64,000 nt of DNA from positions 62,001 through 126,000 of the forward strand of contig JACYLQ010000026.1 of NCBI GenBank assembly GCA_015272395.1, given 5' to 3'. The notes below the pieces were generated by a model that saw only the letters and a list, made by a program, of their open reading frames with translations, was not told where the DNA came from and ran no database searches. The stretch is from Calothrix sp. C42_A2020_038. Lineage in GTDB: Bacteria > Cyanobacteriota > Cyanobacteriia > Cyanobacteriales > Nostocaceae. Position numbers and translations under genes: made by a program. Shown here one piece after another: positions 1 to 64,000 of this stretch (positions within the stretch are counted from its first letter, which is position 1; the number at the start of each line of letters is the position of its first letter).

Positions 1-882
1 TTAGCACGCCAATGGAGCAATGGAATATATTTTGATTTCATAGCCACAAACCCACCAATTGATGCTATTGCTTTGGATAAACTTGCGACAATGAAATCTA
101 TATTTTCAACCAAATTTAAATGTGAGCAGTATCCAGCACCATTTGTACCATAGATTCCAAAAGTGTGTGCTTCGTCAACGTAAATCAAAAATTTATATTT
201 TTGCTTCAGCAGAACTATTTCTTGCAGTGGCGCTAAATCACCGCTCATTGAGTATGCTGATTCAACTACAACAAAAATATTTTCGTAGTCGCCTTGATAT
301 TTACTTAATTTTTGTTCTAAATCATGTAAGTTGTTGTGTTTAAACGTTACCCATTTTTTCCCAGATAACTTTATCCCGTCAATAATTGACGCATGACATT
401 CACGGTCAAATATAATTATGTCATTTTTTCCTGGTAATGCAGAAAGACATCCTAAATTAGCAGTAAAACCAGTAGGAAATAGTAAAACGCTTTCTTTCCC
501 TATTAATTGTTGCAACTTGTGTTCTACTTGTTTATGCAAAGTTGACATTCCACCAGACAATGCAGATGTACCACTACCAGTACCATATTCTTGTACTGCT
601 TTACAAACTTTATCGATAACTTTCTGATTACGGTTTAGCCCTAAGTAATGATTAATACACCACAATATACATTCCTGGCTGGAATCGCCTAGAGCAGTAC
701 TAACTTTTGCTTTGACATCGCTTCCTCGTTCGATGTACCTACCATTAGAATATAAACCTTGATCTACTTGCTGAACATAATGTTCGTATAAATAATCACA
801 TATTTCTTCAATATCAGTTAGACCTTGACTCTCTAACTGTTTCATGTAGCTTAGAATCGGTGTAGAAATTGTTGTTCGCATA
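1..882 (-). CDS. alpha-oxoamine synthase, second copy (3' end outside window)
   Basis: The reverse strand is open from an ATG at 882 to the window edge and encodes residues 1-294 of a pyridoxal-phosphate enzyme identical to the complete gene at 1388-2677. The fragment already contains the PLP lysine (K270) and the VDEAH segment (D236, H239), so it could be functional if it continues. Only 8 bp upstream of its ATG are shared with the other copy. Beyond that lies the end of an insertion-sequence remnant, so this copy has no native promoter and would depend on read-through from the upstream copy. Whether it is full length cannot be seen. An assembly artefact at a contig edge is an alternative. 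Confidence 0.75.
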
Positions 883-890
883 GAAGTTTA
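1..890. repeat. direct repeat, left copy
   Basis: Positions 1-890 match 1797-2686 at a constant offset of 1796 with no difference that I could find. The identity stops at 890/2686: the left copy runs into the IS end GAGGATG and the right copy into the gene's own upstream region. The repeat may extend left of the window. It covers the 5' part of the alpha-oxoamine synthase gene. Confidence 0.9.
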
Positions 891-1375
891 GAGGATGTTT
901 GAAAAGTCGATAATTGAGTAAAAAAACTCTCAGGGCGTAAGCTGTTAATAAGTAAAGACAACAGCACCATGTTCGTGACTAACTATGAGTAAATCATACC
1001 CTACTAACCTCACCCAACAGCAACGGGAACTTATTGAACCCCTAATTCCACCTTCTTTAACTAGTGGGCGCCCAAGAGAAGTAGATATCTGGGATGCGCT
1101 TAACACCATTTTTTATGTTCTGTGTGAGAGGGTGTTTATAAATAAAAAAATAAAGGACACCGCAATCATTTCCCAGAACACTTACTCTACTTAATAAGCA
1201 AGTAGTTATACGACCAAAAGAACGCAAGGAGTTTGTGTTGCTACCCAAACGTTGGGTCGTCGAGCGAACCTTGGGCTGGCTGACTTGGTGTCGAAGGTTG
1301 AACAAAGATTACGAGCTACTCCCTAAAACTGTAGAGGCGATTGGCATTACCCTCCAAAACTTTTCAAACATCCTC
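891..1375. mobile_element. internally deleted IS5-type insertion sequence (485 bp)
   Basis: A perfect 17-bp terminal inverted repeat bounds the element: GAGGATGTTTGAAAAGT at 891-907 and its reverse complement at 1359-1375. The trinucleotide TTA lies directly outside both ends and is a likely target duplication. At 485 bp it is about half the usual length of an IS5-family element, and the transposase is broken. The element sits exactly at the junction between the two copies of the alpha-oxoamine synthase gene. It could still be mobilised in trans by an intact relative. Confidence 0.8.
985..1375 (+). pseudogene. IS5-family transposase remnant
   Basis: An N-terminal piece at 985-1130 (starting MSKSYPTNLTQQQRELIEPL) has the helix-turn-helix-like start typical of IS5-family transposases (DUF4096 type). 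A C-terminal piece from about 1235 (RWVVERTLGWLTWCRRLNKDYE) carries the region around the catalytic glutamate of the DDE domain. The central catalytic region is missing and is replaced by about 60 bp of unrelated AT-rich sequence with a stop at 1192-1194. There is no transposase stop codon inside the element. This is a deletion derivative and not an active gene. Confidence 0.8.
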
Positions 1376-1399
1376 TTAGGCGGCAACTTAGGCGGCAAC
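1376..1399. repeat. 12-bp tandem duplication at gene end
   Basis: TTAGGCGGCAAC occurs twice in a row (1376-1387 and 1388-1399). On the minus strand this duplicates the last codons and stop of the alpha-oxoamine synthase (Val-Ala-Ala-stop). It lies between the gene's stop and the IS remnant, so it is probably a scar of the rearrangement that made the duplication. Confidence 0.8.
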
Positions 1400-2677
1400 C
1401 ATTTCACTTTTGATTACACCATGTTTTAAACCAAGTTCGTGGAGTACTTTTACGGTAGTATCAATGTGTTCTTTTGTATGTGTCGTACTTAGTGTAAAGC
1501 GAATTCTTCCTTCGTGAGGTTTTACAACAGGGTAGAAAATAGAAACTGAGAAAATACCACGAGAATACAGTTCTTTATTAAATGCTTGTAGCTTTTCTAC
1601 ATCCGGAATGAATATTGGTATGATTGGACTCTGACTAGTGCCTAAATCAAAGCCTAAGTTTTTCAAATGTTGACGCATATACTGATTATTTTTGTGTAGT
1701 GAATTGATTAGTCTTGAATTATTTTCAATTTCTTCTAGTGATGCTAAAATCGCTGCTGCATCTCCCGGAGTTAAACAAGTCTGAAATGTGTATGCATTAG
1801 CACGCCAATGGAGCAATGGAATATATTTTGATTTCATAGCCACAAACCCACCAATTGATGCTATTGCTTTGGATAAACTTGCGACAATGAAATCTATATT
1901 TTCAACCAAATTTAAATGTGAGCAGTATCCAGCACCATTTGTACCATAGATTCCAAAAGTGTGTGCTTCGTCAACGTAAATCAAAAATTTATATTTTTGC
2001 TTCAGCAGAACTATTTCTTGCAGTGGCGCTAAATCACCGCTCATTGAGTATGCTGATTCAACTACAACAAAAATATTTTCGTAGTCGCCTTGATATTTAC
2101 TTAATTTTTGTTCTAAATCATGTAAGTTGTTGTGTTTAAACGTTACCCATTTTTTCCCAGATAACTTTATCCCGTCAATAATTGACGCATGACATTCACG
2201 GTCAAATATAATTATGTCATTTTTTCCTGGTAATGCAGAAAGACATCCTAAATTAGCAGTAAAACCAGTAGGAAATAGTAAAACGCTTTCTTTCCCTATT
2301 AATTGTTGCAACTTGTGTTCTACTTGTTTATGCAAAGTTGACATTCCACCAGACAATGCAGATGTACCACTACCAGTACCATATTCTTGTACTGCTTTAC
2401 AAACTTTATCGATAACTTTCTGATTACGGTTTAGCCCTAAGTAATGATTAATACACCACAATATACATTCCTGGCTGGAATCGCCTAGAGCAGTACTAAC
2501 TTTTGCTTTGACATCGCTTCCTCGTTCGATGTACCTACCATTAGAATATAAACCTTGATCTACTTGCTGAACATAATGTTCGTATAAATAATCACATATT
2601 TCTTCAATATCAGTTAGACCTTGACTCTCTAACTGTTTCATGTAGCTTAGAATCGGTGTAGAAATTGTTGTTCGCAT
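1388..2677 (-). CDS. alpha-oxoamine synthase family PLP-dependent acyltransferase
   Basis: This 429-aa protein belongs to the fold-type I PLP family that condenses an amino acid with an acyl thioester with loss of CO2 (8-amino-7-oxononanoate synthase, 2-amino-3-ketobutyrate CoA ligase, 5-aminolevulinate synthase, serine palmitoyltransferase, CqsA). Visible marks are H163 in ECHAS (ring-stacking histidine), D236 and H239 in VDEAH, and the internal-aldimine lysine K270 in ASLSKA. An N-terminal extension of about 60 residues precedes the usual start of the fold. Substrates cannot be read from the sequence. No biotin, haem or sphingolipid genes lie next to it, so a role in a secondary product or lipid is as likely as biotin synthesis. 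The start is the ATG at 2677. The 5' two-thirds of the gene is duplicated at 1-882. Confidence 0.85.
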   Translation of the reverse strand: MRTTISTPILSYMKQLESQGLTDIEEICDYLYEHYVQQVDQGLYSNGRYIERGSDVKAKVSTALGDSSQECILWCINHYLGLNRNQKVIDKVCKAVQEYGTGSGTSALSGGMSTLHKQVEHKLQQLIGKESVLLFPTGFTANLGCLSALPGKNDIIIFDRECHASIIDGIKLSGKKWVTFKHNNLHDLEQKLSKYQGDYENIFVVVESAYSMSGDLAPLQEIVLLKQKYKFLIYVDEAHTFGIYGTNGAGYCSHLNLVENIDFIVASLSKAIASIGGFVAMKSKYIPLLHWRANAYTFQTCLTPGDAAAILASLEEIENNSRLINSLHKNNQYMRQHLKNLGFDLGTSQSPIIPIFIPDVEKLQAFNKELYSRGIFSVSIFYPVVKPHEGRIRFTLSTTHTKEHIDTTVKVLHELGLKHGVIKSEMVAA

Positions 2678-2686
2678 AGAAGTTTA
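1797..2686. repeat. direct repeat, right copy
   Basis: Partner of the repeat at 1-890. The right border at 2686 lies 9 bp beyond the ATG of the complete alpha-oxoamine synthase gene. The left border at 1797 is set only by the window edge, so the true repeat could reach further into the gene. Confidence 0.9.
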
Positions 2687-3249
2687 CGCAATTTTACTAA
2701 TTACAAAAAATGTGAACTCTAGTTGAAATTTTTCAGTTTGAATTTTTATGGCGCCCTTAAAAAAGTAGGTATATCGAAAACTTGCAGTTGAATCTGAATT
2801 AATCAAATTTGATTTTGAAAGCCTTAATTTCATGCAATCCAAAGAAGCCAAGTTTTGAAGGCTTGACCATAGCTAAAGCTTCGAGAAGCAATTATCCTAG
2901 GAGCGCTGAAAAGGTGCAAAAAAGAAATCTACAAGTTGTTCTCGCCTAGAGTCGCGCTTAATTAAAGTAAATCATCTCAGTAGTCAAAATTTTAAGCTAG
3001 AAATTACTTAATTTGATTTAAATTAATTTTAAAGACAATGCAGTTAATAACTGTATAATTGTAAACTTATCAAGATACTCAGTTTTTACAGTCTGTGAGC
3101 CTTAAGTCTCTTTTTGCAAAACTAGGCAAAAAAGCTTTACTCAAGTGGTAATTTTTTTGAGGAATTACCAATTGGTTGTGATACAAACTCAAAATTATTG
3201 GGAATAATATCTATACACATTTAGGCGATAGGCATAGGTAGCGTTGTTT
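2687..3249. other. intergenic region between divergent genes
   Basis: AT-rich spacer that must hold the promoters of the leftward alpha-oxoamine synthase and the rightward giant kinase. It contains one GGCGCC at 2750. I see no ORF, RNA or convincing operator. Confidence 0.5.
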
Positions 3250-6200
3250 ATGATGGGTGCCAGTATAAATCTTCCCGGTTATCAAATTGGCGAGCAAATC
3301 TACTTAGGCTCGAGGACGCTTGTCTGCCGGGCACTGCGACAATCCGATCAAAAATCAGTGATTGTCAAGCTGATGCGGAATGAATATCCGAGCTTTAGCG
3401 AACTGGCCCAGTTTCGTAACCAATATATAATTAGTAAAAACCTTAACATTGATGGAATAGTTCATCCTTTAGAATTATTGACACAAAATCATATTTATGC
3501 ATTAGTAATGGAAGATTTTGGTGGAATTTCACTTGATGAGTATTTTCATGATTCCAATGGCAAATCACTTGATGCTTTTTTTGATGTTGCGATACAGATA
3601 GTAACAGCACTATTGTTACTACACCGCGAACGTATCATCCACAAAGATATTAAACCAGCGAACATCTTAATTAATCCCGACACCAAACAAGTTAAGTTAA
3701 TCGACTTTAGCATTGCATCACTATTACCTAAAGAAACGCAACAACTCAGAAACCCAAATACTCTGGAGGGAACGCTTGCATATATATCTCCAGAACAAAC
3801 TGGAAGAATGAATCGTGGTGTTGATTACCGTACTGATTTTTACTCATTAGGTGTAACATTTTATAAATTACTTACGCAACAATTACCTTTTACCACCACT
3901 GACCCTATAGAGTTGGTGCATTGTCATATTGCCAAACAGCCTACAAGCATTGTAAATCTCAACCCAGATATACCTCAAGCACTTTCAGATATTGTCTCAA
4001 AATTGATGGCAAAAAACGCTGAGGAGCGATATCAAAGTGCAGTAGGGTTAAAATACGACCTTGAGCAATGCTATTCAGAGTGGCGAAACTTTGCTGGAAA
4101 AGTTTCATCGTTTCCATTAGGACAACGGGATATTTCTGAATCCTTTATCATTTCAGAAAAGCTGTACGGTCGCGAAGCTGAGGTTGCCAAACTACTTGCA
4201 GCATTTAAACGTGTTACTACTGGTCAATCCGAACTCATACTTGTTAAGGGAGTTTCCGGAATTGGTAAAACTGCTGTTATTAATGAAGTTCATAAACCGA
4301 TTGTTGGAGCGCGCGGTTATTTTATTAAAGGAAAGTACGACCAATTTCAGCGTCAAACACCATTTTCGGGATTTGTCCAAGCGTTGCGTGATTTAATTAC
4401 GCAGTTGCTAAGTGAAGATAATTCTCAACTCCAGTATTGGAAAAATAATATTTTGCAAGCATTGGGAGAAAATGCTCAAGTTATTATTGATGTTATACCC
4501 GAACTTGAAGCAATTATTGGGCGCCAACCTCCTGTAACTGTACTTGAAGGTAATACAGCTCAAAATCGCTTTAATTTATTGTTTCAAAATTTTATTAGAG
4601 TATTTGCAACATCTACACATCCATTAGTAATTTTTCTAGATGATTTGCAGTGGGCTGATTTAGAATCGCTGAAGTTAATACAATTACTAATGAGCCAAGG
4701 AAATGCTGGTTACATGCTATTAATTGGTGCTTACCGCGATAACGAAGTTAGCTCAACCCATCCATTAGCTTTAACTTTAAACAAAATTCATAAACTTGGT
4801 TCCACTGTTAACCAAATATCACTCACACCACTTAAACAAGATGATTTAAATTACTTAATTGCAGATACACTCAACTGCTCCCCTGAATTAGTACTAACAC
4901 TTACAGAATTAGTATATGCAAAAACTAGTGGTAACCCGTTTTTCTGTACACAGTTTTTGAAAGCTTTATATGAAGAAAAATTAATTTATTTTAATTTTGA
5001 TAAACGTTGTTGGGAATGTGAGATTTCAAAGGTCAAAGAACAGTCAACAACGGATGATATTATAGAATTAATGACTCAGCAGTTAAAAAAACTACCATCC
5101 GAAACACAGAATGCTCTAAAACTTGCAGCTTGTATAAGTAATCAATTTGATTTAAAGACTTTGGCGATAGTTTTACAAAAATCGCTGCCTGAAACAGCAA
5201 TGCATTTATGGAAAGCTTTACAAGAAGGATTTATATTACCGACAAATGAAACATATAAATTTTTCCCATTGTCAAATGAACAAAGCGATATTCAGGGATT
5301 AAACATTCTCAAAAAAGCAGAAATGTTCAGAATTGAATATAAATTTTTGCATGACAGAGTTCAACAAGCTGCTTATGGATTAATACCAAATGATCAAAAG
5401 CAAATCACACATTTAAAAATTGGTAAGCTTTTGCTTGAAAAAATTCCAAACAATCAACATGAGGAAAGAATATTTGATATTGTTAATCACTTGAATACTG
5501 GTATTGGCTTAATTACAACATTAGAAGAACGTCAAGAACTTGCGCAGTTAAATTTATTAGCTGCAAAAAAAGCTAAACAATCAACAGCATATGTAGTTGC
5601 ACAAGAATATCTAGAAAAAGGAGTTAATTTACTTGGTTCAGAGTGCTGGAATCTATATGATTTAGCTTTGCAATTGCATAGAGAAAAGGCAGAAATTGAA
5701 TACTTAAATGGCAACTTTGAAGCATGTGAATCTTTAATCAATAGAGTTTTACCAAAACTGAGAACAAATCTAGAGAAAACAGAGTTTTATAATATTTTAG
5801 TTGTTCAATATACGTTACAAGCAAAGTATGAGGAAAGCATAAAAGTCGGGATATATGCACTGAAATTATTGAACATTAATTTACCACAAGAAAATCTAGA
5901 AATAGAATTTAGAAAAGAATATGCACAAGTAAGTAAATTATTAGAAATATGGAGCATTGATAATTTATTACATTTACCATTAATGCAGTCGCAGGAAAAT
6001 ATAATGGCTGCAAAATTATTAATGAGTTTAGACCCAGTAACATATATTGGAATGCCAGAACTATACCCAATTGTCTCATTGGAACTCATCAAATTATCGC
6101 TCAAGTATGGAAATACGGCCGAATCTGCAAAAGGTTACTCAAATTATGGAGTTATTCTAAGTTCATTTTTTCAGAAATATGAATCAGCATATGAATTTGG

Positions 6201-8688
6201 TAAACTGGCAATGAATCTTAGCGATAAGTTAAATCATCCAGTTTTAAAATGTCGAACTTACTTTATCTTTGCAAGTTTTATTAGTAACTGGTATCAACAT
6301 ATTAAATTAGCAACTCATTTCAATGATGAGGCATATAAGTTTGGATTAGAAGCTGGTGAGTTACAGTTCTCTGGCTATATTTTGTTTGGTAAAGTAATTA
6401 ACGACTTTAGCCAAGGAATTAACTTAGATGATATTTTGTCTAATCTACCTATATTCATTGAGTTTCTTCAAAAAACTCAAAATCAAGCAATGATTGAAGC
6501 ATTAACAGCTTATGAAATAGTACTTCACAATTTATCTGGAATAACAGTATCTATCGAAGAATTTGCTAGTAATAAAATTACGGAAAATGAATATATATAT
6601 CAATGTCAATTACATCAAAGCTTTATTGCTATTGTTTTATACCAAATTTTAAAAATACAAGTACTATATATTTACGGTAAATTTGATGAAGCTTACGATT
6701 ATGTGATCAAAGCACAACCTCACCTTTCTTATGTAACTGGATTTTTCTTAATTGCAACATATAATTTTTATGACTCGCTTATATTAGTTATTAAATATAA
6801 TAATTCCACTCACATTGAAGAAAAAAGTCAATATTATGAACAATTACAAAAGAATCAAGCGCAGATGAAAATCTGGGCAGATAGCTGTGCAGAAAACTTT
6901 TTACATAAATACTTGCTAGTTGAGGCAGAAATTTTACGAGTAGCTGGTAAAAACTATGAAGCAATGGAGCTATATGATCAGGCAATTGAACAAGCTAAAA
7001 CTCAGGGATTTGTTCAAGAAGAAGCACTTGCTTGTGAGTTGGCAGCTAAGTTTTTCCTAGGTTGGAATAAACCAAAAATTGCACAAATTTATTTAGTTGA
7101 TGCTTATTATGCTTACGCACGTTGGGGCGCCAAAGCTAAAATTAGTCAGCTTGAGATGCAATATCCGCAATTACTTGCCTCGGTTCTAATGCGTCAAGCT
7201 ACTGAAGTCAGGACAACCGAAACTGTATTAATGAAAGCAGCACAAACTATCACTTCCAGTAGTAGCTTGATGACATCAGTGTTCGACTTAGCTACAATTA
7301 TGAAAGCATCGCAGGCAATTTCAGGTGAAATTAATCTAGAGCGTTTACTTACAGTTTTGATGCAAGTTGTCCTGGAAAACGCTGGTGCCAGCAAAAGTGT
7401 ACTAATTTTAGTCAAAAATGAACAAATGTTTCTGGAAGCAGAAGCATTAGTGGCGCCGACAGGGAAAGTCACTTGTACTCTTAATACAAATTTACCTCCT
7501 GTCGATAGTATAGTGCCAATCTCAATACTCAACTATGTCAAGAATTCATCAAAATACTTATTAATCGACGATAGTAGTAAACAAACCAACTGGTTTACCG
7601 ACAAATACATCCAACGTGAACAGCCTCAAAGCATATTATGTTTACCAATCCACCGTCAAGGCGAATTAATTGGATTACTATATTTGGAAAACCGTACTAC
7701 TGCATGTGTATTTACAATCTCGCGCATTGAGTTACTACAACTTATCTGTTCCCAAGCTGCAATATCTATCGAAAATGCTCAACTTTACGCACGGATGCAA
7801 GATTACGCAAAACAGTTAGAAACCTCACTTGAAGACCTTAAACAAATGCAACTTCAACTCGTGCAAAGTGAGAAAATGTCCGCATTAGGCGGTTTAGTTG
7901 CAGGAATAGCTCACGAAATAAATAATCCAATTGGGTGTATAACTGGGAACATTGAACCAGCACAACAGTATGTTAAAAATTTATTAGAAATTATAGACTT
8001 GTACCAAACTGAACATGTAAACCCAAGCAAGCAGCTCCTCAATTACATCAAAACTTTAGACCTAGAATATATCCGTGAGGACTTGCCAAAACTTATAGAA
8101 TCAATGAAACAAAGTATTGACAGAATCTATGATATAAGCATTAGTCTACGCACTTTTTCACGTTCAGATAATCGTAAACCGACTATTTGCAATATTCATG
8201 AGTGTATCGATAGTACTTTGTTAATTCTCAAGCACCGTCTCAAAGCATCACAAACCCGTCCGCAAATTGAGGTCGTGAAAAATTATGGGGAAATACCTGA
8301 ATTTGAGTGTTATCCTGGTCAATTAAATCAGGTATTCATGAATTTACTTGCTAACGCTATTGATGCGTTAGAAGAATCAAGTGCGGAACTTAGTCCTGAG
8401 CAAATTCAAGCTAATCCCAACTGTATTACGATTACAACGCTTATTGCTAAAGATAAACAGTCGGTTTCAATTAGCATCAAAGATAACGGACCTGGAATAC
8501 CTGATGATGTCAAAACCAAGATATTCGACCATTTATTTACAACTAAACCTGTTGGCAAAGGTACAGGACTGGGTTTAGCGATTGCTCGTCAAATTATTGT
8601 CGAAAAACATCAAGGCACAATATACGTAAATTCATCGCCTAATCAAGGCGCCGAATTTGTGATTCAGTTACCATTTAATATTGAGTAA
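3250..8688 (+). CDS. Ser/Thr kinase-ATPase-GAF-histidine kinase hybrid
   Basis: A signalling protein of about 1812 aa, of the kind common in Nostocales that joins a eukaryotic-type kinase to a two-component kinase. Residue numbers count from a TTG at 3244; the ATGs at 3250 or 3253 are likelier starts, with AGGTAG just upstream. A protein kinase fills residues 15-275: lysine in VKLM, HKDIKPAN at 133-140, DFS at 154-156 and an SPEQTG activation segment. An AAA/STAND-like ATPase follows with GVSGIGKT at about 336 and FLDDLQWAD. A long helical TPR-like region runs to about 1310, then a GAF domain at about 1360-1510, a coiled coil, the HisKA box with His1557 in AHEINNP, and HATPase motifs (NAIDAL about 1705, DNGPGIP, GTGLGLA about 1770). 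No receiver domain or response regulator is adjacent. The stimulus is unknown. Confidence 0.92.
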   Translation: MMGASINLPGYQIGEQIYLGSRTLVCRALRQSDQKSVIVKLMRNEYPSFSELAQFRNQYIISKNLNIDGIVHPLELLTQNHIYALVMEDFGGISLDEYFHDSNGKSLDAFFDVAIQIVTALLLLHRERIIHKDIKPANILINPDTKQVKLIDFSIASLLPKETQQLRNPNTLEGTLAYISPEQTGRMNRGVDYRTDFYSLGVTFYKLLTQQLPFTTTDPIELVHCHIAKQPTSIVNLNPDIPQALSDIVSKLMAKNAEERYQSAVGLKYDLEQCYSEWRNFAGKVSSFPLGQRDISESFIISEKLYGREAEVAKLLAAFKRVTTGQSELILVKGVSGIGKTAVINEVHKPIVGARGYFIKGKYDQFQRQTPFSGFVQALRDLITQLLSEDNSQLQYWKNNILQALGENAQVIIDVIPELEAIIGRQPPVTVLEGNTAQNRFNLLFQNFIRVFATSTHPLVIFLDDLQWADLESLKLIQLLMSQGNAGYMLLIGAYRDNEVSSTHPLALTLNKIHKLGSTVNQISLTPLKQDDLNYLIADTLNCSPELVLTLTELVYAKTSGNPFFCTQFLKALYEEKLIYFNFDKRCWECEISKVKEQSTTDDIIELMTQQLKKLPSETQNALKLAACISNQFDLKTLAIVLQKSLPETAMHLWKALQEGFILPTNETYKFFPLSNEQSDIQGLNILKKAEMFRIEYKFLHDRVQQAAYGLIPNDQKQITHLKIGKLLLEKIPNNQHEERIFDIVNHLNTGIGLITTLEERQELAQLNLLAAKKAKQSTAYVVAQEYLEKGVNLLGSECWNLYDLALQLHREKAEIEYLNGNFEACESLINRVLPKLRTNLEKTEFYNILVVQYTLQAKYEESIKVGIYALKLLNINLPQENLEIEFRKEYAQVSKLLEIWSIDNLLHLPLMQSQENIMAAKLLMSLDPVTYIGMPELYPIVSLELIKLSLKYGNTAESAKGYSNYGVILSSFFQKYESAYEFGKLAMNLSDKLNHPVLKCRTYFIFASFISNWYQHIKLATHFNDEAYKFGLEAGELQFSGYILFGKVINDFSQGINLDDILSNLPIFIEFLQKTQNQAMIEALTAYEIVLHNLSGITVSIEEFASNKITENEYIYQCQLHQSFIAIVLYQILKIQVLYIYGKFDEAYDYVIKAQPHLSYVTGFFLIATYNFYDSLILVIKYNNSTHIEEKSQYYEQLQKNQAQMKIWADSCAENFLHKYLLVEAEILRVAGKNYEAMELYDQAIEQAKTQGFVQEEALACELAAKFFLGWNKPKIAQIYLVDAYYAYARWGAKAKISQLEMQYPQLLASVLMRQATEVRTTETVLMKAAQTITSSSSLMTSVFDLATIMKASQAISGEINLERLLTVLMQVVLENAGASKSVLILVKNEQMFLEAEALVAPTGKVTCTLNTNLPPVDSIVPISILNYVKNSSKYLLIDDSSKQTNWFTDKYIQREQPQSILCLPIHRQGELIGLLYLENRTTACVFTISRIELLQLICSQAAISIENAQLYARMQDYAKQLETSLEDLKQMQLQLVQSEKMSALGGLVAGIAHEINNPIGCITGNIEPAQQYVKNLLEIIDLYQTEHVNPSKQLLNYIKTLDLEYIREDLPKLIESMKQSIDRIYDISISLRTFSRSDNRKPTICNIHECIDSTLLILKHRLKASQTRPQIEVVKNYGEIPEFECYPGQLNQVFMNLLANAIDALEESSAELSPEQIQANPNCITITTLIAKDKQSVSISIKDNGPGIPDDVKTKIFDHLFTTKPVGKGTGLGLAIARQIIVEKHQGTIYVNSSPNQGAEFVIQLPFNIE

Positions 8689-8773
8689 TTTCGATCCCCC
8701 TCACCCCCGATAATAATATGTTGTGGGTCAGACATCAAAAATGCTGACAATTAAACTCTCCACACCTTGAAAA

Positions 8774-8895
8774 ACGGCGAATGTAACAGATCAGTTATTG
8801 GTTACGAACAAAATCTTGCGATCTAAAATTACTTATCCGTTACATCCGTTCATTATCCGTTGCCAATCTTCCTACTCTCCAAAACTCATAACACG
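8774..8895. repeat. dispersed palindromic repeat, copy A
   Basis: The stretch from the GAATGTAACAGAT segment to ACTCATAACAC aligns over most of its length with 34113-34229, sharing blocks such as ACTTATCC, CATCCGTT and GTTACNAACAAA. It has an internal inverted repeat (ATGTAAC ... GTTACAT). It lies between two convergent genes. The right half is better conserved than the left. Confidence 0.6.
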
Positions 8896-8900
8896 AACCA

Positions 8901-9635
8901 CTAATTTAAGAATGTGGCTTTACCTGTAGCAAGGTCATACATACAGCCAACTATTCTTAGTTTACCTTGGTTAACTAAGTTACTTAAAGTTGTTGAACCT
9001 TCACATAGTCTGTTGACTTGGTGACGAACATTAGCAATTGTTGCATTTTTTTCTAGGTTTCCACCTAATGATTTTATACTTTGGACAGCGGGTTTTATTT
9101 CTTCAACAAATGTTCCCATTCTTCCTGGTAGGGGTTCATTTTTAATCGCAGCAGTGACAGCACCGCATTGAGTATGTCCTAAAACTACTATAAGTTGCGA
9201 GCCTAAAACTGTGGAAGCAAATTCCAGACTACCGATAGCTGTTTGACTAGCAACGTTACCTGCAACTCTGACTACAAACAAATCACCGAAACCTTGGTCA
9301 AAAATGATTTCTGCTGGAACTCGTGAATCTGCACATCCTAAAATTGATGTATGCGGGAACTGTGCAACTGCGGTTTCAAGTAAACGTAATTTTGATTGAC
9401 GTGAAATTAAGCGTTTATCACGAATAAACCTTTGATTCCCTTCTAATAACCTTTTTAAAGCTTGCTCAGGAGATACTGGTTTAGGTTTGTTAACAAGAGT
9501 AAGATTTTTACCTGCTGAAGCTGCTTCTTGATTTAATAACCCATTAGTAATTGCGGTTGTTACAATACTAACACTTCCAGTACCGACTAGTTTTAATAAA
9601 TTACGGCGCCCAATAAAACCATTTATTTTAGCCAT
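8901..9635 (-). CDS. beta-class carbonic anhydrase with Tat signal
   Basis: This 244-aa enzyme interconverts CO2 and bicarbonate. The zinc site of beta carbonic anhydrases is complete: C101 with the D103/R105 dyad in CADSRV, and H154 and C157 in GHTQCG. The N-terminus GRRNLLKLVG followed by a hydrophobic stretch and an AxA-like site near residue 40 is a twin-arginine signal, so the folded enzyme is probably exported to the periplasm or thylakoid lumen. That resembles the EcaB group rather than the carboxysomal CcaA. It is convergent with the giant kinase gene and codirectional with the tenA-like gene upstream of it. Family assignment is firm; location is inferred from the signal. Confidence 0.92.
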   Translation of the reverse strand: MAKINGFIGRRNLLKLVGTGSVSIVTTAITNGLLNQEAASAGKNLTLVNKPKPVSPEQALKRLLEGNQRFIRDKRLISRQSKLRLLETAVAQFPHTSILGCADSRVPAEIIFDQGFGDLFVVRVAGNVASQTAIGSLEFASTVLGSQLIVVLGHTQCGAVTAAIKNEPLPGRMGTFVEEIKPAVQSIKSLGGNLEKNATIANVRHQVNRLCEGSTTLSNLVNQGKLRIVGCMYDLATGKATFLN

Positions 9636-9772
9636 TTGATAGTTCCAAATTCAAATTGTAAACAACATCAAACAGCTATATATAGCTATATCTACACCAA
9701 AAAATCTGTGTACTATAAACTAATTTAATACCAATTCTAGGTGAAGCTGTATAGAACGAAAAACTATTATTG

Positions 9773-10393
9773 TTAAATCATCCAGGCTGCTTGAAAAAAT
9801 TCTAATTCACACAACATTGCATAACGATAAGTTGAGTGTACTAAATCATTGTTAGCTGTGTAATTATCAACATATACAGCTAATTTCTGAGAAATTTCAT
9901 CAAACTCATTGCTGCTATATGTCCGAATCCATTCACTATATTGATGTTCAGGAATACCATCGCGCGCTAACTCTTTACCTAAATAATTATATAAACGCAT
10001 ACAAGGTGACATTGCTGCTGCTGTTAACCCAGAATCTCCACTCCAAGCAGTGGCAATCAAAAAGTCAGTGTAGCGTCGAGTTGCAGCACCTGGTTGTATA
10101 GAACGCAAATCTATCCCCCAAGATGACGCATAGCTTTCATGAAGTTGCAGTTCTTGGAGTACACCATCAGCTAAAGCATGAAATGTTTCAAACCCCCCAA
10201 AATCAGGCGCCTTTGCAGCTGCAATACTATATGCACGTGCGAACGCTTCCAAGAAAAATGCATCTTGACCAACATAATAAGCAAATTTGTGTCGTGGTAA
10301 ACTACCATCACCGATACCGCGAACAAAAGAATTGTCTAAACAAGCTTGTGCCAAATCTTGATTGGCTTGCCAAAGAGTGATGGAAATAGACAT
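9773..10393 (-). CDS. tenA: TenA family thiaminase II / aminopyrimidine aminohydrolase-like protein
   Basis: A 206-aa all-helical TenA protein. This family hydrolyses base-degraded thiamine (formylaminopyrimidine or aminopyrimidine to HMP) and so salvages the pyrimidine half of the vitamin. The catalytic cysteine of the TenA_C class is present (C131 in MSPCMRLY), as is the C-terminal acidic pair E196/E198 in CELEFFQAAW. The length is close to the usual 220-230 aa. No other thiamine gene and no TPP riboswitch is visible nearby. The ATG at 10393 begins the conserved region directly. Confidence 0.8.
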   Translation of the reverse strand: MSISITLWQANQDLAQACLDNSFVRGIGDGSLPRHKFAYYVGQDAFFLEAFARAYSIAAAKAPDFGGFETFHALADGVLQELQLHESYASSWGIDLRSIQPGAATRRYTDFLIATAWSGDSGLTAAAMSPCMRLYNYLGKELARDGIPEHQYSEWIRTYSSNEFDEISQKLAVYVDNYTANNDLVHSTYRYAMLCELEFFQAAWMI

Positions 10394-10635
10394 TTGGATT
10401 TTGGATTGAGTGATATGGCGTTTTTTAGCCAGTTGAGGTATGGATTACAGCAGTTTTTAGGTTGCGCTCTTGTACATATATTAAAATTAAATTGCTGTGG
10501 AGTGGGCAGAGAGTGCCCGCTCGGCTGTATTTAACCAACCTGAAATTTGCTGTAATTCAGTATATTTCTTGTGGGGTAGGCTCTTTGCTGACTAAATAAA
10601 GAGTCAACTTTGCTACCAGAGTTTTTGTTGGGTAT

Positions 10636-13600
10636 TTAAAATAAACTTTGAATTTCTTGATCAGTGAATGGATTTATACCAGTACGTAGGGTATTAACCC
10701 AACGTTGCCGTTTTAATTTATCTTTCGGATTAGAAGTCCAAGCGATGAAAGCTTGAAAATCTAAGATCGCTCCTTCGGTATTGCCGATTAATGCTCTAGC
10801 AAGACCGCGACTATCTAAAATTTCTGCATCATTGGGAACAAGAGCTACTGCTTTTTCACAAGCATATATTACATCAGCAGGATGTTTATGTAAACTACCA
10901 TACCAACAGAGGTGACTCCAAGAACTTGGAGAAATTTCCAATGAGGGATCGAATTTTTGGGCTTGTGCGTAAGCTGCGATCGCTGCCAAAACTTTGCCAT
11001 TTGCGGCACATTTTTCCCCTTTCCTAATTAAATTTAAAGATACAAACTGACGAGCTTTTGTCTGCGGTTCAAAGCCGAGATTTGCATTTAGTTCCAATGC
11101 GGATTGAAACTTAGCACTCGCAACTTCTAAATCACACTGTTGTCCTGCATCTTCTCCTTCTTTAACCAAGATTAAAGCTTTTGCCTTGGCTGTGGGATTA
11201 AATTTCAACTTAGTAGGATTCCAACTCAGCGCAGTGCGAAACTTCGCAATTCCATCTTCAATATCACCTTTTATAATTAGTTTTTCTCCTTGAGTTACCA
11301 TTGCAGGCGCCGAAGCCGCTCTGATCGCAGGAGTTACACATTGTTCTAATTCATTAAGTGCATCAGGGTGGGTGATGAGATAATCCCCAAACCAGGTACA
11401 CCCACGCATTTGTAAATCATCAAAATCGAAATTCCATAAAATTACCGTTTTGTCATTACTAGCTGTGGCGAGGGTTTTACCATCAAGACTAAATGTAGCA
11501 TTATTGACTGCATCACTATGTCCGGTAAGGGTTTTGAGCAGCTTACCTTCCCGGTTCCATAGTTTGACTGTCTTATCTTCACTAGCTGTAGCCAAAATTT
11601 TATTATCGGGGCTAAAACTGACACTTCGAGTATGATTGCTATGTCCAATCAGGGTTTTGAGAAGTTTGCCTTCCCGGTTCCATAGTTTGACCGTCTTGTC
11701 TTCACTAGTTGTAGCGAGGGTTTGACTGTCGGAGGTAAATGTAGCGCTGTTGACCCAACTGTTATGTCCGGTAAGGGTTTTTAGCAACTGACCCTCCCGG
11801 TTCCACAGTTTAACTGTAGTATCATTACTAGTAGTGGCGAGGATTTGACCATCGGGACTGAATGTAGCGCTATTGAGTTTATCGTTATGTTGGGCGCTGA
11901 AAGTTTTTAGTAACTGACCTTCCCGATTCCACAATTTAACTATATGATCATCACTGGCAGTGGCGAAAGTTTGACCGTCGCGGCTGAATGTAATACTATT
12001 GACCCTATTGTTATGTCCAGTCAGGGTTTTTACCAGTTGACCCTGCCGATTCCACAATTTAACTGTCCTATCATTACTAGTTGTAGCCAGGATTTTACCA
12101 TCAGGGCTGAAAAGAACACTATTGACGTGATCGCTATGTCCAGTTAAGGTTTTTAAAAGTTTGCCCTCCCGTTTCCACAGTTTAGCTGTTTTATCATTAC
12201 CAATTGTGGCGAGGATTTTACCATCAGGGCTAAATGTAACGCGATTGAACCCCTCACTATTTTGGGTGAGGGTGGTAAACAGCTTTTGATCCAATTTCCA
12301 CAGGATTACAGTGTTGTCAGTACTGGAACTAGCAAGGGTTTTGCCATCAGTACTAAATGCAGCACTATGAACTACATCGCTATGGCCAACAAAGGTTTTG
12401 AGAAGCTTACCTTCGCGGTTCCAGAGTTTAACTGTCTTATCATTACTAGCTGTAGCCAGGTTTTTACCATCAGGGCTAAATGTAACGCTATTGACATTAT
12501 CTTCATGTCCAGTGAAGGTTTTGAGAAGCTGACCTTGGCGATTCCAGAGTTTAACTGTCTTGTCATTACTGGCTGTAGCCAGGGTTTTACCATCGTGGCT
12601 AAATGTAACCTTATTAACCTGCTCATTATGGCCAGTGAAGGTTTTGAGCAGCTTACCTTCCCTGTTCCATAGTTTAACTGTCTTGTCATTACTAGCTGTA
12701 GCCAGAGTTTTTGCATCGGGACTGAAACTGACGCCATGCACCTGGTCGCCATGTCCAGTAAAGGTTTTGAGAAACTGACCTTTCCGATTCCAGAGTTTAA
12801 CTGTCTTGTCACTACTCGCTGTAGCCAGGATTTTACCGTCGGGGCTAAATGCAGCGCTATTGACATTATCTTCATGTCCCACAAAAGTTGCGATTAATTT
12901 GCCTTCGCGGTTCCATAGTTTGGCTGTATCGTCATTACTATTAGTCACAATTTGACCGTCAGGACTGAAACTAATGCTATTAATCAGCCTCGCATGTGCA
13001 TCGAAACTTTTTAGCATCTGACCCTTGTGGTTCCACAATTTCACTGTCTGATCATCACTTGCAGTGGCAATAGTTTCACCATCGGGGCTAAATATAACAC
13101 TTCTTATATAACTCTGATGTCCTTGCAAGCTATTAAACTGTTTGACTTCATTTATAACTTGCCCCAATACAACTGTAATGGGAATTTTTAGCTCTATGTT
13201 TTCTCCCTGAATTTGTGTGACTTTTTTCGCTGCCTTGAGAATAGTTTTCAAAGCATCAAATTCTCGTCCTAAAGCCAGAAGTGCTTCTGAGGAGTTCGTG
13301 AGGGATATAATTTCGTTCTTTGCTGAGTTTTGTGATTGCCACCAAGCCACCCCAGTCAAACTCAAGGCTACAACCAAGCCACCAGAGAGTCCGAAGACAG
13401 TAAATTGCCGTCTGCGCTTTTGCTTCCTACTCTCACGCTCCCGAAATTCCACACTCAGTCCAATAAAACTCCTCTCGACCCCACTCAATTCTAAAAAACG
13501 TTGTCTTTCCCAATACTCTGCATCTGCCAATGGTTTTCCTCGCAACAATCCCCCTTCATCAAAACCACTACTCTCCCAAGTACGCATTGCTACACGTAAA

Positions 13601-15963
13601 TGCTCTTGCCAGTGGCGAAAATCCCTATCTTGCTGCATCCACTGATGTAATTGTCCCCAATTACGTATCAAAGCTTCATGGACAACCTCTACCGTATCTA
13701 AACCCGTTTTCTCATCCCGCCCCGTCACCACCAAACGAGAAGATGCCAAGTGAGTGACCAAATCCCAATTTTCATCACCAACCTCAGCACGGGTAGCGAT
13801 GCGACGGGTATCTTCCGTTCCTTCTCCTGGATGCACCAGTTGAATAAAAATTCGCTGTGCCCTTTCTTTTTCCTCGAAATTCAACTTGTTATATGCTTCA
13901 TCCGCATAACCAGCTAATGCTGCTTCCACCCCGCCAATTTCCTTGTAAGCAGCACGGGTTAACTGAGCATCTTGTTGTTTTGCCCATAGTTGAGTTAAGG
14001 CAAACTCTAATAAAGGTAAATTCCCCGGTTCTACACTAATACTGGCAAGGATGCGTTCCACCAGCCCCTGTTCAATTGTTACTCCCAATAACTTCGCAGG
14101 TTTTTCTACTACTGCTTGCAATTCCTCATCCGTCATCGGACCAAGTTTTAAGTCTGCATACTGTAAGGCATCGGCAAAGGGACGATAAGACAATACTTGT
14201 CCGAGAAAATCTGCCCTGAGAGTGATGACGAAGGTGAAATTACGACAATGATAGATAGCTTCGAGTAATCTATCGAGAAAAGTTTGGCGTTCTTGTGGAT
14301 CTGTGCAAAGCGTATAAAGTTCTTCAAATTGGTCAACGATGAGCAAAAAATGCTGGCTTGGGTCAAGTTTTAGGATATCATCTACCACATCCCGCAACCC
14401 ATTGGAATACTGCCCTAGGTCACTGGCAAGGTTTCTGATCTCCCGCAAGCGTTCGGTGTGGCTAAGTAATTGTTTGCGGACTTGGGACTTTTTTTGACCG
14501 GAGGCAGGAAGGCAGAAGGGAAGATGAGGTTTCCCCCTGTTCAGAGCTAATAGCTCCCCACCTTCTGAGCAATCATCTGTACTAAAACAATATTCTTGCT
14601 GATCAATCAGGGCAGTTGCCAGATTAAACAAGGGTCTGGAACCGGGACGAAAGTCAACAATATGCCAATTTCCTGCATTTCGCAGACGCTTGACCAAACC
14701 TGCAAACACCACACTGGACTTACCACTACCACTAGAACCAATCACCGCTACCAAGGGTTGATTTTGCACTGCATCCACCAACATATTGGTGAAAGTTTCC
14801 CGTCCAAAAAAAAACTGTGCATCTTCTTCGCGAAAGGCGAATAAACCACGATAGGGAATAATATCGGTGGGACGGCGACCCAAGTCTAACCAATTGGGTG
14901 GAGTGGCATCGGTATTTTGACAAATTACTGGCAACCAGGAAGCGCAGGGATATTTATCCTCTAGTCCATGCAACTTTAATCTAGCTTCCTTAACTGCTTG
15001 ATATAAGGACTTACTACTCGACGCAAAATCTGACAAAAAATGCTTTAAAAATACCTGTGCTACTTCATCTGGTACTTGTTCGCGCATGACAATAATTTGG
15101 GGGATGTGTAGCGCTTCTAAATCAGACGCTAATCCCAAACCATCACAGGAATTGAAAATTGCTACACCTAAGCCATTGCTCTTCGCTTTTTTCAAGCCAT
15201 ATTTGAGGTCATCCGTAGTTAAGCTTTCTTTGTTTTCGTTGATATATATGTGACCGCTATCTCCTACTGTTTGGCTATGACCTGCAAAAAACAGGATATC
15301 CCAATGTTTTCCCCATAATTGGTCGTTGATTTCATAACGTTGGGGCTGTACTAAAAATGTGACATCAGCATCCGGTAAACTGTTGAGCAACCTGCGGTCT
15401 GTTTCCACATCAATGCCAGTACTGTTGCCCAAAATCGCCAAAATTTTGACTTTATTTCTAATACTTGGGGTTTTGGTTGCGGGTGTTTTTTGATAATCGG
15501 TTGTACTTAAAGCTAGTTCGGCATGGGGATATTCTTCCACTAAATCCCAAAGATGCCAAGGTATTTGTCGTAACTGCTGATTAGATGTGCGAATTAGTAT
15601 CCTTACTATTTCATTTTCTTGTAATTCCTTTAACCAACTTTCTCGGATGGGGCGAAAAGGTTCCTTTTGCAGCCAGTTATTCAGTCGTTTTTGTAACTCA
15701 GTCGCTAAATTTTTACAGTCTGACTGTTTCTCAGTAATAGAACCATTATAAGTGACTTTTTTAGCTTTAAGAGCGCGATTAGGACTACCTAAACTTCGAT
15801 AGTGCGATTGCCACTGGTCAATTGTTGTCTGCAATTCTGTAGCTGCTGGTAAAAAACCAGTGACTTCTTTATGAGGACTAACACCTTCAAAAGCGATTGA
15901 AAGCGTTACCCTTACACCCTGTTGTAAATCGCCATCCAATTTTAAGACAACTAATTTTGTCAT
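10636..15963 (-). CDS. CHAT protease-STAND NTPase-WD40-TPR protein (NLR-like)
   Basis: About 1775 aa. Numbers below count from an upstream TTG at 15972; the ATG at 15963 (MTKLVVLK) is the likelier start. Order: a vWA-like/unknown N-terminus; a CHAT caspase-like domain at about 170-370 with the catalytic pair H232 (FFAGHS) and C276 (FNSCDG); an nSTAND1-type NTPase with GSSGSGKSS near 425 and Walker B LLIVDQFEE; a winged-helix region; a transmembrane-like segment (VFGLSGGLVVALSLTGVAWW); 14 WD40 repeats of 41 aa, enough for two seven-bladed propellers; and C-terminal TPRs. The architecture matches ligand-gated protease receptors of predicted bacterial conflict or cell-death systems. No partner toxin or gasdermin gene is adjacent. 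The blades are nearly identical, and a repeat-like insertion lies inside the NTPase. Confidence 0.9.
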   Translation of the reverse strand: MTKLVVLKLDGDLQQGVRVTLSIAFEGVSPHKEVTGFLPAATELQTTIDQWQSHYRSLGSPNRALKAKKVTYNGSITEKQSDCKNLATELQKRLNNWLQKEPFRPIRESWLKELQENEIVRILIRTSNQQLRQIPWHLWDLVEEYPHAELALSTTDYQKTPATKTPSIRNKVKILAILGNSTGIDVETDRRLLNSLPDADVTFLVQPQRYEINDQLWGKHWDILFFAGHSQTVGDSGHIYINENKESLTTDDLKYGLKKAKSNGLGVAIFNSCDGLGLASDLEALHIPQIIVMREQVPDEVAQVFLKHFLSDFASSSKSLYQAVKEARLKLHGLEDKYPCASWLPVICQNTDATPPNWLDLGRRPTDIIPYRGLFAFREEDAQFFFGRETFTNMLVDAVQNQPLVAVIGSSGSGKSSVVFAGLVKRLRNAGNWHIVDFRPGSRPLFNLATALIDQQEYCFSTDDCSEGGELLALNRGKPHLPFCLPASGQKKSQVRKQLLSHTERLREIRNLASDLGQYSNGLRDVVDDILKLDPSQHFLLIVDQFEELYTLCTDPQERQTFLDRLLEAIYHCRNFTFVITLRADFLGQVLSYRPFADALQYADLKLGPMTDEELQAVVEKPAKLLGVTIEQGLVERILASISVEPGNLPLLEFALTQLWAKQQDAQLTRAAYKEIGGVEAALAGYADEAYNKLNFEEKERAQRIFIQLVHPGEGTEDTRRIATRAEVGDENWDLVTHLASSRLVVTGRDEKTGLDTVEVVHEALIRNWGQLHQWMQQDRDFRHWQEHLRVAMRTWESSGFDEGGLLRGKPLADAEYWERQRFLELSGVERSFIGLSVEFRERESRKQKRRRQFTVFGLSGGLVVALSLTGVAWWQSQNSAKNEIISLTNSSEALLALGREFDALKTILKAAKKVTQIQGENIELKIPITVVLGQVINEVKQFNSLQGHQSYIRSVIFSPDGETIATASDDQTVKLWNHKGQMLKSFDAHARLINSISFSPDGQIVTNSNDDTAKLWNREGKLIATFVGHEDNVNSAAFSPDGKILATASSDKTVKLWNRKGQFLKTFTGHGDQVHGVSFSPDAKTLATASNDKTVKLWNREGKLLKTFTGHNEQVNKVTFSHDGKTLATASNDKTVKLWNRQGQLLKTFTGHEDNVNSVTFSPDGKNLATASNDKTVKLWNREGKLLKTFVGHSDVVHSAAFSTDGKTLASSSTDNTVILWKLDQKLFTTLTQNSEGFNRVTFSPDGKILATIGNDKTAKLWKREGKLLKTLTGHSDHVNSVLFSPDGKILATTSNDRTVKLWNRQGQLVKTLTGHNNRVNSITFSRDGQTFATASDDHIVKLWNREGQLLKTFSAQHNDKLNSATFSPDGQILATTSNDTTVKLWNREGQLLKTLTGHNSWVNSATFTSDSQTLATTSEDKTVKLWNREGKLLKTLIGHSNHTRSVSFSPDNKILATASEDKTVKLWNREGKLLKTLTGHSDAVNNATFSLDGKTLATASNDKTVILWNFDFDDLQMRGCTWFGDYLITHPDALNELEQCVTPAIRAASAPAMVTQGEKLIIKGDIEDGIAKFRTALSWNPTKLKFNPTAKAKALILVKEGEDAGQQCDLEVASAKFQSALELNANLGFEPQTKARQFVSLNLIRKGEKCAANGKVLAAIAAYAQAQKFDPSLEISPSSWSHLCWYGSLHKHPADVIYACEKAVALVPNDAEILDSRGLARALIGNTEGAILDFQAFIAWTSNPKDKLKRQRWVNTLRTGINPFTDQEIQSLF
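11420..13140 (-). repeat. 14 tandem 123-bp WD40 coding repeats
   Basis: The coding DNA repeats with a period of about 123 bp (one 41-aa blade). Many units are nearly identical at nucleotide level; the blade-end segment encoding DKTVKLWNREGKLLKT recurs almost unchanged in most of them. Such high internal conservation implies recent blade duplication or gene conversion and makes the region prone to copy-number change and misassembly. Confidence 0.85.
14484..14600 (-). other. in-frame repeat-like insertion in the NTPase domain
   Basis: Between the segments ATALIDQQE and LLSHTERLREIRNLA the protein has about 40 residues of low-complexity, Cys/Pro/Gly-rich sequence that break the expected NTPase spacing. 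The DNA here is unlike the rest of the gene: it carries a GGCAGGAAGGCAGAAGG stretch resembling the heptamer-type tandem repeats of cyanobacterial intergenic DNA, plus GGTTTCCCCC and CTCCCCACC runs. The insertion keeps the reading frame. Confidence 0.5.
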
Positions 15964-16376
15964 TGGTTCCAAAAAAATGAGCGCTTCTATTTCAATAACA
16001 CTTTCCCTCGGAAATTTTACGCAAAAATTAAACTTGAATTTAATCTATCGCTTTCATTGATTTCAGGTTATATGATTGGTTTGTGTCATAATTAATATTT
16101 ATATACAATGCTTTTGTCTAGCAAATCGTTTCAAAACTTCATAGCAACCAAATTAAATTCTGACTAAAAAATTCCACTTTTTATAAAAGATTTATGGTAT
16201 GACAAGCCTGTATATAGTATCCTTAATTGTTTTGTATCAAGTTAATTTCTTGGGCACTAGTGGTATTTAGTAATTTAAACTATCCTAGAGACGCGATTGA
16301 ATCGCGTCTCTACCGACTTATTTACGTGAAATAGTGGGCGTTACCTCTATTCGCGAGGCATGATTTTAGGAAAGGT
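15964..16376. other. intergenic region upstream of the CHAT/WD40 gene
   Basis: AT-rich spacer of about 410 bp, upstream of the leftward CHAT gene and downstream of nothing on the plus strand. It includes the perfect hairpin at 16287-16311. No ORF or RNA gene is recognised; the CHAT gene promoter should lie in its left part. Confidence 0.5.
16287..16311. repeat. perfect 12-bp inverted repeat
   Basis: AGAGACGCGATT and AATCGCGTCTCT are separated by one base. A degenerate relative (GACGTGATG ... CATCGCGTCTCTAC) lies at about 26119-26149, so this is a dispersed palindrome rather than a gene-specific terminator. Confidence 0.7.
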
Positions 16377-17147
16377 TTAAAACGGTAAAAACTGAAGTAG
16401 GATGGATGCGACTCCGCTCACAAAGTCCATAAAGTTGGGTTTACCTGCACTAATCTTAGTATCCTGGGGTGTTTTTAGCTCGATGATGAAAGCTTGTGCA
16501 GTTTGGGCGCCGTTGAGATTGTTTTGAGTTTTAAACATTTTTTCTGCAATTTGTGCGTCTTGAAAAGCGCCTTGACGGTCAAATAGCTGATAACGAGCAA
16601 TGCCACGTGCTAAAAATGCTCCTGCAAAATCGGGTTTAACGCTAATCGCTTGATTAAAATAATCAATAGCTTGCTGGAGATTACCTTTTTCGGCAGCAGC
16701 AACTCCTAAACCATAAAATTCGTCCGGTGTCGCTATTTGTGAAGGAATGCCTGTTGCACCTTGTAAATTCGCACTATTAAATGTGACGTTTGTCAACTCT
16801 ACGTTGTAAAGGTACGCATTTCTCAAGTCTGTACCCGCAATTGTCGCACCACCTAATCTTGCACTGTTGAGGTTGGCGCCGAACAAACTGGCGCTCGTCA
16901 AGTTTGCACCCCGCAAATCCGCACCTGTTAAATTCGCACGGCTAAGATTGGCAAGTGCTAGGTTCGCACCACTCAAATCGGCACCAGATAAATCAGCCAT
17001 GACTAATCCGGCGCCACTAAGATCACAGTTTTGACATTTTTTAGTGGCAAGTAACTGTCTGATGTGTTCGGGATTTGCTGCTTGAACTACCGTTGTAAAG
17101 CAAATGCTTGTTACAAATATAACTGTTGCTAGAATCTGATTTTTCAT
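16377..17147 (-). CDS. secreted pentapeptide-repeat and TPR protein
   Basis: A 256-aa protein with a Sec signal peptide (residues 1-23, ending VQAA). Residues about 39-135 are pentapeptide repeats (A(D/N)LSGA type) that fold into a right-handed quadrilateral beta-helix. Residues 145-200 carry a TPR pair (AEKGNLQQAIDYFNQAISV). A hydrophobic C-terminus follows (VSGVASILLQFLPF). The cysteine pair CQNCDL starts the helix, as in many cyanobacterial secreted members. Function is unknown; a scaffold role in periplasm or lumen is a guess. It is the most downstream of a codirectional set with a 51-aa peptide, a second pentapeptide protein and a DUF202 protein. Confidence 0.85.
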   Translation of the reverse strand: MKNQILATVIFVTSICFTTVVQAANPEHIRQLLATKKCQNCDLSGAGLVMADLSGADLSGANLALANLSRANLTGADLRGANLTSASLFGANLNSARLGGATIAGTDLRNAYLYNVELTNVTFNSANLQGATGIPSQIATPDEFYGLGVAAAEKGNLQQAIDYFNQAISVKPDFAGAFLARGIARYQLFDRQGAFQDAQIAEKMFKTQNNLNGAQTAQAFIIELKTPQDTKISAGKPNFMDFVSGVASILLQFLPF

Positions 17148-17227
17148 AGAGCCGATGGCAATATGTCTTAGTTGATACTCAACCTTAACCTATGAAAATT
17201 GAGAATGGTGAATTGCCAGACTAAACA

Positions 17228-17383
17228 CTAGTTCAATTTTTTCTTCCCAACTTGTTGTGATATCATTTGATGCTCTACTGAGTCAAATGCTTGAACTGCC
17301 TGCTTTTGAGAAGGCAGATTGATTTTTGTGAATATGCTCAAGCTAAAGGTTAGACCGATAGCGAGTAAAAGTTTCTCCCACAT
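17228..17383 (-). CDS. 51-aa small membrane protein
   Basis: A short ORF starts at the ATG at 17383. GGAG lies 7 nt upstream (GTGGAGTGTCGCC before the ATG), one of the better ribosome-binding sites in the window. The product begins MWEKLLLAIGLTFSLSIFTK, which is one transmembrane helix or uncleaved signal, followed by a hydrophilic tail ending VGKKKLN. It sits between two pentapeptide-repeat genes on the same strand. I do not recognise the family. The good ribosome-binding site and helix-plus-tail layout make it credible, but at this length chance cannot be excluded. Confidence 0.5.
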   Translation of the reverse strand: MWEKLLLAIGLTFSLSIFTKINLPSQKQAVQAFDSVEHQMISQQVGKKKLN

Positions 17384-17686
17384 GGCGACACTCCACTATC
17401 ACGTGATCATCTAATGATTAAACTTAGATTTTGACTCTTACACTATTTTCTCTACTGAGACTGTATGTATGTTTATTTTCTTGTAACCTACGTGATAGTC
17501 CGATGTCAATAAATGATCATTATCAATTACATGTGTGATTTAAACCTTGACTAACTCCGGGTGCATGAACAGACGGGGATTCTTTTTCGTTTTTTGTGCA
17601 ATAGAGAAGCTATATGTTTAGGTAGGCAAGAAGCCTACCCCAAAATTTCAAGTTAATTTAATTTTTGGAAATAATTTTGGAAATTT
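17384..17686. other. intergenic spacer with a hairpin
   Basis: About 300 bp upstream of the 51-aa gene. A GGTAGGC/GCCTACC hairpin with loop AAGAA lies at 17621-17639, just downstream of the second pentapeptide gene. AATGATCATTATCAATT near 17511-17527 loosely resembles half of a Fur box but is too weak to call. No other feature is seen. Confidence 0.4.
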
Positions 17687-18253
17687 TTAAGGCAAGATAG
17701 TACCGTTGAAATTGGCTCCATCGGTATTTGCACCATCTAAGTTTGCTCCTTTAAGGTTGGCGCCACTAAGGTTAGCTCCCCTCAAATCAGCATTACTCAA
17801 ATTAGCATTTGTAAGATTCGCTTGCGCTAGATTAGCTCCGCTCATATTAGCACCACTTAAATCAACACCGCTTAAGTTCGTATTGGCAAGGTTGGCTCCA
17901 CCCATTTGCGCTTGGCGGAAATTTTTTCTTCGCAAGTCCTTACCTCTGAAATTCGCACCACCATAGTTTTTACTTGTATTATTCTGATTACTACTCGTAA
18001 CTGCTTTCGGTTGTAGAGGTTGTGTTGTCGGTACTGGAGAAAAAGGTATAGATGTATCTACAGGCGCCTCGGATGAGTCCGGGATCGAAATTGACTCAGA
18101 TAAAGCACCTTCCAGGTTGTTTGATTCGTTCGATACTGGTTTTTCAATCGATTTTAGTAGTAAATAAATACCAAATCCTGCGACTAATACTGCTCCTGTT
18201 AGCACAGTAGCCAGAATAATAAGCAAACCTTGGCGCTGATTTTGCTTATGCAT
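17687..18253 (-). CDS. membrane-anchored pentapeptide-repeat protein
   Basis: A 188-aa protein with an N-terminal transmembrane anchor (about residues 10-34, LLIILATVLTGAVLVAGFGI), a Ser/Pro/Thr-rich linker to about residue 93, and pentapeptide repeats from about 95 to the end (GANLANTNLSGVDLSGANMS and similar), giving roughly 17 pentapeptides. The repeats probably lie outside the cytoplasm. No ligand or catalytic residue is evident. The ATG at 18253 lies 70 bp from the end of the DUF202 gene, so the two could be cotranscribed. Confidence 0.85.
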   Translation of the reverse strand: MHKQNQRQGLLIILATVLTGAVLVAGFGIYLLLKSIEKPVSNESNNLEGALSESISIPDSSEAPVDTSIPFSPVPTTQPLQPKAVTSSNQNNTSKNYGGANFRGKDLRRKNFRQAQMGGANLANTNLSGVDLSGANMSGANLAQANLTNANLSNADLRGANLSGANLKGANLDGANTDGANFNGTILP

Positions 18254-18323
18254 ATTGATTTAAATAGATGATAACGGGTAACTGCTTTAATTTAGCTTCT
18301 AATTTATTTTTACAGCACTGATT

Positions 18324-18773
18324 TTATTCTGGCTCGATAGGTCTGGCGCCGGAATTTCTTGATGGTGGTTGTACACGAATCGGGTTTGCAATATCTCGCA
18401 GTAACAGCAGAGGAATAGTAAAACTACCAAGCACTGCAACAACTACTGCCAAAATCCAAACCATGATACGGTTCGGTTTATAATCCTCGCGCTCGATTTG
18501 CTGATATATCCGGTTGTAACGCCATGCAGCAAATCCGATCGTCGCAATACCAAGCACGACTAAAGATATGCCTAGATTCTCAGAATTAAAAAAAGGGTGT
18601 TGTGCTGCCCTTTGTTGAGTGAATGCTGCATCTAACTGACGCAAAGCTAAACTAAAGCGAGCGATGGCAAAGCCAAAACCAATTAAACCAATCGAAGTTC
18701 GTAACCAAGCCAGGAATGTACGTTCGTTTGCTTGATGCTCGCGTATACGAGCAATTTTAGATAATCTACTCAC
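18324..18773 (-). CDS. DUF202 (YidH-type) membrane protein
   Basis: A 149-aa protein. The N-terminal motif EHQANERTFLAWLRTSIGLIGFGFAI is the signature of the DUF202/YidH family. Three transmembrane helices follow, with a basic segment (YRNRIYQQIEREDYKPNR) between helices two and three and a Pro/Arg-rich tail. The family has no firmly assigned function. The start is a GTG at 18773, and a perfect 11-bp hairpin begins 14 nt upstream. It is probably the first gene of a leftward unit with the pentapeptide genes. Confidence 0.88.
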   Translation of the reverse strand: MSRLSKIARIREHQANERTFLAWLRTSIGLIGFGFAIARFSLALRQLDAAFTQQRAAQHPFFNSENLGISLVVLGIATIGFAAWRYNRIYQQIEREDYKPNRIMVWILAVVVAVLGSFTIPLLLLRDIANPIRVQPPSRNSGARPIEPE

Positions 18774-19654
18774 AGTTTACAAAAATGCATTCAGTTGCGA
18801 CAACTGAATGCTAACTCAATAACTTATACTTTTAGTTCATTCATCTCAACGCCGAATCCAAGATTATGTTGACACTCTGCCCTCGCTCATAGAGGCAGAT
18901 TCTTTAAGACTTGCTTAAAAGGGATAGTCAAATATCCCACTAGACGCTCAAAACAACTATCAAAAAGATGCTGCGATTGCGCTTACTTTTACAAACTATT
19001 TCGCTTTCCGAGTTCATCACAATGCCAGTTCAGTACGCTCAACATCCTGCCATTGCTTGCTCCAGAAAGTCGTTTCGCGCTTTTCGCGTTCGGTTCTTCG
19101 TTGCAGGGATTTCGCCTTACGCTTGAGTGTGAGGATCAAAGTTGTTCAAGCTAAGTTGTTAAAGAAGTTGGGTATTTTATATTTAGTTAACTTATATACT
19201 TTTATTTAAAATAAAAAGGCGCTTTTTTCTGCATATAAATACTTAATTAGTGTTTATTTAGTTATAAATAATACTTTTTTATTCCAAGTATTTGCATGAA
19301 AACGATTATTTCGTACCATACAATATATTTCACGAATCATTTAGGACTGCTATATCCAAGTATTTAAACAATTAAGATTTGTAAAGATGATCAGATTGGG
19401 TTTTGGAGCTAATAGTAATAATTTACACCAATAAAAGATATAAGTATTTAAATACTAGATCTATAAATCAGGTAATATAAATACTATAGCATTTATATTT
19501 TTAGTATTGCTTAATACTAAAGAAAAATATTTCTAAGTACAAGCCAAGGTTAACTGTCAGAAAGTACCCTTTGAGGGTAATCATTTCTTTCTGAAACATA
19601 AACGAACACGTTGTTAATTGTGTATAGAGGGTATAAGTTCATGAGGGAATGACT
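18774..19654. other. 880-bp region without a recognisable gene
   Basis: The left half (18840-19140) has a higher GC content than the right and contains short GCGC-rich palindromes (around CGCGCTTTTCGCG at 19075-19087). The right half (19190-19640) is very AT-rich. I found no ORF with coding character and no known RNA. It should hold divergent promoters for the DUF202 gene and the FAD protein gene. Confidence 0.4.
18787..18811. repeat. perfect 11-bp hairpin upstream of the DUF202 gene
   Basis: GCATTCAGTTG and CAACTGAATGC flank the loop CGA. It lies in the presumed 5' leader of the DUF202 gene. There is no U-run on the minus strand, so it is not a typical terminator; it may be a leader structure or a dispersed palindrome. 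Confidence 0.6.
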
Positions 19655-21232
19655 ATGTATGGAGTGGAGGCGTCTGCACCATCGGCGAATCGAAATTATG
19701 ACATTATTTGTTTTGGTGATGAGGTTCCGGGTGTATTAACGTTAGTTTGTGCCGCGCGAGAATATTACCGTCAGACTAATAACTATCCCCGTAGCTTGTT
19801 ACTATTCAGAGGTAATTCTAAATTAGGAGTTGGTGGTCATATAGTTCGTGGAGGTTTAGCATATTTAGAGCGTTCTTCGGTTCCTTTGGTAATTCGGCAA
19901 GAGCATAAATTAGATATATTTGGTGATCCACCTGCTATTTATAAAGAACTTCTACAACGTGCGGATGTAGAGAAGGTTGCACTTGACCCAAATAAAACAG
20001 ACTGGGTATTACGCGAGATGCTGCGTGAAGTACGTGCAGATATTCTCAGCAATGCCGAAATTAAGTCTGTTGTAAAATCGGGGCAAAAGATACTTGGAAT
20101 TGAGTTAACCAAGGATGAAACTTACTTTGCCAAGCATTTTATTGATTGCACTGTGAATGGAGAATTAGCTCAAGCAGCAGGAGTAAAAAAATTAACTATT
20201 GGTTTACCAGATTCAGAACTTGCCGTAACGTTAGTATTTGAAACCCAAGGTTTGAGTGTTGAACGACTACAAAATGTCGAGTATCAGTATCTACAACGTT
20301 TTACAAATCCCCAAGATCAAGAAGCGCAGTACTTTATAAATATCGCAGCGGGTAATGATCCCAACTATGCCGAACAGTTACGAAGAGACCTAGTTGATAA
20401 AAAGGGTTATCTCAAAACGATGGCTGTAGGCAAAGACTATATTGATATTCGTAGTAGAGCGCTATCTATTGCCTACCATGCGTTTCGTGGTACTAAATTA
20501 GACTTAAAAACCAGTCCAGGAATTTTTGATAAGGGTAATGTTGCGCTGCTGTCACGAGTACGTATGTCTTGGAATGCTTTGCTATTTGGTGTTACTGCTA
20601 ACGAAGCTGAAATCCTCGCGCGTGCAAAAGCACAACCGACACGTAAAATGTTCGATGAAATTTTATTTGTTACTAAATGGTTTCAAAGCATTGGTGCAAG
20701 TGAAGTTAAACCCGCCAAAGAATTATATATTCCTCACGCGGGTAATATTACTGATGTCCTCGCTCCGTTAACAGGCGCCAAAATGCTTGGGGGCGGTGTT
20801 GCTGCTAACGAAGCTTTAGGCACTTTCGGATATGACTTCGATGTGCGGGGTGGGATCGATGGTTTGGGTGAGCGCGCGAATAATAAGGGTTTTTGTAATC
20901 TAGCTTTTTTAACACAACCTTTGTTTAATATCGGCATTGAACATGCGTTATTGAAGTATGTTCCAAATTTGGCTGTAGTCAGTCCCTGTTCTGGATTTGA
21001 AGGTTACGCTTGTTGTGCTGGTCGAATAGTTGAATTCAACTGTGGAGTCGGTCAGGGTGTAGGTATCGCCGCAGGAATTGCTTTAGTACAAGAACGTGAA
21101 CTCAATGAGATTTCAAATAGAGAAGTACACAATATACTCAAAAACACAGGTAAACTCTCTCTAATTTACGGCAAAACTAACGAAGTTGCAGCAGCGCAAC
21201 TCAATGAGTTTGAACATTCGATGACCGCATAA
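19655..21232 (+). CDS. FAD-dependent oxidoreductase-like protein
   Basis: About 525 aa. The N-terminus YDIICFGDEVPGVLTLVCAARE fits a Rossmann beta-alpha-beta, with the glycine motif altered to GDEVPG. Later segments (RGGLAYLER, HFIDCTVNGELAQAAG, GGGVAANEALGTFGYDFDVRGG) fit the FAD_oxidored superfamily (PF12831-like), in which a flavin site is followed by a conserved D-C/A-T segment. The substrate is unknown. The ATG at 19649 overlaps its own GAGGGA; the ATG two codons later at 19655 has that GAGGG at good spacing and is preferred. The gene stands alone, with a long AT-rich leader. Loss of the canonical GxGxxG leaves FAD binding unproven. Confidence 0.7.
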   Translation: MYGVEASAPSANRNYDIICFGDEVPGVLTLVCAAREYYRQTNNYPRSLLLFRGNSKLGVGGHIVRGGLAYLERSSVPLVIRQEHKLDIFGDPPAIYKELLQRADVEKVALDPNKTDWVLREMLREVRADILSNAEIKSVVKSGQKILGIELTKDETYFAKHFIDCTVNGELAQAAGVKKLTIGLPDSELAVTLVFETQGLSVERLQNVEYQYLQRFTNPQDQEAQYFINIAAGNDPNYAEQLRRDLVDKKGYLKTMAVGKDYIDIRSRALSIAYHAFRGTKLDLKTSPGIFDKGNVALLSRVRMSWNALLFGVTANEAEILARAKAQPTRKMFDEILFVTKWFQSIGASEVKPAKELYIPHAGNITDVLAPLTGAKMLGGGVAANEALGTFGYDFDVRGGIDGLGERANNKGFCNLAFLTQPLFNIGIEHALLKYVPNLAVVSPCSGFEGYACCAGRIVEFNCGVGQGVGIAAGIALVQERELNEISNREVHNILKNTGKLSLIYGKTNEVAAAQLNEFEHSMTA

Positions 21233-21347
21233 TATTGTGTCCAAGTGTAGACAAAAGCAAGCAAAAAGAAAAGGGAAACACTATATATTGTTTCCCATTA
21301 CTTATTATTGACTTTCCACTTTTTGATGTTCAACTATATGTGTACTA

Positions 21348-21677
21348 CTACCACCAGGTTCTTTCACCATTTTCATCTACGCGCGCTTTACGAATAACGT
21401 CAGATATTTCTTCTGCATCCTTAACGTGGTGAAGTGCTTTCTTCTCACCATCTTCATCTTCAGTAACAAAGTAAGTAGGTACGGTTATATGGTCACCTGT
21501 AATATCCGGAGAGTCTACTGCGACTTGCTGCGCTTTTTCCTCGATTGATTGAGGTACATCAGCAATTCTATCTCCTGGATTTGCTGTTAATTTTTTTTCA
21601 TTAACGTCTGGTTTATTTTTGGAGTGCCTATCTTCACTAACTGGTTGATTGATAGGTTCTTGGGTACTATTACTCAT
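21348..21677 (-). CDS. hypothetical acidic hydrophilic protein
   Basis: A 109-aa protein with no transmembrane segment or cysteine. The N-terminal half is rich in Ser, Asn, Pro and Lys and looks disordered (STQEPINQPVSEDRHSKNK). The C-terminal half is more ordered (VPTYFVTEDEDGEKKALHHV, then a helix, then ENGERTWW). I do not recognise it. It is convergent with the FAD protein gene, and the ATG at 21677 opens a frame of ordinary codon use. Confidence 0.6.
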   Translation of the reverse strand: MSNSTQEPINQPVSEDRHSKNKPDVNEKKLTANPGDRIADVPQSIEEKAQQVAVDSPDITGDHITVPTYFVTEDEDGEKKALHHVKDAEEISDVIRKARVDENGERTWW

Positions 21678-22102
21678 AAAATAGATTTAAGGAAGCTTCT
21701 AAACAATACTTTTAACAATTTAGATAATTAAATTACTAATTGAATCTTTCATCGGTAAGACCTTCATAATCGCCTAAAGCGTTATTTTTCAGCAACTCGG
21801 CAATCTCACTTTAGAGGTAGTAGTCTGTGTCCAAAATTTCGGTGGTATAAATAATATCTTGTGATTTATTGCTATATATACTTATTAGTACTAATATACC
21901 TTAAAATAAGTGAAAAATTGACTCACAAGGTGCTGTTATCTGTAATCTCAGCTTAAACTTTGTGAGCTTTTTTACGATAGCCCCCACTTTTAAAACATCC
22001 TCTAAGATGATATAATTAGAATCCCCTCGGTGCCGATTCCAGGGGAGGGTCAAGTGTAGTATACATACACAAGTACCAAACTATATATATAGTAAAACCC
22101 TA
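21678..22102. other. intergenic region upstream of trmFO
   Basis: About 425 bp holding divergent promoters. It includes a solitary IS end at 21986-22003 and a short stem CCCCT...AGGGG in the trmFO leader at about 22022-22046. Nothing else is recognised. Confidence 0.4.
21986..22003. mobile_element. solitary IS terminal repeat
   Basis: ACTTTTAAAACATCCTCT matches the right terminal repeat of the element at 891-1375 (with its next base) in 17 of 18 positions. No opposite end or transposase sequence is visible nearby, so this is probably a relic of the same IS family. Confidence 0.5.
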
Positions 22103-23425
22103 ATGCAACAACCAATTCAAGTTATCGGAGGTGGACTTGCTGGAACTGAGGCAGCTTGGCAAATTGCCCAAGCTGGTGTGCCAGTAATTCTGTATGAAAT
22201 GCGTCCGCAACGCTTCGGCGGCGCCCATCATACTGAACATCTTGCTGAATTGGTTTGTAGTAATTCGTTTGGAGCAATGGCTTCGGACAGAGCATCTGGT
22301 TTATTGCACGAAGAATTACGGCGCCTCGGTTCTATTATTATTGCCAAAGCTGACGAACATCAGGTTCCCGCTGGTGGTGCCTTAGCTGTTGATCGAGGAC
22401 AGTTTAGCGAAGATTTAACAAATATCCTCGCACAGCATCCCTTGATTGAACTGCGACGCAGTGAAATTACTGCTATTCCTGAAGGTATTGTTGTTATCGC
22501 GAGTGGTCCATTAACGAGTCCTGACCTCGCAGAAGATTTACGTCGCTTTACAGGAATGGAATATCTTAGTTTTTTTGATGCCGCAAGTCCCATAATTGTG
22601 GGAGAATCAATAAATCGGGATATTGCTTTTATGGCTTCGCGCTACGACAAAGGCGAAGCCGCTTACTTAAATTGCCCGATGAACAAGGAACAATACATTC
22701 GGTTTAGAGAAGAACTTTGCAAAGCTGAACAAACCGAGTTGAAAGATTTTGACAGGGAAAAAGTTAAGTTTTTTGAAGCTTGTTTGCCAATCGAAGAACT
22801 GGCACTGCGTGGGGAAGACACTATGCGTTATGGTCCTCTCAAGCCAGTCGGCTTAACTCCCCCCCTCAACGGGGAGGAGGTAAGAGAACGCCCTTATGCT
22901 GTTGTTCAATTGCGTCAAGAAGATAAGCAAGCCAAGTTATGGAATATGGTAGGGTTCCAAACTAACTTGCGCTGGGGTGAGCAAAAGCGTATTTTCCAGA
23001 TGATACCTGGTTTAGAAAACGCCGAATTTGTACGGTTAGGTGTCATGCACCGCAACACATTTATTAACGCTCCCCAGTTGATGCACTCAACGCTGCAATT
23101 CAAAGACCATACACATGTTCTAGCAGCAGGCCAAATAATTGGTACCGAAGGGTATACAGCAGCATCAGCAGGTGGTTGGCTAGCTGGAACAAATGCCGCA
23201 CGCATCGCATTAGGTAAAGAGACAGTAATGTTACCCAACACCACAATGATGGGCGCCTTATTTGAATTCATCAGTTCCGCATCACCTAAACACTTTCAAC
23301 CCATGCCACCCAATTTTGGCATATTACCAGATTTAGGCATGAAGATAAAATCCAAACCAGAACGATACGGAAAGTACCGCGATCGGTCATTACAGGATTT
23401 GGAAAATTGGAAGCAACTACTATAA
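22103..23425 (+). CDS. trmFO: tRNA (uracil-5-)-methyltransferase TrmFO, folate-dependent
   Basis: A 440-aa flavoenzyme that makes the ribothymidine at position 54 of tRNA using methylenetetrahydrofolate and FADH2. The N-terminal FAD motif [13 protein letters not shown], the EMRP segment, the conserved [11 protein letters not shown] with its cysteine, and the C-terminal [20 protein letters not shown] are all present. Compared with the usual family sequence the loop before [12 protein letters not shown] is longer ([11 protein letters not shown]), and its DNA is a CCCCTCAACGGGG palindrome. Length and start are normal for the family. It is cytoplasmic and monocistronic, facing a small membrane protein gene. 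Confidence 0.95.
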
Positions 23426-23440
23426 GTTAATCATTGAAAA

Positions 23441-23475
23441 GACTCCCTAGGGGCTTGGTATTTCCCCTAGGGGTC
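23441..23475. terminator. bidirectional terminator-like hairpin
   Basis: GACTCCCTAGGGG and CCCCTAGGGGTC form a strong stem around CTTGGTATTT, between the convergent trmFO and 23521-23856 genes. There is no clear U-run on either side. Confidence 0.6.
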
Positions 23476-23520
23476 GTGTTGCTGATGTGATGATGTTCAA
23501 TTTTGCTGCTGAGATAATGG

Positions 23521-23856
23521 TTATTGGGCTTTCTTTTTATCTTGCTTGTTGTTGATGAAACCGAAGTCATCATCTTTCATGGTAATGATACCATGTACAC
23601 CAAGAGCTGCTATCGCGGCGCCGATAAAGCCCCAAGTGCCATTGCTAAAGGCATTGATGCGATGTGACAAGCTACGGTGGTAAGCAAAATCAAGTTGTCG
23701 GGTACTACCGTTCCCATCGCGTGCAAGTCTTTCAATGTAATCTTCAGTTCGTTCTAAAGCGTTATAATCAACATCGAAAGAGTAAAGTGATGACCCCATG
23801 ATTATTAAACCGGGAATCACTAGTGCTATTAAAAGAATTCCTCTGCCTGAATTCAT
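23521..23856 (-). CDS. hypothetical small membrane protein
   Basis: A 111-aa protein with two predicted transmembrane helices (residues 5-25 and 72-92). The intervening loop of about 45 residues is rich in charged residues and Tyr (DVDYNALERTEDYIERLARD). The short tail is basic and acidic (KDDDFGFINNKQDKKKAQ). I do not recognise the family. The ATG at 23856 begins a normal membrane-insertion signal. It is convergent with trmFO. Confidence 0.65.
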   Translation of the reverse strand: MNSGRGILLIALVIPGLIIMGSSLYSFDVDYNALERTEDYIERLARDGNGSTRQLDFAYHRSLSHRINAFSNGTWGFIGAAIAALGVHGIITMKDDDFGFINNKQDKKKAQ

Positions 23857-24002
23857 ACGACCTCATGTCAGGTAATATATGCAATTAATGCTGACATACC
23901 CGTATTTTTGCGTTGGTATCTGGCAAACAATTACAAAATTGCTTTTTGGTGTTAGTGAACAGTTTTTTTTGGGAACAATATTCGCAGTTGAATTTTAGAT
24001 TT

Positions 24003-24058
24003 TAGATTTTGGATTATGGATTCTGGATTGAATCTATAATCCATAATCCTTAGTAGTT
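24003..24058. repeat. AT-rich decamer-type repeat with palindrome
   Basis: Tandem TTTTAGATTTTAGATTTTGG-type units run into the inverted pair GGATTATGGATT/AATCCATAATCC. The same repeat family occurs at 42514-42663, 47844-47895, 48845-49016 and 50560-50665. Confidence 0.7.
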
Positions 24059-24065
24059 TAACAAT

Positions 24066-25286
24066 ATGAAAACCCTATATTTCCCAACAAGACGGTATAT
24101 TTTAAGATTTATTCTGAGTTTTAGCTGTATTTTATATGTTGTTTGTACATCATTCCCTGCGTTGTCAATACAAGAGCAAATCAAAAACTTATCTAAAAAC
24201 GCATCTATTAGTACCTTGCAACAACAACAGCAACAGTTGAATAAGCAACGCGCACAAGTTAGTCAAGAACGCAACCGTCTCGGCAATTTGCAAAGTATCG
24301 CACAAGATAGGTTCAATGGGTTGCAGCAAAATTTACAAACGACTACTACACAAATTCAAGATAGCGAAAACCGTTTAAAATTAGCAACTGAACATCTCGA
24401 AAAACTTCAAACTGATTTAGCAATAGCTGAACGTTCATTCAAAACGAAACAAGAAGCGACGATAGGAAGATTACGATTTTTGCAGCGTTCCACAGCTAGT
24501 CATGGCTGGGCAGTATTATTACAAAGTCGGAGCATTAATGACTTTTTAAGTCGGCGCCGACATTTAAAAATGGTATATCAAGCAGACCAGCAAATATTGG
24601 CCAAACTTACAGAAGAAGCAAATCGAATCATTGAGCAAAAGACTGCTGTTGAACAAGCCAAAAACGAGATAAACTTGATTCGCCAACAGTTACTTGTACA
24701 AAAAAGTGACTATCAATCTCAAGCCGCATCGCAAGAAGAATTAATTCAGAGATTAAATAACGACCGTTTGGCACTAGCAGCAGCAGAAACTCAACTTGAA
24801 CAAGATTCGCAGGCAATTGGTAATTTGATACAGGAAAAAATTACTGCTGCCAAAGCGCGCGAAGCTGCTGCCAAAGCACTTAGTAAACGTTTTACTGAAG
24901 GTACTGGGATATTTGGCTTTCCCAGCAATGCACCGATTAGTAGTCCTTTTGGCTATAGAAATCATCCAGTTCTTGGTTATCGGCGCCTACATACTGGTAT
25001 CGATTTTGCAGGTGCCTATGGTAGTCCGATTCGCGCGGCTGATGCTGGTACTGTGATATTTGCAGGCTGGTATGGTGGTTACGGTAACGCCATAATTATT
25101 AGTCATGGTAAAGGAATTACTACTTTATATGGTCACTGTAGTCAGTTATTTGTATCTGAAGGGCAAACAGTACAACGCGGACAACACATCGCAGCAGTAG
25201 GTTCCACTGGTTTATCAACAGGCCCACACCTACACTTTGAAGTTCGTAGAGACGGTACACCAACTGACCCAGCAGCCTATCTTTAA
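24066..25286 (+). CDS. EnvC/NlpD-like M23 family peptidase with coiled coil
   Basis: A 406-aa protein with a signal peptide (hydrophobic residues about 11-35). A long coiled coil rich in Gln and Glu covers residues 40-270, and an M23 LytM domain covers about 290-405. The LytM zinc ligands are visible: H and D in HTGIDFAG and the HxH of GPHLHFEV. This layout is that of EnvC, which activates or carries out peptidoglycan cleavage at the division septum. Since the metal ligands are intact it may itself be a peptidase, unlike E. coli EnvC. It acts in the periplasm. A second M23 gene lies at 46213-47043. Confidence 0.88.
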   Translation: MKTLYFPTRRYILRFILSFSCILYVVCTSFPALSIQEQIKNLSKNASISTLQQQQQQLNKQRAQVSQERNRLGNLQSIAQDRFNGLQQNLQTTTTQIQDSENRLKLATEHLEKLQTDLAIAERSFKTKQEATIGRLRFLQRSTASHGWAVLLQSRSINDFLSRRRHLKMVYQADQQILAKLTEEANRIIEQKTAVEQAKNEINLIRQQLLVQKSDYQSQAASQEELIQRLNNDRLALAAAETQLEQDSQAIGNLIQEKITAAKAREAAAKALSKRFTEGTGIFGFPSNAPISSPFGYRNHPVLGYRRLHTGIDFAGAYGSPIRAADAGTVIFAGWYGGYGNAIIISHGKGITTLYGHCSQLFVSEGQTVQRGQHIAAVGSTGLSTGPHLHFEVRRDGTPTDPAAYL

Positions 25287-25287
25287 C

Positions 25288-25345
25288 ATCCTCCCCACCC
25301 TCAAGGACCGCAGCGCGTAGCGCAAGGCTTAGAGTCAGGAGGATG
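25288..25345. terminator. possible hairpin downstream of the M23 gene
   Basis: CATCCTCC and GGAGGATG flank about 42 nt that contain a further GCGCGTAGCGC palindrome. It lies directly after the stop codon. It could be a terminator or a solitary end of a small transposable element. Confidence 0.4.
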
Positions 25346-25408
25346 CCAAAACTCATGACTCATAACTCCAAGCAAAAAATTTAAATTGTGATATAATTTT
25401 TGAAATGA

Positions 25409-25481
25409 GGGCGTGTAGCTCAGTGGATAGAGCGTCAGATTCCGGTTCTGTAGGTCGGGGGTTCAAGTCCCTCCACGCTCG
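25409..25481 (+). tRNA. tRNA-Arg (anticodon CCG)
   Basis: The 73-nt cloverleaf has acceptor GGGCGTG/CACGCTC with one G-U pair, D stem GCTC/GAGC, an anticodon loop reading TTCCGGT (anticodon CCG), T arm GGGGGTTCAAGTCCCTC and discriminator G. CCA is not encoded. The top anticodon pair is U-U. It reads CGG codons. Confidence 0.93.
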
Positions 25482-25597
25482 TTTTGTATAAGTTATCAAA
25501 TTCTAGCCTGTGAATACAGATTGGCATCTTATTAACAGGTTGTTTCTTTACAATAGAATTACCCTGATGTTATGAATTAAAATACTCCGGTGACAAT

Positions 25598-26086
25598 ATG
25601 TCCCAATTTGAAGCAATTCAAGCAGCATATCAAACTTTTACAAATCAATTTCAAAGCGCTGTTATCAGCACTGTTAGTAAAAATGGTGTTCCTAACGCTA
25701 GCTATGCACCATTTGTCATGGACGATGTGAAAAATATCTATATATATGTTAGTGGTCTCTCAACTCACACACAAAACTTGAACGCTATACCTATAGCTAG
25801 TGTCTTGTTTATCGAAGATGAATCCAAAACTCAACAGATATTTGCTCGGCGCCGTTTAAACTACGAGTGTACAGCCACTGTCGTTCAAACTGGCACAGCA
25901 ACATGGATTCAAATCGTCTCAGATTTTGAATCAAGATTTGGCAATATTATCCAACTGATACGTGACTTACCAGACTTCCGCATTTTCAAGCTAACCCCAA
26001 CTGCTGGTAGATTTGTTGTTGGTTTCGGCGCCGCTTATGATATTGATGCGAGCGATTTGAATAAGTTGGTTCATGTAACCTCTTAA
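25598..26086 (+). CDS. pyridoxamine 5'-phosphate oxidase-like (HugZ-type) protein
   Basis: A 162-aa split-barrel protein. The segment AVISTVSKNGVPNASYAPFVMDD, then IYIYVSGLSTHTQNL, then a RRRLNYECTATV strand follow the pattern of the PNPOx-like family that includes the haem-utilisation protein HugZ. Such proteins bind FMN or haem; one branch degrades haem. Ending at GFGAAYDID is typical of the HugZ-like branch, which lacks the true PNPOx substrate residues. The actual ligand cannot be decided here. It is a single gene between tRNA-Arg and a degraded region. Confidence 0.75.
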   Translation: MSQFEAIQAAYQTFTNQFQSAVISTVSKNGVPNASYAPFVMDDVKNIYIYVSGLSTHTQNLNAIPIASVLFIEDESKTQQIFARRRLNYECTATVVQTGTATWIQIVSDFESRFGNIIQLIRDLPDFRIFKLTPTAGRFVVGFGAAYDIDASDLNKLVHVTS

Positions 26087-26172
26087 ACAACCTCTTATCA
26101 AAACGTTACATTATCTGGACGTGATGAATATGAACATCGCGTCTCTACTAATAATTTTTCTAGGTTATTTCT

Positions 26173-26265
26173 ACCCAATTTATTGAGGTACTACAGTTAC
26201 TTGCTTCAGGTAGTGGTAATAAAGCTATCGCTCAAAACTTACACATATCAGAACACACAAATTAA
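26173..26265 (+). pseudogene. relic of a LuxR/NarL-type HTH domain
   Basis: The frame reads TQFIEVLQLLASGSGNKAIAQNLHISEHTN followed by a stop, matching the DNA-binding helix-turn-helix of NarL/LuxR response regulators (LTxRExEVLxLLAxGxSNKEIAxxLxISExTV). The receiver half and the recognition-helix continuation are missing and no start codon is present. It is a decayed gene fragment. Confidence 0.6.
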
Positions 26266-26405
26266 ATGTTACTATACGTACCCAAGCGGTAGCCGTAGGT
26301 ATACGTCTAGGATTGATTATGCTGTAGTAATTGAAGGATTTCAAGGATTTTGATCATGCCTGTTGGCGTAAAATAGTAAGTCAGGTTAAATCAGGTTTGA
26401 TAACG

Positions 26406-27728
26406 ATGACTTCTTTAATACAAACCCTTCAACTAATCGCGAATCCGACACAATTTTTAGATCAAAGCGCAGCAAAATATGGTGATACCTTCACAATGCG
26501 GGTACTAGGTATAAACTCGCCACCAGTTGTATTTTTTAGTCATCCGCAAGCAATATCTGAGTGCTTTGCAATTCCAGCCCAAAAGTTAGATTTTAAAAAA
26601 GCAACCCATGTATTTAAGCCATTATTTGGTGCCAATTCAATAGTCTTACAAGAAGGAACACAACATAATCGTCAGCGTACTTTGCTGATGCCACCTTTTC
26701 ATGGCGATAGAATGAAGTCTTATGGTAAGATTATATGTGAGATTACTAACAACGTAACTAAAGACTGGCGCCCAGGTAAAGTAGTTTCGATGCAGCATAT
26801 TATGCCTGAGATTACTTTACAAATTATCTTGCAAGTGGTATTCGGTATCAGTCCAGGTCAAAGATATCAAAAGCTAAAGCAACTTCTAAGCACTTTGCTG
26901 GATGACATTACCACACCTTGGTACTCTAGCTTATTTTTCTTTCCGCCACTACAAAAAGACTTGGGAACATGGAGTCCTTGGGGAAAATACCTGAAGCGCA
27001 AGCAAGAAATAGATAATCTTATATATGCTGAAATCTCTGATAAACGATTGGCAAAAGATGAGTCGCTCACTGATATTCTTAGCTTATTGATGTCCGCGCG
27101 TGATCAGGATGGACAAGCAATGAGTGATGAAGAATTGAAAGATCAGTTGATATCACTTTTATTATTAGGATACGAAACAACTGCTGGTGTTTTACAGTGG
27201 TTATTTTACCTGATTCATTCACATCCAAATGTCAAAGGCAAAATTCTTAATGAATTGGGTAGTTTTGAAAAACTAGAACCAGATGAAATTACAAAATTAC
27301 CTTATCTTACCGCTGTCTGCCAAGAGACAATGCGACTTCACCCCATCGCCTTAATTTGCACTCCACGTATGACCAAAGAAAGCGTCGAAATAAATGGTAT
27401 AAAATACATAAGTGGTACTGTTTTAGTTCCTTGTATTTACTTAGCTCATCACCGAAGTGAAACTTATCAGGAACCAGAAAACTTTAACCCAGAAAGATTT
27501 TTAGCTAGAAAATATTCTGCAACCGAATATCTACCTTTTGGAGGTGGATATCGAGGATGTATTGGTTCAGCTTTTTCAATGTATGAAATGAAACTAGTCT
27601 TAGTAGCAATTTTATCACAATTTGAATTAGAACTAGTAGATAAGTGCCCTGTTAAACCTGTACGTCGAGGTATTACGATTGTTCCGTCTTCGGGTGTGCT
27701 AATGAAAATAAAAAATCATCAGCCCTAA
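26406..27728 (+). CDS. cytochrome P450
   Basis: A 440-aa haem monooxygenase from the ATG at 26406; an upstream TTG at 26331 would add 25 residues that do not resemble the family. The haem-ligand loop is FGGGYRGCIG with Cys385. The I-helix is LLLGYETTAG, the K-helix ExxR is ETMRLHP, and the meander has FNPERF. It resembles the cyanobacterial CYP110-type soluble P450s, which act on fatty acids, alkanes or terpenoids. No ferredoxin partner or terpene synthase is adjacent, so the substrate is open. No N-terminal membrane anchor is seen. Confidence 0.92.
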   Translation: MTSLIQTLQLIANPTQFLDQSAAKYGDTFTMRVLGINSPPVVFFSHPQAISECFAIPAQKLDFKKATHVFKPLFGANSIVLQEGTQHNRQRTLLMPPFHGDRMKSYGKIICEITNNVTKDWRPGKVVSMQHIMPEITLQIILQVVFGISPGQRYQKLKQLLSTLLDDITTPWYSSLFFFPPLQKDLGTWSPWGKYLKRKQEIDNLIYAEISDKRLAKDESLTDILSLLMSARDQDGQAMSDEELKDQLISLLLLGYETTAGVLQWLFYLIHSHPNVKGKILNELGSFEKLEPDEITKLPYLTAVCQETMRLHPIALICTPRMTKESVEINGIKYISGTVLVPCIYLAHHRSETYQEPENFNPERFLARKYSATEYLPFGGGYRGCIGSAFSMYEMKLVLVAILSQFELELVDKCPVKPVRRGITIVPSSGVLMKIKNHQP

Positions 27729-27857
27729 GATCAAAATAAGGCGCCTTCTATCAGTTGGTGGAATCATCAAAATCTAATATTACTTTCGTAATGTAGATGG
27801 ATTCTGATTTTTTCGCATTTAGATTAATTACTATTGAGAAAAATCAGGATAACAACA

Positions 27858-28595
27858 ATGCATAGTGGGCAAAAAGTGGAAGAGCAACTAGTATCACAAG
27901 CTATGGAAACAGCCATAATTAGCCAACTTGATGCTGCCGAGGAAATAGATATTGATATCCAAACTGATTTGTTCAAACTTTTTCAAGGACAAGCAGAAGG
28001 AATATCGGTAGAAGGACAAGGGTTGGTAATACAGGATGTTCGCGTTCAAGAAGTAGAAGTGCAAACCACTGGTATTGCAGTTAATCCTTTAAGCGCCATT
28101 CTTGGTAAAATAGAGCTTAATAAGCCAGTAAATGCGAATGTTCGTCTAGTTTTTACCGAAGCTGATCTAAATCGTGCCTTGACTTCTAATTTTGTCAAGA
28201 GCAAGATGCAAAAGTTTGATTTAAACATCAATGGTGAAATTATTAGCTTGATTCCGCAAGTCTTCAAAATTAATTTACTCGAATTAGGTAAATTCCGGAT
28301 TGCTGGCAAGGTATTGATTCAAAAACAAGGTACTATACAACCATTAACCTTCCAAGCTGTTGCTCGTCCCCGCACTCATGAGCAACCAATTATACTTGAA
28401 AGTTTTGTTTGTGCTGAGGATGAGGGAATTTCGTTAGAACTCGCAACTGCTTTTATGCAGAAAATGAAAGAGTTGACACAGTTGCCTTATCTAAAGTTAG
28501 AAGATTTTGCTTTTCGTATTAAAAATCTGGAGATAGAAAAAGATTATATGACATTATTGATACAAGTGCATCTACGCAAAATACCTTTGATTTGA
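27858..28595 (+). CDS. DUF2993 (LmeA-like) lipid-binding family protein
   Basis: About 245 aa from the ATG at 27858, which has AGGA 8 nt upstream; an earlier TTG at 27834 is less likely. The pattern AAEEIDIDIQTDLFKLFQGQAEGISVEGQGL and FTEADLNRALTS is typical of DUF2993, a family of beta-rich proteins related to mycobacterial LmeA that bind phosphoinositides or other lipids. There is no obvious signal peptide, as in many cyanobacterial members. The stop is followed closely by the epimerase gene, suggesting cotranscription. Function in cyanobacteria is unassigned. Confidence 0.8.
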   Translation: MHSGQKVEEQLVSQAMETAIISQLDAAEEIDIDIQTDLFKLFQGQAEGISVEGQGLVIQDVRVQEVEVQTTGIAVNPLSAILGKIELNKPVNANVRLVFTEADLNRALTSNFVKSKMQKFDLNINGEIISLIPQVFKINLLELGKFRIAGKVLIQKQGTIQPLTFQAVARPRTHEQPIILESFVCAEDEGISLELATAFMQKMKELTQLPYLKLEDFAFRIKNLEIEKDYMTLLIQVHLRKIPLI

Positions 28596-28612
28596 ACAAA
28601 GAACATATAAAC

Positions 28613-29665
28613 ATGAAAATATTTGTAAAATCATTTACCGTTAAAAAGCGATTTCCGCTGACTATAAGTTATGGTACAACAGCGCAAACAACCAATGTAT
28701 TGGTAATGATTTTACATGATGGTATTGAGGGGTGGGGTGAAGCATCACCGTTTAGTGCGGGAGGATATCCTTTCACAACTGACATGATTATAGAGGCTTT
28801 ACATACTTGTGAGCCTTTACTACAACCATTTAGCCCGTATCAACGCGACTGTATTGAACGGACTTTAATCGAAGCAAATATTATTAAACCAGCGCTCGCA
28901 GCAATAGATATAGCTTTACATGATTGGTTAGGAAAAAGTATTAATTTACCTCTATGGAAAATGTGGGGTTTAGATAGAGATGCAATTGTTCCAACTTCTG
29001 TAACCATTGGAATTAATACACCCAATGCAGCTAGAGAACGAGTTAGGAAATGGTTAGAATATACTAATATTAATGTATTAAAAGTAAAACTTGGAAGCTC
29101 TGAAGGTATTGAAGCTGATAAGGAAATGTTACTTGCTGTACGTGATGAAGCGCCAAATCAAGAAATTTTTGTTGATGCGAACGGTGGCTGGAGTTTGGAA
29201 AATGCGATCATAATGGGTAATTGGTTGGCAGCGAGAGGAATTAGGTATATTGAACAACCTTTGGCAAAAGGATGTGAGACCCAATTAGCCCAATTAAAGA
29301 CACAACAGCCATTACCAATATTTGTAGACGAAAGCTGCTTTACAAGTACAGATATTCCTGGCTTGGCAAATTTAGTCGATGGTATTAATATCAAGCTGAT
29401 GAAGTCAGGTGGCTTAACTGAGGCAATGCGGATGGTAAATGTCGCGCGCGCGCATCGATTGCAGGTCATGTTCGGATGCTATTCTGATAGCGTGTTAACA
29501 AATACTGCTGCTGCTCAAATTTCGCCCCTAGCAGACTATCTGGATTTAGATAGTCATCTTAATCTTATTAATGACCCTTTTTGCGGCGCCATCCTGCAAT
29601 CAGGGCGAGTGGTTCCTAATGACTTACCAGGTTTGGGGGTACAATACTGTGCGGCTAGCGCTTAA
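28613..29665 (+). CDS. enolase-superfamily dipeptide epimerase / DgcA-like
   Basis: About 350 aa. The muconate-lactonising subgroup residues are present: KVKLG (KxK base), FVDANGG, IEQP and VDES metal ligands, and IKLMKSGG with the second lysine. Family members epimerise L-Ala-D/L-Glu dipeptides from peptidoglycan or act on N-acylated amino acids. The following gene is DUF1611 and overlaps this one. That pairing is the one described as DgcA-DgcN in D-glutamate catabolism, where DgcA acts on N-acetyl-D-glutamate; this specificity is inferred from context. The start is taken at the ATG at 28613; a TTG at 28592 is the alternative. Confidence 0.85.
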   Translation: MKIFVKSFTVKKRFPLTISYGTTAQTTNVLVMILHDGIEGWGEASPFSAGGYPFTTDMIIEALHTCEPLLQPFSPYQRDCIERTLIEANIIKPALAAIDIALHDWLGKSINLPLWKMWGLDRDAIVPTSVTIGINTPNAARERVRKWLEYTNINVLKVKLGSSEGIEADKEMLLAVRDEAPNQEIFVDANGGWSLENAIIMGNWLAARGIRYIEQPLAKGCETQLAQLKTQQPLPIFVDESCFTSTDIPGLANLVDGINIKLMKSGGLTEAMRMVNVARAHRLQVMFGCYSDSVLTNTAAAQISPLADYLDLDSHLNLINDPFCGAILQSGRVVPNDLPGLGVQYCAASA

Positions 29666-30689
29666 TCAAAGGGTTGCAATTCTTCTACACGGCGGAATTA
29701 CTGGAACAATTGGAAAAACTGGGTTATCTCTGTTAAGATACAGCGAAGCCCCCATAGTTGCTGCAATTGATCGAGAATGTGTAGGAAAGTCGATAGTTGA
29801 ATTAACTGGCATCAAACGAGATGTTCCAATAGTTGCTTCGGTGGCTGAGTCTTTGCAGTTTCAACCCGAAGTTTTGGTGATTGCAATTGCACCCAAAGGT
29901 GGTACTTTACCTGATGACTACTGGCATGAATTGAAAGATGCCATCAAAGCAGGAATGTCGATAGTTAACGGGTTACATACCCCTTTAGAAAATATTCCTG
30001 AACTCAAAGCATTACTAAAACCTGGGCAGCTAATCTGGGATGTTCGCAAAGAGCCATCCAATTTGGGTGTGGCAAAAGCTTTAGCGGTTAACTTAGCTTG
30101 TCGTCGTGTACTAACTGTAGGTACCGACATGGCTGTAGGTAAAATGTCCACAAGTATAGAATTACATCATGCTTCGAGATTAAGAGGATGGCGTTCTAAG
30201 TTTTTAGCAACTGGACAAACTGGGTTAATGCTCGAAGGAGATGGGGTACCTTTGGATGCCATACGAGTGGACTATGCAGCAGGCGCCGTTGAACAAATGG
30301 TGCTAAGATACGGAAAAAATTATGATATTTTGTATATCGAAGGACAAGGTTCGTTATTACACCCAGCTTCCACAGCAACGTTGCCTTTGATACGTGGCTC
30401 TCAACCTACACAAATGATTCTTGTACATCGCTCAGGTCAAACTGAGGTAACAGAAGGCGTACCCATTCCCCCTTTGAGCGAAGTTGTTAAGTTGTATGAA
30501 ATGGTCGCAAAAGCCGCTGGTGCATTCAGAGGCGCCCCAGTTGTAGGTATTGCCTTGAATACATCTCACTTAGATGAGGTAACAGCTAAAGAGGAAATAG
30601 CCAAAGTCCAAACTGAAACTGGTCTACCTTGTACTGACGTAATTCGCTTTGGTTCCGCTAAGTTGCTAGACGCAGTTATGCGAAGTTAA
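29649..30689 (+). CDS. DUF1611 family protein / DgcN-like D-glutamate N-acetyltransferase
   Basis: About 346 aa from the GTG at 29649 (GGGGG lies 9 nt upstream), overlapping the epimerase gene by 17 bp; the frame is open back to 29571. DUF1611 marks are the N-terminal Rossmann-like half (VAILLHGGITGTIGKTG) and a P-loop-like segment VGTDMAVGKMSTSIEL in the C-terminal half, then IEGQGSLLHPA. Members have been described as N-acetyltransferases of D-glutamate working with the enolase-type partner. The translational overlap supports a functional pair. Whether the substrate here is D-Glu from peptidoglycan turnover is inference. Confidence 0.8.
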   Translation: MRLALNQRVAILLHGGITGTIGKTGLSLLRYSEAPIVAAIDRECVGKSIVELTGIKRDVPIVASVAESLQFQPEVLVIAIAPKGGTLPDDYWHELKDAIKAGMSIVNGLHTPLENIPELKALLKPGQLIWDVRKEPSNLGVAKALAVNLACRRVLTVGTDMAVGKMSTSIELHHASRLRGWRSKFLATGQTGLMLEGDGVPLDAIRVDYAAGAVEQMVLRYGKNYDILYIEGQGSLLHPASTATLPLIRGSQPTQMILVHRSGQTEVTEGVPIPPLSEVVKLYEMVAKAAGAFRGAPVVGIALNTSHLDEVTAKEEIAKVQTETGLPCTDVIRFGSAKLLDAVMRS

Positions 30690-30851
30690 TGATTATCTAG
30701 AAAATGAGTATAATTAGTAACTAGTATTTAGATATTCAAAAACAAGTGTCAAAAGGGTTACAGCGTAAGTTAGAGCCAGTGTAGCTTTCTATTGTTTAGA
30801 ATGGCATCTATGTTCTCAAGACCCACTCCAGATAAACATAGTTGAGTTAAA

Positions 30852-31403
30852 ATGCAGATTTCTAAATTTTTCAACCGCATCAAGCAACGGCACTTGAATT
30901 TTGTACTAAACCCAATAGTAAGTTTAGGAATTAGTGCTGGTGTTTTACTTTTTAGCACTAGTGCAAATGCTGCGGAGCAAGTTATTTTAAAGTACGGTTC
31001 CTTTCAAGGAACAGTGTCTGTTAACGAATTAGATCAGTTTGTTAAAACTGGTAAAACTACACCTGTACTCAACGGTTATTTACAAGCATCTCAACAAAAT
31101 CCTGATGTCGCTCGTAAGGCACTAACAGCAGGGATAAAAGCTGATCCAGTCTTTTTAGATAGCTTGCTATCAAGCTGGGCTGGGCCAGTTTTGGTCAACC
31201 AAATTGGTTCAGTGGTTCGCCCTCCAGGACAAGAACTAGACAAACAAACACTGCGAACTGCTTTGAGCAAGTCTATTAAGCAAAGTGGTGAAGTTACTTT
31301 GCTCGGAGCTATTCGTAACTACCCAAGTGCTACCGTTGAGCTTGAGGGAGACCGACTCATCTCTGTTTATGAACGTCTGAGCGGACTTGCAAAAATTTTC
31401 TAA
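30852..31403 (+). CDS. exported DUF1400 protein
   Basis: A 183-aa protein. Residues about 20-40 form a signal peptide ending in SANAAE. The mature part (EQVILKYGSFQGTVSVNELDQFVKTGK ...) is the DUF1400 domain, which in many cyanobacterial proteins precedes an alpha/beta hydrolase domain; here it stands alone and ends after the domain. It is probably periplasmic. A rho-independent terminator follows at 31454, so it is likely monocistronic. Function is unknown. Confidence 0.8.
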   Translation: MQISKFFNRIKQRHLNFVLNPIVSLGISAGVLLFSTSANAAEQVILKYGSFQGTVSVNELDQFVKTGKTTPVLNGYLQASQQNPDVARKALTAGIKADPVFLDSLLSSWAGPVLVNQIGSVVRPPGQELDKQTLRTALSKSIKQSGEVTLLGAIRNYPSATVELEGDRLISVYERLSGLAKIF

Positions 31404-31453
31404 TTTATGTCTATATTGCTTAATAACGATATGACAATGATTAATATGTATTG

Positions 31454-31482
31454 CCCGATACTTTTACATGTATCGGGTTTTT
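31454..31482 (+). terminator. rho-independent terminator
   Basis: CCCGATAC/GTATCGGG stem with an 8-nt loop, followed by TTTTT. It closes the DUF1400 gene. Confidence 0.8.
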
Positions 31483-31559
31483 AAAAAGCGCTGCTAAACG
31501 CAATTGTCCTCAAATAATCTACACTCAAAAGGTAATACCGATTATTTGATGCCGTTGTT

Positions 31560-32003
31560 ATGTCGTTTACGATAGAATCATTGCCACCGTCTTTGGCGAA
31601 AATTGTTCAACGTTTTCAGCGTGCGACAGACCAGAAACGACGCTACGAACAGTTAATCTGGTATGGTACTAAGCTTAAAGAACTCCCAGAAGCAGATAAA
31701 GTACCAGAAAATAAAGTTCCTGGTTGTGTCTCACAAGTTTATATTACTGCAACGCTGGATGACGGAAAAGTTACATTTACTGGGGACTCAGACTCACAGT
31801 TAACCAAGGGTTTAGTTGGTTTGTTAATTGAAGGACTCAACGGACTAACCCCTGCGGAAATTTTTCAGATGACTCCAGATTTTATTCAAGAAACTGGTTT
31901 GAACGTTAGCCTTACTCCATCGCGAGCGAATGGTTTCTACAATATTTTCAAAACCATGCAAAAAAAAGCCAAAGCTTTGGAATCTGGGAGTAATAACCAA
32001 TGA
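31560..32003 (+). CDS. sufE: SufE cysteine desulfurase sulfur acceptor
   Basis: A 147-aa protein that accepts the persulfide from SufS and passes it to SufB in Fe-S cluster assembly. The active cysteine is C56 in VPGCVSQVY. The flanking pattern (ESLPPSLAKIVQRFQ at the start, GLNGLTPAEIFQ before the C-terminal helix) is that of the family, and the length is normal. The ATG at 31560 starts the conserved region. The stop overlaps the start of the alpha/beta hydrolase gene by 4 bp (ATGA), so the two are translationally coupled. Confidence 0.93.
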   Translation: MSFTIESLPPSLAKIVQRFQRATDQKRRYEQLIWYGTKLKELPEADKVPENKVPGCVSQVYITATLDDGKVTFTGDSDSQLTKGLVGLLIEGLNGLTPAEIFQMTPDFIQETGLNVSLTPSRANGFYNIFKTMQKKAKALESGSNNQ

Positions 32004-32911
32004 CTAATGTGTTATCTCACGACACCACACCCAATCTCAATATCGGCGGCGCCGTCCAAGAATATTTGTGGAACTGGCAAAATCAACAAATTCGCGTAGT
32101 TTACGAAGTACTGGGTGCAGGTACACAAGTACTGCTTTTACCTGCATTTAGCACTGTCTCGATGCGTTCAGAAATGGCAGGTATCGCCAAGGAGTTAGCA
32201 CAAGACTTCCAAGCTGTTGCCGTAGATTTTCCTGGGTTTGGTGATTCATCGCGTCCTGCTTTAGATTATCAACCTGTGATTTATCATCAATTTATTCAAG
32301 ATTTTGTGAGAAATTGCCTAAAAACTCCCGTTGCCGTCGTCGCTGCTGGACATAGTAGTGCTTATGTTCTTGAACTTGCCAAAAAGCAACCAAACTTATT
32401 CTCACGAATTGTATTAGTGGCGCCAACCTGGCGTGGACCTTTACCAACAATGGGTTTAAGTCGTGATACTGCTAATATTGGTAAAAACTTAGTCCGTTCT
32501 CCAATTGTTGGGCAATTGCTATATAAACTCAACACTGCACCATCTTTTCTGAGTTGGATGTATCGGCGCCATGTATATGTTAATGTCAATAAACTCACAC
32601 CTGATTTTATCGAACACAAGTGGCGTAATACTCAAAAACCAGGAGCGCGGTTTGCACCAGCAGCATTTGTTACAGGTAATCTCGATGCAGTTCATAATCA
32701 AGCAGAATATTTAGAACTCGCAAACAGTTTAAATATTCCCTTGATGGTAGTAGTTGGAGAATCTTCACCACCAAAATCACGCGCTGATATGGACGCACTC
32801 GCTGCACTACCTAATGTTATAAGCGTAACGTTGCCAGGTACACTAGGAATGCACGAAGAGTATTCTGAGGAAGTAGTCGAAGCAATCACTCCATTTTTAC
32901 GAACGATGTAG
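32000..32911 (+). CDS. alpha/beta fold hydrolase
   Basis: A 303-aa protein. The nucleophile elbow is GHSSA (Ser near residue 117) in VAAGHSSAYVLELAKKQP. The acid is probably in the VVGESSPPKSRADMD region and the histidine in GMHEEYSEE. The early strand VLLLPAFSTVS carries the oxyanion-hole side. There is no signal peptide, so it is cytoplasmic. The substrate is unknown. It is coupled to sufE by an ATGA overlap, an arrangement that suggests common control rather than a shared pathway. Confidence 0.85.
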   Translation: MTNVLSHDTTPNLNIGGAVQEYLWNWQNQQIRVVYEVLGAGTQVLLLPAFSTVSMRSEMAGIAKELAQDFQAVAVDFPGFGDSSRPALDYQPVIYHQFIQDFVRNCLKTPVAVVAAGHSSAYVLELAKKQPNLFSRIVLVAPTWRGPLPTMGLSRDTANIGKNLVRSPIVGQLLYKLNTAPSFLSWMYRRHVYVNVNKLTPDFIEHKWRNTQKPGARFAPAAFVTGNLDAVHNQAEYLELANSLNIPLMVVVGESSPPKSRADMDALAALPNVISVTLPGTLGMHEEYSEEVVEAITPFLRTM

Positions 32912-32959
32912 TAAATAACAGCTATTATAGTTTTGAGAATGGGTACCATTCAAAAAGTA

Positions 32960-32998
32960 AAGATGTTTGTACATATATTATTATGTAACAAACATCTT
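32960..32998. terminator. hairpin downstream of the hydrolase gene
   Basis: AAGATGTTTGT and ACAAACATCTT form an 11-bp perfect stem around an AT-rich loop. No U-run follows. Confidence 0.55.
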
Positions 32999-33089
32999 CA
33001 GTTTTAAATTATCCAGAAATTAGCATAACGAATTGTAAATTGTATTTGACAAACAAGTAACTTTATCTAAATTTTGTCTTGAACTTACT

Positions 33090-34073
33090 ATGACAACAAT
33101 CGATATTTCAAACACAGTTCCCGTAACAGTTTTAACAGGTTATCTTGGCGCCGGTAAAACCACGCTTTTAAACCGTATTCTCACACACGAACATGGTAAA
33201 AAAGTTGCTGTGATCGTGAATGAGTTCGGAGAAGTTGGTATTGACAACCAATTAGTCATTGATGCTGATGAAGAAATATTTGAAATGAATAATGGTTGTA
33301 TTTGCTGTACAGTGCGCGGAGACTTGATACGTATTATCGGTAACTTGATGAAGCGTCGTAATAAATTTGACCACTTAGTCATAGAAACTACTGGATTAGC
33401 AGACCCGGCGCCTGTGATTCAAACTTTCTTTGTTGATGAGGACATGCGGGAGAAACTGGAACTCGATGCAGTCGTAACGGTAGTTGATGCAAAGCATATT
33501 TGGCAACATTGGGAAGCAGATGAAGCGCAAGAGCAGATAGCATTTGCCGATGTCATACTATTAAACAAAACTGATTTAGTCGAACCAGAAGAACTCGAAG
33601 AACTCGAAAAGCGAATTCGGTCGATGAACGTGATGGCAAAAATTTACCGTACCCGTAATTCTGAGTTAGAAATGGATGCACTATTAGGTGTAAAAGCTTT
33701 TGACTTGGAACGCGCGTTAGAAATTGAGCCAGAATTTTTAAACGAAGAACACGACCATGAACATGATGAAACGGTAACATCGGTTGCTTTAGTAGAAAAA
33801 GGCGCATTAGACGGGGAAAAACTCAACGCTTGGATGAGCGAATTATTACAAACTCAAGGACCTGATATTTTCCGTATGAAAGGCATTCTAAATATAGCTG
33901 GTGAAGACGAGCGTTTTGTTTTCCAAGGAGTGCATATGCTATTTGAAGGCAAACCAGACCGTCCTTGGAAAGAGACCGAAACCCGCAAAAACGAGCTAGT
34001 TTTCATCGGACGTAATTTAGACGAAGCCAAATTGAAAGAAGGCTTTTTAAATTGTATGTTCTCCTCTATCTAA
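33090..34073 (+). CDS. COG0523 (CobW/ZNG) GTP-binding metallochaperone
   Basis: A 327-aa G3E GTPase. The P-loop GYLGAGKTT is at residues 17-25, the metal-binding CxCC motif is C70-I-C72-C73 in NNGCICCTV, the switch segment is IETTGLADP, and the guanine-specificity NKTD is present. A His/Asp-rich linker (EEHDHEHDE) precedes the CobW C-terminal domain. Such GTPases deliver Zn or Co to client enzymes and are often zinc-regulated. A WD40 protein, a small Cys protein and a ZnuA-like lipoprotein follow on the same strand, which points to zinc homeostasis rather than cobalamin synthesis. Confidence 0.92.
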   Translation: MTTIDISNTVPVTVLTGYLGAGKTTLLNRILTHEHGKKVAVIVNEFGEVGIDNQLVIDADEEIFEMNNGCICCTVRGDLIRIIGNLMKRRNKFDHLVIETTGLADPAPVIQTFFVDEDMREKLELDAVVTVVDAKHIWQHWEADEAQEQIAFADVILLNKTDLVEPEELEELEKRIRSMNVMAKIYRTRNSELEMDALLGVKAFDLERALEIEPEFLNEEHDHEHDETVTSVALVEKGALDGEKLNAWMSELLQTQGPDIFRMKGILNIAGEDERFVFQGVHMLFEGKPDRPWKETETRKNELVFIGRNLDEAKLKEGFLNCMFSSI

Positions 34074-34085
34074 ACGTAATAGTTC

Positions 34086-34229
34086 GTGACAAAATTTTTG
34101 GTGGGTTAGCTTGCAGCGGATGTAACGGATGAGTCAGTTACAAACAAAGTTTAGCTATTTAAAATAACTTATCCATTGCATCCGTTGATATCTGTTGCGA
34201 ATATTTCTATCCACCAAAATTAATGACAC
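34086..34229. repeat. dispersed palindromic repeat, copy B
   Basis: An imperfect inverted repeat spans the element: GTGACAAAATTTTTGGTGG at the left end against CCACCAAAATTAATGACAC at the right. A second nested pair (GCGGATGTAACGGAT/ATCCATTGCATCCGT) lies inside. It aligns with copy A at 8774-8895. It begins 12 bp after the stop codon of the GTPase gene. The layout suggests a small non-coding palindromic (MITE-like) element. Confidence 0.65.
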
Positions 34230-34333
34230 CGTTATTCTTACCTATCAAAACTATTGACATAGAGTAATAGCTTTACATGATGTTCAGTTTAATAAATACT
34301 GAAGCTCCCGGAAACATTTAATCATATTAGTTT

Positions 34334-35392
34334 ATGAGTTCTTCAACTACTACAAAAGATTTTGAGCAAAAGTTTGTTGCAACGCTTTCAGATTATATAA
34401 CTTCTATAAGGTGGGCGCCTGTTGGTACAACTTTATCTGCCGTTTCAGGGGCTGGGGAGGTTGCAATATGGCAAGATGATAAACTGGAAATATTGCAAAC
34501 AGCAACTTCAGAGTCCGTTGATTGCATAGGGTTTTCCCATGATGGTAAATTTTTAGCTGCAGCTGGGCAAGATGGACGGGTTAAAATTTGGGATTTAAAT
34601 GAGAATCAGATAGTTACAACTTTAGAAAATGCTCCTGCATGGATTGATAAACTTGTTTGGAATCCAAAAAGTAATCAGTTAGCTTTTATTTTGAATCGTT
34701 ACGTACAAATTTGGGATGCTGCTCAAAATGAAGTGGTCGCTACACTCAACTTTGAAGACTCTACACCGTTAGGAATAGACTGGTGTAGCAATGGTAAAAA
34801 CCTTGCTGGTGGTGGAAACAAAGGAGTTAAAATTTGGAATTGTTCCAACTGGGATGAAGAACCATATATATGGGAAATGCCTACAGTTAGTGTTGCAGTT
34901 GCATGGTCATCTGATGGTAGATTCCTTGCTTCGGGTAATATGGATCGTTCAGTAGGCGTAATGGAGTGGGGTAATTCTGAACCTTGGTTAATGCGTGGTT
35001 TCCCCGGTAAGATTCGTCAAATTGCTTGGTCTAGTATTAACACCCAAATTGGCGCCCCATTGCTGGCAACATCAAGCGTCGAAGGGATGGTAGTTTGGGA
35101 AAAACTCGAAGACGAATCTCTTGGTTGGGAAGCGCGTGTTTTAACCAACCATGTCGATATTATTCGAGGTATTGAGTTTGCACCCGATAGTTTCCTGCTT
35201 GCTTCTGCTGCTACCGATGGGTGGTTATGTTTATGGAAAGGAGCAAAACAAGTTTCTCAAGTTCTCACAACTGATGGAGGTTTTTCTTGTTTAGCTTGGC
35301 ATCCCAAAGGTAAATTTATTGCCGCAGGAAGTGACGATGGTAAAATTATGATTTGGTCCAAATCTTCGCGCGGTCAAGGATTTGGAAGCTAA
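34334..35392 (+). CDS. WD40-repeat protein
   Basis: A 352-aa soluble protein made almost wholly of WD40 repeats; about seven can be placed (for example GFSHDGKFLAAAGQDGRVKIWDL and AWHPKGKFIAAGSDDGKIMIWSK), enough for one seven-bladed propeller. There is no signal peptide and no catalytic domain. The blades are divergent in sequence, unlike those of the protein at 10636-15963. Its place between a COG0523 GTPase and a ZnuA-like gene suggests a scaffold role in metal handling; this is inference from position. Confidence 0.85.
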   Translation: MSSSTTTKDFEQKFVATLSDYITSIRWAPVGTTLSAVSGAGEVAIWQDDKLEILQTATSESVDCIGFSHDGKFLAAAGQDGRVKIWDLNENQIVTTLENAPAWIDKLVWNPKSNQLAFILNRYVQIWDAAQNEVVATLNFEDSTPLGIDWCSNGKNLAGGGNKGVKIWNCSNWDEEPYIWEMPTVSVAVAWSSDGRFLASGNMDRSVGVMEWGNSEPWLMRGFPGKIRQIAWSSINTQIGAPLLATSSVEGMVVWEKLEDESLGWEARVLTNHVDIIRGIEFAPDSFLLASAATDGWLCLWKGAKQVSQVLTTDGGFSCLAWHPKGKFIAAGSDDGKIMIWSKSSRGQGFGS

Positions 35393-35513
35393 AAAGTAGA
35401 GAATGGGAACCAAATCATACAACACAAAAGTCTTTATACGTAGCTTGCGGCTAATGACTAATTGCTGCGAATTCGTTATGCTGTATCACAAATACCTTTT
35501 TTAGGTGTCAATT

Positions 35514-35786
35514 ATGAAGGTAGTCAAATTGATTTTATTTACTTTCCCCGTACTGCTAGCCTCGCTGCTGTTTCTCAATAGTCCAGCAACAGCGCTTAAT
35601 ATCGAACCAGAAAACCCAGTGCAACGTCTTGAACTAGTATCTGGACATCCTACTTTTGCCACAGTTACTTCCCAATTTTCACAAAAATCTAATCCGATTA
35701 ATGATGCGATGGGTTGTAGTTGTTCAACTTGCGTTAAAGCTAAACTTCAACTCGAAGGCAAATTACCGCTTTCCAGCCTTATATAA
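35514..35786 (+). CDS. small exported protein with CxCxxC motif
   Basis: A 90-aa protein from the ATG at 35514 (AGG upstream); a GTG at 35505 is possible. A signal peptide covers about residues 1-28 (VLLASLLFLNSPATA). The mature part of about 60 residues ends with GCSCSTCVKAKLQLEGKLP, whose three cysteines in CSCSTC could bind a metal or form disulfides. I do not recognise a named family. Its position just upstream of the ZnuA-like gene makes a periplasmic metal-binding role plausible. Confidence 0.65.
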   Translation: MKVVKLILFTFPVLLASLLFLNSPATALNIEPENPVQRLELVSGHPTFATVTSQFSQKSNPINDAMGCSCSTCVKAKLQLEGKLPLSSLI

Positions 35787-35807
35787 AAAAAACTTATATA
35801 TTTATTC

Positions 35808-35840
35808 AGAAACCCGACTTCTTCAAGAAGTCGGGTTTCT
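35808..35840. terminator. perfect 16-bp hairpin
   Basis: AGAAACCCGACTTCTT and AAGAAGTCGGGTTTCT are separated by a single base, and TTGG follows. This sequence type is a familiar dispersed palindrome in cyanobacterial genomes; here it can act as terminator of the CxCxxC gene. Confidence 0.65.
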
Positions 35841-35910
35841 TGGTTTGTTAAAGATAATGCAGAACATCTTTAATAATTGTCCTCATGTCGTTAAAATACA
35901 TCGTAAATAC

Positions 35911-35927
35911 TGATTATAAAATAATAG
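35911..35927. promoter_or_regulatory. possible Zur-like operator
   Basis: TGATTATAAAATAATAG, with the perfect core ATTAT-AAA-ATAAT at 35913-35925, resembles the cyanobacterial Zur box (TGATAATnATTATCA). It lies 12 bp before the ATG of the ZnuA-like gene. The match is partial and the region is AT-rich. Confidence 0.3.
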
Positions 35928-35937
35928 TTTAAAGAAT

Positions 35938-36942
35938 ATGAGAAAGTTACTGATATCTGTTTTGATAATTCCGGTGTTATTATCAGCTTGTAATAATCCA
36001 AACAATGTCAAAAATACAACCTTAACGATTAGAACAACGGCGCCACAAAAAAATTTGCAAAATAATAATCTTCCTAAAATCGTGGTGACAACAAGTGTAT
36101 TATGTGACCTAACTAGACAGATTGCAGCAAATACAGTTAATCTTAATTGTCTGATACCAGCAGATGTTAATCCCCGTAACTATAAACCTAAACAAGAAGA
36201 TGTTCAAGCGATTAACGAAGCTAAATTAGTTCTTTACAACGGTTATAATCTTGAACCTAGTTTATTCAGTATTATTAAAGCAAATAAAAACCCTGTACCA
36301 AAAATAGCAGTTGCCCAAGTCGCGGTTCCAAAACCTCGTTTAAGCATTCAACAAGGTAATAAAAAGCTAATTAATCCATACTTATGGCACGATGCCAAGT
36401 ACGCTGCTGCAATGCTAGATGTTATCAATGATAGCCTCAAAAAAGTGGCGCCGCAAAATTCCAAGTCGTATACAGCAAATACTAAGAAAATCAAAACTGA
36501 TATTGCCAAGTTAGATAAGTGGATTAAATCAAGAATTGCCAGTATTCCATCCTATCAACGTACTCTCATTACTGACCACGCCGAGCTAGGCTACTATACA
36601 ACAGCCTATGGGCTTAAATATGAAACAGCATTCCAAAGTATAAGTAAATCGGAAGACCCATCTTCCCCAAGATTAAAACCTTTAATCAAAAATATTAGAC
36701 AAGCGCGCGTGCCATCAATTTTTATCAGCAGTGCAGTAAATCCGCAATTAGTTAAAACAGTTGCGAAAGAAGCAGATGTAAGAGTTTCTGAGCGTCCACT
36801 TGTTACCAACCGTTTAAGTGATAAAAATACTCAAAATAATACATACCAAAAAATGATGATGCAAAACACACGTACTATAGTTGAAGGATTAGGAGGAACT
36901 TATTTAATATTTAGACCAGTGGAGCAAAAAACTAATGGATAA
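35938..36942 (+). CDS. ZnuA/MntC-like metal ABC transporter substrate-binding lipoprotein, atypical
   Basis: A 334-aa protein. A lipobox LSAC (Cys18) anchors it to the membrane. The fold of cluster A-I binding proteins is clear (KIVVTTSVLCDLTRQIAAN, then EAKLVLYNGYNLEPSL, then TDHAELGYYTTAYGLK). Of the usual four metal ligands, the first is changed (NPRNYKP instead of DPHxYxP), the second is changed (NPYLWHD instead of DPHxW), the third His in TDHAELGY remains, and the fourth acidic position in IFISSAVNP is not evident. No permease or ATPase gene follows. It may bind metal differently or act as a regulator. Confidence 0.8.
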   Translation: MRKLLISVLIIPVLLSACNNPNNVKNTTLTIRTTAPQKNLQNNNLPKIVVTTSVLCDLTRQIAANTVNLNCLIPADVNPRNYKPKQEDVQAINEAKLVLYNGYNLEPSLFSIIKANKNPVPKIAVAQVAVPKPRLSIQQGNKKLINPYLWHDAKYAAAMLDVINDSLKKVAPQNSKSYTANTKKIKTDIAKLDKWIKSRIASIPSYQRTLITDHAELGYYTTAYGLKYETAFQSISKSEDPSSPRLKPLIKNIRQARVPSIFISSAVNPQLVKTVAKEADVRVSERPLVTNRLSDKNTQNNTYQKMMMQNTRTIVEGLGGTYLIFRPVEQKTNG

Positions 36943-36957
36943 TTCAAGTCCTAGCTC

Positions 36958-37575
36958 CTAACTTTTTTGTTGCCAGTGCAGATAATTATATATACCAACC
37001 GCGCGACTAACTATTTCTCGGTTTGGGTGCGTAAGAAGTTCTTTGAGGTAAGGCATTGCAGCAGGTATATTTGATAAAGGCGCCGCACAATCACGACAGT
37101 GTAATAAGCGTTCAGGTGAATTCCGCAATATCTCTAATATCTGATTTTGATAATCTTCTTTTGAACAATCAGTAGCTAACCCTCCTAACCTAATATCTGC
37201 TGCATTATAAGCAGGTTCCCAGGTTACAAGCATAAAAGGTTCACTAATTTGACCTGCTTTCACTTGCTTTTTGGAAGATTGGTTAAGCCACAACTTGCCT
37301 CGGCGCCGCATAAAATCTGGAATATTTTGAGAGAAGGCGCGCGAAGGCAGCATTAAACGTTTTTCAGCTTCTACAATGTTGGTGACATTGGGTTCAAAGC
37401 CGATAACAGTAGTTACTAGATATTGCCCACTATATGAGGGTAAACAGAGATGGTCACGAAGCTTGATAACCCCAGAACGAACGACACCAATTATTAAAGT
37501 CCAGTGACGGTAACTGTCTTTTCCAAAGTCGCGATGTACTTCACGGGTTGAAATGATTTCAAAAGCAAAACACAT
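36958..37575 (-). CDS. hypothetical protein
   Basis: A 205-aa soluble protein without signal peptide or transmembrane segment. The N-terminal 80 residues are beta-rich (YRHWTLIIGVVRSGVIKLRDHL ... YLVTTVIGFE), loosely like a translation-factor barrel domain. The C-terminal 50 residues are helical with a CRDC pair (LLHCRDCAAPLSNIP) and end like a HEAT-type helix (LLTHPNREIVSRAVGIYNYL). I cannot assign a function. It is convergent with the ZnuA-like gene, 15 bp away. Confidence 0.6.
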   Translation of the reverse strand: MCFAFEIISTREVHRDFGKDSYRHWTLIIGVVRSGVIKLRDHLCLPSYSGQYLVTTVIGFEPNVTNIVEAEKRLMLPSRAFSQNIPDFMRRRGKLWLNQSSKKQVKAGQISEPFMLVTWEPAYNAADIRLGGLATDCSKEDYQNQILEILRNSPERLLHCRDCAAPLSNIPAAMPYLKELLTHPNREIVSRAVGIYNYLHWQQKS

Positions 37576-37877
37576 ATTCTAGGTAGTAAGCCAAGCTCTA
37601 AATTAGTTTAGTCTTTAATCATTCAATATACATACTACTTTCCGCTTTCTCCACCATTTATTCTTAATATCATCTAAAAATGTTGCGTTAATTACTTCCC
37701 TGAATTTTCAACAGTTATCGGATATCTGATTTTTCACGGTATGTTTAAAACCCCGACCCCTCTCCAAAGTAGGAGAGGGGAGCTAACCTGCCCTTGTGAG
37801 GTTGGGGGTGTCGGATTATCTTGGAAGCCTACACTGTACTCGTAGAGAAGCGTGTAGGAGTATGTCGCTGCTAAATC
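37576..37877. other. intergenic region with a GC-rich palindromic repeat
   Basis: About 300 bp. The palindrome CCCCTCTCC/GGAGAGGGG lies at 37757-37780, followed by GAGGTTGGGGGTGTCGG; this is the style of dispersed C-rich repeats in cyanobacteria. No ORF is supported. Confidence 0.5.
37757..37780. repeat. 9-bp inverted repeat, C-rich palindrome
   Basis: CCCCTCTCC, six-base loop AAAGTA, GGAGAGGGG. The next genes on either side read leftward, so it is an intergenic repeat or terminator of the epimerase gene. Confidence 0.6.
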
Positions 37878-38810
37878 CTAACTATTGATTATTTCATCAT
37901 CACAAGAAAAATCAGTCTCTTGTTTGTCTCTTCCGGAAGGGATGAAATCATTCTCGTAAGCATCCTTAAGCCCCGATATTAAATCATATTCCGGTTGCCA
38001 TCCTAACTCAGTTCTAGCTTTGCTGACCGAGGCAAAAAAGTGCTGAACGCGCATAGGGAAAGCTTTGCGCTTGCCGAAATCAAATTTTTTAGGATCATAA
38101 TGGACTATTTGAATCTCATCAGCAGATTTCCCTGCTGCCACTGCACAAGCGCGCGCTAAACCATCAAAAGTTACATAACGGTCTCCAGATACGTTATAAA
38201 CTTGCCCAAATGTAATCGGATTACCCAAAACCAAACACATTGCTTTAGCTAAATCTTTAACGTGTCCTAGTTGTGTGATATGCATTCCGTTACCTGGTAT
38301 GGGAATAGGACGGTTCCTAACTATTCGGTCGAAAAACCAAGCTTCTAGGTCATTGTAGTTTTGCGGACCGTAAATATAAGTTGGGCGAATTGATGTATAC
38401 GGAACGTTTTGTTTTGCTAAATAATCTTCAGTATCAAATTTACCCTTATGACGGCTTTTTGGATCAACTGCATCACCTTCTCTATGAGGCATTTGGTCTG
38501 ATTTTAAATACACTCCAGCGGAACTCATGTATATAAAATGTTGCACACGGCCTTGAAAAATTTCCGCTAATGGTTGAGTATCGGTAAGTTCCCTACCATT
38601 GTTGTCAAAAATGGCATCGAATTTTTCGTTCGCTAGTTTTTGTTTCAATTGGTCAGGGTCAGTACGGTCGCCAGTAATTACTTCTACTCCTTGCACAGGT
38701 GCGGGACGATTACCGCGATTGAACAAAACAACTTCATGCCCTTGTTGCACTAACAATTGAGTCAGGTAAATACCGATAAAGCGGGTGCCACCCATGATTA
38801 AAATTCGCAT
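37878..38810 (-). CDS. NAD-dependent epimerase/dehydratase family protein (CSP41-like)
   Basis: About 310 aa from the ATG at 38810, preceded by AAGGAA; an upstream TTG at 38849 would add 13 residues. The Rossmann motif is ILIMGGTRFIGIYL. The usual Tyr-x-x-x-Lys is not clear (YMSSAGVYLKSD stands at the Ser/Tyr site). The atypical short-chain dehydrogenase pattern, with GNGMHITQLGHVKDLAKAM, fits the CSP41-type proteins of cyanobacteria and chloroplasts, which bind RNA rather than epimerise sugars. Sugar-nucleotide epimerase activity is the alternative, given the polysaccharide genes that follow divergently. Confidence 0.82.
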   Translation of the reverse strand: MRILIMGGTRFIGIYLTQLLVQQGHEVVLFNRGNRPAPVQGVEVITGDRTDPDQLKQKLANEKFDAIFDNNGRELTDTQPLAEIFQGRVQHFIYMSSAGVYLKSDQMPHREGDAVDPKSRHKGKFDTEDYLAKQNVPYTSIRPTYIYGPQNYNDLEAWFFDRIVRNRPIPIPGNGMHITQLGHVKDLAKAMCLVLGNPITFGQVYNVSGDRYVTFDGLARACAVAAGKSADEIQIVHYDPKKFDFGKRKAFPMRVQHFFASVSKARTELGWQPEYDLISGLKDAYENDFIPSGRDKQETDFSCDDEIINS

Positions 38811-39032
38811 AAATTCCTTAGTTTGTATATTTGGCTTACCGTTAGTCAATTTTTATCCCAACAACGAGGTTATCAGGTTGTGGTATACCTCTGGAACCAG
38901 TAAACGGAGAATCGCGTCGGAAAGCAAAAGTGGGAAATTGCCCATTTACCTGTGAGGAAAGAAAACTTTTCAGTTAACCTCATAAATACACGTATATTAT
39001 TTTTCACACTAAATTACAATTTTCACACTTCT

Positions 39033-40166
39033 GTGCCATTAAAATATGCCCTAGTACATGAATGGCTTACACCAAAAGCCACTGGCGGTTCAGAACTTGT
39101 TGTCCATGAAATTCTGAACCACGTTGATGCTGACTTGTATGCTCTAATTGATTTTGAATCTCGAAACCCTGATAGTTACTTGTATAAACGCCAAATTGGC
39201 ACAACCTTTCTCCAACATTTTCCTTATTCAGAGAAAGGCGTACAAAAATATCTGCCTTTAATGCCATTAGCAATTGAGCAACTAGACTTGCGGTCTTATG
39301 ACGTAATACTCTCTTCATCACATGCAGTTGCCAAAGGTATATTAACGAGTCCACAGCAACTACACATTTGCTATTGTCACAGTCCCATGCGTTATGCTTG
39401 GGATTTAACGTTTGATTACTTAAATGCAAGTAATCTTGGACACGGCGCCGCTGGGTGGATGTCTCGTTATTTACTGCATCGCTTGCGTCAGTGGGATGTA
39501 ATCAGCGCCAATCGCGTGGATTACTTTATTGCGAATTCCCACCATACGCGCGCACGTATCTGGCGTTGTTATCGTCGCGAAGCTTCAGTAATTTACCCAC
39601 CTGTCAATGTCGATAAATTTCCATTTTCAGCTAAAAAAGAAGACTTTTACCTAATTGTTTCCCGTTTAGTAAGCTATAAACAAGTATCTTTAATTGTTAA
39701 AGCATTTAATCAACTTCAAAAACCCTTGGTTATTATTGGCACAGGACCAGAAATGAAAAAAATACAACAGATATCAAACCCGAATATCAATATACTGGGA
39801 TGGCAGCCAGATGATGTGGTCAAAAAATATATGTCCACAGCCAAGGCTTTTGTGTATGCAGCATGTGAAGATTTTGGCATTGCTCTGGTTGAAGCTCAAG
39901 CTTGTGGTACCCCAGTCATCGCTTATGGTGCTGGTGGTGCTTTAGAAACTGTGCGGGATGTTCGCTCCTCACCACCCGGTACTGGTACGGGAGTCCTATT
40001 TAAAACTCAAACAGAAGCAGAAATGATTGAAGCAGTAAAAGAATTTGAAAGCTGTATTGGGAAGTTCGATCCCGAATATGCCAGAGAACATGCTGCTCAA
40101 TTTGACAGGAGTGTTTTCGCACGTCGCTTTGTTGAGTTTTTAAATGGGTGCGAAGAAAAAAAATAA
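39033..40166 (+). CDS. GT4-family glycosyltransferase
   Basis: About 377 aa from the GTG at 39033, where the family's usual start (KYALVHEWLTPKATGGSELVV) begins; the frame is open back to a GTG at 38952. The GT-B fold is complete: acceptor-binding N-terminal half and donor half with VSRLVSYKQVSLIVKAF and the EX7E segment EDFGIALVEAQACGTPVIAYGAGG. It probably transfers a sugar from a nucleotide donor to a lipid-linked polysaccharide precursor at the cytoplasmic membrane. It is followed by a phosphoglycosyl transferase and GDP-fucose genes. Confidence 0.9.
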   Translation: MPLKYALVHEWLTPKATGGSELVVHEILNHVDADLYALIDFESRNPDSYLYKRQIGTTFLQHFPYSEKGVQKYLPLMPLAIEQLDLRSYDVILSSSHAVAKGILTSPQQLHICYCHSPMRYAWDLTFDYLNASNLGHGAAGWMSRYLLHRLRQWDVISANRVDYFIANSHHTRARIWRCYRREASVIYPPVNVDKFPFSAKKEDFYLIVSRLVSYKQVSLIVKAFNQLQKPLVIIGTGPEMKKIQQISNPNINILGWQPDDVVKKYMSTAKAFVYAACEDFGIALVEAQACGTPVIAYGAGGALETVRDVRSSPPGTGTGVLFKTQTEAEMIEAVKEFESCIGKFDPEYAREHAAQFDRSVFARRFVEFLNGCEEKK

Positions 40167-40280
40167 GGAAACCTAGTTTATGAAGTCTTGATTGGTATGC
40201 TTTTGGTAATAAGTCCCCAGAGGCGCCAACCAAAAAGCTTTAAGATTGGGACTATGTGTGGTGTGGAATTATAAAGGAGT

Positions 40281-41033
40281 ATGATGACTGCCCAGAGCTC
40301 ACTCCTCTCCGGTAAACGAAACCAAAGGCAAACGGCTAGCGCGTCTCCTACGCGCAGTATTATAAAACGGGGTCAACCAAAAAAGATACTATCGCCTTTG
40401 CCTTTTGAGAGTATCAACGGAGAGTTTGCCAAGCGATTGTTTGACATAACGTTCTCGTTATTCATGCTGGTAGCTTTTTCCCCTGTATACCTGCTGTTAG
40501 CCTTGCTTATTGCAATTAGCTCAGAAGGTCCAATTTTTTATATTCAAGAACGAGTCGGGAAAAACTATAAAAAGTTTAATTGTATAAAATTTCGTACAAT
40601 GGTGAGCAATGCTGACGAAATTCTAATGCAAATGATGCAAACCTCACCGCAGTTACGGCAGGAGTTTGAGTCTAATTTTAAACTCAAACACGACCCTAGA
40701 ATTACGCTTATTGGTCGCTTTTTGCGAATAACTAGCCTAGATGAATTCCCTCAGTTTTGGAATGTATTGATGGGGGATATGAGTGTTGTTGGTCCACGGC
40801 CATTAGTAGAGGAAGAACTACCTAAGTATGGCTGTCACATCGAACAAATCTTAACTATCCGACCTGGCATAACAGGGTTGTGGCAGGTTTCTGGACGCAA
40901 TGACATTCCTTACCCTAGGCGAGTTCAGATCGACCTGCATTATGTAAAATTTAGGACATTCTGGCTTGATTTATGGATTGTTTTGAAGACTGTTGGAGTA
41001 GTCATTATACCCAAGGATAACGGGGCATACTAG
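40281..41033 (+). CDS. polyprenyl-phosphate sugar-1-phosphate transferase
   Basis: A 250-aa initiating enzyme of exopolysaccharide assembly that moves a hexose-1-phosphate onto undecaprenyl phosphate. The bacterial sugar transferase domain is complete: a reentrant membrane helix (LFDITFSLFMLVAFSPVYLL), QERVGKNYKKFNCIKFRTM, the DExPQ-type SLDEFPQFWNVLMGDMS, VGPRP and PGITGLWQVSGR. Only the single-domain form is present, without the N-terminal transmembrane bundle of WbaP. The ribosome-binding site AAGGAG lies so close to the ATG at 40281 that the second ATG at 40284 is the likelier start. Confidence 0.92.
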   Translation: MMTAQSSLLSGKRNQRQTASASPTRSIIKRGQPKKILSPLPFESINGEFAKRLFDITFSLFMLVAFSPVYLLLALLIAISSEGPIFYIQERVGKNYKKFNCIKFRTMVSNADEILMQMMQTSPQLRQEFESNFKLKHDPRITLIGRFLRITSLDEFPQFWNVLMGDMSVVGPRPLVEEELPKYGCHIEQILTIRPGITGLWQVSGRNDIPYPRRVQIDLHYVKFRTFWLDLWIVLKTVGVVIIPKDNGAY

Positions 41034-41433
41034 AAGTAAAAATGTATATTTTTGATTGTATCTGTAGAGTATATTTTTGCTTTACAGATATTTATTTTTT
41101 CGGAATAGGGAACTCTTATCATTTCTTCGCTAATACCTATGCTGAATCCCCAATATTGACTAATTCTTTACAATTACATCAGAAATATAAAGTTTTGATA
41201 AATATGAAGCAAAACTTGCTGAGTCAATTAACACTTCGTAGTTAAGCTTAGAGGGTTCAGTTACGAAAAATATAACCATAAGTGAATGTACTGAAATATT
41301 TTCGTATATGCAGCTAATAATTAGTAGCTTTCCCATTGGGAAATAAAGCTATCACTTGCTAGGTTGTATCAGGTTGTATATTGTCTATTACTTTACATTA
41401 GTAAATAACAGCAGATAACAAGGGATATAGAGC
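41034..41433. other. intergenic region upstream of gmd
   Basis: 400 bp of AT-rich DNA. A 67-codon open frame at 41042-41245 has no coding character (Phe/Tyr/Cys-rich, no ribosome-binding site). It probably holds the gmd promoter. Confidence 0.4.
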
Positions 41434-42513
41434 ATGACGCAAAGAAAGCGAGCGCTGATAACAGGTATCACAGGGCAAGATGGTTCGTACTTGAGTGAGT
41501 TTTTGCTTGAGCAAGGTTATGAAGTTCACGGTGTAATCCGTCGTACTTCAACTTTCAATACTGACCGTATCGACCACATGTACGAAGACCCTCACAAGGA
41601 GGGAGTACGTTTGTTTTTACATTATGGCGATTTGACGGATGGTACCACATTGCGTCGCATTTTAGAGGAAGTTCAACCTGTAGAAATTTACAACCTCGGC
41701 GCCCAATCCCATGTACGTGTTAGCTTTGATTCACCTGAGTATACTGTTGATTCTGTAGGTGTAGGAACTTTGCGTCTGTTAGAAGCAATTCGCGACTACC
41801 AACAGCGTACAGGCATTCAAGTACGCTTTTACCAAGCAGGATCATCAGAAATGTACGGTTTAGTGCAAGCTGTACCCCAAAGCGAAACAACTCCGTTTTA
41901 TCCCCGTAGCCCATATGCTTGTGCTAAGGTTTACGCTCACTGGCAAACAGTGAATTATCGTGAATCTTACAATATGTTCGCCTGCAACGGTATTTTATTT
42001 AATCACGAGTCACCACGTCGTGGAGAAACTTTTGTAACTCGCAAAATTACGATGGCAGTTGCCCGAATTGTAGCGGGTAAGCAGAAAAAGCTATACATGG
42101 GTAATTTGGATTCTAAGCGTGACTGGGGTTACGCAAAGGATTATGTTCGTGCGATGTGGTTAATGCTGCAAAAAGATGCTCCTGATGATTATGTAATTGC
42201 CACTGGTGAAACCCATACAGTGCGAGAGTTTTTAGAGCGTGCATTCGGTTATGTCAATTTGAATTGGGAAAATTACGTTGAATTTGACGAGCGTTACCTA
42301 CGTCCAGCAGAAGTTGATTTATTGATTGGTGATTCGACAAAAGCACGTCAACAGTTAGGATGGGAACCATCTGTAACATTTGAGGGACTTGTAGAGTTGA
42401 TGGTTGAAGCTGACCTACAAGCATTAGGCATTACTTCACCCAATAACAGCGAAGCCCAAACTACTCGTGATATAGCAACCGTTCGCCAAGAACTTGGTGC
42501 TTTACACTTTTAG
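41434..42513 (+). CDS. gmd: GDP-mannose 4,6-dehydratase
   Basis: A 359-aa short-chain dehydrogenase that turns GDP-D-mannose into GDP-4-keto-6-deoxymannose, the first step to GDP-L-fucose. The NADP site [10 protein letters not shown] is at residues 10-19, [13 protein letters not shown] is the Gmd signature, and the catalytic GSSEMYG and YxxxK in [12 protein letters not shown] are present. [16 protein letters not shown] marks the substrate site. It is cytoplasmic. The partner fcl follows after a 150-bp repeat-filled spacer. Confidence 0.96.
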
Positions 42514-42663
42514 ATTTTAGATTTTAGATTACCATAAGCGGAAATACGAGCAGATTATAGATTTTGAAACAGCATCATATAAATGTAATCTGATTCGCTA
42601 ACAGAATCTAAAATCCCAAAATCCCAAAATCCCAAAATCCGAAAATCTAAAATCCAAAATTGT
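42514..42663. repeat. AT-rich short tandem repeats between gmd and fcl
   Basis: TTTTAGATTTTAGATT follows the gmd stop, and a run of AATCCCAAA/AATCTAAAATCC units fills the last 60 bp before fcl, ending 3 bp before its ATG. The repeats occupy the place of any ribosome-binding site. Confidence 0.75.
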
Positions 42664-43605
42664 ATGACTGGCTTAGAGTTAAATAATAAACGGATTCTCG
42701 TAACCGGTGGTGCTGGTTTTCTTGGTAAGCGGGTAATAGATCAGTTATGCAAAGCTGGTGCAAATCCTGACAAGATTACCGTAGCGCGTTCGCGAGAGTT
42801 TGATTTACGTCAAATGGAAGCCTGTAAACGCGCTGTAGACCAACAGGATATTGTCATCCATCTAGCAGCACATGTTGGTGGTATTGGTTTGAACCGCGAA
42901 AAACCAGCAGAGTTGTTTTACGACAACTTAATGATGGGAACCCAGTTAATTCATGCTGCTTACGAAACTGGTGTAGAAAAGTTTGTTTGTGTTGGTACTA
43001 TCTGTGCTTATCCAAAGTTTACGCCAGTACCATTCAAAGAAGATGATATTTGGAATGGCTACCCAGAAGAAACTAATGCACCTTACGGTATTGCTAAGAA
43101 AGCTTTACTAGTTCAACTGCAAGCCTACCGTCAACAGTACGGCTTTAATGGAATTTACTTACTTCCTGTTAACTTGTACGGTCCAGAAGATAACTTTGAC
43201 CCCAGAAGTTCACACGTTATCCCAGCTTTAATTCGTAAAGTTCAAGAAGCACAAGCAAGAGGTGACAAGCAACTTCCTGTTTGGGGTGATGGAACTCCTA
43301 CGCGCGAGTTTCTTTATTCTGAAGATGCTGCACGCGGTATCGTGATGGGAACTCAGTTTTATAATGACTCTGAACCTGTAAACTTAGGTACAGGGTATGA
43401 AATTTCCATCAAAGATTTAATCACTCTGATTTGTAAGTTGATGGAATTTGACGGCGAAATAATCTGGGAAACCGACAAACCCAATGGTCAACCTCGTCGC
43501 TGTTTAGATACCGAACGAGCTAAATCTTTTGGTTTTACTGCTCAAGTTGGGTTTGAAGAAGGCTTAAAAAATACCATCAACTGGTGGCGCCAGAACGCCC
43601 AGTAA
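42664..43605 (+). CDS. fcl: GDP-L-fucose synthase
   Basis: A 313-aa epimerase/reductase that completes GDP-L-fucose from the Gmd product. The NADP motif is [12 protein letters not shown]; the catalytic Cys and YxxxK are in [12 protein letters not shown] and [22 protein letters not shown] and the C-terminal [12 protein letters not shown] fit the family. Together with gmd it supplies fucose for a surface polysaccharide, for example the sheath or heterocyst envelope. A hairpin with a U-run follows. Confidence 0.95.
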
Positions 43606-43640
43606 ATTCACAAATTAGCTATCAATATAGATATTTTTTG

Positions 43641-43667
43641 AAATGTTCACAATTTGTGGACATTTTT
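43641..43667 (+). terminator. terminator of fcl
   Basis: AAATGTTCACA/TGTGGACATTT stem with one G-U pair, loop ATT, followed by TTG. Confidence 0.65.
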
Positions 43668-43715
43668 GTCTTATTAAACTCGAACTAGATTCACTTATAG
43701 TCAACTGTCCACTTG

Positions 43716-43753
43716 TTTAACAAATCTTAACCTTTCTAAGATACTCCTAATAG
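43716..43753 (+). promoter_or_regulatory. possible Pho box
   Basis: Four TAA-centred octamers follow one another at 9-11 bp: TTTAACAA, CTTAACCT, TCTAAGAT, CCTAATAG. CTTAACCT fits the cyanobacterial SphR/PhoB half-site (YTTAAYYW). The array lies about 40 bp upstream of the alkaline phosphatase gene. Spacing is irregular. Confidence 0.35.
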
Positions 43754-43790
43754 TTAAGTAATAAGACAAAAAATTGAGGCATAGAAAACC

Positions 43791-45119
43791 GTGCGTCTAA
43801 TTAATCAAGTTATTAGTGCAATACTTTTCAGTTTATTAATTGTAGGTGGTTGTACTCCAGGAAATACTTCAGGTCAAGGCAATGTGATATTTATTCACCC
43901 CGATGGTGCAAGTGTTTCACATTGGGGCGCCGGACGTATGGTACATTACGGTCCAGATGGTAGATTAAATTGGGATAAGATGTCCAACTTAGGTGTATAC
44001 CTAGGACACATGAAAAACCAACTTACTGCCACATCGAATGGTGGTGCGGTAACTCACGCAACGGGGGTAAAAGTAAACGCTGACTCATTTGGGTTAGATG
44101 AAAATTTGAGACCAGTAATTGCAGCATCTGGGAAAGACCAAACTATCATCCAAGAAGCAATTGCTGCAGGGAAAAGCACAGCTATCATTAACTCTGGGAT
44201 GATTCACGAACCAGGTACAGCTGCCTTTGTTGCCAAGGTTCCCACTAGACGCAACTTTGCCGAAATTACCAAGCAAGTTGTTGAGTCAAATGTGGATATT
44301 ATCTTGGGAGGTGGTGAGATGTGGTATTTACCACAAGGAACCGCAGGAAGACACACCACAGCAGAACAAAGTCAGCGCGTGGATGGTGTAAATCTAATTG
44401 AAGTTGCCAAACAGAAAGGATATACAGTTGTATACACCAGCGATGAATTATTGAAATTACCGTCTAATACTCAAAAGATACTAGGTATATTTGCGGCAGA
44501 TGATACTTACAATGATGCAACTGAAGAACAATTAAAACAAGAAAATAAAAGTTTATACGTACCAACAGCGCCTACAGTTGCCCAGATGCTTGACGTAACT
44601 TTGAAAAACTTAGCTGCAAAGAATAAAAATTTTATAGTGGTGTTGGAAGAAGAAGGTACTGATAACTTTGCCAACTATAATAATGCTGTAGGCACAATAG
44701 AAGCACTCAAGCGCGCGGATGATGCGATTGGTGTTGCAATGAAGTTTGTTGAGAGTAACCCGAACACTCTCATTCTTACAGCGGCTGATAGTGATGCTGG
44801 AGGTATGGAAGTTATAGGTGTTACAGAGAATAGTTTTCCCTTTGATAAACCCGTACCAGAGAAAAGTGAAAATGGCGCACCTTGGGATGGTAAAGAAGGT
44901 ACGGGAACTCCACCTTTTGTTTCGGCGCCGGATAAACAAGGTAAGCGGTTTCCTTTTGCCGTTGGTTGGTCATCGGGGGGAGATAATGCCGGTTCGATAG
45001 TTTCTAAAGCACATGGTTTGAATGCTGATAAGTTACCCAATACCCTAGATAATACCGATATTTATCGTTTGATGTATTTGACGTTGTTCGGTAAAGAAAT
45101 ACAGCCATACACGAGTTAG
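43791..45119 (+). CDS. alkaline phosphatase (PhoA family) lipoprotein
   Basis: A 442-aa phosphomonoesterase of the alkaline phosphatase superfamily. The N-terminus, from a GTG at 43791, has a lipobox VGGC near residue 21, so the enzyme is probably a periplasmic lipoprotein. Metal-site segments are HPDGASVSHW, the nucleophile region TSNGGAVTHATG, and TAADSDAGGMEV with its aspartates. The histidine-bearing segment is less standard than in E. coli PhoA, so it may be a PhoA-like rather than classical enzyme. A possible Pho box upstream would fit phosphate control. Confidence 0.85.
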   Translation: MRLINQVISAILFSLLIVGGCTPGNTSGQGNVIFIHPDGASVSHWGAGRMVHYGPDGRLNWDKMSNLGVYLGHMKNQLTATSNGGAVTHATGVKVNADSFGLDENLRPVIAASGKDQTIIQEAIAAGKSTAIINSGMIHEPGTAAFVAKVPTRRNFAEITKQVVESNVDIILGGGEMWYLPQGTAGRHTTAEQSQRVDGVNLIEVAKQKGYTVVYTSDELLKLPSNTQKILGIFAADDTYNDATEEQLKQENKSLYVPTAPTVAQMLDVTLKNLAAKNKNFIVVLEEEGTDNFANYNNAVGTIEALKRADDAIGVAMKFVESNPNTLILTAADSDAGGMEVIGVTENSFPFDKPVPEKSENGAPWDGKEGTGTPPFVSAPDKQGKRFPFAVGWSSGGDNAGSIVSKAHGLNADKLPNTLDNTDIYRLMYLTLFGKEIQPYTS

Positions 45120-45354
45120 AATGTGAACTACCCCACCGCTCTCGTCGGATGGGGCCGCATCTTGGATTTGCGTCCGCGAATTTAGTTAAAAGTAAAGCTG
45201 AAAGCCTGCTTTTTACAAAATATAGCTAAAAATTTCTTTTGGTTGTGTTTTGTTTATACTTTTTGGGAACTCTATATTTAGCAAAAGCTTTCGACTAATG
45301 AAATCATTTGCTTAAATGACCAATAATTCCTGATTTTTGCTTAATACTGAATTT

Positions 45355-45822
45355 ATGCCAAGACCTAGTTTCTCCAAAAATCGCAGCGCTAGTAAAGTTG
45401 CTCTCGAAACCGATGTTGCTAACGCAGTGATTGGTATTTTCTCTGCCTTTGTTGATGAAGAAGGTTTTAGTGAAGAAGAAGCTTACGCTATAGCTGAAAT
45501 GCTTGCTGCTTCTACTCAATTTGAAGACTACTCAGAAGAAGATTTGCAAGAAATTGTAGACAAAGCGATAGAAGTGTTCGACCAAGAAGGTGCTGCAGGT
45601 GCAATGGAATTAGCAATTGCATCATTCAATACCAATGCAGAACGCGAAATGGCTTACATAACAGCACTTTGTGTAGTTGCTGTCGATGGTGAAGTACCAC
45701 CCAGTGAAGAAGAATACATTGCTGACATCCAACAAGCTCTAAATATTTCAGATGCGCGCGCTGAAGAGATTATGGATGATTTATTTACTGAGTACGAAGA
45801 AGACGAAGAAGACGAAGAATAA
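45355..45822 (+). CDS. TerB-like acidic helical protein
   Basis: About 155 aa from the ATG at 45355; an upstream TTG at 45337 is unlikely. The all-helical body (ETDVANAVIGIFSAFVDEEG ... AYITALCVVAVDGEVPPSEEEYIADIQQAL) fits the tellurite-resistance TerB fold, in which acidic clusters DGxxxxEE bind metal ions. The C-terminus is extremely acidic (EYEEDEEDEE). Cyanobacterial members occur widely without other ter genes, and the function is not settled. It is monocistronic, with a hairpin downstream. Confidence 0.8.
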   Translation: MPRPSFSKNRSASKVALETDVANAVIGIFSAFVDEEGFSEEEAYAIAEMLAASTQFEDYSEEDLQEIVDKAIEVFDQEGAAGAMELAIASFNTNAEREMAYITALCVVAVDGEVPPSEEEYIADIQQALNISDARAEEIMDDLFTEYEEDEEDEE

Positions 45823-46212
45823 TTACTCATATTCCCAATTTATTTAATAAATTTATTTAATAAATTGGGAATCTAAAAATATTGCTTCAGGTGCAAAATT
45901 TATCATTTATTTACAAAAAATATTTACAAAAAAGGCAGATGAGATGGCAGAAGGAAATAAAGTATCAATAAAAACTTTAGTTCTGGAGTTTCATGCAATT
46001 TAAATCAATAATTATACTGAGATTGCTGACAACGAGGCATAAAAAATCATGGTTTCAATTGCACTATGAACACGGGTGGGTGCCTTCTGCTCTTTGCCTG
46101 AGCGCATACATAGATACCTTCTGAATTGAGATATTTTAATGTTACCTGTTAAACACAGAAACACTAAGTATCTATATATAGTCTTAACTATAGTTGAAAT
46201 CGGCTTTGATTT
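45823..46212. other. intergenic region
   Basis: 390 bp with the hairpin at 45831-45872 and otherwise AT-rich sequence. A 17-codon frame starting ATGGCAGAAGG near 45943 has no support as a gene. Confidence 0.4.
45831..45872. terminator. 14-bp perfect hairpin
   Basis: ATTCCCAATTTATT and AATAAATTGGGAAT flank an AT-rich loop, 9 bp after the stop of the TerB-like gene. It is a likely terminator. Confidence 0.6.
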
Positions 46213-47043
46213 ATGAGAAAAGGCACCTTTGTATTCCCTACTTATGTCTTGGTTGGATTAATATTAACAATTTTACTAAGTATTAGTACTCCCGCAACGC
46301 CAATAGCTGATTTGAATACAAATTTTATTTACCCAGCAAAAGGAGTAATATCGCGCGGTTTTCGTAAATTCCAGCACGAGGGTATTGATATTGCTGGCGC
46401 CACTGGAACACCAATTTACGCTGCGGCTGCGGGTAAAGTTATTAAAGCTGGCTGGGATGATTGGGGATTGGGTAATGCCTTGAGCATTCAACATCCTAAC
46501 GGTAAAGTTACGGTTTATGGTCACAATCACCGTTTGTTGGTTAGTAAAGGGCAGCAAATTAACCAAGGTCAAATAATTGCAGAGATGGGGTCTACTGGTA
46601 ATAGTTCTGGACCCCATCTTCATTTTGAAATATACACTAGTCAGCGTGTAGCTGTTGACCCCATCAGCTTTTTACCTGCACAAGGTGTTACTAATGCTAG
46701 TTCTAATATGCCTCAAAAACGGCAGTTACCACTTACTAAAGTTGGTGTTTCCAATTCTAATCATCTCTGTAACGGTACAACTTTAATTTCTGGTGAAACC
46801 GAAAACGCACGTGTAAAGGTTTGTCTAGAAAACAGTCAATTGTTTTATATTGGCGAATTAAAACAAAACCCTAATCAACCTGTTAAACTACCTGCACGAA
46901 ACGTAAGCGATTCAAAATATCGTGCCGAAAATGGTAGTTTTTCTTACTTTGTCACTCCACAAGGAGTTGAAATTTGGCGTAACGGGCGCCGCTTTCGCAA
47001 CGACATATTTTATACAAATCAAAACTTTGTAAATCAACTTTGA
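46213..47043 (+). CDS. M23 family (LytM) peptidase
   Basis: A 276-aa protein with an N-terminal signal/anchor (residues 10-30) and a LytM zinc peptidase domain at about 40-155: HEGIDIAGA (H, D), YGHNHRLLV and GPHLHFEIY. A C-terminal domain of about 90 residues contains two Cys (NHLCNGT and VKVCLEN) and a beta-rich end. It cleaves peptide cross-links in the periplasm. It has no coiled coil, unlike the M23 protein at 24066-25286. The gene stands alone. Confidence 0.88.
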   Translation: MRKGTFVFPTYVLVGLILTILLSISTPATPIADLNTNFIYPAKGVISRGFRKFQHEGIDIAGATGTPIYAAAAGKVIKAGWDDWGLGNALSIQHPNGKVTVYGHNHRLLVSKGQQINQGQIIAEMGSTGNSSGPHLHFEIYTSQRVAVDPISFLPAQGVTNASSNMPQKRQLPLTKVGVSNSNHLCNGTTLISGETENARVKVCLENSQLFYIGELKQNPNQPVKLPARNVSDSKYRAENGSFSYFVTPQGVEIWRNGRRFRNDIFYTNQNFVNQL

Positions 47044-47141
47044 CTACGGTTCAGTTAGAGCCGAAATCCAACCTAAAATTATACTTAATTGAAAATGTAT
47101 TTTTTATACATTTGTTTTACTAAGATTAAGTACGATTACGA

Positions 47142-47182
47142 TTCCTAGAGGATAAACTAAATGCAAAAATATCCTCTAGGAA
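47142..47182. terminator. 13-bp perfect hairpin
   Basis: TTCCTAGAGGATA and TATCCTCTAGGAA flank 15 nt. It lies between the M23 gene and ssrA, which converge. Confidence 0.6.
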
Positions 47183-47357
47183 AATAATTCTTAAAAATAA
47201 ATTGCCTCAATGAGTAGCAACTAAAGCACAGCTTTTCTGTATGGGATAAAATTTAAGCTTTACACATCTCAACAAAGAACATGATCATAAGCTGATGTGC
47301 AGCTAAATTGTATAATGCGAAAGGTAAACCAGTGATGGAAGAAATACCCATAAAACA

Positions 47358-47393
47358 AAGTCCACTATACAATTTTAATCATACAGTGGACTT
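47358..47393 (-). terminator. terminator of ssrA
   Basis: On the minus strand AAGTCCACT and AGTGGACTT form a stem followed by TGTTTTA, 15 nt beyond the 3' end of tmRNA. Confidence 0.65.
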
Positions 47394-47407
47394 ATTAGTT
47401 TTCCTTA

Positions 47408-47789
47408 TGGATCTGGGCAGAATCGAACTGCCGTCCGAAATAGGTATTAACTTTCGTATCGTTCACAGGTTTAGCCTATCTTACCCTCAAGGCGGGAATC
47501 GTTCATTATCCCGAACGGTAGGATGCTCTGGTAAAGTCTTTGCTAACTAGTCCACCAGAGGAAACTTGTTAGCGCATCCGTTGGGGGTTGTCCCTAGCTC
47601 TTAACGGAGTCAAACTAGGAACGCTCGAACCTGAAAGAGGCTATTAGGCAGCTACTAGGGCTTCCTTACGAGCAAATTTTACGATGTTGTTTGCATCTAT
47701 TGTTTTGAGCCTTGATTTACGAGAGACACTCCCTCTCGACCTGCATCAACGAACAGCTTTCGCTACCCCGTCGAAACCAGTACAGACCC
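47408..47789 (-). ncRNA. ssrA: tmRNA
   Basis: A one-piece tmRNA of about 382 nt. The 5' GGGTCTG pairs with CAGATCC at the 3' end, followed by discriminator A; CCA is not encoded. The tRNA-like part has CTGGTTTCGACGGGG near the 5' end and GGCAGTTCGATTCTGCC as T arm. The tag frame GCAAACAACATCGTAAAA... encodes ANNIVKFARKEALVAA followed by TAA TAG. It rescues stalled ribosomes and marks the peptide for proteolysis. The tag closely resembles that of Nostoc-type cyanobacteria. Confidence 0.96.
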
Positions 47790-47843
47790 GTGTTATTTAG
47801 ATACTCTTATTGTAGTACAGGATTTCAAAAATTGCCACTGGCG

Positions 47844-47895
47844 ATTTTAGATTTTAGATTTTAGATTCCAGAATCTAAAATCTAAAATCTAAAAT
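47844..47895. repeat. perfect 25-bp inverted repeat of decamer units
   Basis: Two 25-bp arms made of TTTTAGATTT-type units (47844-47868 and 47871-47895) flank CA. The structure ends at the stop codon of the gamma subunit gene and may serve as terminator of the atp operon. Confidence 0.75.
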
Positions 47896-48842
47896 TATTT
47901 CAAAGCTTCGGCGCCACCAACAACCTCGAGAATTTCTTGGGTAATTGCAGCTTGACGAGCTTTGTTATATCCCAAAGTCAGAGTACCGATAAGTTGTGCA
48001 GCGTTATCGCTAGCGTTGCTCATCGCGGTCATGCGTGCAGCAAGTTCACTCGCTGCGGATTCTTGCAATGCGCGTAATAGCTGGTTACTGAGATATAGAG
48101 GTAGCAAAGAATCTAAAATTTGTACTGGGTCTTGCTCGAACAACATGTCACGAGGGAAAGCGCGTACCTCGGTTGTAACTTTTTCACGAGCGACTTCAAA
48201 CTGGCCACCACGAGTAGTAAGACGGAAAATTTCATCGTCTGCTGCTTCTAAACCTTGAGGGTCTAGAGGCAACAAAGTTTGTACAACTGGACGTGAACTT
48301 ACCAACGAAACAAACTTAGTGTATACCAACTCAATTCTGTCTACACTTTCGGATAAAAACAACGAAAGTAATTCATCAGCAATATTTGTAGCTTCAGTCG
48401 CAGTCGGAATTTGCTCTAAACCAGTAAAGTTAGCACTGATTGGATAGTCGCGGCGTTGGAAATATTGTGTAGCTTTACGTCCAACGATGACGAATTTATA
48501 ATTTACACCTTCTGCTTGAAGTTCTTTGGCACGGTTTTCCGCACGCTTAATAACGCTGGAATTGTAACCACCGCACAAACCTCGGTCTCCAGAAATAACT
48601 AATAACCCAACGGTTTTGACTTGGCGTTTTTTCAGCAGTGGTAGGTCTGCATCTTCAAACCGCAAGCGAGTTTGTAAACCGTAAAGTACTTGTGCTAAAC
48701 GGTCAGCAAAAGGACGTGTTGAAAGAACCTGTTCTTGCGCGCGTCGTACCCGTGCAGCAGCAACTAGACGCATCGCTTCGGTAATCTTTTTAGTATTTTT
48801 AACTGACTGAATGCGGTCGCGTATCGCCTTTAAGTTTGCCAT
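47895..48842 (-). CDS. atpG: ATP synthase gamma subunit
   Basis: A 315-aa central rotor shaft of F1 (also called atpC in cyanobacteria). The N-terminal helix [24 protein letters not shown] and the C-terminal helix ([25 protein letters not shown]) form the coiled coil inside alpha3beta3. The photosynthetic insertion ([21 protein letters not shown] region) is present, without the two-cysteine redox loop of chloroplasts. It is the last gene of the leftward atp operon; the beta and epsilon genes are elsewhere, as usual in cyanobacteria. Confidence 0.97.
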
Positions 48843-48844
48843 AG

Positions 48845-49016
48845 TCTGATTTTAGATTTTAGATTTTAGATTTTGGATTTTAGACTTGGGATTTGAAATC
48901 CAGATTCTGGATTTTAGATTTGGGGTCTGAAATTATAGATTTGGTATTTAATCCAAAATCTCAAATTATCTAATCCAAAATCCAAAATCTAAAATCCAAA
49001 ATAGTTTAATCCAAAA
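48845..49016. repeat. AT-rich decamer repeat array in the atp operon
   Basis: The whole spacer between the alpha and gamma genes consists of variants of TTTTAGATTT and AATCCAAAAT in both orientations, able to fold into a long hairpin in the mRNA. Confidence 0.8.
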
Positions 49017-49021
49017 TTTGT

Positions 49022-50536
49022 TTATGCTGTAAAGGTTTTCTTGTACTCAGCAATTCCTTCCTTGAGTGCTGCTTCTTCTGCTTCACCCATCACTTTAGAG
49101 GTTTGTACTGCTTGGGAGTATGCAGGTTTGCTGTTCTTCAAATACTCACGCAAGCCTTTTGTAAAGGTGCCTACCTTGTCAACAGGAATATCATCTAAGT
49201 AACCGTTGATACCAGCGTAAAGAATCGCAACTTGTTCAGCCACAGATAGAGGCGAGTTTTGGGGTTGCTTAAGAAGTTCACGTAAACGTGTACCGCGCGC
49301 TAACTGGTCTTGGGTAGTCTTATCTAAGTCGGATGCAAACTGTGCAAACGCTTGCAAGTCATCAAACTGCGCTAGTTCAAGTTTGATTTTACCTGCCACT
49401 TTTTTCATCGCTTTAGTTTGTGCTGCCGAACCTACCCGTGATACGGAGATACCTGGGTTTACAGCAGGACGAACACCAGCGTTAAACAAGTCAGAAGATA
49501 AGAATATTTGACCGTCGGTAATCGAAATTACGTTAGTAGGAATGTAAGCAGATACGTCACCTGCTTGAGTTTCAATAATTGGTAGAGCGGTCATGCTACC
49601 TGCACCGAGTTCATCACTGAGTTTCGCCGCTCGCTCTAACAAGCGAGAGTGAATGTAAAATACGTCACCAGGGTATGCTTCACGACCGGGTGGACGGCGG
49701 AGCAGCAAGGACATTTGGCGGTATGCAGCAGCTTGCTTGGACAAATCGTCATAGATAATTAGGGTTGCTTTGCCTTGATACATAAAGTACTCAGCAATTG
49801 CAGCTCCGGTGTAAGGCGCCAAGAATTGTAGAGGTGCTGGGTCAGAGGCATTGGCAGCAACGATAACGGTATAATCGAGGGCGCCTCGTTCTTGTAGTGT
49901 TTGAACAACGTTAGCTACAGTCGAAGCTTTTTGACCGATTGCAACGTAAACACAAATTACATTTTCTTCTTTTTGGTTAATAATAGTGTCGATCGCAACC
50001 GCAGTTTTACCAGTTTGACGGTCACCGATAATCAACTCACGCTGGCCTCGGCCGATGGGAATCATCGAGTCGATAGCAGTAATACCTGTTTGCAGGGGTT
50101 CGTGTACGGAACGACGAGCGATAATACCAGGCGCCATCGACTCAATCAAACGAGAATCAGTCGTTTTGATATCACCTTTGCCGTCGATAGGACGACCCAA
50201 AGCATCAACTACACGTCCAACAATCGCTTCACCCACAGGTACTTGAGCGATACGACCCGTAGCGGTAACTGTACTACCTTCTTGGATGTTCCGACCTTCA
50301 CCCATTAATACTGCACCAACGTTGTCTTCTTCTAAGTTGAGTGCAAGACCAATTGTACCGTCTTCAAACTCAAGCAGTTCACCTGCCATCGCTTTTTCTA
50401 AACCGTAAACACGGGCAACACCGTCACCGATTTGTAGTACGGTTCCAACATTAGCAGCTTTGACTTCTTGATCATATTGCTCAATTTGCTGCTGAATAAT
50501 ACTGCTAATTTCGTCAGGTCTAATTGAAATGCTCAT
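49022..50536 (-). CDS. atpA: ATP synthase alpha subunit
   Basis: A 504-aa F1 subunit. The N-terminal beta-barrel begins around residue 25. The P-loop GDRQTGKT near residue 170 binds the non-catalytic nucleotide, and the [17 protein letters not shown] signature carries the arginine finger region. Length and sequence are ordinary for cyanobacteria. It is flanked on both sides by repeat-filled spacers, which is unusual inside this operon. Confidence 0.98.
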
Positions 50537-50559
50537 ATTTCTATAGTTTGTGTTTTTAG

Positions 50560-50665
50560 ACGAAGGATTTTAGATTTTGGATTTTATTTTGACTCTAGAT
50601 AACGCTTACCCTTAACCAAATTATTAGTAGCGCTAATCCAAAATCCGCAATCCAAAACCTAAAAT
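50560..50665. repeat. AT-rich decamer repeats between delta and alpha genes
   Basis: GATTTTAGATTTTGGATTTT at the left and AATCCAAAATCCGCAATCC with CCTAAAATC at the right are inverted copies of the same repeat family, separated by unique sequence. Confidence 0.7.
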
Positions 50666-50667
50666 CT

Positions 50668-51219
50668 TTATTGACTTAAACGCAAAGAAAGACGCCGTAA
50701 TTGACCGCGTAAACTTGCATCAATTACCTGCGAACCAACTTTGATGATGACACCACCAATCAAATCTTTGTCTATTTTCTTTTCGAGTTCAACTTCACGC
50801 GCGTTGGTCAAAGCAATAACTTTTTCTCTGACAGCTTGCTCTTGCGCTTCACTTAGAGGAATTGCAGAAGTGACTTCGGCTAACACCGTCTGATTTAATT
50901 CACGTAGTAGCGCTATATACTGCTTGAGAATTGGTTCAAGCAATGAAATCCGCTTACGATCAGCGAGCAACAAAAGAAAATTCCGGAAGTAAGCGTTTGT
51001 ATCGTCACTTAGTAAGCGATTAATAACAGACTTCTTAGTGTCGATTTGGATGAAAGGATTATCAAAAAAATGACGGAGTTGCTCACTTTGGTCAAGTAAA
51101 GCAATTAAACTCCGCGCATCATTACCAAACGCTTCGGTGAGGTTATTAGATTGAGCTACAGAAATCAAAGCTTGTGCGTAAGGAGCGGCAATTTCTTCGG
51201 TAGCAACAGTGCTTTTCAT
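50668..51219 (-). CDS. atpH: ATP synthase delta subunit
   Basis: A 183-aa peripheral stalk cap (OSCP-like; atpD in older cyanobacterial naming). The N-terminal helical bundle starts with ATEEIAAPYAQALISVAQS, and the C-terminal beta domain ends in the family's GGVIIKVGSQVIDASLRGQLRRL. It abuts the b subunit gene directly (51219/51220), so the two are translated in tandem. Confidence 0.96.
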   Translation of the reverse strand: MKSTVATEEIAAPYAQALISVAQSNNLTEAFGNDARSLIALLDQSEQLRHFFDNPFIQIDTKKSVINRLLSDDTNAYFRNFLLLLADRKRISLLEPILKQYIALLRELNQTVLAEVTSAIPLSEAQEQAVREKVIALTNAREVELEKKIDKDLIGGVIIKVGSQVIDASLRGQLRRLSLRLSQ

Positions 51220-51771
51220 TTAACTTCCTCCCAATAGCGCTACAGCGCGGTCAATTAATGCGTGCTGTGCATCATCCGCAATTCCAGACCTCAATTCTGC
51301 CTCAGCTTTATCAAGAGCCAATGCAACTACTCTCGCACGCAACTGCGCTATTGCTTTATCCCTTTCGCTATTTAAATCGGCACTAGCAACATCTTTCAGA
51401 CGTTGAATATCAACTTCCAAACGTGCCAAAATTGCATCTTTAGCTCTTTGGGCATTTTCAACAGCAGCTTGACGAATGCGTTCCGCTTCCTGCTGCGCTT
51501 GAGTTAAATTTTTTTGTGCTTCAGATAGGGCAGTAGCAGCTTCTTTGGCACGTTGTTCTGCTTCCTGAATCTCTATCTCAATTGCTGTACGTCGCGCGTT
51601 GAGAGTATCAGTTAGATATTTACGTCCAAAAACTACTAGTACCCCAACCAAAATCGCTAGGTTAATTATATTGGTTTCTAGAATGTCTAAGTTTAGACCG
51701 AAACCACCTTCCTCGGCGTGACCGGCAACCGCCTCTGTCGCCAACAATATCAAGGTGCCCATTATACCCAT
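51220..51771 (-). CDS. atpF: ATP synthase b subunit
   Basis: A 183-aa stator subunit. One N-terminal transmembrane helix ([22 protein letters not shown]) is followed by a long amphipathic helix rich in Glu, Ala and Arg that dimerises with b'. ATGs at 51771 and 51762 are both possible. The 166-bp spacer from the b' gene contains a CCTTATAT/ATATAAGG hairpin at about 51837-51862. Confidence 0.96.
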
Positions 51772-51937
51772 CTACAACTGCGTACTTGACTGCTAATACG
51801 TTGAATTCTCCTAAAAGGAGAAAAGTGCTATTCACACCTTATATCTTCATATATATAAGGAGGGGCTACCTATAGCGCCCTTGTTCGCTTGGGCTTTTTT
51901 GGGACTGACGCGGCGATGAAAAAATATATCGCTTTAT

Positions 51938-52366
51938 CTAAACTGTAGTTTGTCCCAATAATTTATCTAGAATTTGCCGACTTAAAGAGTCTACTTTTTG
52001 CTCCAAAGAACGTAGCGCTTCCGCTTTTTGATTCTCGATTTCACGAGCTGCATCTTCACGCTGTTTCTGTACTTCCTGTTGAGCTTCAGCGACCTTCTGG
52101 GCATAAATTGACTGAGCATCTGCTTCCGCAGAAGCAATTGCGGCTTGCGCTTGCTTGCGCGCGTCTGCCAGTTGCTGTTCGTAATCTTTCGCTAATCGTT
52201 CGGCTTTATCTAGACGTTCGCGGGCATCAACCTTGTTAGTTCTGATGTAGTTATCCCGGTCATCCAAGGCCTTAGTTAAAGGCTTGTAGAAGATAACGTT
52301 TAATAAAGCTACCAACAGCAGGAATTGTAATGCCATCAAAGGCAGGGTTGCATCAAAATCAAACAT
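51938..52366 (-). CDS. atpF2: ATP synthase b' subunit
   Basis: A 142-aa second b-type subunit, found in photosynthetic organisms (also named atpG). It starts at the ATG at 52366 ([20 protein letters not shown]) with GAGG 7 nt upstream; an upstream TTG at 52393 is not needed. One transmembrane helix is followed by a coiled coil ([21 protein letters not shown]). It pairs with b in the peripheral stalk. Confidence 0.96.
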
Positions 52367-52549
52367 TTCTTGCCTCTTTGGCTCAAACGGCAATTTTTAT
52401 AGGAAGCAAAAAATCGAATCCTTTATATTCTAGATATCCCATATCCAATTAGGGATATCTGAACGAAGCAGAGCAAACTTTATACTGTAGAGACGGTGAT
52501 AGCTACAAGCTAGATATCTACCGTACCTCTACATTAATCAAAAGTTTTT

Positions 52550-52828
<279 letters not shown>

Positions 52829-52960
52829 TTAACAAGGTACTAGATTCGATTGCAAATTTTGAAGCAAATCAAAATTTTAAATGCCACTCATTTAATTACG
52901 GCGCCTAGTCAAGCAGCCTAAAAATGGCATTAAACCCAAAATCACATCAATTGATGCTTT

Positions 52961-53713
52961 TTAATGTTCCTCATGTTCTTCACCATGTCCCTCTAATGCC
53001 TCATGGATGTAGGCAGCAGCTAGGGTGGCAAATACTAACGCCTGAATCGCACTAGTAAACAAACCCAAAGCCATTACTGGCAAAGGCACAAACAAAGGAA
53101 CTAGTAAAACTAGTACTCCAACCACTAACTCATCCGCCAAAATGTTACCAAAAAGACGGAAGCTTAGGGAAAGAGGTTTTGTGAAATCTTCTAGAATTGC
53201 AATTGGCAATAAGACTGGGGTTGGTTCAATATACTTTCTGAAGTACTTCAAACCTTTTTTGCTAAAACCTGCGTAAAAATACGCCAAAGAAGTTAGCAAT
53301 GCCAATGCAACAGTTGTATTGATGTCATTAGTCGGCGCCGCTAATTCACCTGCTGGAATTTTAATTAACCTCCAAGGAACTAAAGCACCCGACCAGTTAC
53401 ACAGGAAAATAAACAAAAATAATGTGCCAATAAAAGGCACCCAAGGGCGATACTCTTTTTCACCAATCTGGTTCTTGGTTAAGTCCCGAATAAATTCTAA
53501 GGCGTATTCCATCAAATTTTGGAACCCGCTAGGAATTTTTTGGATGTTTCTTGTTGCTGCTAAACAAGCAATCACGAGAAGACCAATTACAAACCATGAG
53601 GTGAGAAACACTTGCCCATGTACTGTCAGACCACCCAAATGCCAGTAAAAATGGTGTCCCACTTCTAACTCAGCGAGGGTAAGAGAATGGAAGACGTTGA
53701 TAAAATTCACCAT
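52961..53713 (-). CDS. atpB: ATP synthase a subunit
   Basis: A 250-aa membrane stator (atpI in chloroplast naming) that forms the proton half-channels. The essential arginine lies in [19 protein letters not shown], and the last helix ends in [12 protein letters not shown]. Five to six transmembrane segments are visible. The order atp1-a-c-b'-b-delta-alpha-gamma is the normal cyanobacterial one. Confidence 0.97.
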
Positions 53714-53837
53714 TTTCTTCCTATATCAATTGTTTCTCCCATCTTAAACTTAAGAACAGGGGCAAATATTACGGGTAGATATACTTAGTCTAACCGTAAA
53801 ATCTTAGGTTTTCCTTCCTAGGTTGTCCCAATTCAAG

Positions 53838-54275
53838 CTAGTCAGCGTCAAAAGCTGCCCGAATTACATAGAGTATGAGCGTGGCTTTATAAGTCAGAAA
53901 TCCCAAAAATATGGGCATTACCTGCAACTCATTCCATCGCGATGCGAGTAGAATTACTATTGCCAATAATGCGAAGCGTGTTTTACTTAGCCTCTGCTTT
54001 TCCGTTCCCAAACGCTCAACATCTTTTGCCAACATTCTAATATAAACTAAGCCGGTACATGCCCCAAGTAAATAATTTAGGGCAATGTTCAGAGAATAGA
54101 AAATCCAAACAGAGACGAAAATAATCCCTGTTATCACAAGAGTAATCGATAACAACTCCTTGTAAAGTTGATAAAACTCTTGCATAGAACTAGCTGGCTC
54201 TGAGTCCTCAAAACCGGATTGAGCATCTTGTCGCATTGTTGGTGTGGGTTCGGTTGTTTCTTCTGACAAGCTCAC
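53838..54275 (-). CDS. atp1: ATP synthase Atp1/AtpI-like subunit
   Basis: A 145-aa membrane protein, first gene of the operon. It has four likely transmembrane segments ([61 protein letters not shown]). Atp1/AtpI proteins help assemble the c-ring and are not part of the finished enzyme. It starts with a GTG at 54275. An acidic tail of about 35 residues precedes the first helix. Confidence 0.92.
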
Positions 54276-54788
54276 GGGACTTAAAACCAGTAACTTCTAA
54301 TTATGTTGACTGCACACTCAGTCAGTTGAATCATATCACGATTGGGTAACATTACTTTAGAAAAAAACAATTAACTTAATTGTCACCCAATGAGTTGATC
54401 CGTAAAGCTGGAACCAAGACCGAACAGGGCAAATGGTTCACCACAAGTAAATAACACATGTTAAACAGATAGATGTCGTTTAACATCAGCACTGAGGGCG
54501 GAAGTTGAGAATTTGGTTTAAGTTGAAGCACATGCCATAATCAACTAGATTTTATCTATCTAGTTCGGCAGAAAAACCAACTGGGATGAGAACCCTGCCT
54601 GCATGAGATTCAAAGAAGCGTTCTGATCTCCTCTTCCCCTCTCACATTTTAGCTTCTAGTTTTTACTCGTTTGTGCCTTACCGAACCTAAATTCAGTACG
54701 CTTCAGCCACTTAGTCATTAATCTTATCTATTATGGTTCAGTGTTTATGCTCTCAGTCAAGGGTATAAGCTGAAATAATTAGTCCCCT
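54276..54788. other. upstream region of the atp operon
   Basis: 513 bp that should contain the atp operon promoter near its left end. The right part follows the methyltransferase gene's stop. I see no ORF and no known RNA. Confidence 0.4.
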
Positions 54789-55973
54789 TTATCTGCTAGT
54801 CCCTGTTAGCATAACCAGTTGCTGTTTTTGTAGGTGACGTAGCTGATCAAGGCTAAACTCTACAGTCTTCAAAATGTCATCTACAGTTTTAGTTCCATCA
54901 CATTCCTGCATAAAAGCGAACTCTGCATTCGATAAATTTACAATTTTATAGTCATAATTAAAAATTGTTTGACTTGGGAAACCATCTATGCATGGACTAA
55001 TTTCTGGGATAGCAGCGAGTAATGCACTATCTGACCAGTTGGCTTTAGTTAAAGGTGGACGGGTAAGGAAAAACTCGTAATGACTTGTTTCAGGGTTGAG
55101 TAGTTCAATCAAACGATAACGCTGACGCTCGGTTAGCTGTTCCGCACGCTGAATTAATTCGGGCGAAGACCCCAAAAGTTTTTGCAAATCCCAAAACTCA
55201 GGATTTGAAAAACCGATAAACTCTAAACCTGAAGCATCAATTAGTTCAAACAATGTATCGATGTTATAATTTATTTCCTGCGGATGAACATACATATCAG
55301 CGAAATTTTCATCACGGTGATTTTCTAGCGACCAACGTTCTTTCTCTCGCTTGAGAAGACGGTTATTTTCAGGCAGTGATGCAAAAATTTGGCGCCCAAC
55401 TTTTACTCCGTCCTCATAATCTCCGCGTTTATCACCTTGAAGTAATGCAATCGCACGTTGCATTAACTGTATTTCCCACCGTCCCAATTCTCCATACACA
55501 AATATATGTAGCAGACCACCAGGTGCTAGTTTGTTAGCTAAAGCTTGAATTCCCCGAATTGGGTCATCGGTATGATGTAAAACTCCAACACAATTGATTA
55601 AATCAAACTCTCCTGGTAACTGTTCGACATCAAATAAACTTAGCTGATGAAATTCTACACGATTGGCACCGCTACGTTGACAACGTTCTTTTGCGACTTT
55701 AAGCGTTCCTGCACTCAAATCAATCCCTACTACATAGGCTTCTGGGTTCAAATGTACCAAATACTCAGTTCCTACACCTGAACCACAACCCGCATCAAGA
55801 ATCCGAATATCTCGTTTTTGGGGCTTCATCCCAGTACAGAAATTATAAGCAGTCAACCAATTCCAGCGCCAATTGTAACCTGGAGGCGCCTCATCTAAAA
55901 TTGGGTCTGGCGGAAACGGGTATGTGTCGTAGAGTTTAGCAACTTTCTCGCTAACTTTTTGAATATCGGACAT
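54789..55973 (-). CDS. SAM-dependent class I methyltransferase
   Basis: A 394-aa protein. Motif I ILDAGCGSGVGTEYL, motif II VVGIDLSAGTLKVA and LINCVGVLHHTDDP define a class I fold at about residues 55-180. The N-terminal YDTYPFPPDP segment is typical of a cyanobacterial methyltransferase group. A C-terminal extension of about 150 residues ends in a small helical part (ECDGTKTVDDIL) like a PqqD/winged-helix tail. The substrate is unknown. It reads toward the atp operon but is separated from it by 500 bp. Confidence 0.88.
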   Translation of the reverse strand: MSDIQKVSEKVAKLYDTYPFPPDPILDEAPPGYNWRWNWLTAYNFCTGMKPQKRDIRILDAGCGSGVGTEYLVHLNPEAYVVGIDLSAGTLKVAKERCQRSGANRVEFHQLSLFDVEQLPGEFDLINCVGVLHHTDDPIRGIQALANKLAPGGLLHIFVYGELGRWEIQLMQRAIALLQGDKRGDYEDGVKVGRQIFASLPENNRLLKREKERWSLENHRDENFADMYVHPQEINYNIDTLFELIDASGLEFIGFSNPEFWDLQKLLGSSPELIQRAEQLTERQRYRLIELLNPETSHYEFFLTRPPLTKANWSDSALLAAIPEISPCIDGFPSQTIFNYDYKIVNLSNAEFAFMQECDGTKTVDDILKTVEFSLDQLRHLQKQQLVMLTGTSR

Positions 55974-56396
55974 AGTATAAACAATTAAGCAGCAATTCTG
56001 AGTCTATCCTGTGGCTGCACACTTTGTCCCTTGATATTACTCTATCTGAACTTACCCCAGCCCTTCAGGGCGGGGGTAAGTTCAGCAGCATCGAATGGTT
56101 GCTAATTCTGTACCTCCTATACTTCTGGTATATTGGGTAAATGTATAGTTGAGCAATTTTTAGCTAGTAAATATATTAATGTTAATGCAACGCGCGATTG
56201 CATTAGTAAAAGTAGATGCTATATTTTTTAAAAATAAAACTGAATATATATTAGAAACTTAATTCTAAAATATAGAAATTATTATGTAATCCTAAATCAT
56301 TAGTTGTGTGCCTGTATTAGTTAAAACGCTTATGTAAATAATGGCTAAAATATTATATATAAGTTTTATTTTGACTGTTGAATTTTGATATTTTAA
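55974..56396. other. intergenic region with a large palindrome
   Basis: About 420 bp, AT-rich in its right half. It contains the 36-bp palindrome at 56048-56083. No ORF is supported. Confidence 0.4.
56048..56083. repeat. 36-bp near-perfect palindrome (IS200/IS605-like end)
   Basis: GAACTTACCCCAGCCC, loop TTCA, GGGCGGGGGTAAGTTC: 15 of 16 pairs. Stem-loops of this C-rich type border IS200/IS605 elements in cyanobacteria. No transposase or guide-nuclease gene is near, so it is a solitary end or domesticated palindrome. Confidence 0.55.
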
Positions 56397-56789
56397 CTAG
56401 TTATGGGTTTTCCTTACACCACGTCTGTAATCTTGACCACGAGGATTTTTGAAGCTATCAGAAGAATGAGAATCGTAAATTTTTAACATTAATTTTAAAG
56501 CTTTTTCATTATATTCACTGAATCTAACTGTCGTATCTTTGTGAGCTTTTAAGCTTTTTCGGCTATGGTTATCATCTGTGGGAATCATCGCCATGTAATT
56601 ACGCAAATCACGCTTATAACCATGTTTCGTATACACTTTGTTTTGCTTTAGGGCCACGACAGGTCTGCTGTGAACCCATCTTACAAAGGATTTAACACTT
56701 TGCCCTGATAACGCTTTTGCTGGAGTAATTGTTTGTGTAACCGCAATAGATAAAGCAGCTATGGCTAATAATTTATACTTTAAATGCAT
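56397..56789 (-). CDS. small secreted basic protein
   Basis: A 130-aa protein with a signal peptide (residues 1-26, ending AKALS). The mature part is basic and hydrophilic (KQNKVYTKHGYKRDLRNYMAMIPTDDNHSRK) and without cysteine, ending RGQDYRRGVRKTHN. I do not recognise a family. The ATG at 56789 begins the signal directly. Its own promoter should lie in the shared upstream region with apcE. Confidence 0.65.
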   Translation of the reverse strand: MHLKYKLLAIAALSIAVTQTITPAKALSGQSVKSFVRWVHSRPVVALKQNKVYTKHGYKRDLRNYMAMIPTDDNHSRKSLKAHKDTTVRFSEYNEKALKLMLKIYDSHSSDSFKNPRGQDYRRGVRKTHN

Positions 56790-60649
<3,860 letters not shown>

Positions 60650-61195
60650 TGGTTCTTCGTGTCAAAAGTTTTGGGTTGCTGTGGAACAGGCATCCCTGCC
60701 TGTTCTTTACACCACCAAAACTCATCACATAAACCAGTAGTTTTTGTTATCCCTGGTTCCATGTTCCGATTCCTTAAAGGAGTCGGAAAATTTGTAACAA
60801 ACAGTTACTATCAAAACAGCGTGGGAGCGTGAGAGGAGATGAAACGCGACTCAACAGGTTTTAAGCTGTTGTTTTAAATTTAGGGACTACCCCGCTGTTG
60901 ATAATTCGGTGTCAGACATAAAACGTGCAAAATAGCAAACATGAAAGAAAATATTACAAAGTATTAAGAGTCGTCATAAATACTCAACATAATGCCCGAA
61001 AATATTTCCACGGGGGTAGTTGGGTTTAACGACTTGTGTATATAAGATTTACGCAAGTTGTTTGAAGTTGAGTTTGATATGGGTAGCTTTTCAAGCGATC
61101 GTATCTATAGAACTGAACAAGACTCAAAGTACCGTTTCAAAAAGTCGCACCAGTTAATTTTCTGGTTTAATTTCTTAATTGGAGGAATCCAAAAA
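60650..61195. other. apcE-apcA spacer with apcA leader
   Basis: 546 bp that should hold the strong apcA promoter. It contains the hairpin at 60684-60705, a second stem CCGATTCC/GGAGTCGG at about 60767-60787, and the palindrome GTAAC-AAACA-GTTAC at 60793-60807 (spacing one base too long for an NtcA site). The apcA ribosome-binding site is GGAGG at 61181. Confidence 0.5.
60684..60705 (+). terminator. hairpin after apcE
   Basis: GAACAGGCA, loop TCCC, TGCCTGTTC, then TTTAC. A 9-bp perfect stem 35 bp beyond the apcE stop; a likely partial terminator separating apcE from the abundant apcAB mRNA. Confidence 0.6.
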
Positions 61196-61681
61196 ATGAG
61201 TATCGTCACGAAGTCCATCGTGAATGCAGACGCAGAAGCACGCTATCTCAGCCCTGGCGAATTGGATAGAATCAAGTCATTCGTTACAAGTGGTGAAAAG
61301 CGCTTACGCATCGCTCAAGTGCTAACCGATAACCGTGAACGTATCGTTAAGCAAGCTGGTGACCAGTTGTTCCAAAAACGTCCTGATGTAGTTTCTCCTG
61401 GTGGAAACGCATATGGTCAGGAAATGACTGCGACCTGCTTACGCGACCTAGATTACTACTTGCGCTTAATCACCTACGGAATTGTCTCTGGTGATGTAAC
61501 TCCAATCGAGGAAATCGGTATCGTTGGTGTACGCGAAATGTACAAGTCTCTCGGTACCCCTATCGATGCAGTTGTTGCTGGTGTTGCTGCAATGAAGAGC
61601 GTTGCAACCGGGCTAATTTCTGGTGAAGATGCTTCTGAAGCTAGCTCTTACTTCGATTACGTAATTGGTGCTATGTCATAG
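61196..61681 (+). CDS. apcA: allophycocyanin alpha subunit
   Basis: A 161-aa core pigment protein. The phycocyanobilin cysteine is C81 in [15 protein letters not shown]. The start is the ATG at 61196 with GGAGG upstream; the frame is open further left to 61058, but those 46 residues are not part of the protein. It forms the trimeric discs of the core with ApcB, held by ApcE and ApcC. Confidence 0.98.
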
Positions 61682-61772
61682 TTTGATTGATTTCAAGCTT
61701 TGACTCATTTGGTTTAAATATTTGATTGGCGCCGCATTATTGCAATACGGTTGGAAATAAGGAAATAACAAC

Positions 61773-62258
61773 ATGCAAGACGCAATTACTGCTGTAATCA
61801 ACTCTTCAGATGTTCAAGGTAAATACCTTGATTCTTCTGCAATCGAAAAACTCAAAGGCTATTTTTCAACAGGTGAACTGCGCGTTCGTGCAGCTACCAC
61901 GATCAGCGCAAACGCAGCTGCAATCGTAAAGGAAGCTGTTGCTAAGTCCTTGTTGTACTCTGATATCACCCGTCCAGGTGGTAACATGTACACCACCCGT
62001 CGCTACGCAGCTTGCATCCGCGACTTAGATTACTACCTCCGTTACGCTACCTACGCAATGTTAGCTGGTGACCCATCGATTTTAGATGAGCGTGTACTCA
62101 ACGGTTTGAAAGAAACCTATAATTCCTTGGGTGTGCCCATTGGTGCTACCGTACAAGCTATTCAAGCTATCAAAGAAGTAACTGCTAGCTTGGTTGGTCC
62201 AGATGCTGGTAAAGAAATGGGCGTTTATTTGGACTACATCAGCTCTGGTTTGAGCTAA
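61773..62258 (+). CDS. apcB: allophycocyanin beta subunit
   Basis: A 161-aa partner of ApcA. The chromophore cysteine is C81 in [15 protein letters not shown], and N71 in RPGGNMY is the asparagine methylated by CpcM in this family. Length and sequence are standard. It lies 91 bp after apcA and is translated from the same mRNA. Confidence 0.98.
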
Positions 62259-62524
62259 TAGTAGTACTGCGCGCATGATAACTTAGATGCGTGATTAAGG
62301 GCTGGAAATCAGTTGTGAGTGCTAGAAAGCTAAAAGCTTATTAGATAAAAAATACTGAGTGCTAAGTGTTAGTCACTGAAACATTGAGTAAGTTTTGGTT
62401 AATGAGTTTCGGTTGTCTAGTATTGATGATTGATTTCCAGTCTTGCAGTGAGTAGGCAAATATTCTGCACTGATATTTTTGAAATAAAAAAGTTATTCCC
62501 CTTTATTACAGGAGACTCAGCACC

Positions 62525-62728
62525 ATGCGGACATTTAAAATTACTGCTTGTGTACCCAGCCAAACTCGTATCAGAACCCAGCGTGAACTTCAAAATACTT
62601 TCTTTACCAAGTTAGTTCCTTACGAAAACTGGTTCAAAGAACAACAGCGCATTCAAAAAATGGGTGGCAAAATCGTTAAAGTTGAACTTGCTACAGGTAA
62701 GCAAGGTTTAAATACTGGTCTTCTATAG
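62525..62728 (+). CDS. apcC: phycobilisome core small linker (LC)
   Basis: A 67-aa protein with the CpcD-like fold (MRTFKITACVPSQTRIRTQR ... GKIVKVELATGKQG). It caps the allophycocyanin discs of the core cylinders. AGGAG lies upstream of the ATG at 62525. The 266-bp spacer from apcB is typical, and a strong terminator follows. Confidence 0.96.
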   Translation: MRTFKITACVPSQTRIRTQRELQNTFFTKLVPYENWFKEQQRIQKMGGKIVKVELATGKQGLNTGLL

Positions 62729-62779
62729 TTAATATATTTACTCTCCAACACAAATTCATTATTTATAGGGAGTTGCTCC

Positions 62780-62804
62780 AGAGGTCGAAATTGACCTCTT
62801 TTTT
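62780..62804 (+). terminator. rho-independent terminator of apcC
   Basis: AGAGGTC, loop GAAATT, GACCTCT followed by TTTTT. It ends the apc operon. Confidence 0.85.
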
Positions 62805-62950
62805 GTCTATTTGTAAGCAATTAAATTAGAACAATGTATCTAAAAATACTTGTAAATAATTAATTTTTAAAATATATGGGTAAATAGGGGTGTAATCGAG
62901 TAATATCGTTTCTTGAACTTTATCCTTACTCACTTCACCTACTGTAGCCT

Positions 62951-64000
62951 GTGAAGATTATTCGTCGCCTGATACCATTTCTAGATGACTCCGTAAACAG
63001 TTGGGCACTCGAAGCGAGGTTATTGCGCTGGTTAACCATGCTTTGGCTGTTCATTGGACTAGCTGTATTATTCTCAGCGTCTTACCCAGTAGCAAGCGAG
63101 CGCTTCCAAGATGGATTGTATTACTTTAAACGTCAGTTAATTTGGGTAATTGTTGGCGTATTAGGATTCAACATTATTGTAAATACCCCTGTTAGGAAAA
63201 TAGCAGGTTTATCTCACTGGCTTATCTTCCTAATGTTAATGCTAATCTTTATTACACTAATTCCTGGGCTAGGTAAAACTGACTTAGGCGCCGCGCGTAG
63301 GTTGTTAGGACCTGTTCCCATACAACCTTCAGAATTAATCAAACCCTTTTTAGTTCTTCAAAGCGCATGGCTATTTGGACAGTGGGATAAATTAACATGG
63401 CGTGTTAGATTTACCTGGCTAGGTGTTTTTGCTCTGGTTATCTTGGGAATTCTTGCTCAACCTAACCTGAGTACAGCCGCTTTATGTGGAATGACAGTGT
63501 GGCTGATTGCCCTCGGTGCCGGACTCCCCTATAAATACTTAGGGAGTACTGCACTTGGCGGAATTGTATTAGCAACTCTAAGTATTAGCATCCGAGAATA
63601 CCAGCGTAAGCGGGTGATGTCTTTTCTCAACCCTTGGGCAGATGCAAAAGGTAATGGTTATCAACTTGTGCAAAGTTTGTTAGCTATTGGTTCGGGTGGA
63701 AAATCTGGAGCAGGGTTTGGATGGTCGCAGCAAAAATGGTTTTACCTGCCTATCCAAGATACTGACTTTATATTTTCTGTCTTTGCTGAAGAATTTGGTT
63801 TTATCGGTTGTGTAGTATTTCTATCATTACTAGCTATATACGCCACTTTAGGGCTAATTGTCGCAATGAAAGCAACAAACCCTGTTTACCGATTGATTGC
63901 AATCGGTACTACTGTAGTAATGATCGGACAATCATTACTTCATATTGGTGTGACTACTGGTGCCTTGCCCACTACTGGTTTACCTTTGCCACTATTTAGT
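62951..64000 (+). CDS. ftsW: FtsW/RodA/SpoVE family peptidoglycan polymerase (3' end outside window)
   Basis: 350 codons are visible from a GTG at 62951; the frame is open to the window end. This is a multi-helix SEDS glycosyltransferase that polymerises lipid II. Signature segments are LVLFSASYPVA-like (AVLFSASYPVASER), GAARRLLGPVPIQPSELIKPF, the extracellular PIQDTDFIFSVFAEEFGFIG with the catalytic aspartate, and GALPTTGLPLPLFS just before the edge. FtsW is preferred over RodA from the DTDFIFSV and ARRLLGP context, though the distinction is not certain. It is the first gene after the apc operon. Confidence 0.88.
   Translation, partial: MKIIRRLIPFLDDSVNSWALEARLLRWLTMLWLFIGLAVLFSASYPVASERFQDGLYYFKRQLIWVIVGVLGFNIIVNTPVRKIAGLSHWLIFLMLMLIFITLIPGLGKTDLGAARRLLGPVPIQPSELIKPFLVLQSAWLFGQWDKLTWRVRFTWLGVFALVILGILAQPNLSTAALCGMTVWLIALGAGLPYKYLGSTALGGIVLATLSISIREYQRKRVMSFLNPWADAKGNGYQLVQSLLAIGSGGKSGAGFGWSQQKWFYLPIQDTDFIFSVFAEEFGFIGCVVFLSLLAIYATLGLIVAMKATNPVYRLIAIGTTVVMIGQSLLHIGVTTGALPTTGLPLPLFS

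What the first reader, a model, noticed from the sequence alone, without database searches (positions are those of the whole stretch)
28613..30689. Overlapping epimerase-DUF1611 pair: possible D-glutamate catabolism in a cyanobacterium
The enolase-type and DUF1611 genes overlap and match the DgcA-DgcN pair that acetylates D-glutamate and then converts N-acetyl-D-glutamate. As I recall, that pathway was described from marine Proteobacteria and haloarchaea. Here it could recycle peptidoglycan D-Glu.
Basis: partly seen in the sequence, partly recalled or inferred. Interest (0 to 1): 0.5.

Follow-up and report, generated by a model that had tools for sequence, protein, structure and literature searches.

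The report
Cyanobacterial relative of D-glutamate salvage pair
Two overlapping genes in this cyanobacterium encode distant relatives of a known enzyme pair that acetylates D-glutamate and flips it to the L form; the partnership is old and nearly inseparable in cyanobacteria, but its substrate cannot be settled from sequence because the flipping enzyme's pocket differs from that of the tested enzymes.

Summary
Observation confirmed. An enolase-superfamily epimerase (28613-29665, +) overlaps a DUF1611 gene (most likely GTG 29649-30689, 17-nt overlap). Best NCBIfam hits are DgcA (198 bits, cut-off 400) and DgcN (217 bits, cut-off 480). Both fall far below the equivalog cut-offs, as in all 146 cyanobacterial genomes searched.
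The pair is phylum-wide: 86 of 86 genomes with the epimerase also have DUF1611, and 79 of 81 with main-type DUF1611 have the epimerase, including 19 where the genes are not adjacent. The cyanobacterial DUF1611 is sister to DgcN and keeps residues that other DUF1611 groups lack. The epimerase's catalytic residues are intact, but its pocket loops (GCYSDS, DLDSHLN) match neither DgcA nor tested dipeptide epimerases, and the window's whole genus has Tyr where nearly all other cyanobacteria and DgcA have Arg.
Best reading: a Dgc-like acetylate-then-racemise module, D-Glu being the likeliest but unproven substrate, possibly yielding N-acetyl-L-glutamate. A dipeptide-epimerase role is not excluded: E. 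coli YcjG falls inside the DgcA clade.
In passing: another cyanobacterial DUF1611 lineage is paired with an Orr-type PLP racemase in 13 of 13 intact loci.

The parts
28613..29665 (+). Enolase-superfamily epimerase/racemase, DgcA/dipeptide-epimerase-like (MR_MLE_N + MR_MLE_C), 350 aa
   Evidence: PF02746, PF13378; NF042940 198 bits against a cut-off of 400; closest solved structure 3IJI, 2.8e-59
29649..30689 (+). DUF1611 protein, DgcN-like putative N-acetyltransferase (start GTG 29649 most likely; first ATG of the frame 29571)
   Evidence: PF17396, PF07755; NF041892 217 bits against a cut-off of 480; Anabaena 2OBN 5.8e-170; start choice
29081..29089 (+). Epimerase KxK motif (K164, K166 of the ORF numbered from TTG 28592), catalytic base
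   Evidence: Invariant in all aligned relatives
28670..28672 (+). Tyr27 codon (tat) in the 20s specificity loop; Arg in other cyanobacteria and in DgcA
29474..29491 (+). GCYSDS loop (295-300), signature of the cyanobacterial clade, differs from DgcA/YcjG GCM[VLI][GC][ST]
29543..29563 (+). DLDSHLN (318-324): DxD motif followed by a clade-specific SHLN
30120..30143 (+). DUF1611 P-loop-like motif GTDMAVGK
   Evidence: GTD and GK invariant in all DUF1611 groups compared
30645..30647 (+). DUF1611 Arg359 (ORF numbered from 29571), shared by all cyanobacterial main-type and DgcN sequences, absent from the other groups compared

Best explanation
A cyanobacterial acetylate-then-racemise module of the Dgc kind. 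The DUF1611 protein N-acetylates a free D-amino acid with acetyl-CoA; the enolase-type partner then racemises the N-acetyl amino acid by the usual Mg-assisted two-lysine mechanism. D-glutamate is the likeliest substrate, so the product would be N-acetyl-L-glutamate, which could enter arginine synthesis or give up its acetyl group. Shown: the two gene families, intact catalytic residues, near-obligate co-occurrence, sister position of the DUF1611 to DgcN. Inferred: acetyl transfer, D-Glu as substrate, direction and fate of the product.
For: Best NCBIfam hits DgcA and DgcN. 86 of 86 epimerase-bearing genomes also have DUF1611, including cases where the genes are apart; in six families the pair is patchy and both genes are present or absent together. 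Main-type cyanobacterial DUF1611 is sister to DgcN (100/96) and shares N330-T331, Q278, D356 and R359 with it. All catalytic residues of the epimerase are intact. Glutamate racemase and ArgJ are in the genome.
Against: Both proteins are far below the equivalog cut-offs. The epimerase pocket differs from DgcA and the genus of the window has lost the loop Arg. YcjG, a tested L-Ala-D/L-Glu epimerase, lies inside the DgcA clade, so relatedness to DgcA does not fix the substrate. No activity is known for any cyanobacterial member in the literature I could search.
Confidence: 0.45

Rival explanations
1. Same chemistry, different substrate: the module acetylates and racemises an amino acid other than D-Glu (for example D-Asp, D-Gln or a non-proteinogenic D-amino acid), the altered pocket loops and the Tyr27 of this genus setting the specificity.
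For: Clade-specific GCYSDS and SHLN in the epimerase; loss of the loop Arg in the whole genus and one other genus; DUF1611 is found with three different kinds of racemase. [quoted passage not shown]
Against: DUF1611 of this clade keeps the residues it shares with DgcN and not with other lineages.
Confidence: 0.27
2. [quoted passage not shown]
For: DxD motif present; E. coli YcjG groups with DgcA; the closest solved structure is the Bacteroides enzyme 3IJI, a dipeptide epimerase as I recall; cyanobacteria have the endopeptidase (PMC2954226) and the genome has its SH3b domain.
Against: The DxD motif is equally present in DgcA. The epimerase is never found without DUF1611 in 86 genomes, unlike E. 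coli and B. subtilis, where the control searches show the epimerase family but no DUF1611. The endopeptidase domain does not track the pair.
Confidence: 0.18
3. A true DgcN-DgcA pathway for catabolism of external D-glutamate, as in marine Proteobacteria.
For: Family-level match.
Against: Below equivalog cut-offs, separate clades in both trees, reversed gene order, no dgcR or transporter beside it.
Confidence: 0.1

Closest known systems
DgcN-DgcA D-glutamate pathway (NF041892, NF042940; Yu et al. 2023, ISME J 17:537, as cited in PMC12363236; the paper itself could not be read here)
   Same: Same two protein families, tightly linked genes, DUF1611 sister to DgcN, intact racemase catalytic residues
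   Different: About half the equivalog score, reversed gene order (epimerase first), no dgcR, different epimerase pocket loops, separate clades
L-Ala-D/L-Glu epimerases YcjG (1JPD) and YkfB (1JPM)
   Same: Fold, two catalytic lysines, metal ligands, DxD motif
   Different: Pocket loops differ; those enzymes occur without DUF1611 in E. coli and B. subtilis
Bacteroides enzyme 3IJI/3IJL/3IJQ
   Same: Closest solved structure to the window epimerase (2.8e-59)
   Different: Lacks the ISRGT-type loop and the GCYSDS/SHLN signature; the Bacteroides control genome has no DUF1611 hit
2OBN, Anabaena DUF1611 structure (deposited as hypothetical protein)
   Same: Orthologue of the window DUF1611, 75% identical
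   Different: No assigned function

Membership tests
DgcN (D-glutamate N-acetyltransferase, NF041892) | Score over the curated equivalog cut-off (480 bits) | tested here: not met
   217 bits; 0 of 146 cyanobacterial genomes over the cut-off
DgcN (D-glutamate N-acetyltransferase, NF041892) | Falls in the DgcN clade | tested here: not met
   Sister clade, not inside
DgcN (D-glutamate N-acetyltransferase, NF041892) | Residues invariant in DgcN and shared by few other DUF1611 groups (N330, T331, Q278, D356, R359) | tested here: met
   their role in D-Glu binding is not known
DgcN (D-glutamate N-acetyltransferase, NF041892) | Acetyl-CoA-dependent acetylation of D-Glu | not testable with these tools
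   Needs purified protein
DgcA (N-acetyl-D-Glu racemase, NF042940) | Score over the curated equivalog cut-off (400 bits) | tested here: not met
   198 bits; 0 of 146 cyanobacterial genomes over the cut-off
DgcA (N-acetyl-D-Glu racemase, NF042940) | Two catalytic lysines and three metal ligands | tested here: met
   K164/K166, K268, D195, E221, D246
DgcA (N-acetyl-D-Glu racemase, NF042940) | DgcA-type pocket loops (ISRG[ST][RK], GCM[VLI][GC][ST], DLDGP) | tested here: not met
   Window has ISYGTT, GCYSDS, DLDSHLN
DgcN-DgcA pathway | Genes linked and co-occurring | tested here: met
   86 of 86 co-occurrence, 60 of 81 adjacent; order reversed relative to dgcN-dgcA
L-Ala-D/L-Glu epimerase | DxD motif after the eighth strand | tested here: met
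   D318-x-D320; but also present in DgcA, so not diagnostic
L-Ala-D/L-Glu epimerase | Genomic link to murein peptide enzymes | tested here: not met
   No such gene immediately beside the pair; endopeptidase SH3b domain does not track it
L-Ala-D/L-Glu epimerase | Epimerisation of L-Ala-D/L-Glu | not testable with these tools
   Needs purified protein

The most novel reading that the evidence does not exclude
DUF1611 is a general partner for racemases: an N-acetyltransferase that locks one enantiomer, recruited by at least three kinds of racemase (DgcA-like enolase type, 3RIT-like enolase type, Orr-type PLP racemase). The cyanobacterial pair is one branch with its own, not yet identified substrate.
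Probability: 0.35. Interest if true: 0.6.

Novelty: new variant of a known kind. Interest (0 to 1): 0.45.

Why it matters
If the module makes N-acetyl-L-glutamate from D-Glu, cyanobacteria would have a route into the arginine pathway that starts from a D-amino acid, and a protein family whose cyanobacterial member has a crystal structure (2OBN) but no role would gain one. The survey also warns that these epimerases cannot be annotated by sequence alone as dipeptide epimerases or as DgcA, because a tested dipeptide epimerase sits inside the DgcA clade; presence of DUF1611 is the more informative clue.

Tried and rejected
Anti-phage defence: no PADLOC hits. Operon with the P450/LmeA/DUF1400 neighbours: conserved only within the genus, so not part of the module. 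DxD motif as a test of dipeptide against N-acetyl substrate: useless, present in both. Single-sequence AlphaFold model of the epimerase: mean pLDDT 44.6, discarded. A 24,637-aa open frame around a DUF1611 hit in G111: artefact of masked N. A second enolase-type gene in the own genome (G000:C35:54514-55419, L122) is muconate-cycloisomerase-like and lacks the DxD motif, so it is not a second DgcA. The primary DgcN-DgcA paper and the dipeptide-epimerase specificity paper are not in the library, so published residue assignments could not be checked; the idea that basic residues of the 20s loop bind the substrate's side-chain carboxylate rests on my own knowledge of YkfB/YcjG. The epimerase tree is the quick version only. 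The co-occurrence p-value (8e-35) ignores relatedness; the within-family contrasts are the better argument.

Full report
WHAT IS THERE. The two genes exist as described. The epimerase ORF ends at 29665; ATG 28613 is the start that aligns with homologues. It has the two mandelate racemase/muconate lactonizing domains, and the second ORF has both DUF1611 domains. The first ATG of the DUF1611 frame (29571) lies deep in the epimerase, but the solved Anabaena orthologue 2OBN begins at the residue encoded by GTG 29649, and several relatives have their first usable start at -16/-17 from the epimerase stop. The overlap is therefore most likely 17 nt.

FAMILY LEVEL. NCBIfam's best hits are DgcA (N-acetyl-D-Glu racemase, 198 bits, cut-off 400) and DgcN (N-acetyltransferase, 217 bits, cut-off 480). 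In 146 genomes of the same class none exceeds either cut-off, so this is a phylum-wide relative and not a scattered transfer of the proteobacterial genes. In the DUF1611 tree the main-type cyanobacterial sequences form one clade, sister to DgcN with 100/96 support among the groups sampled; haloarchaeal, Thermotoga, Vibrio and second-type cyanobacterial sequences lie outside (the Thermotoga and haloarchaeal rows are on long branches). In the epimerase tree (quick method only) the cyanobacterial clade groups with DgcA and the Bacteroides enzyme 3IJI, and the E. coli dipeptide epimerase YcjG falls inside the DgcA clade. Epimerase phylogeny therefore cannot tell an N-acetyl-Glu racemase from a dipeptide epimerase.

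CO-OCCURRENCE. Of the 146 genomes, 86 have the epimerase (over 140 bits) and all 86 have a DUF1611; 5 have DUF1611 without it; 55 have neither. Of 81 genomes with the main-type DUF1611, 60 have the epimerase directly upstream, always in that order; in 19 of the other 21 both genes are present but not directly adjacent. Of the two exceptions, G095 has its epimerase-like match split into two overlapping fragments and G114 is a draft of about 380 contigs. In six families where the pair is patchy (f1, f8, f22, f23, f25, f34) the two genes are present or absent together. E. coli and B. subtilis, with tested dipeptide epimerases, show the epimerase family but no DUF1611 in the control searches. This is the best evidence that the cyanobacterial epimerase works with DUF1611 and not alone.

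RESIDUES. Numbering is from TTG 28592 for the epimerase and from ATG 29571 for DUF1611. The catalytic residues of the epimerase are intact (K164, K166, D195, E221, D246, K268), and so is D318-x-D320. DxD is also present in canonical DgcA, so it says nothing on dipeptides. The cyanobacterial clade has its own pocket signature: GCYSDS where DgcA/YcjG have GCM[VLI][GC][ST], and SHLN after the DxD where DgcA mostly has GPLL. In the 20s loop DgcA and YcjG have two basic residues (for example ISRGSR); the cyanobacteria keep the first only (ISRGTT), and the window has neither (ISYGTT). The Tyr is no sequencing error: it is in all seven genomes of the genus examined and in one other genus of the family. 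DUF1611 points the other way: its N330-T331, Q278, D356 and R359 are shared with DgcN and are missing, wholly or largely, from the haloarchaeal, Orr-paired and 3RIT-type lineages. So one protein resembles its Dgc counterpart at group-specific positions and the other does not.

CELL CONTEXT. The genome has glutamate racemase, ornithine acetyltransferase ArgJ and the SH3b domain typical of the cyanobacterial L-Ala-gamma-D-Glu endopeptidase (PMC2954226). D-Glu, a use for N-acetyl-L-Glu, and a source of L-Ala-D-Glu are therefore all plausible. The endopeptidase domain does not track the pair: it is in 136 of 146 genomes and is not detected in six that have the main-type pair intact (G004, G028, G065, G075, G086, G142). 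A specific link to murein recycling is thus not supported. The other neighbours (P450, LmeA, DUF1400) are conserved only within the genus.

OTHER DUF1611 PAIRS. A second cyanobacterial DUF1611 lineage, sister to a Vibrio europaeus gene, is followed directly by an Orr-type PLP racemase in 13 of 13 intact loci. In the nine of these racemases scanned (eight cyanobacterial, one Vibrio) NF040742 scores 367-407 bits against a cut-off of 480. A third lineage, in six genomes, precedes an enolase-type epimerase that groups with Methylococcus 3RIT. A PLP racemase needs a free amine, so there the racemase must act before any acetylation, and DUF1611 might trap one enantiomer. This is inference.

VERDICT. 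'Works like Dgc' is my best explanation (0.45); the substrate remains open. It is a widespread cyanobacterial module and not an oddity of this genome. The presence of AEE-type genes in cyanobacteria was already noted in 2013 (PMC3605383), without the DUF1611 link in the passages I read.

Noticed in passing
L215-L222, L229-L233 (cyanobacteria), L117:3800-6084 (Vibrio europaeus plasmid): A separate DUF1611 lineage is directly followed by an Orr-type (alanine/ornithine racemase family) PLP racemase in 13 of 13 intact cyanobacterial loci and in Vibrio europaeus.
   Followed up: partly
L154-L157 (G088, G013, G106, G078; also G032, G068): A third DUF1611 lineage precedes an enolase-type epimerase that groups with Methylococcus 3RIT.
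   Followed up: partly
window 28670-28672; L185-L191, L202: Arg27 to Tyr in the epimerase 20s loop, fixed in the window's genus and also in one other genus of the family.
   Followed up: partly
L113, L115 (Sinorhizobium meliloti pSymA): DgcN-like genes with no dgcA annotated beside them; L115 scores over the DgcN cut-off.
   Followed up: no
G000:C35:54514-55419 (L122), outside the window: A second enolase-type gene, muconate-cycloisomerase-like, without the DxD motif.
   Followed up: partly
G111:C2:36000-43500 (L182): A reported 24,637-aa open frame is an artefact of a masked stretch (3,500 N in the 7.5 kb fetched).
   Followed up: yes
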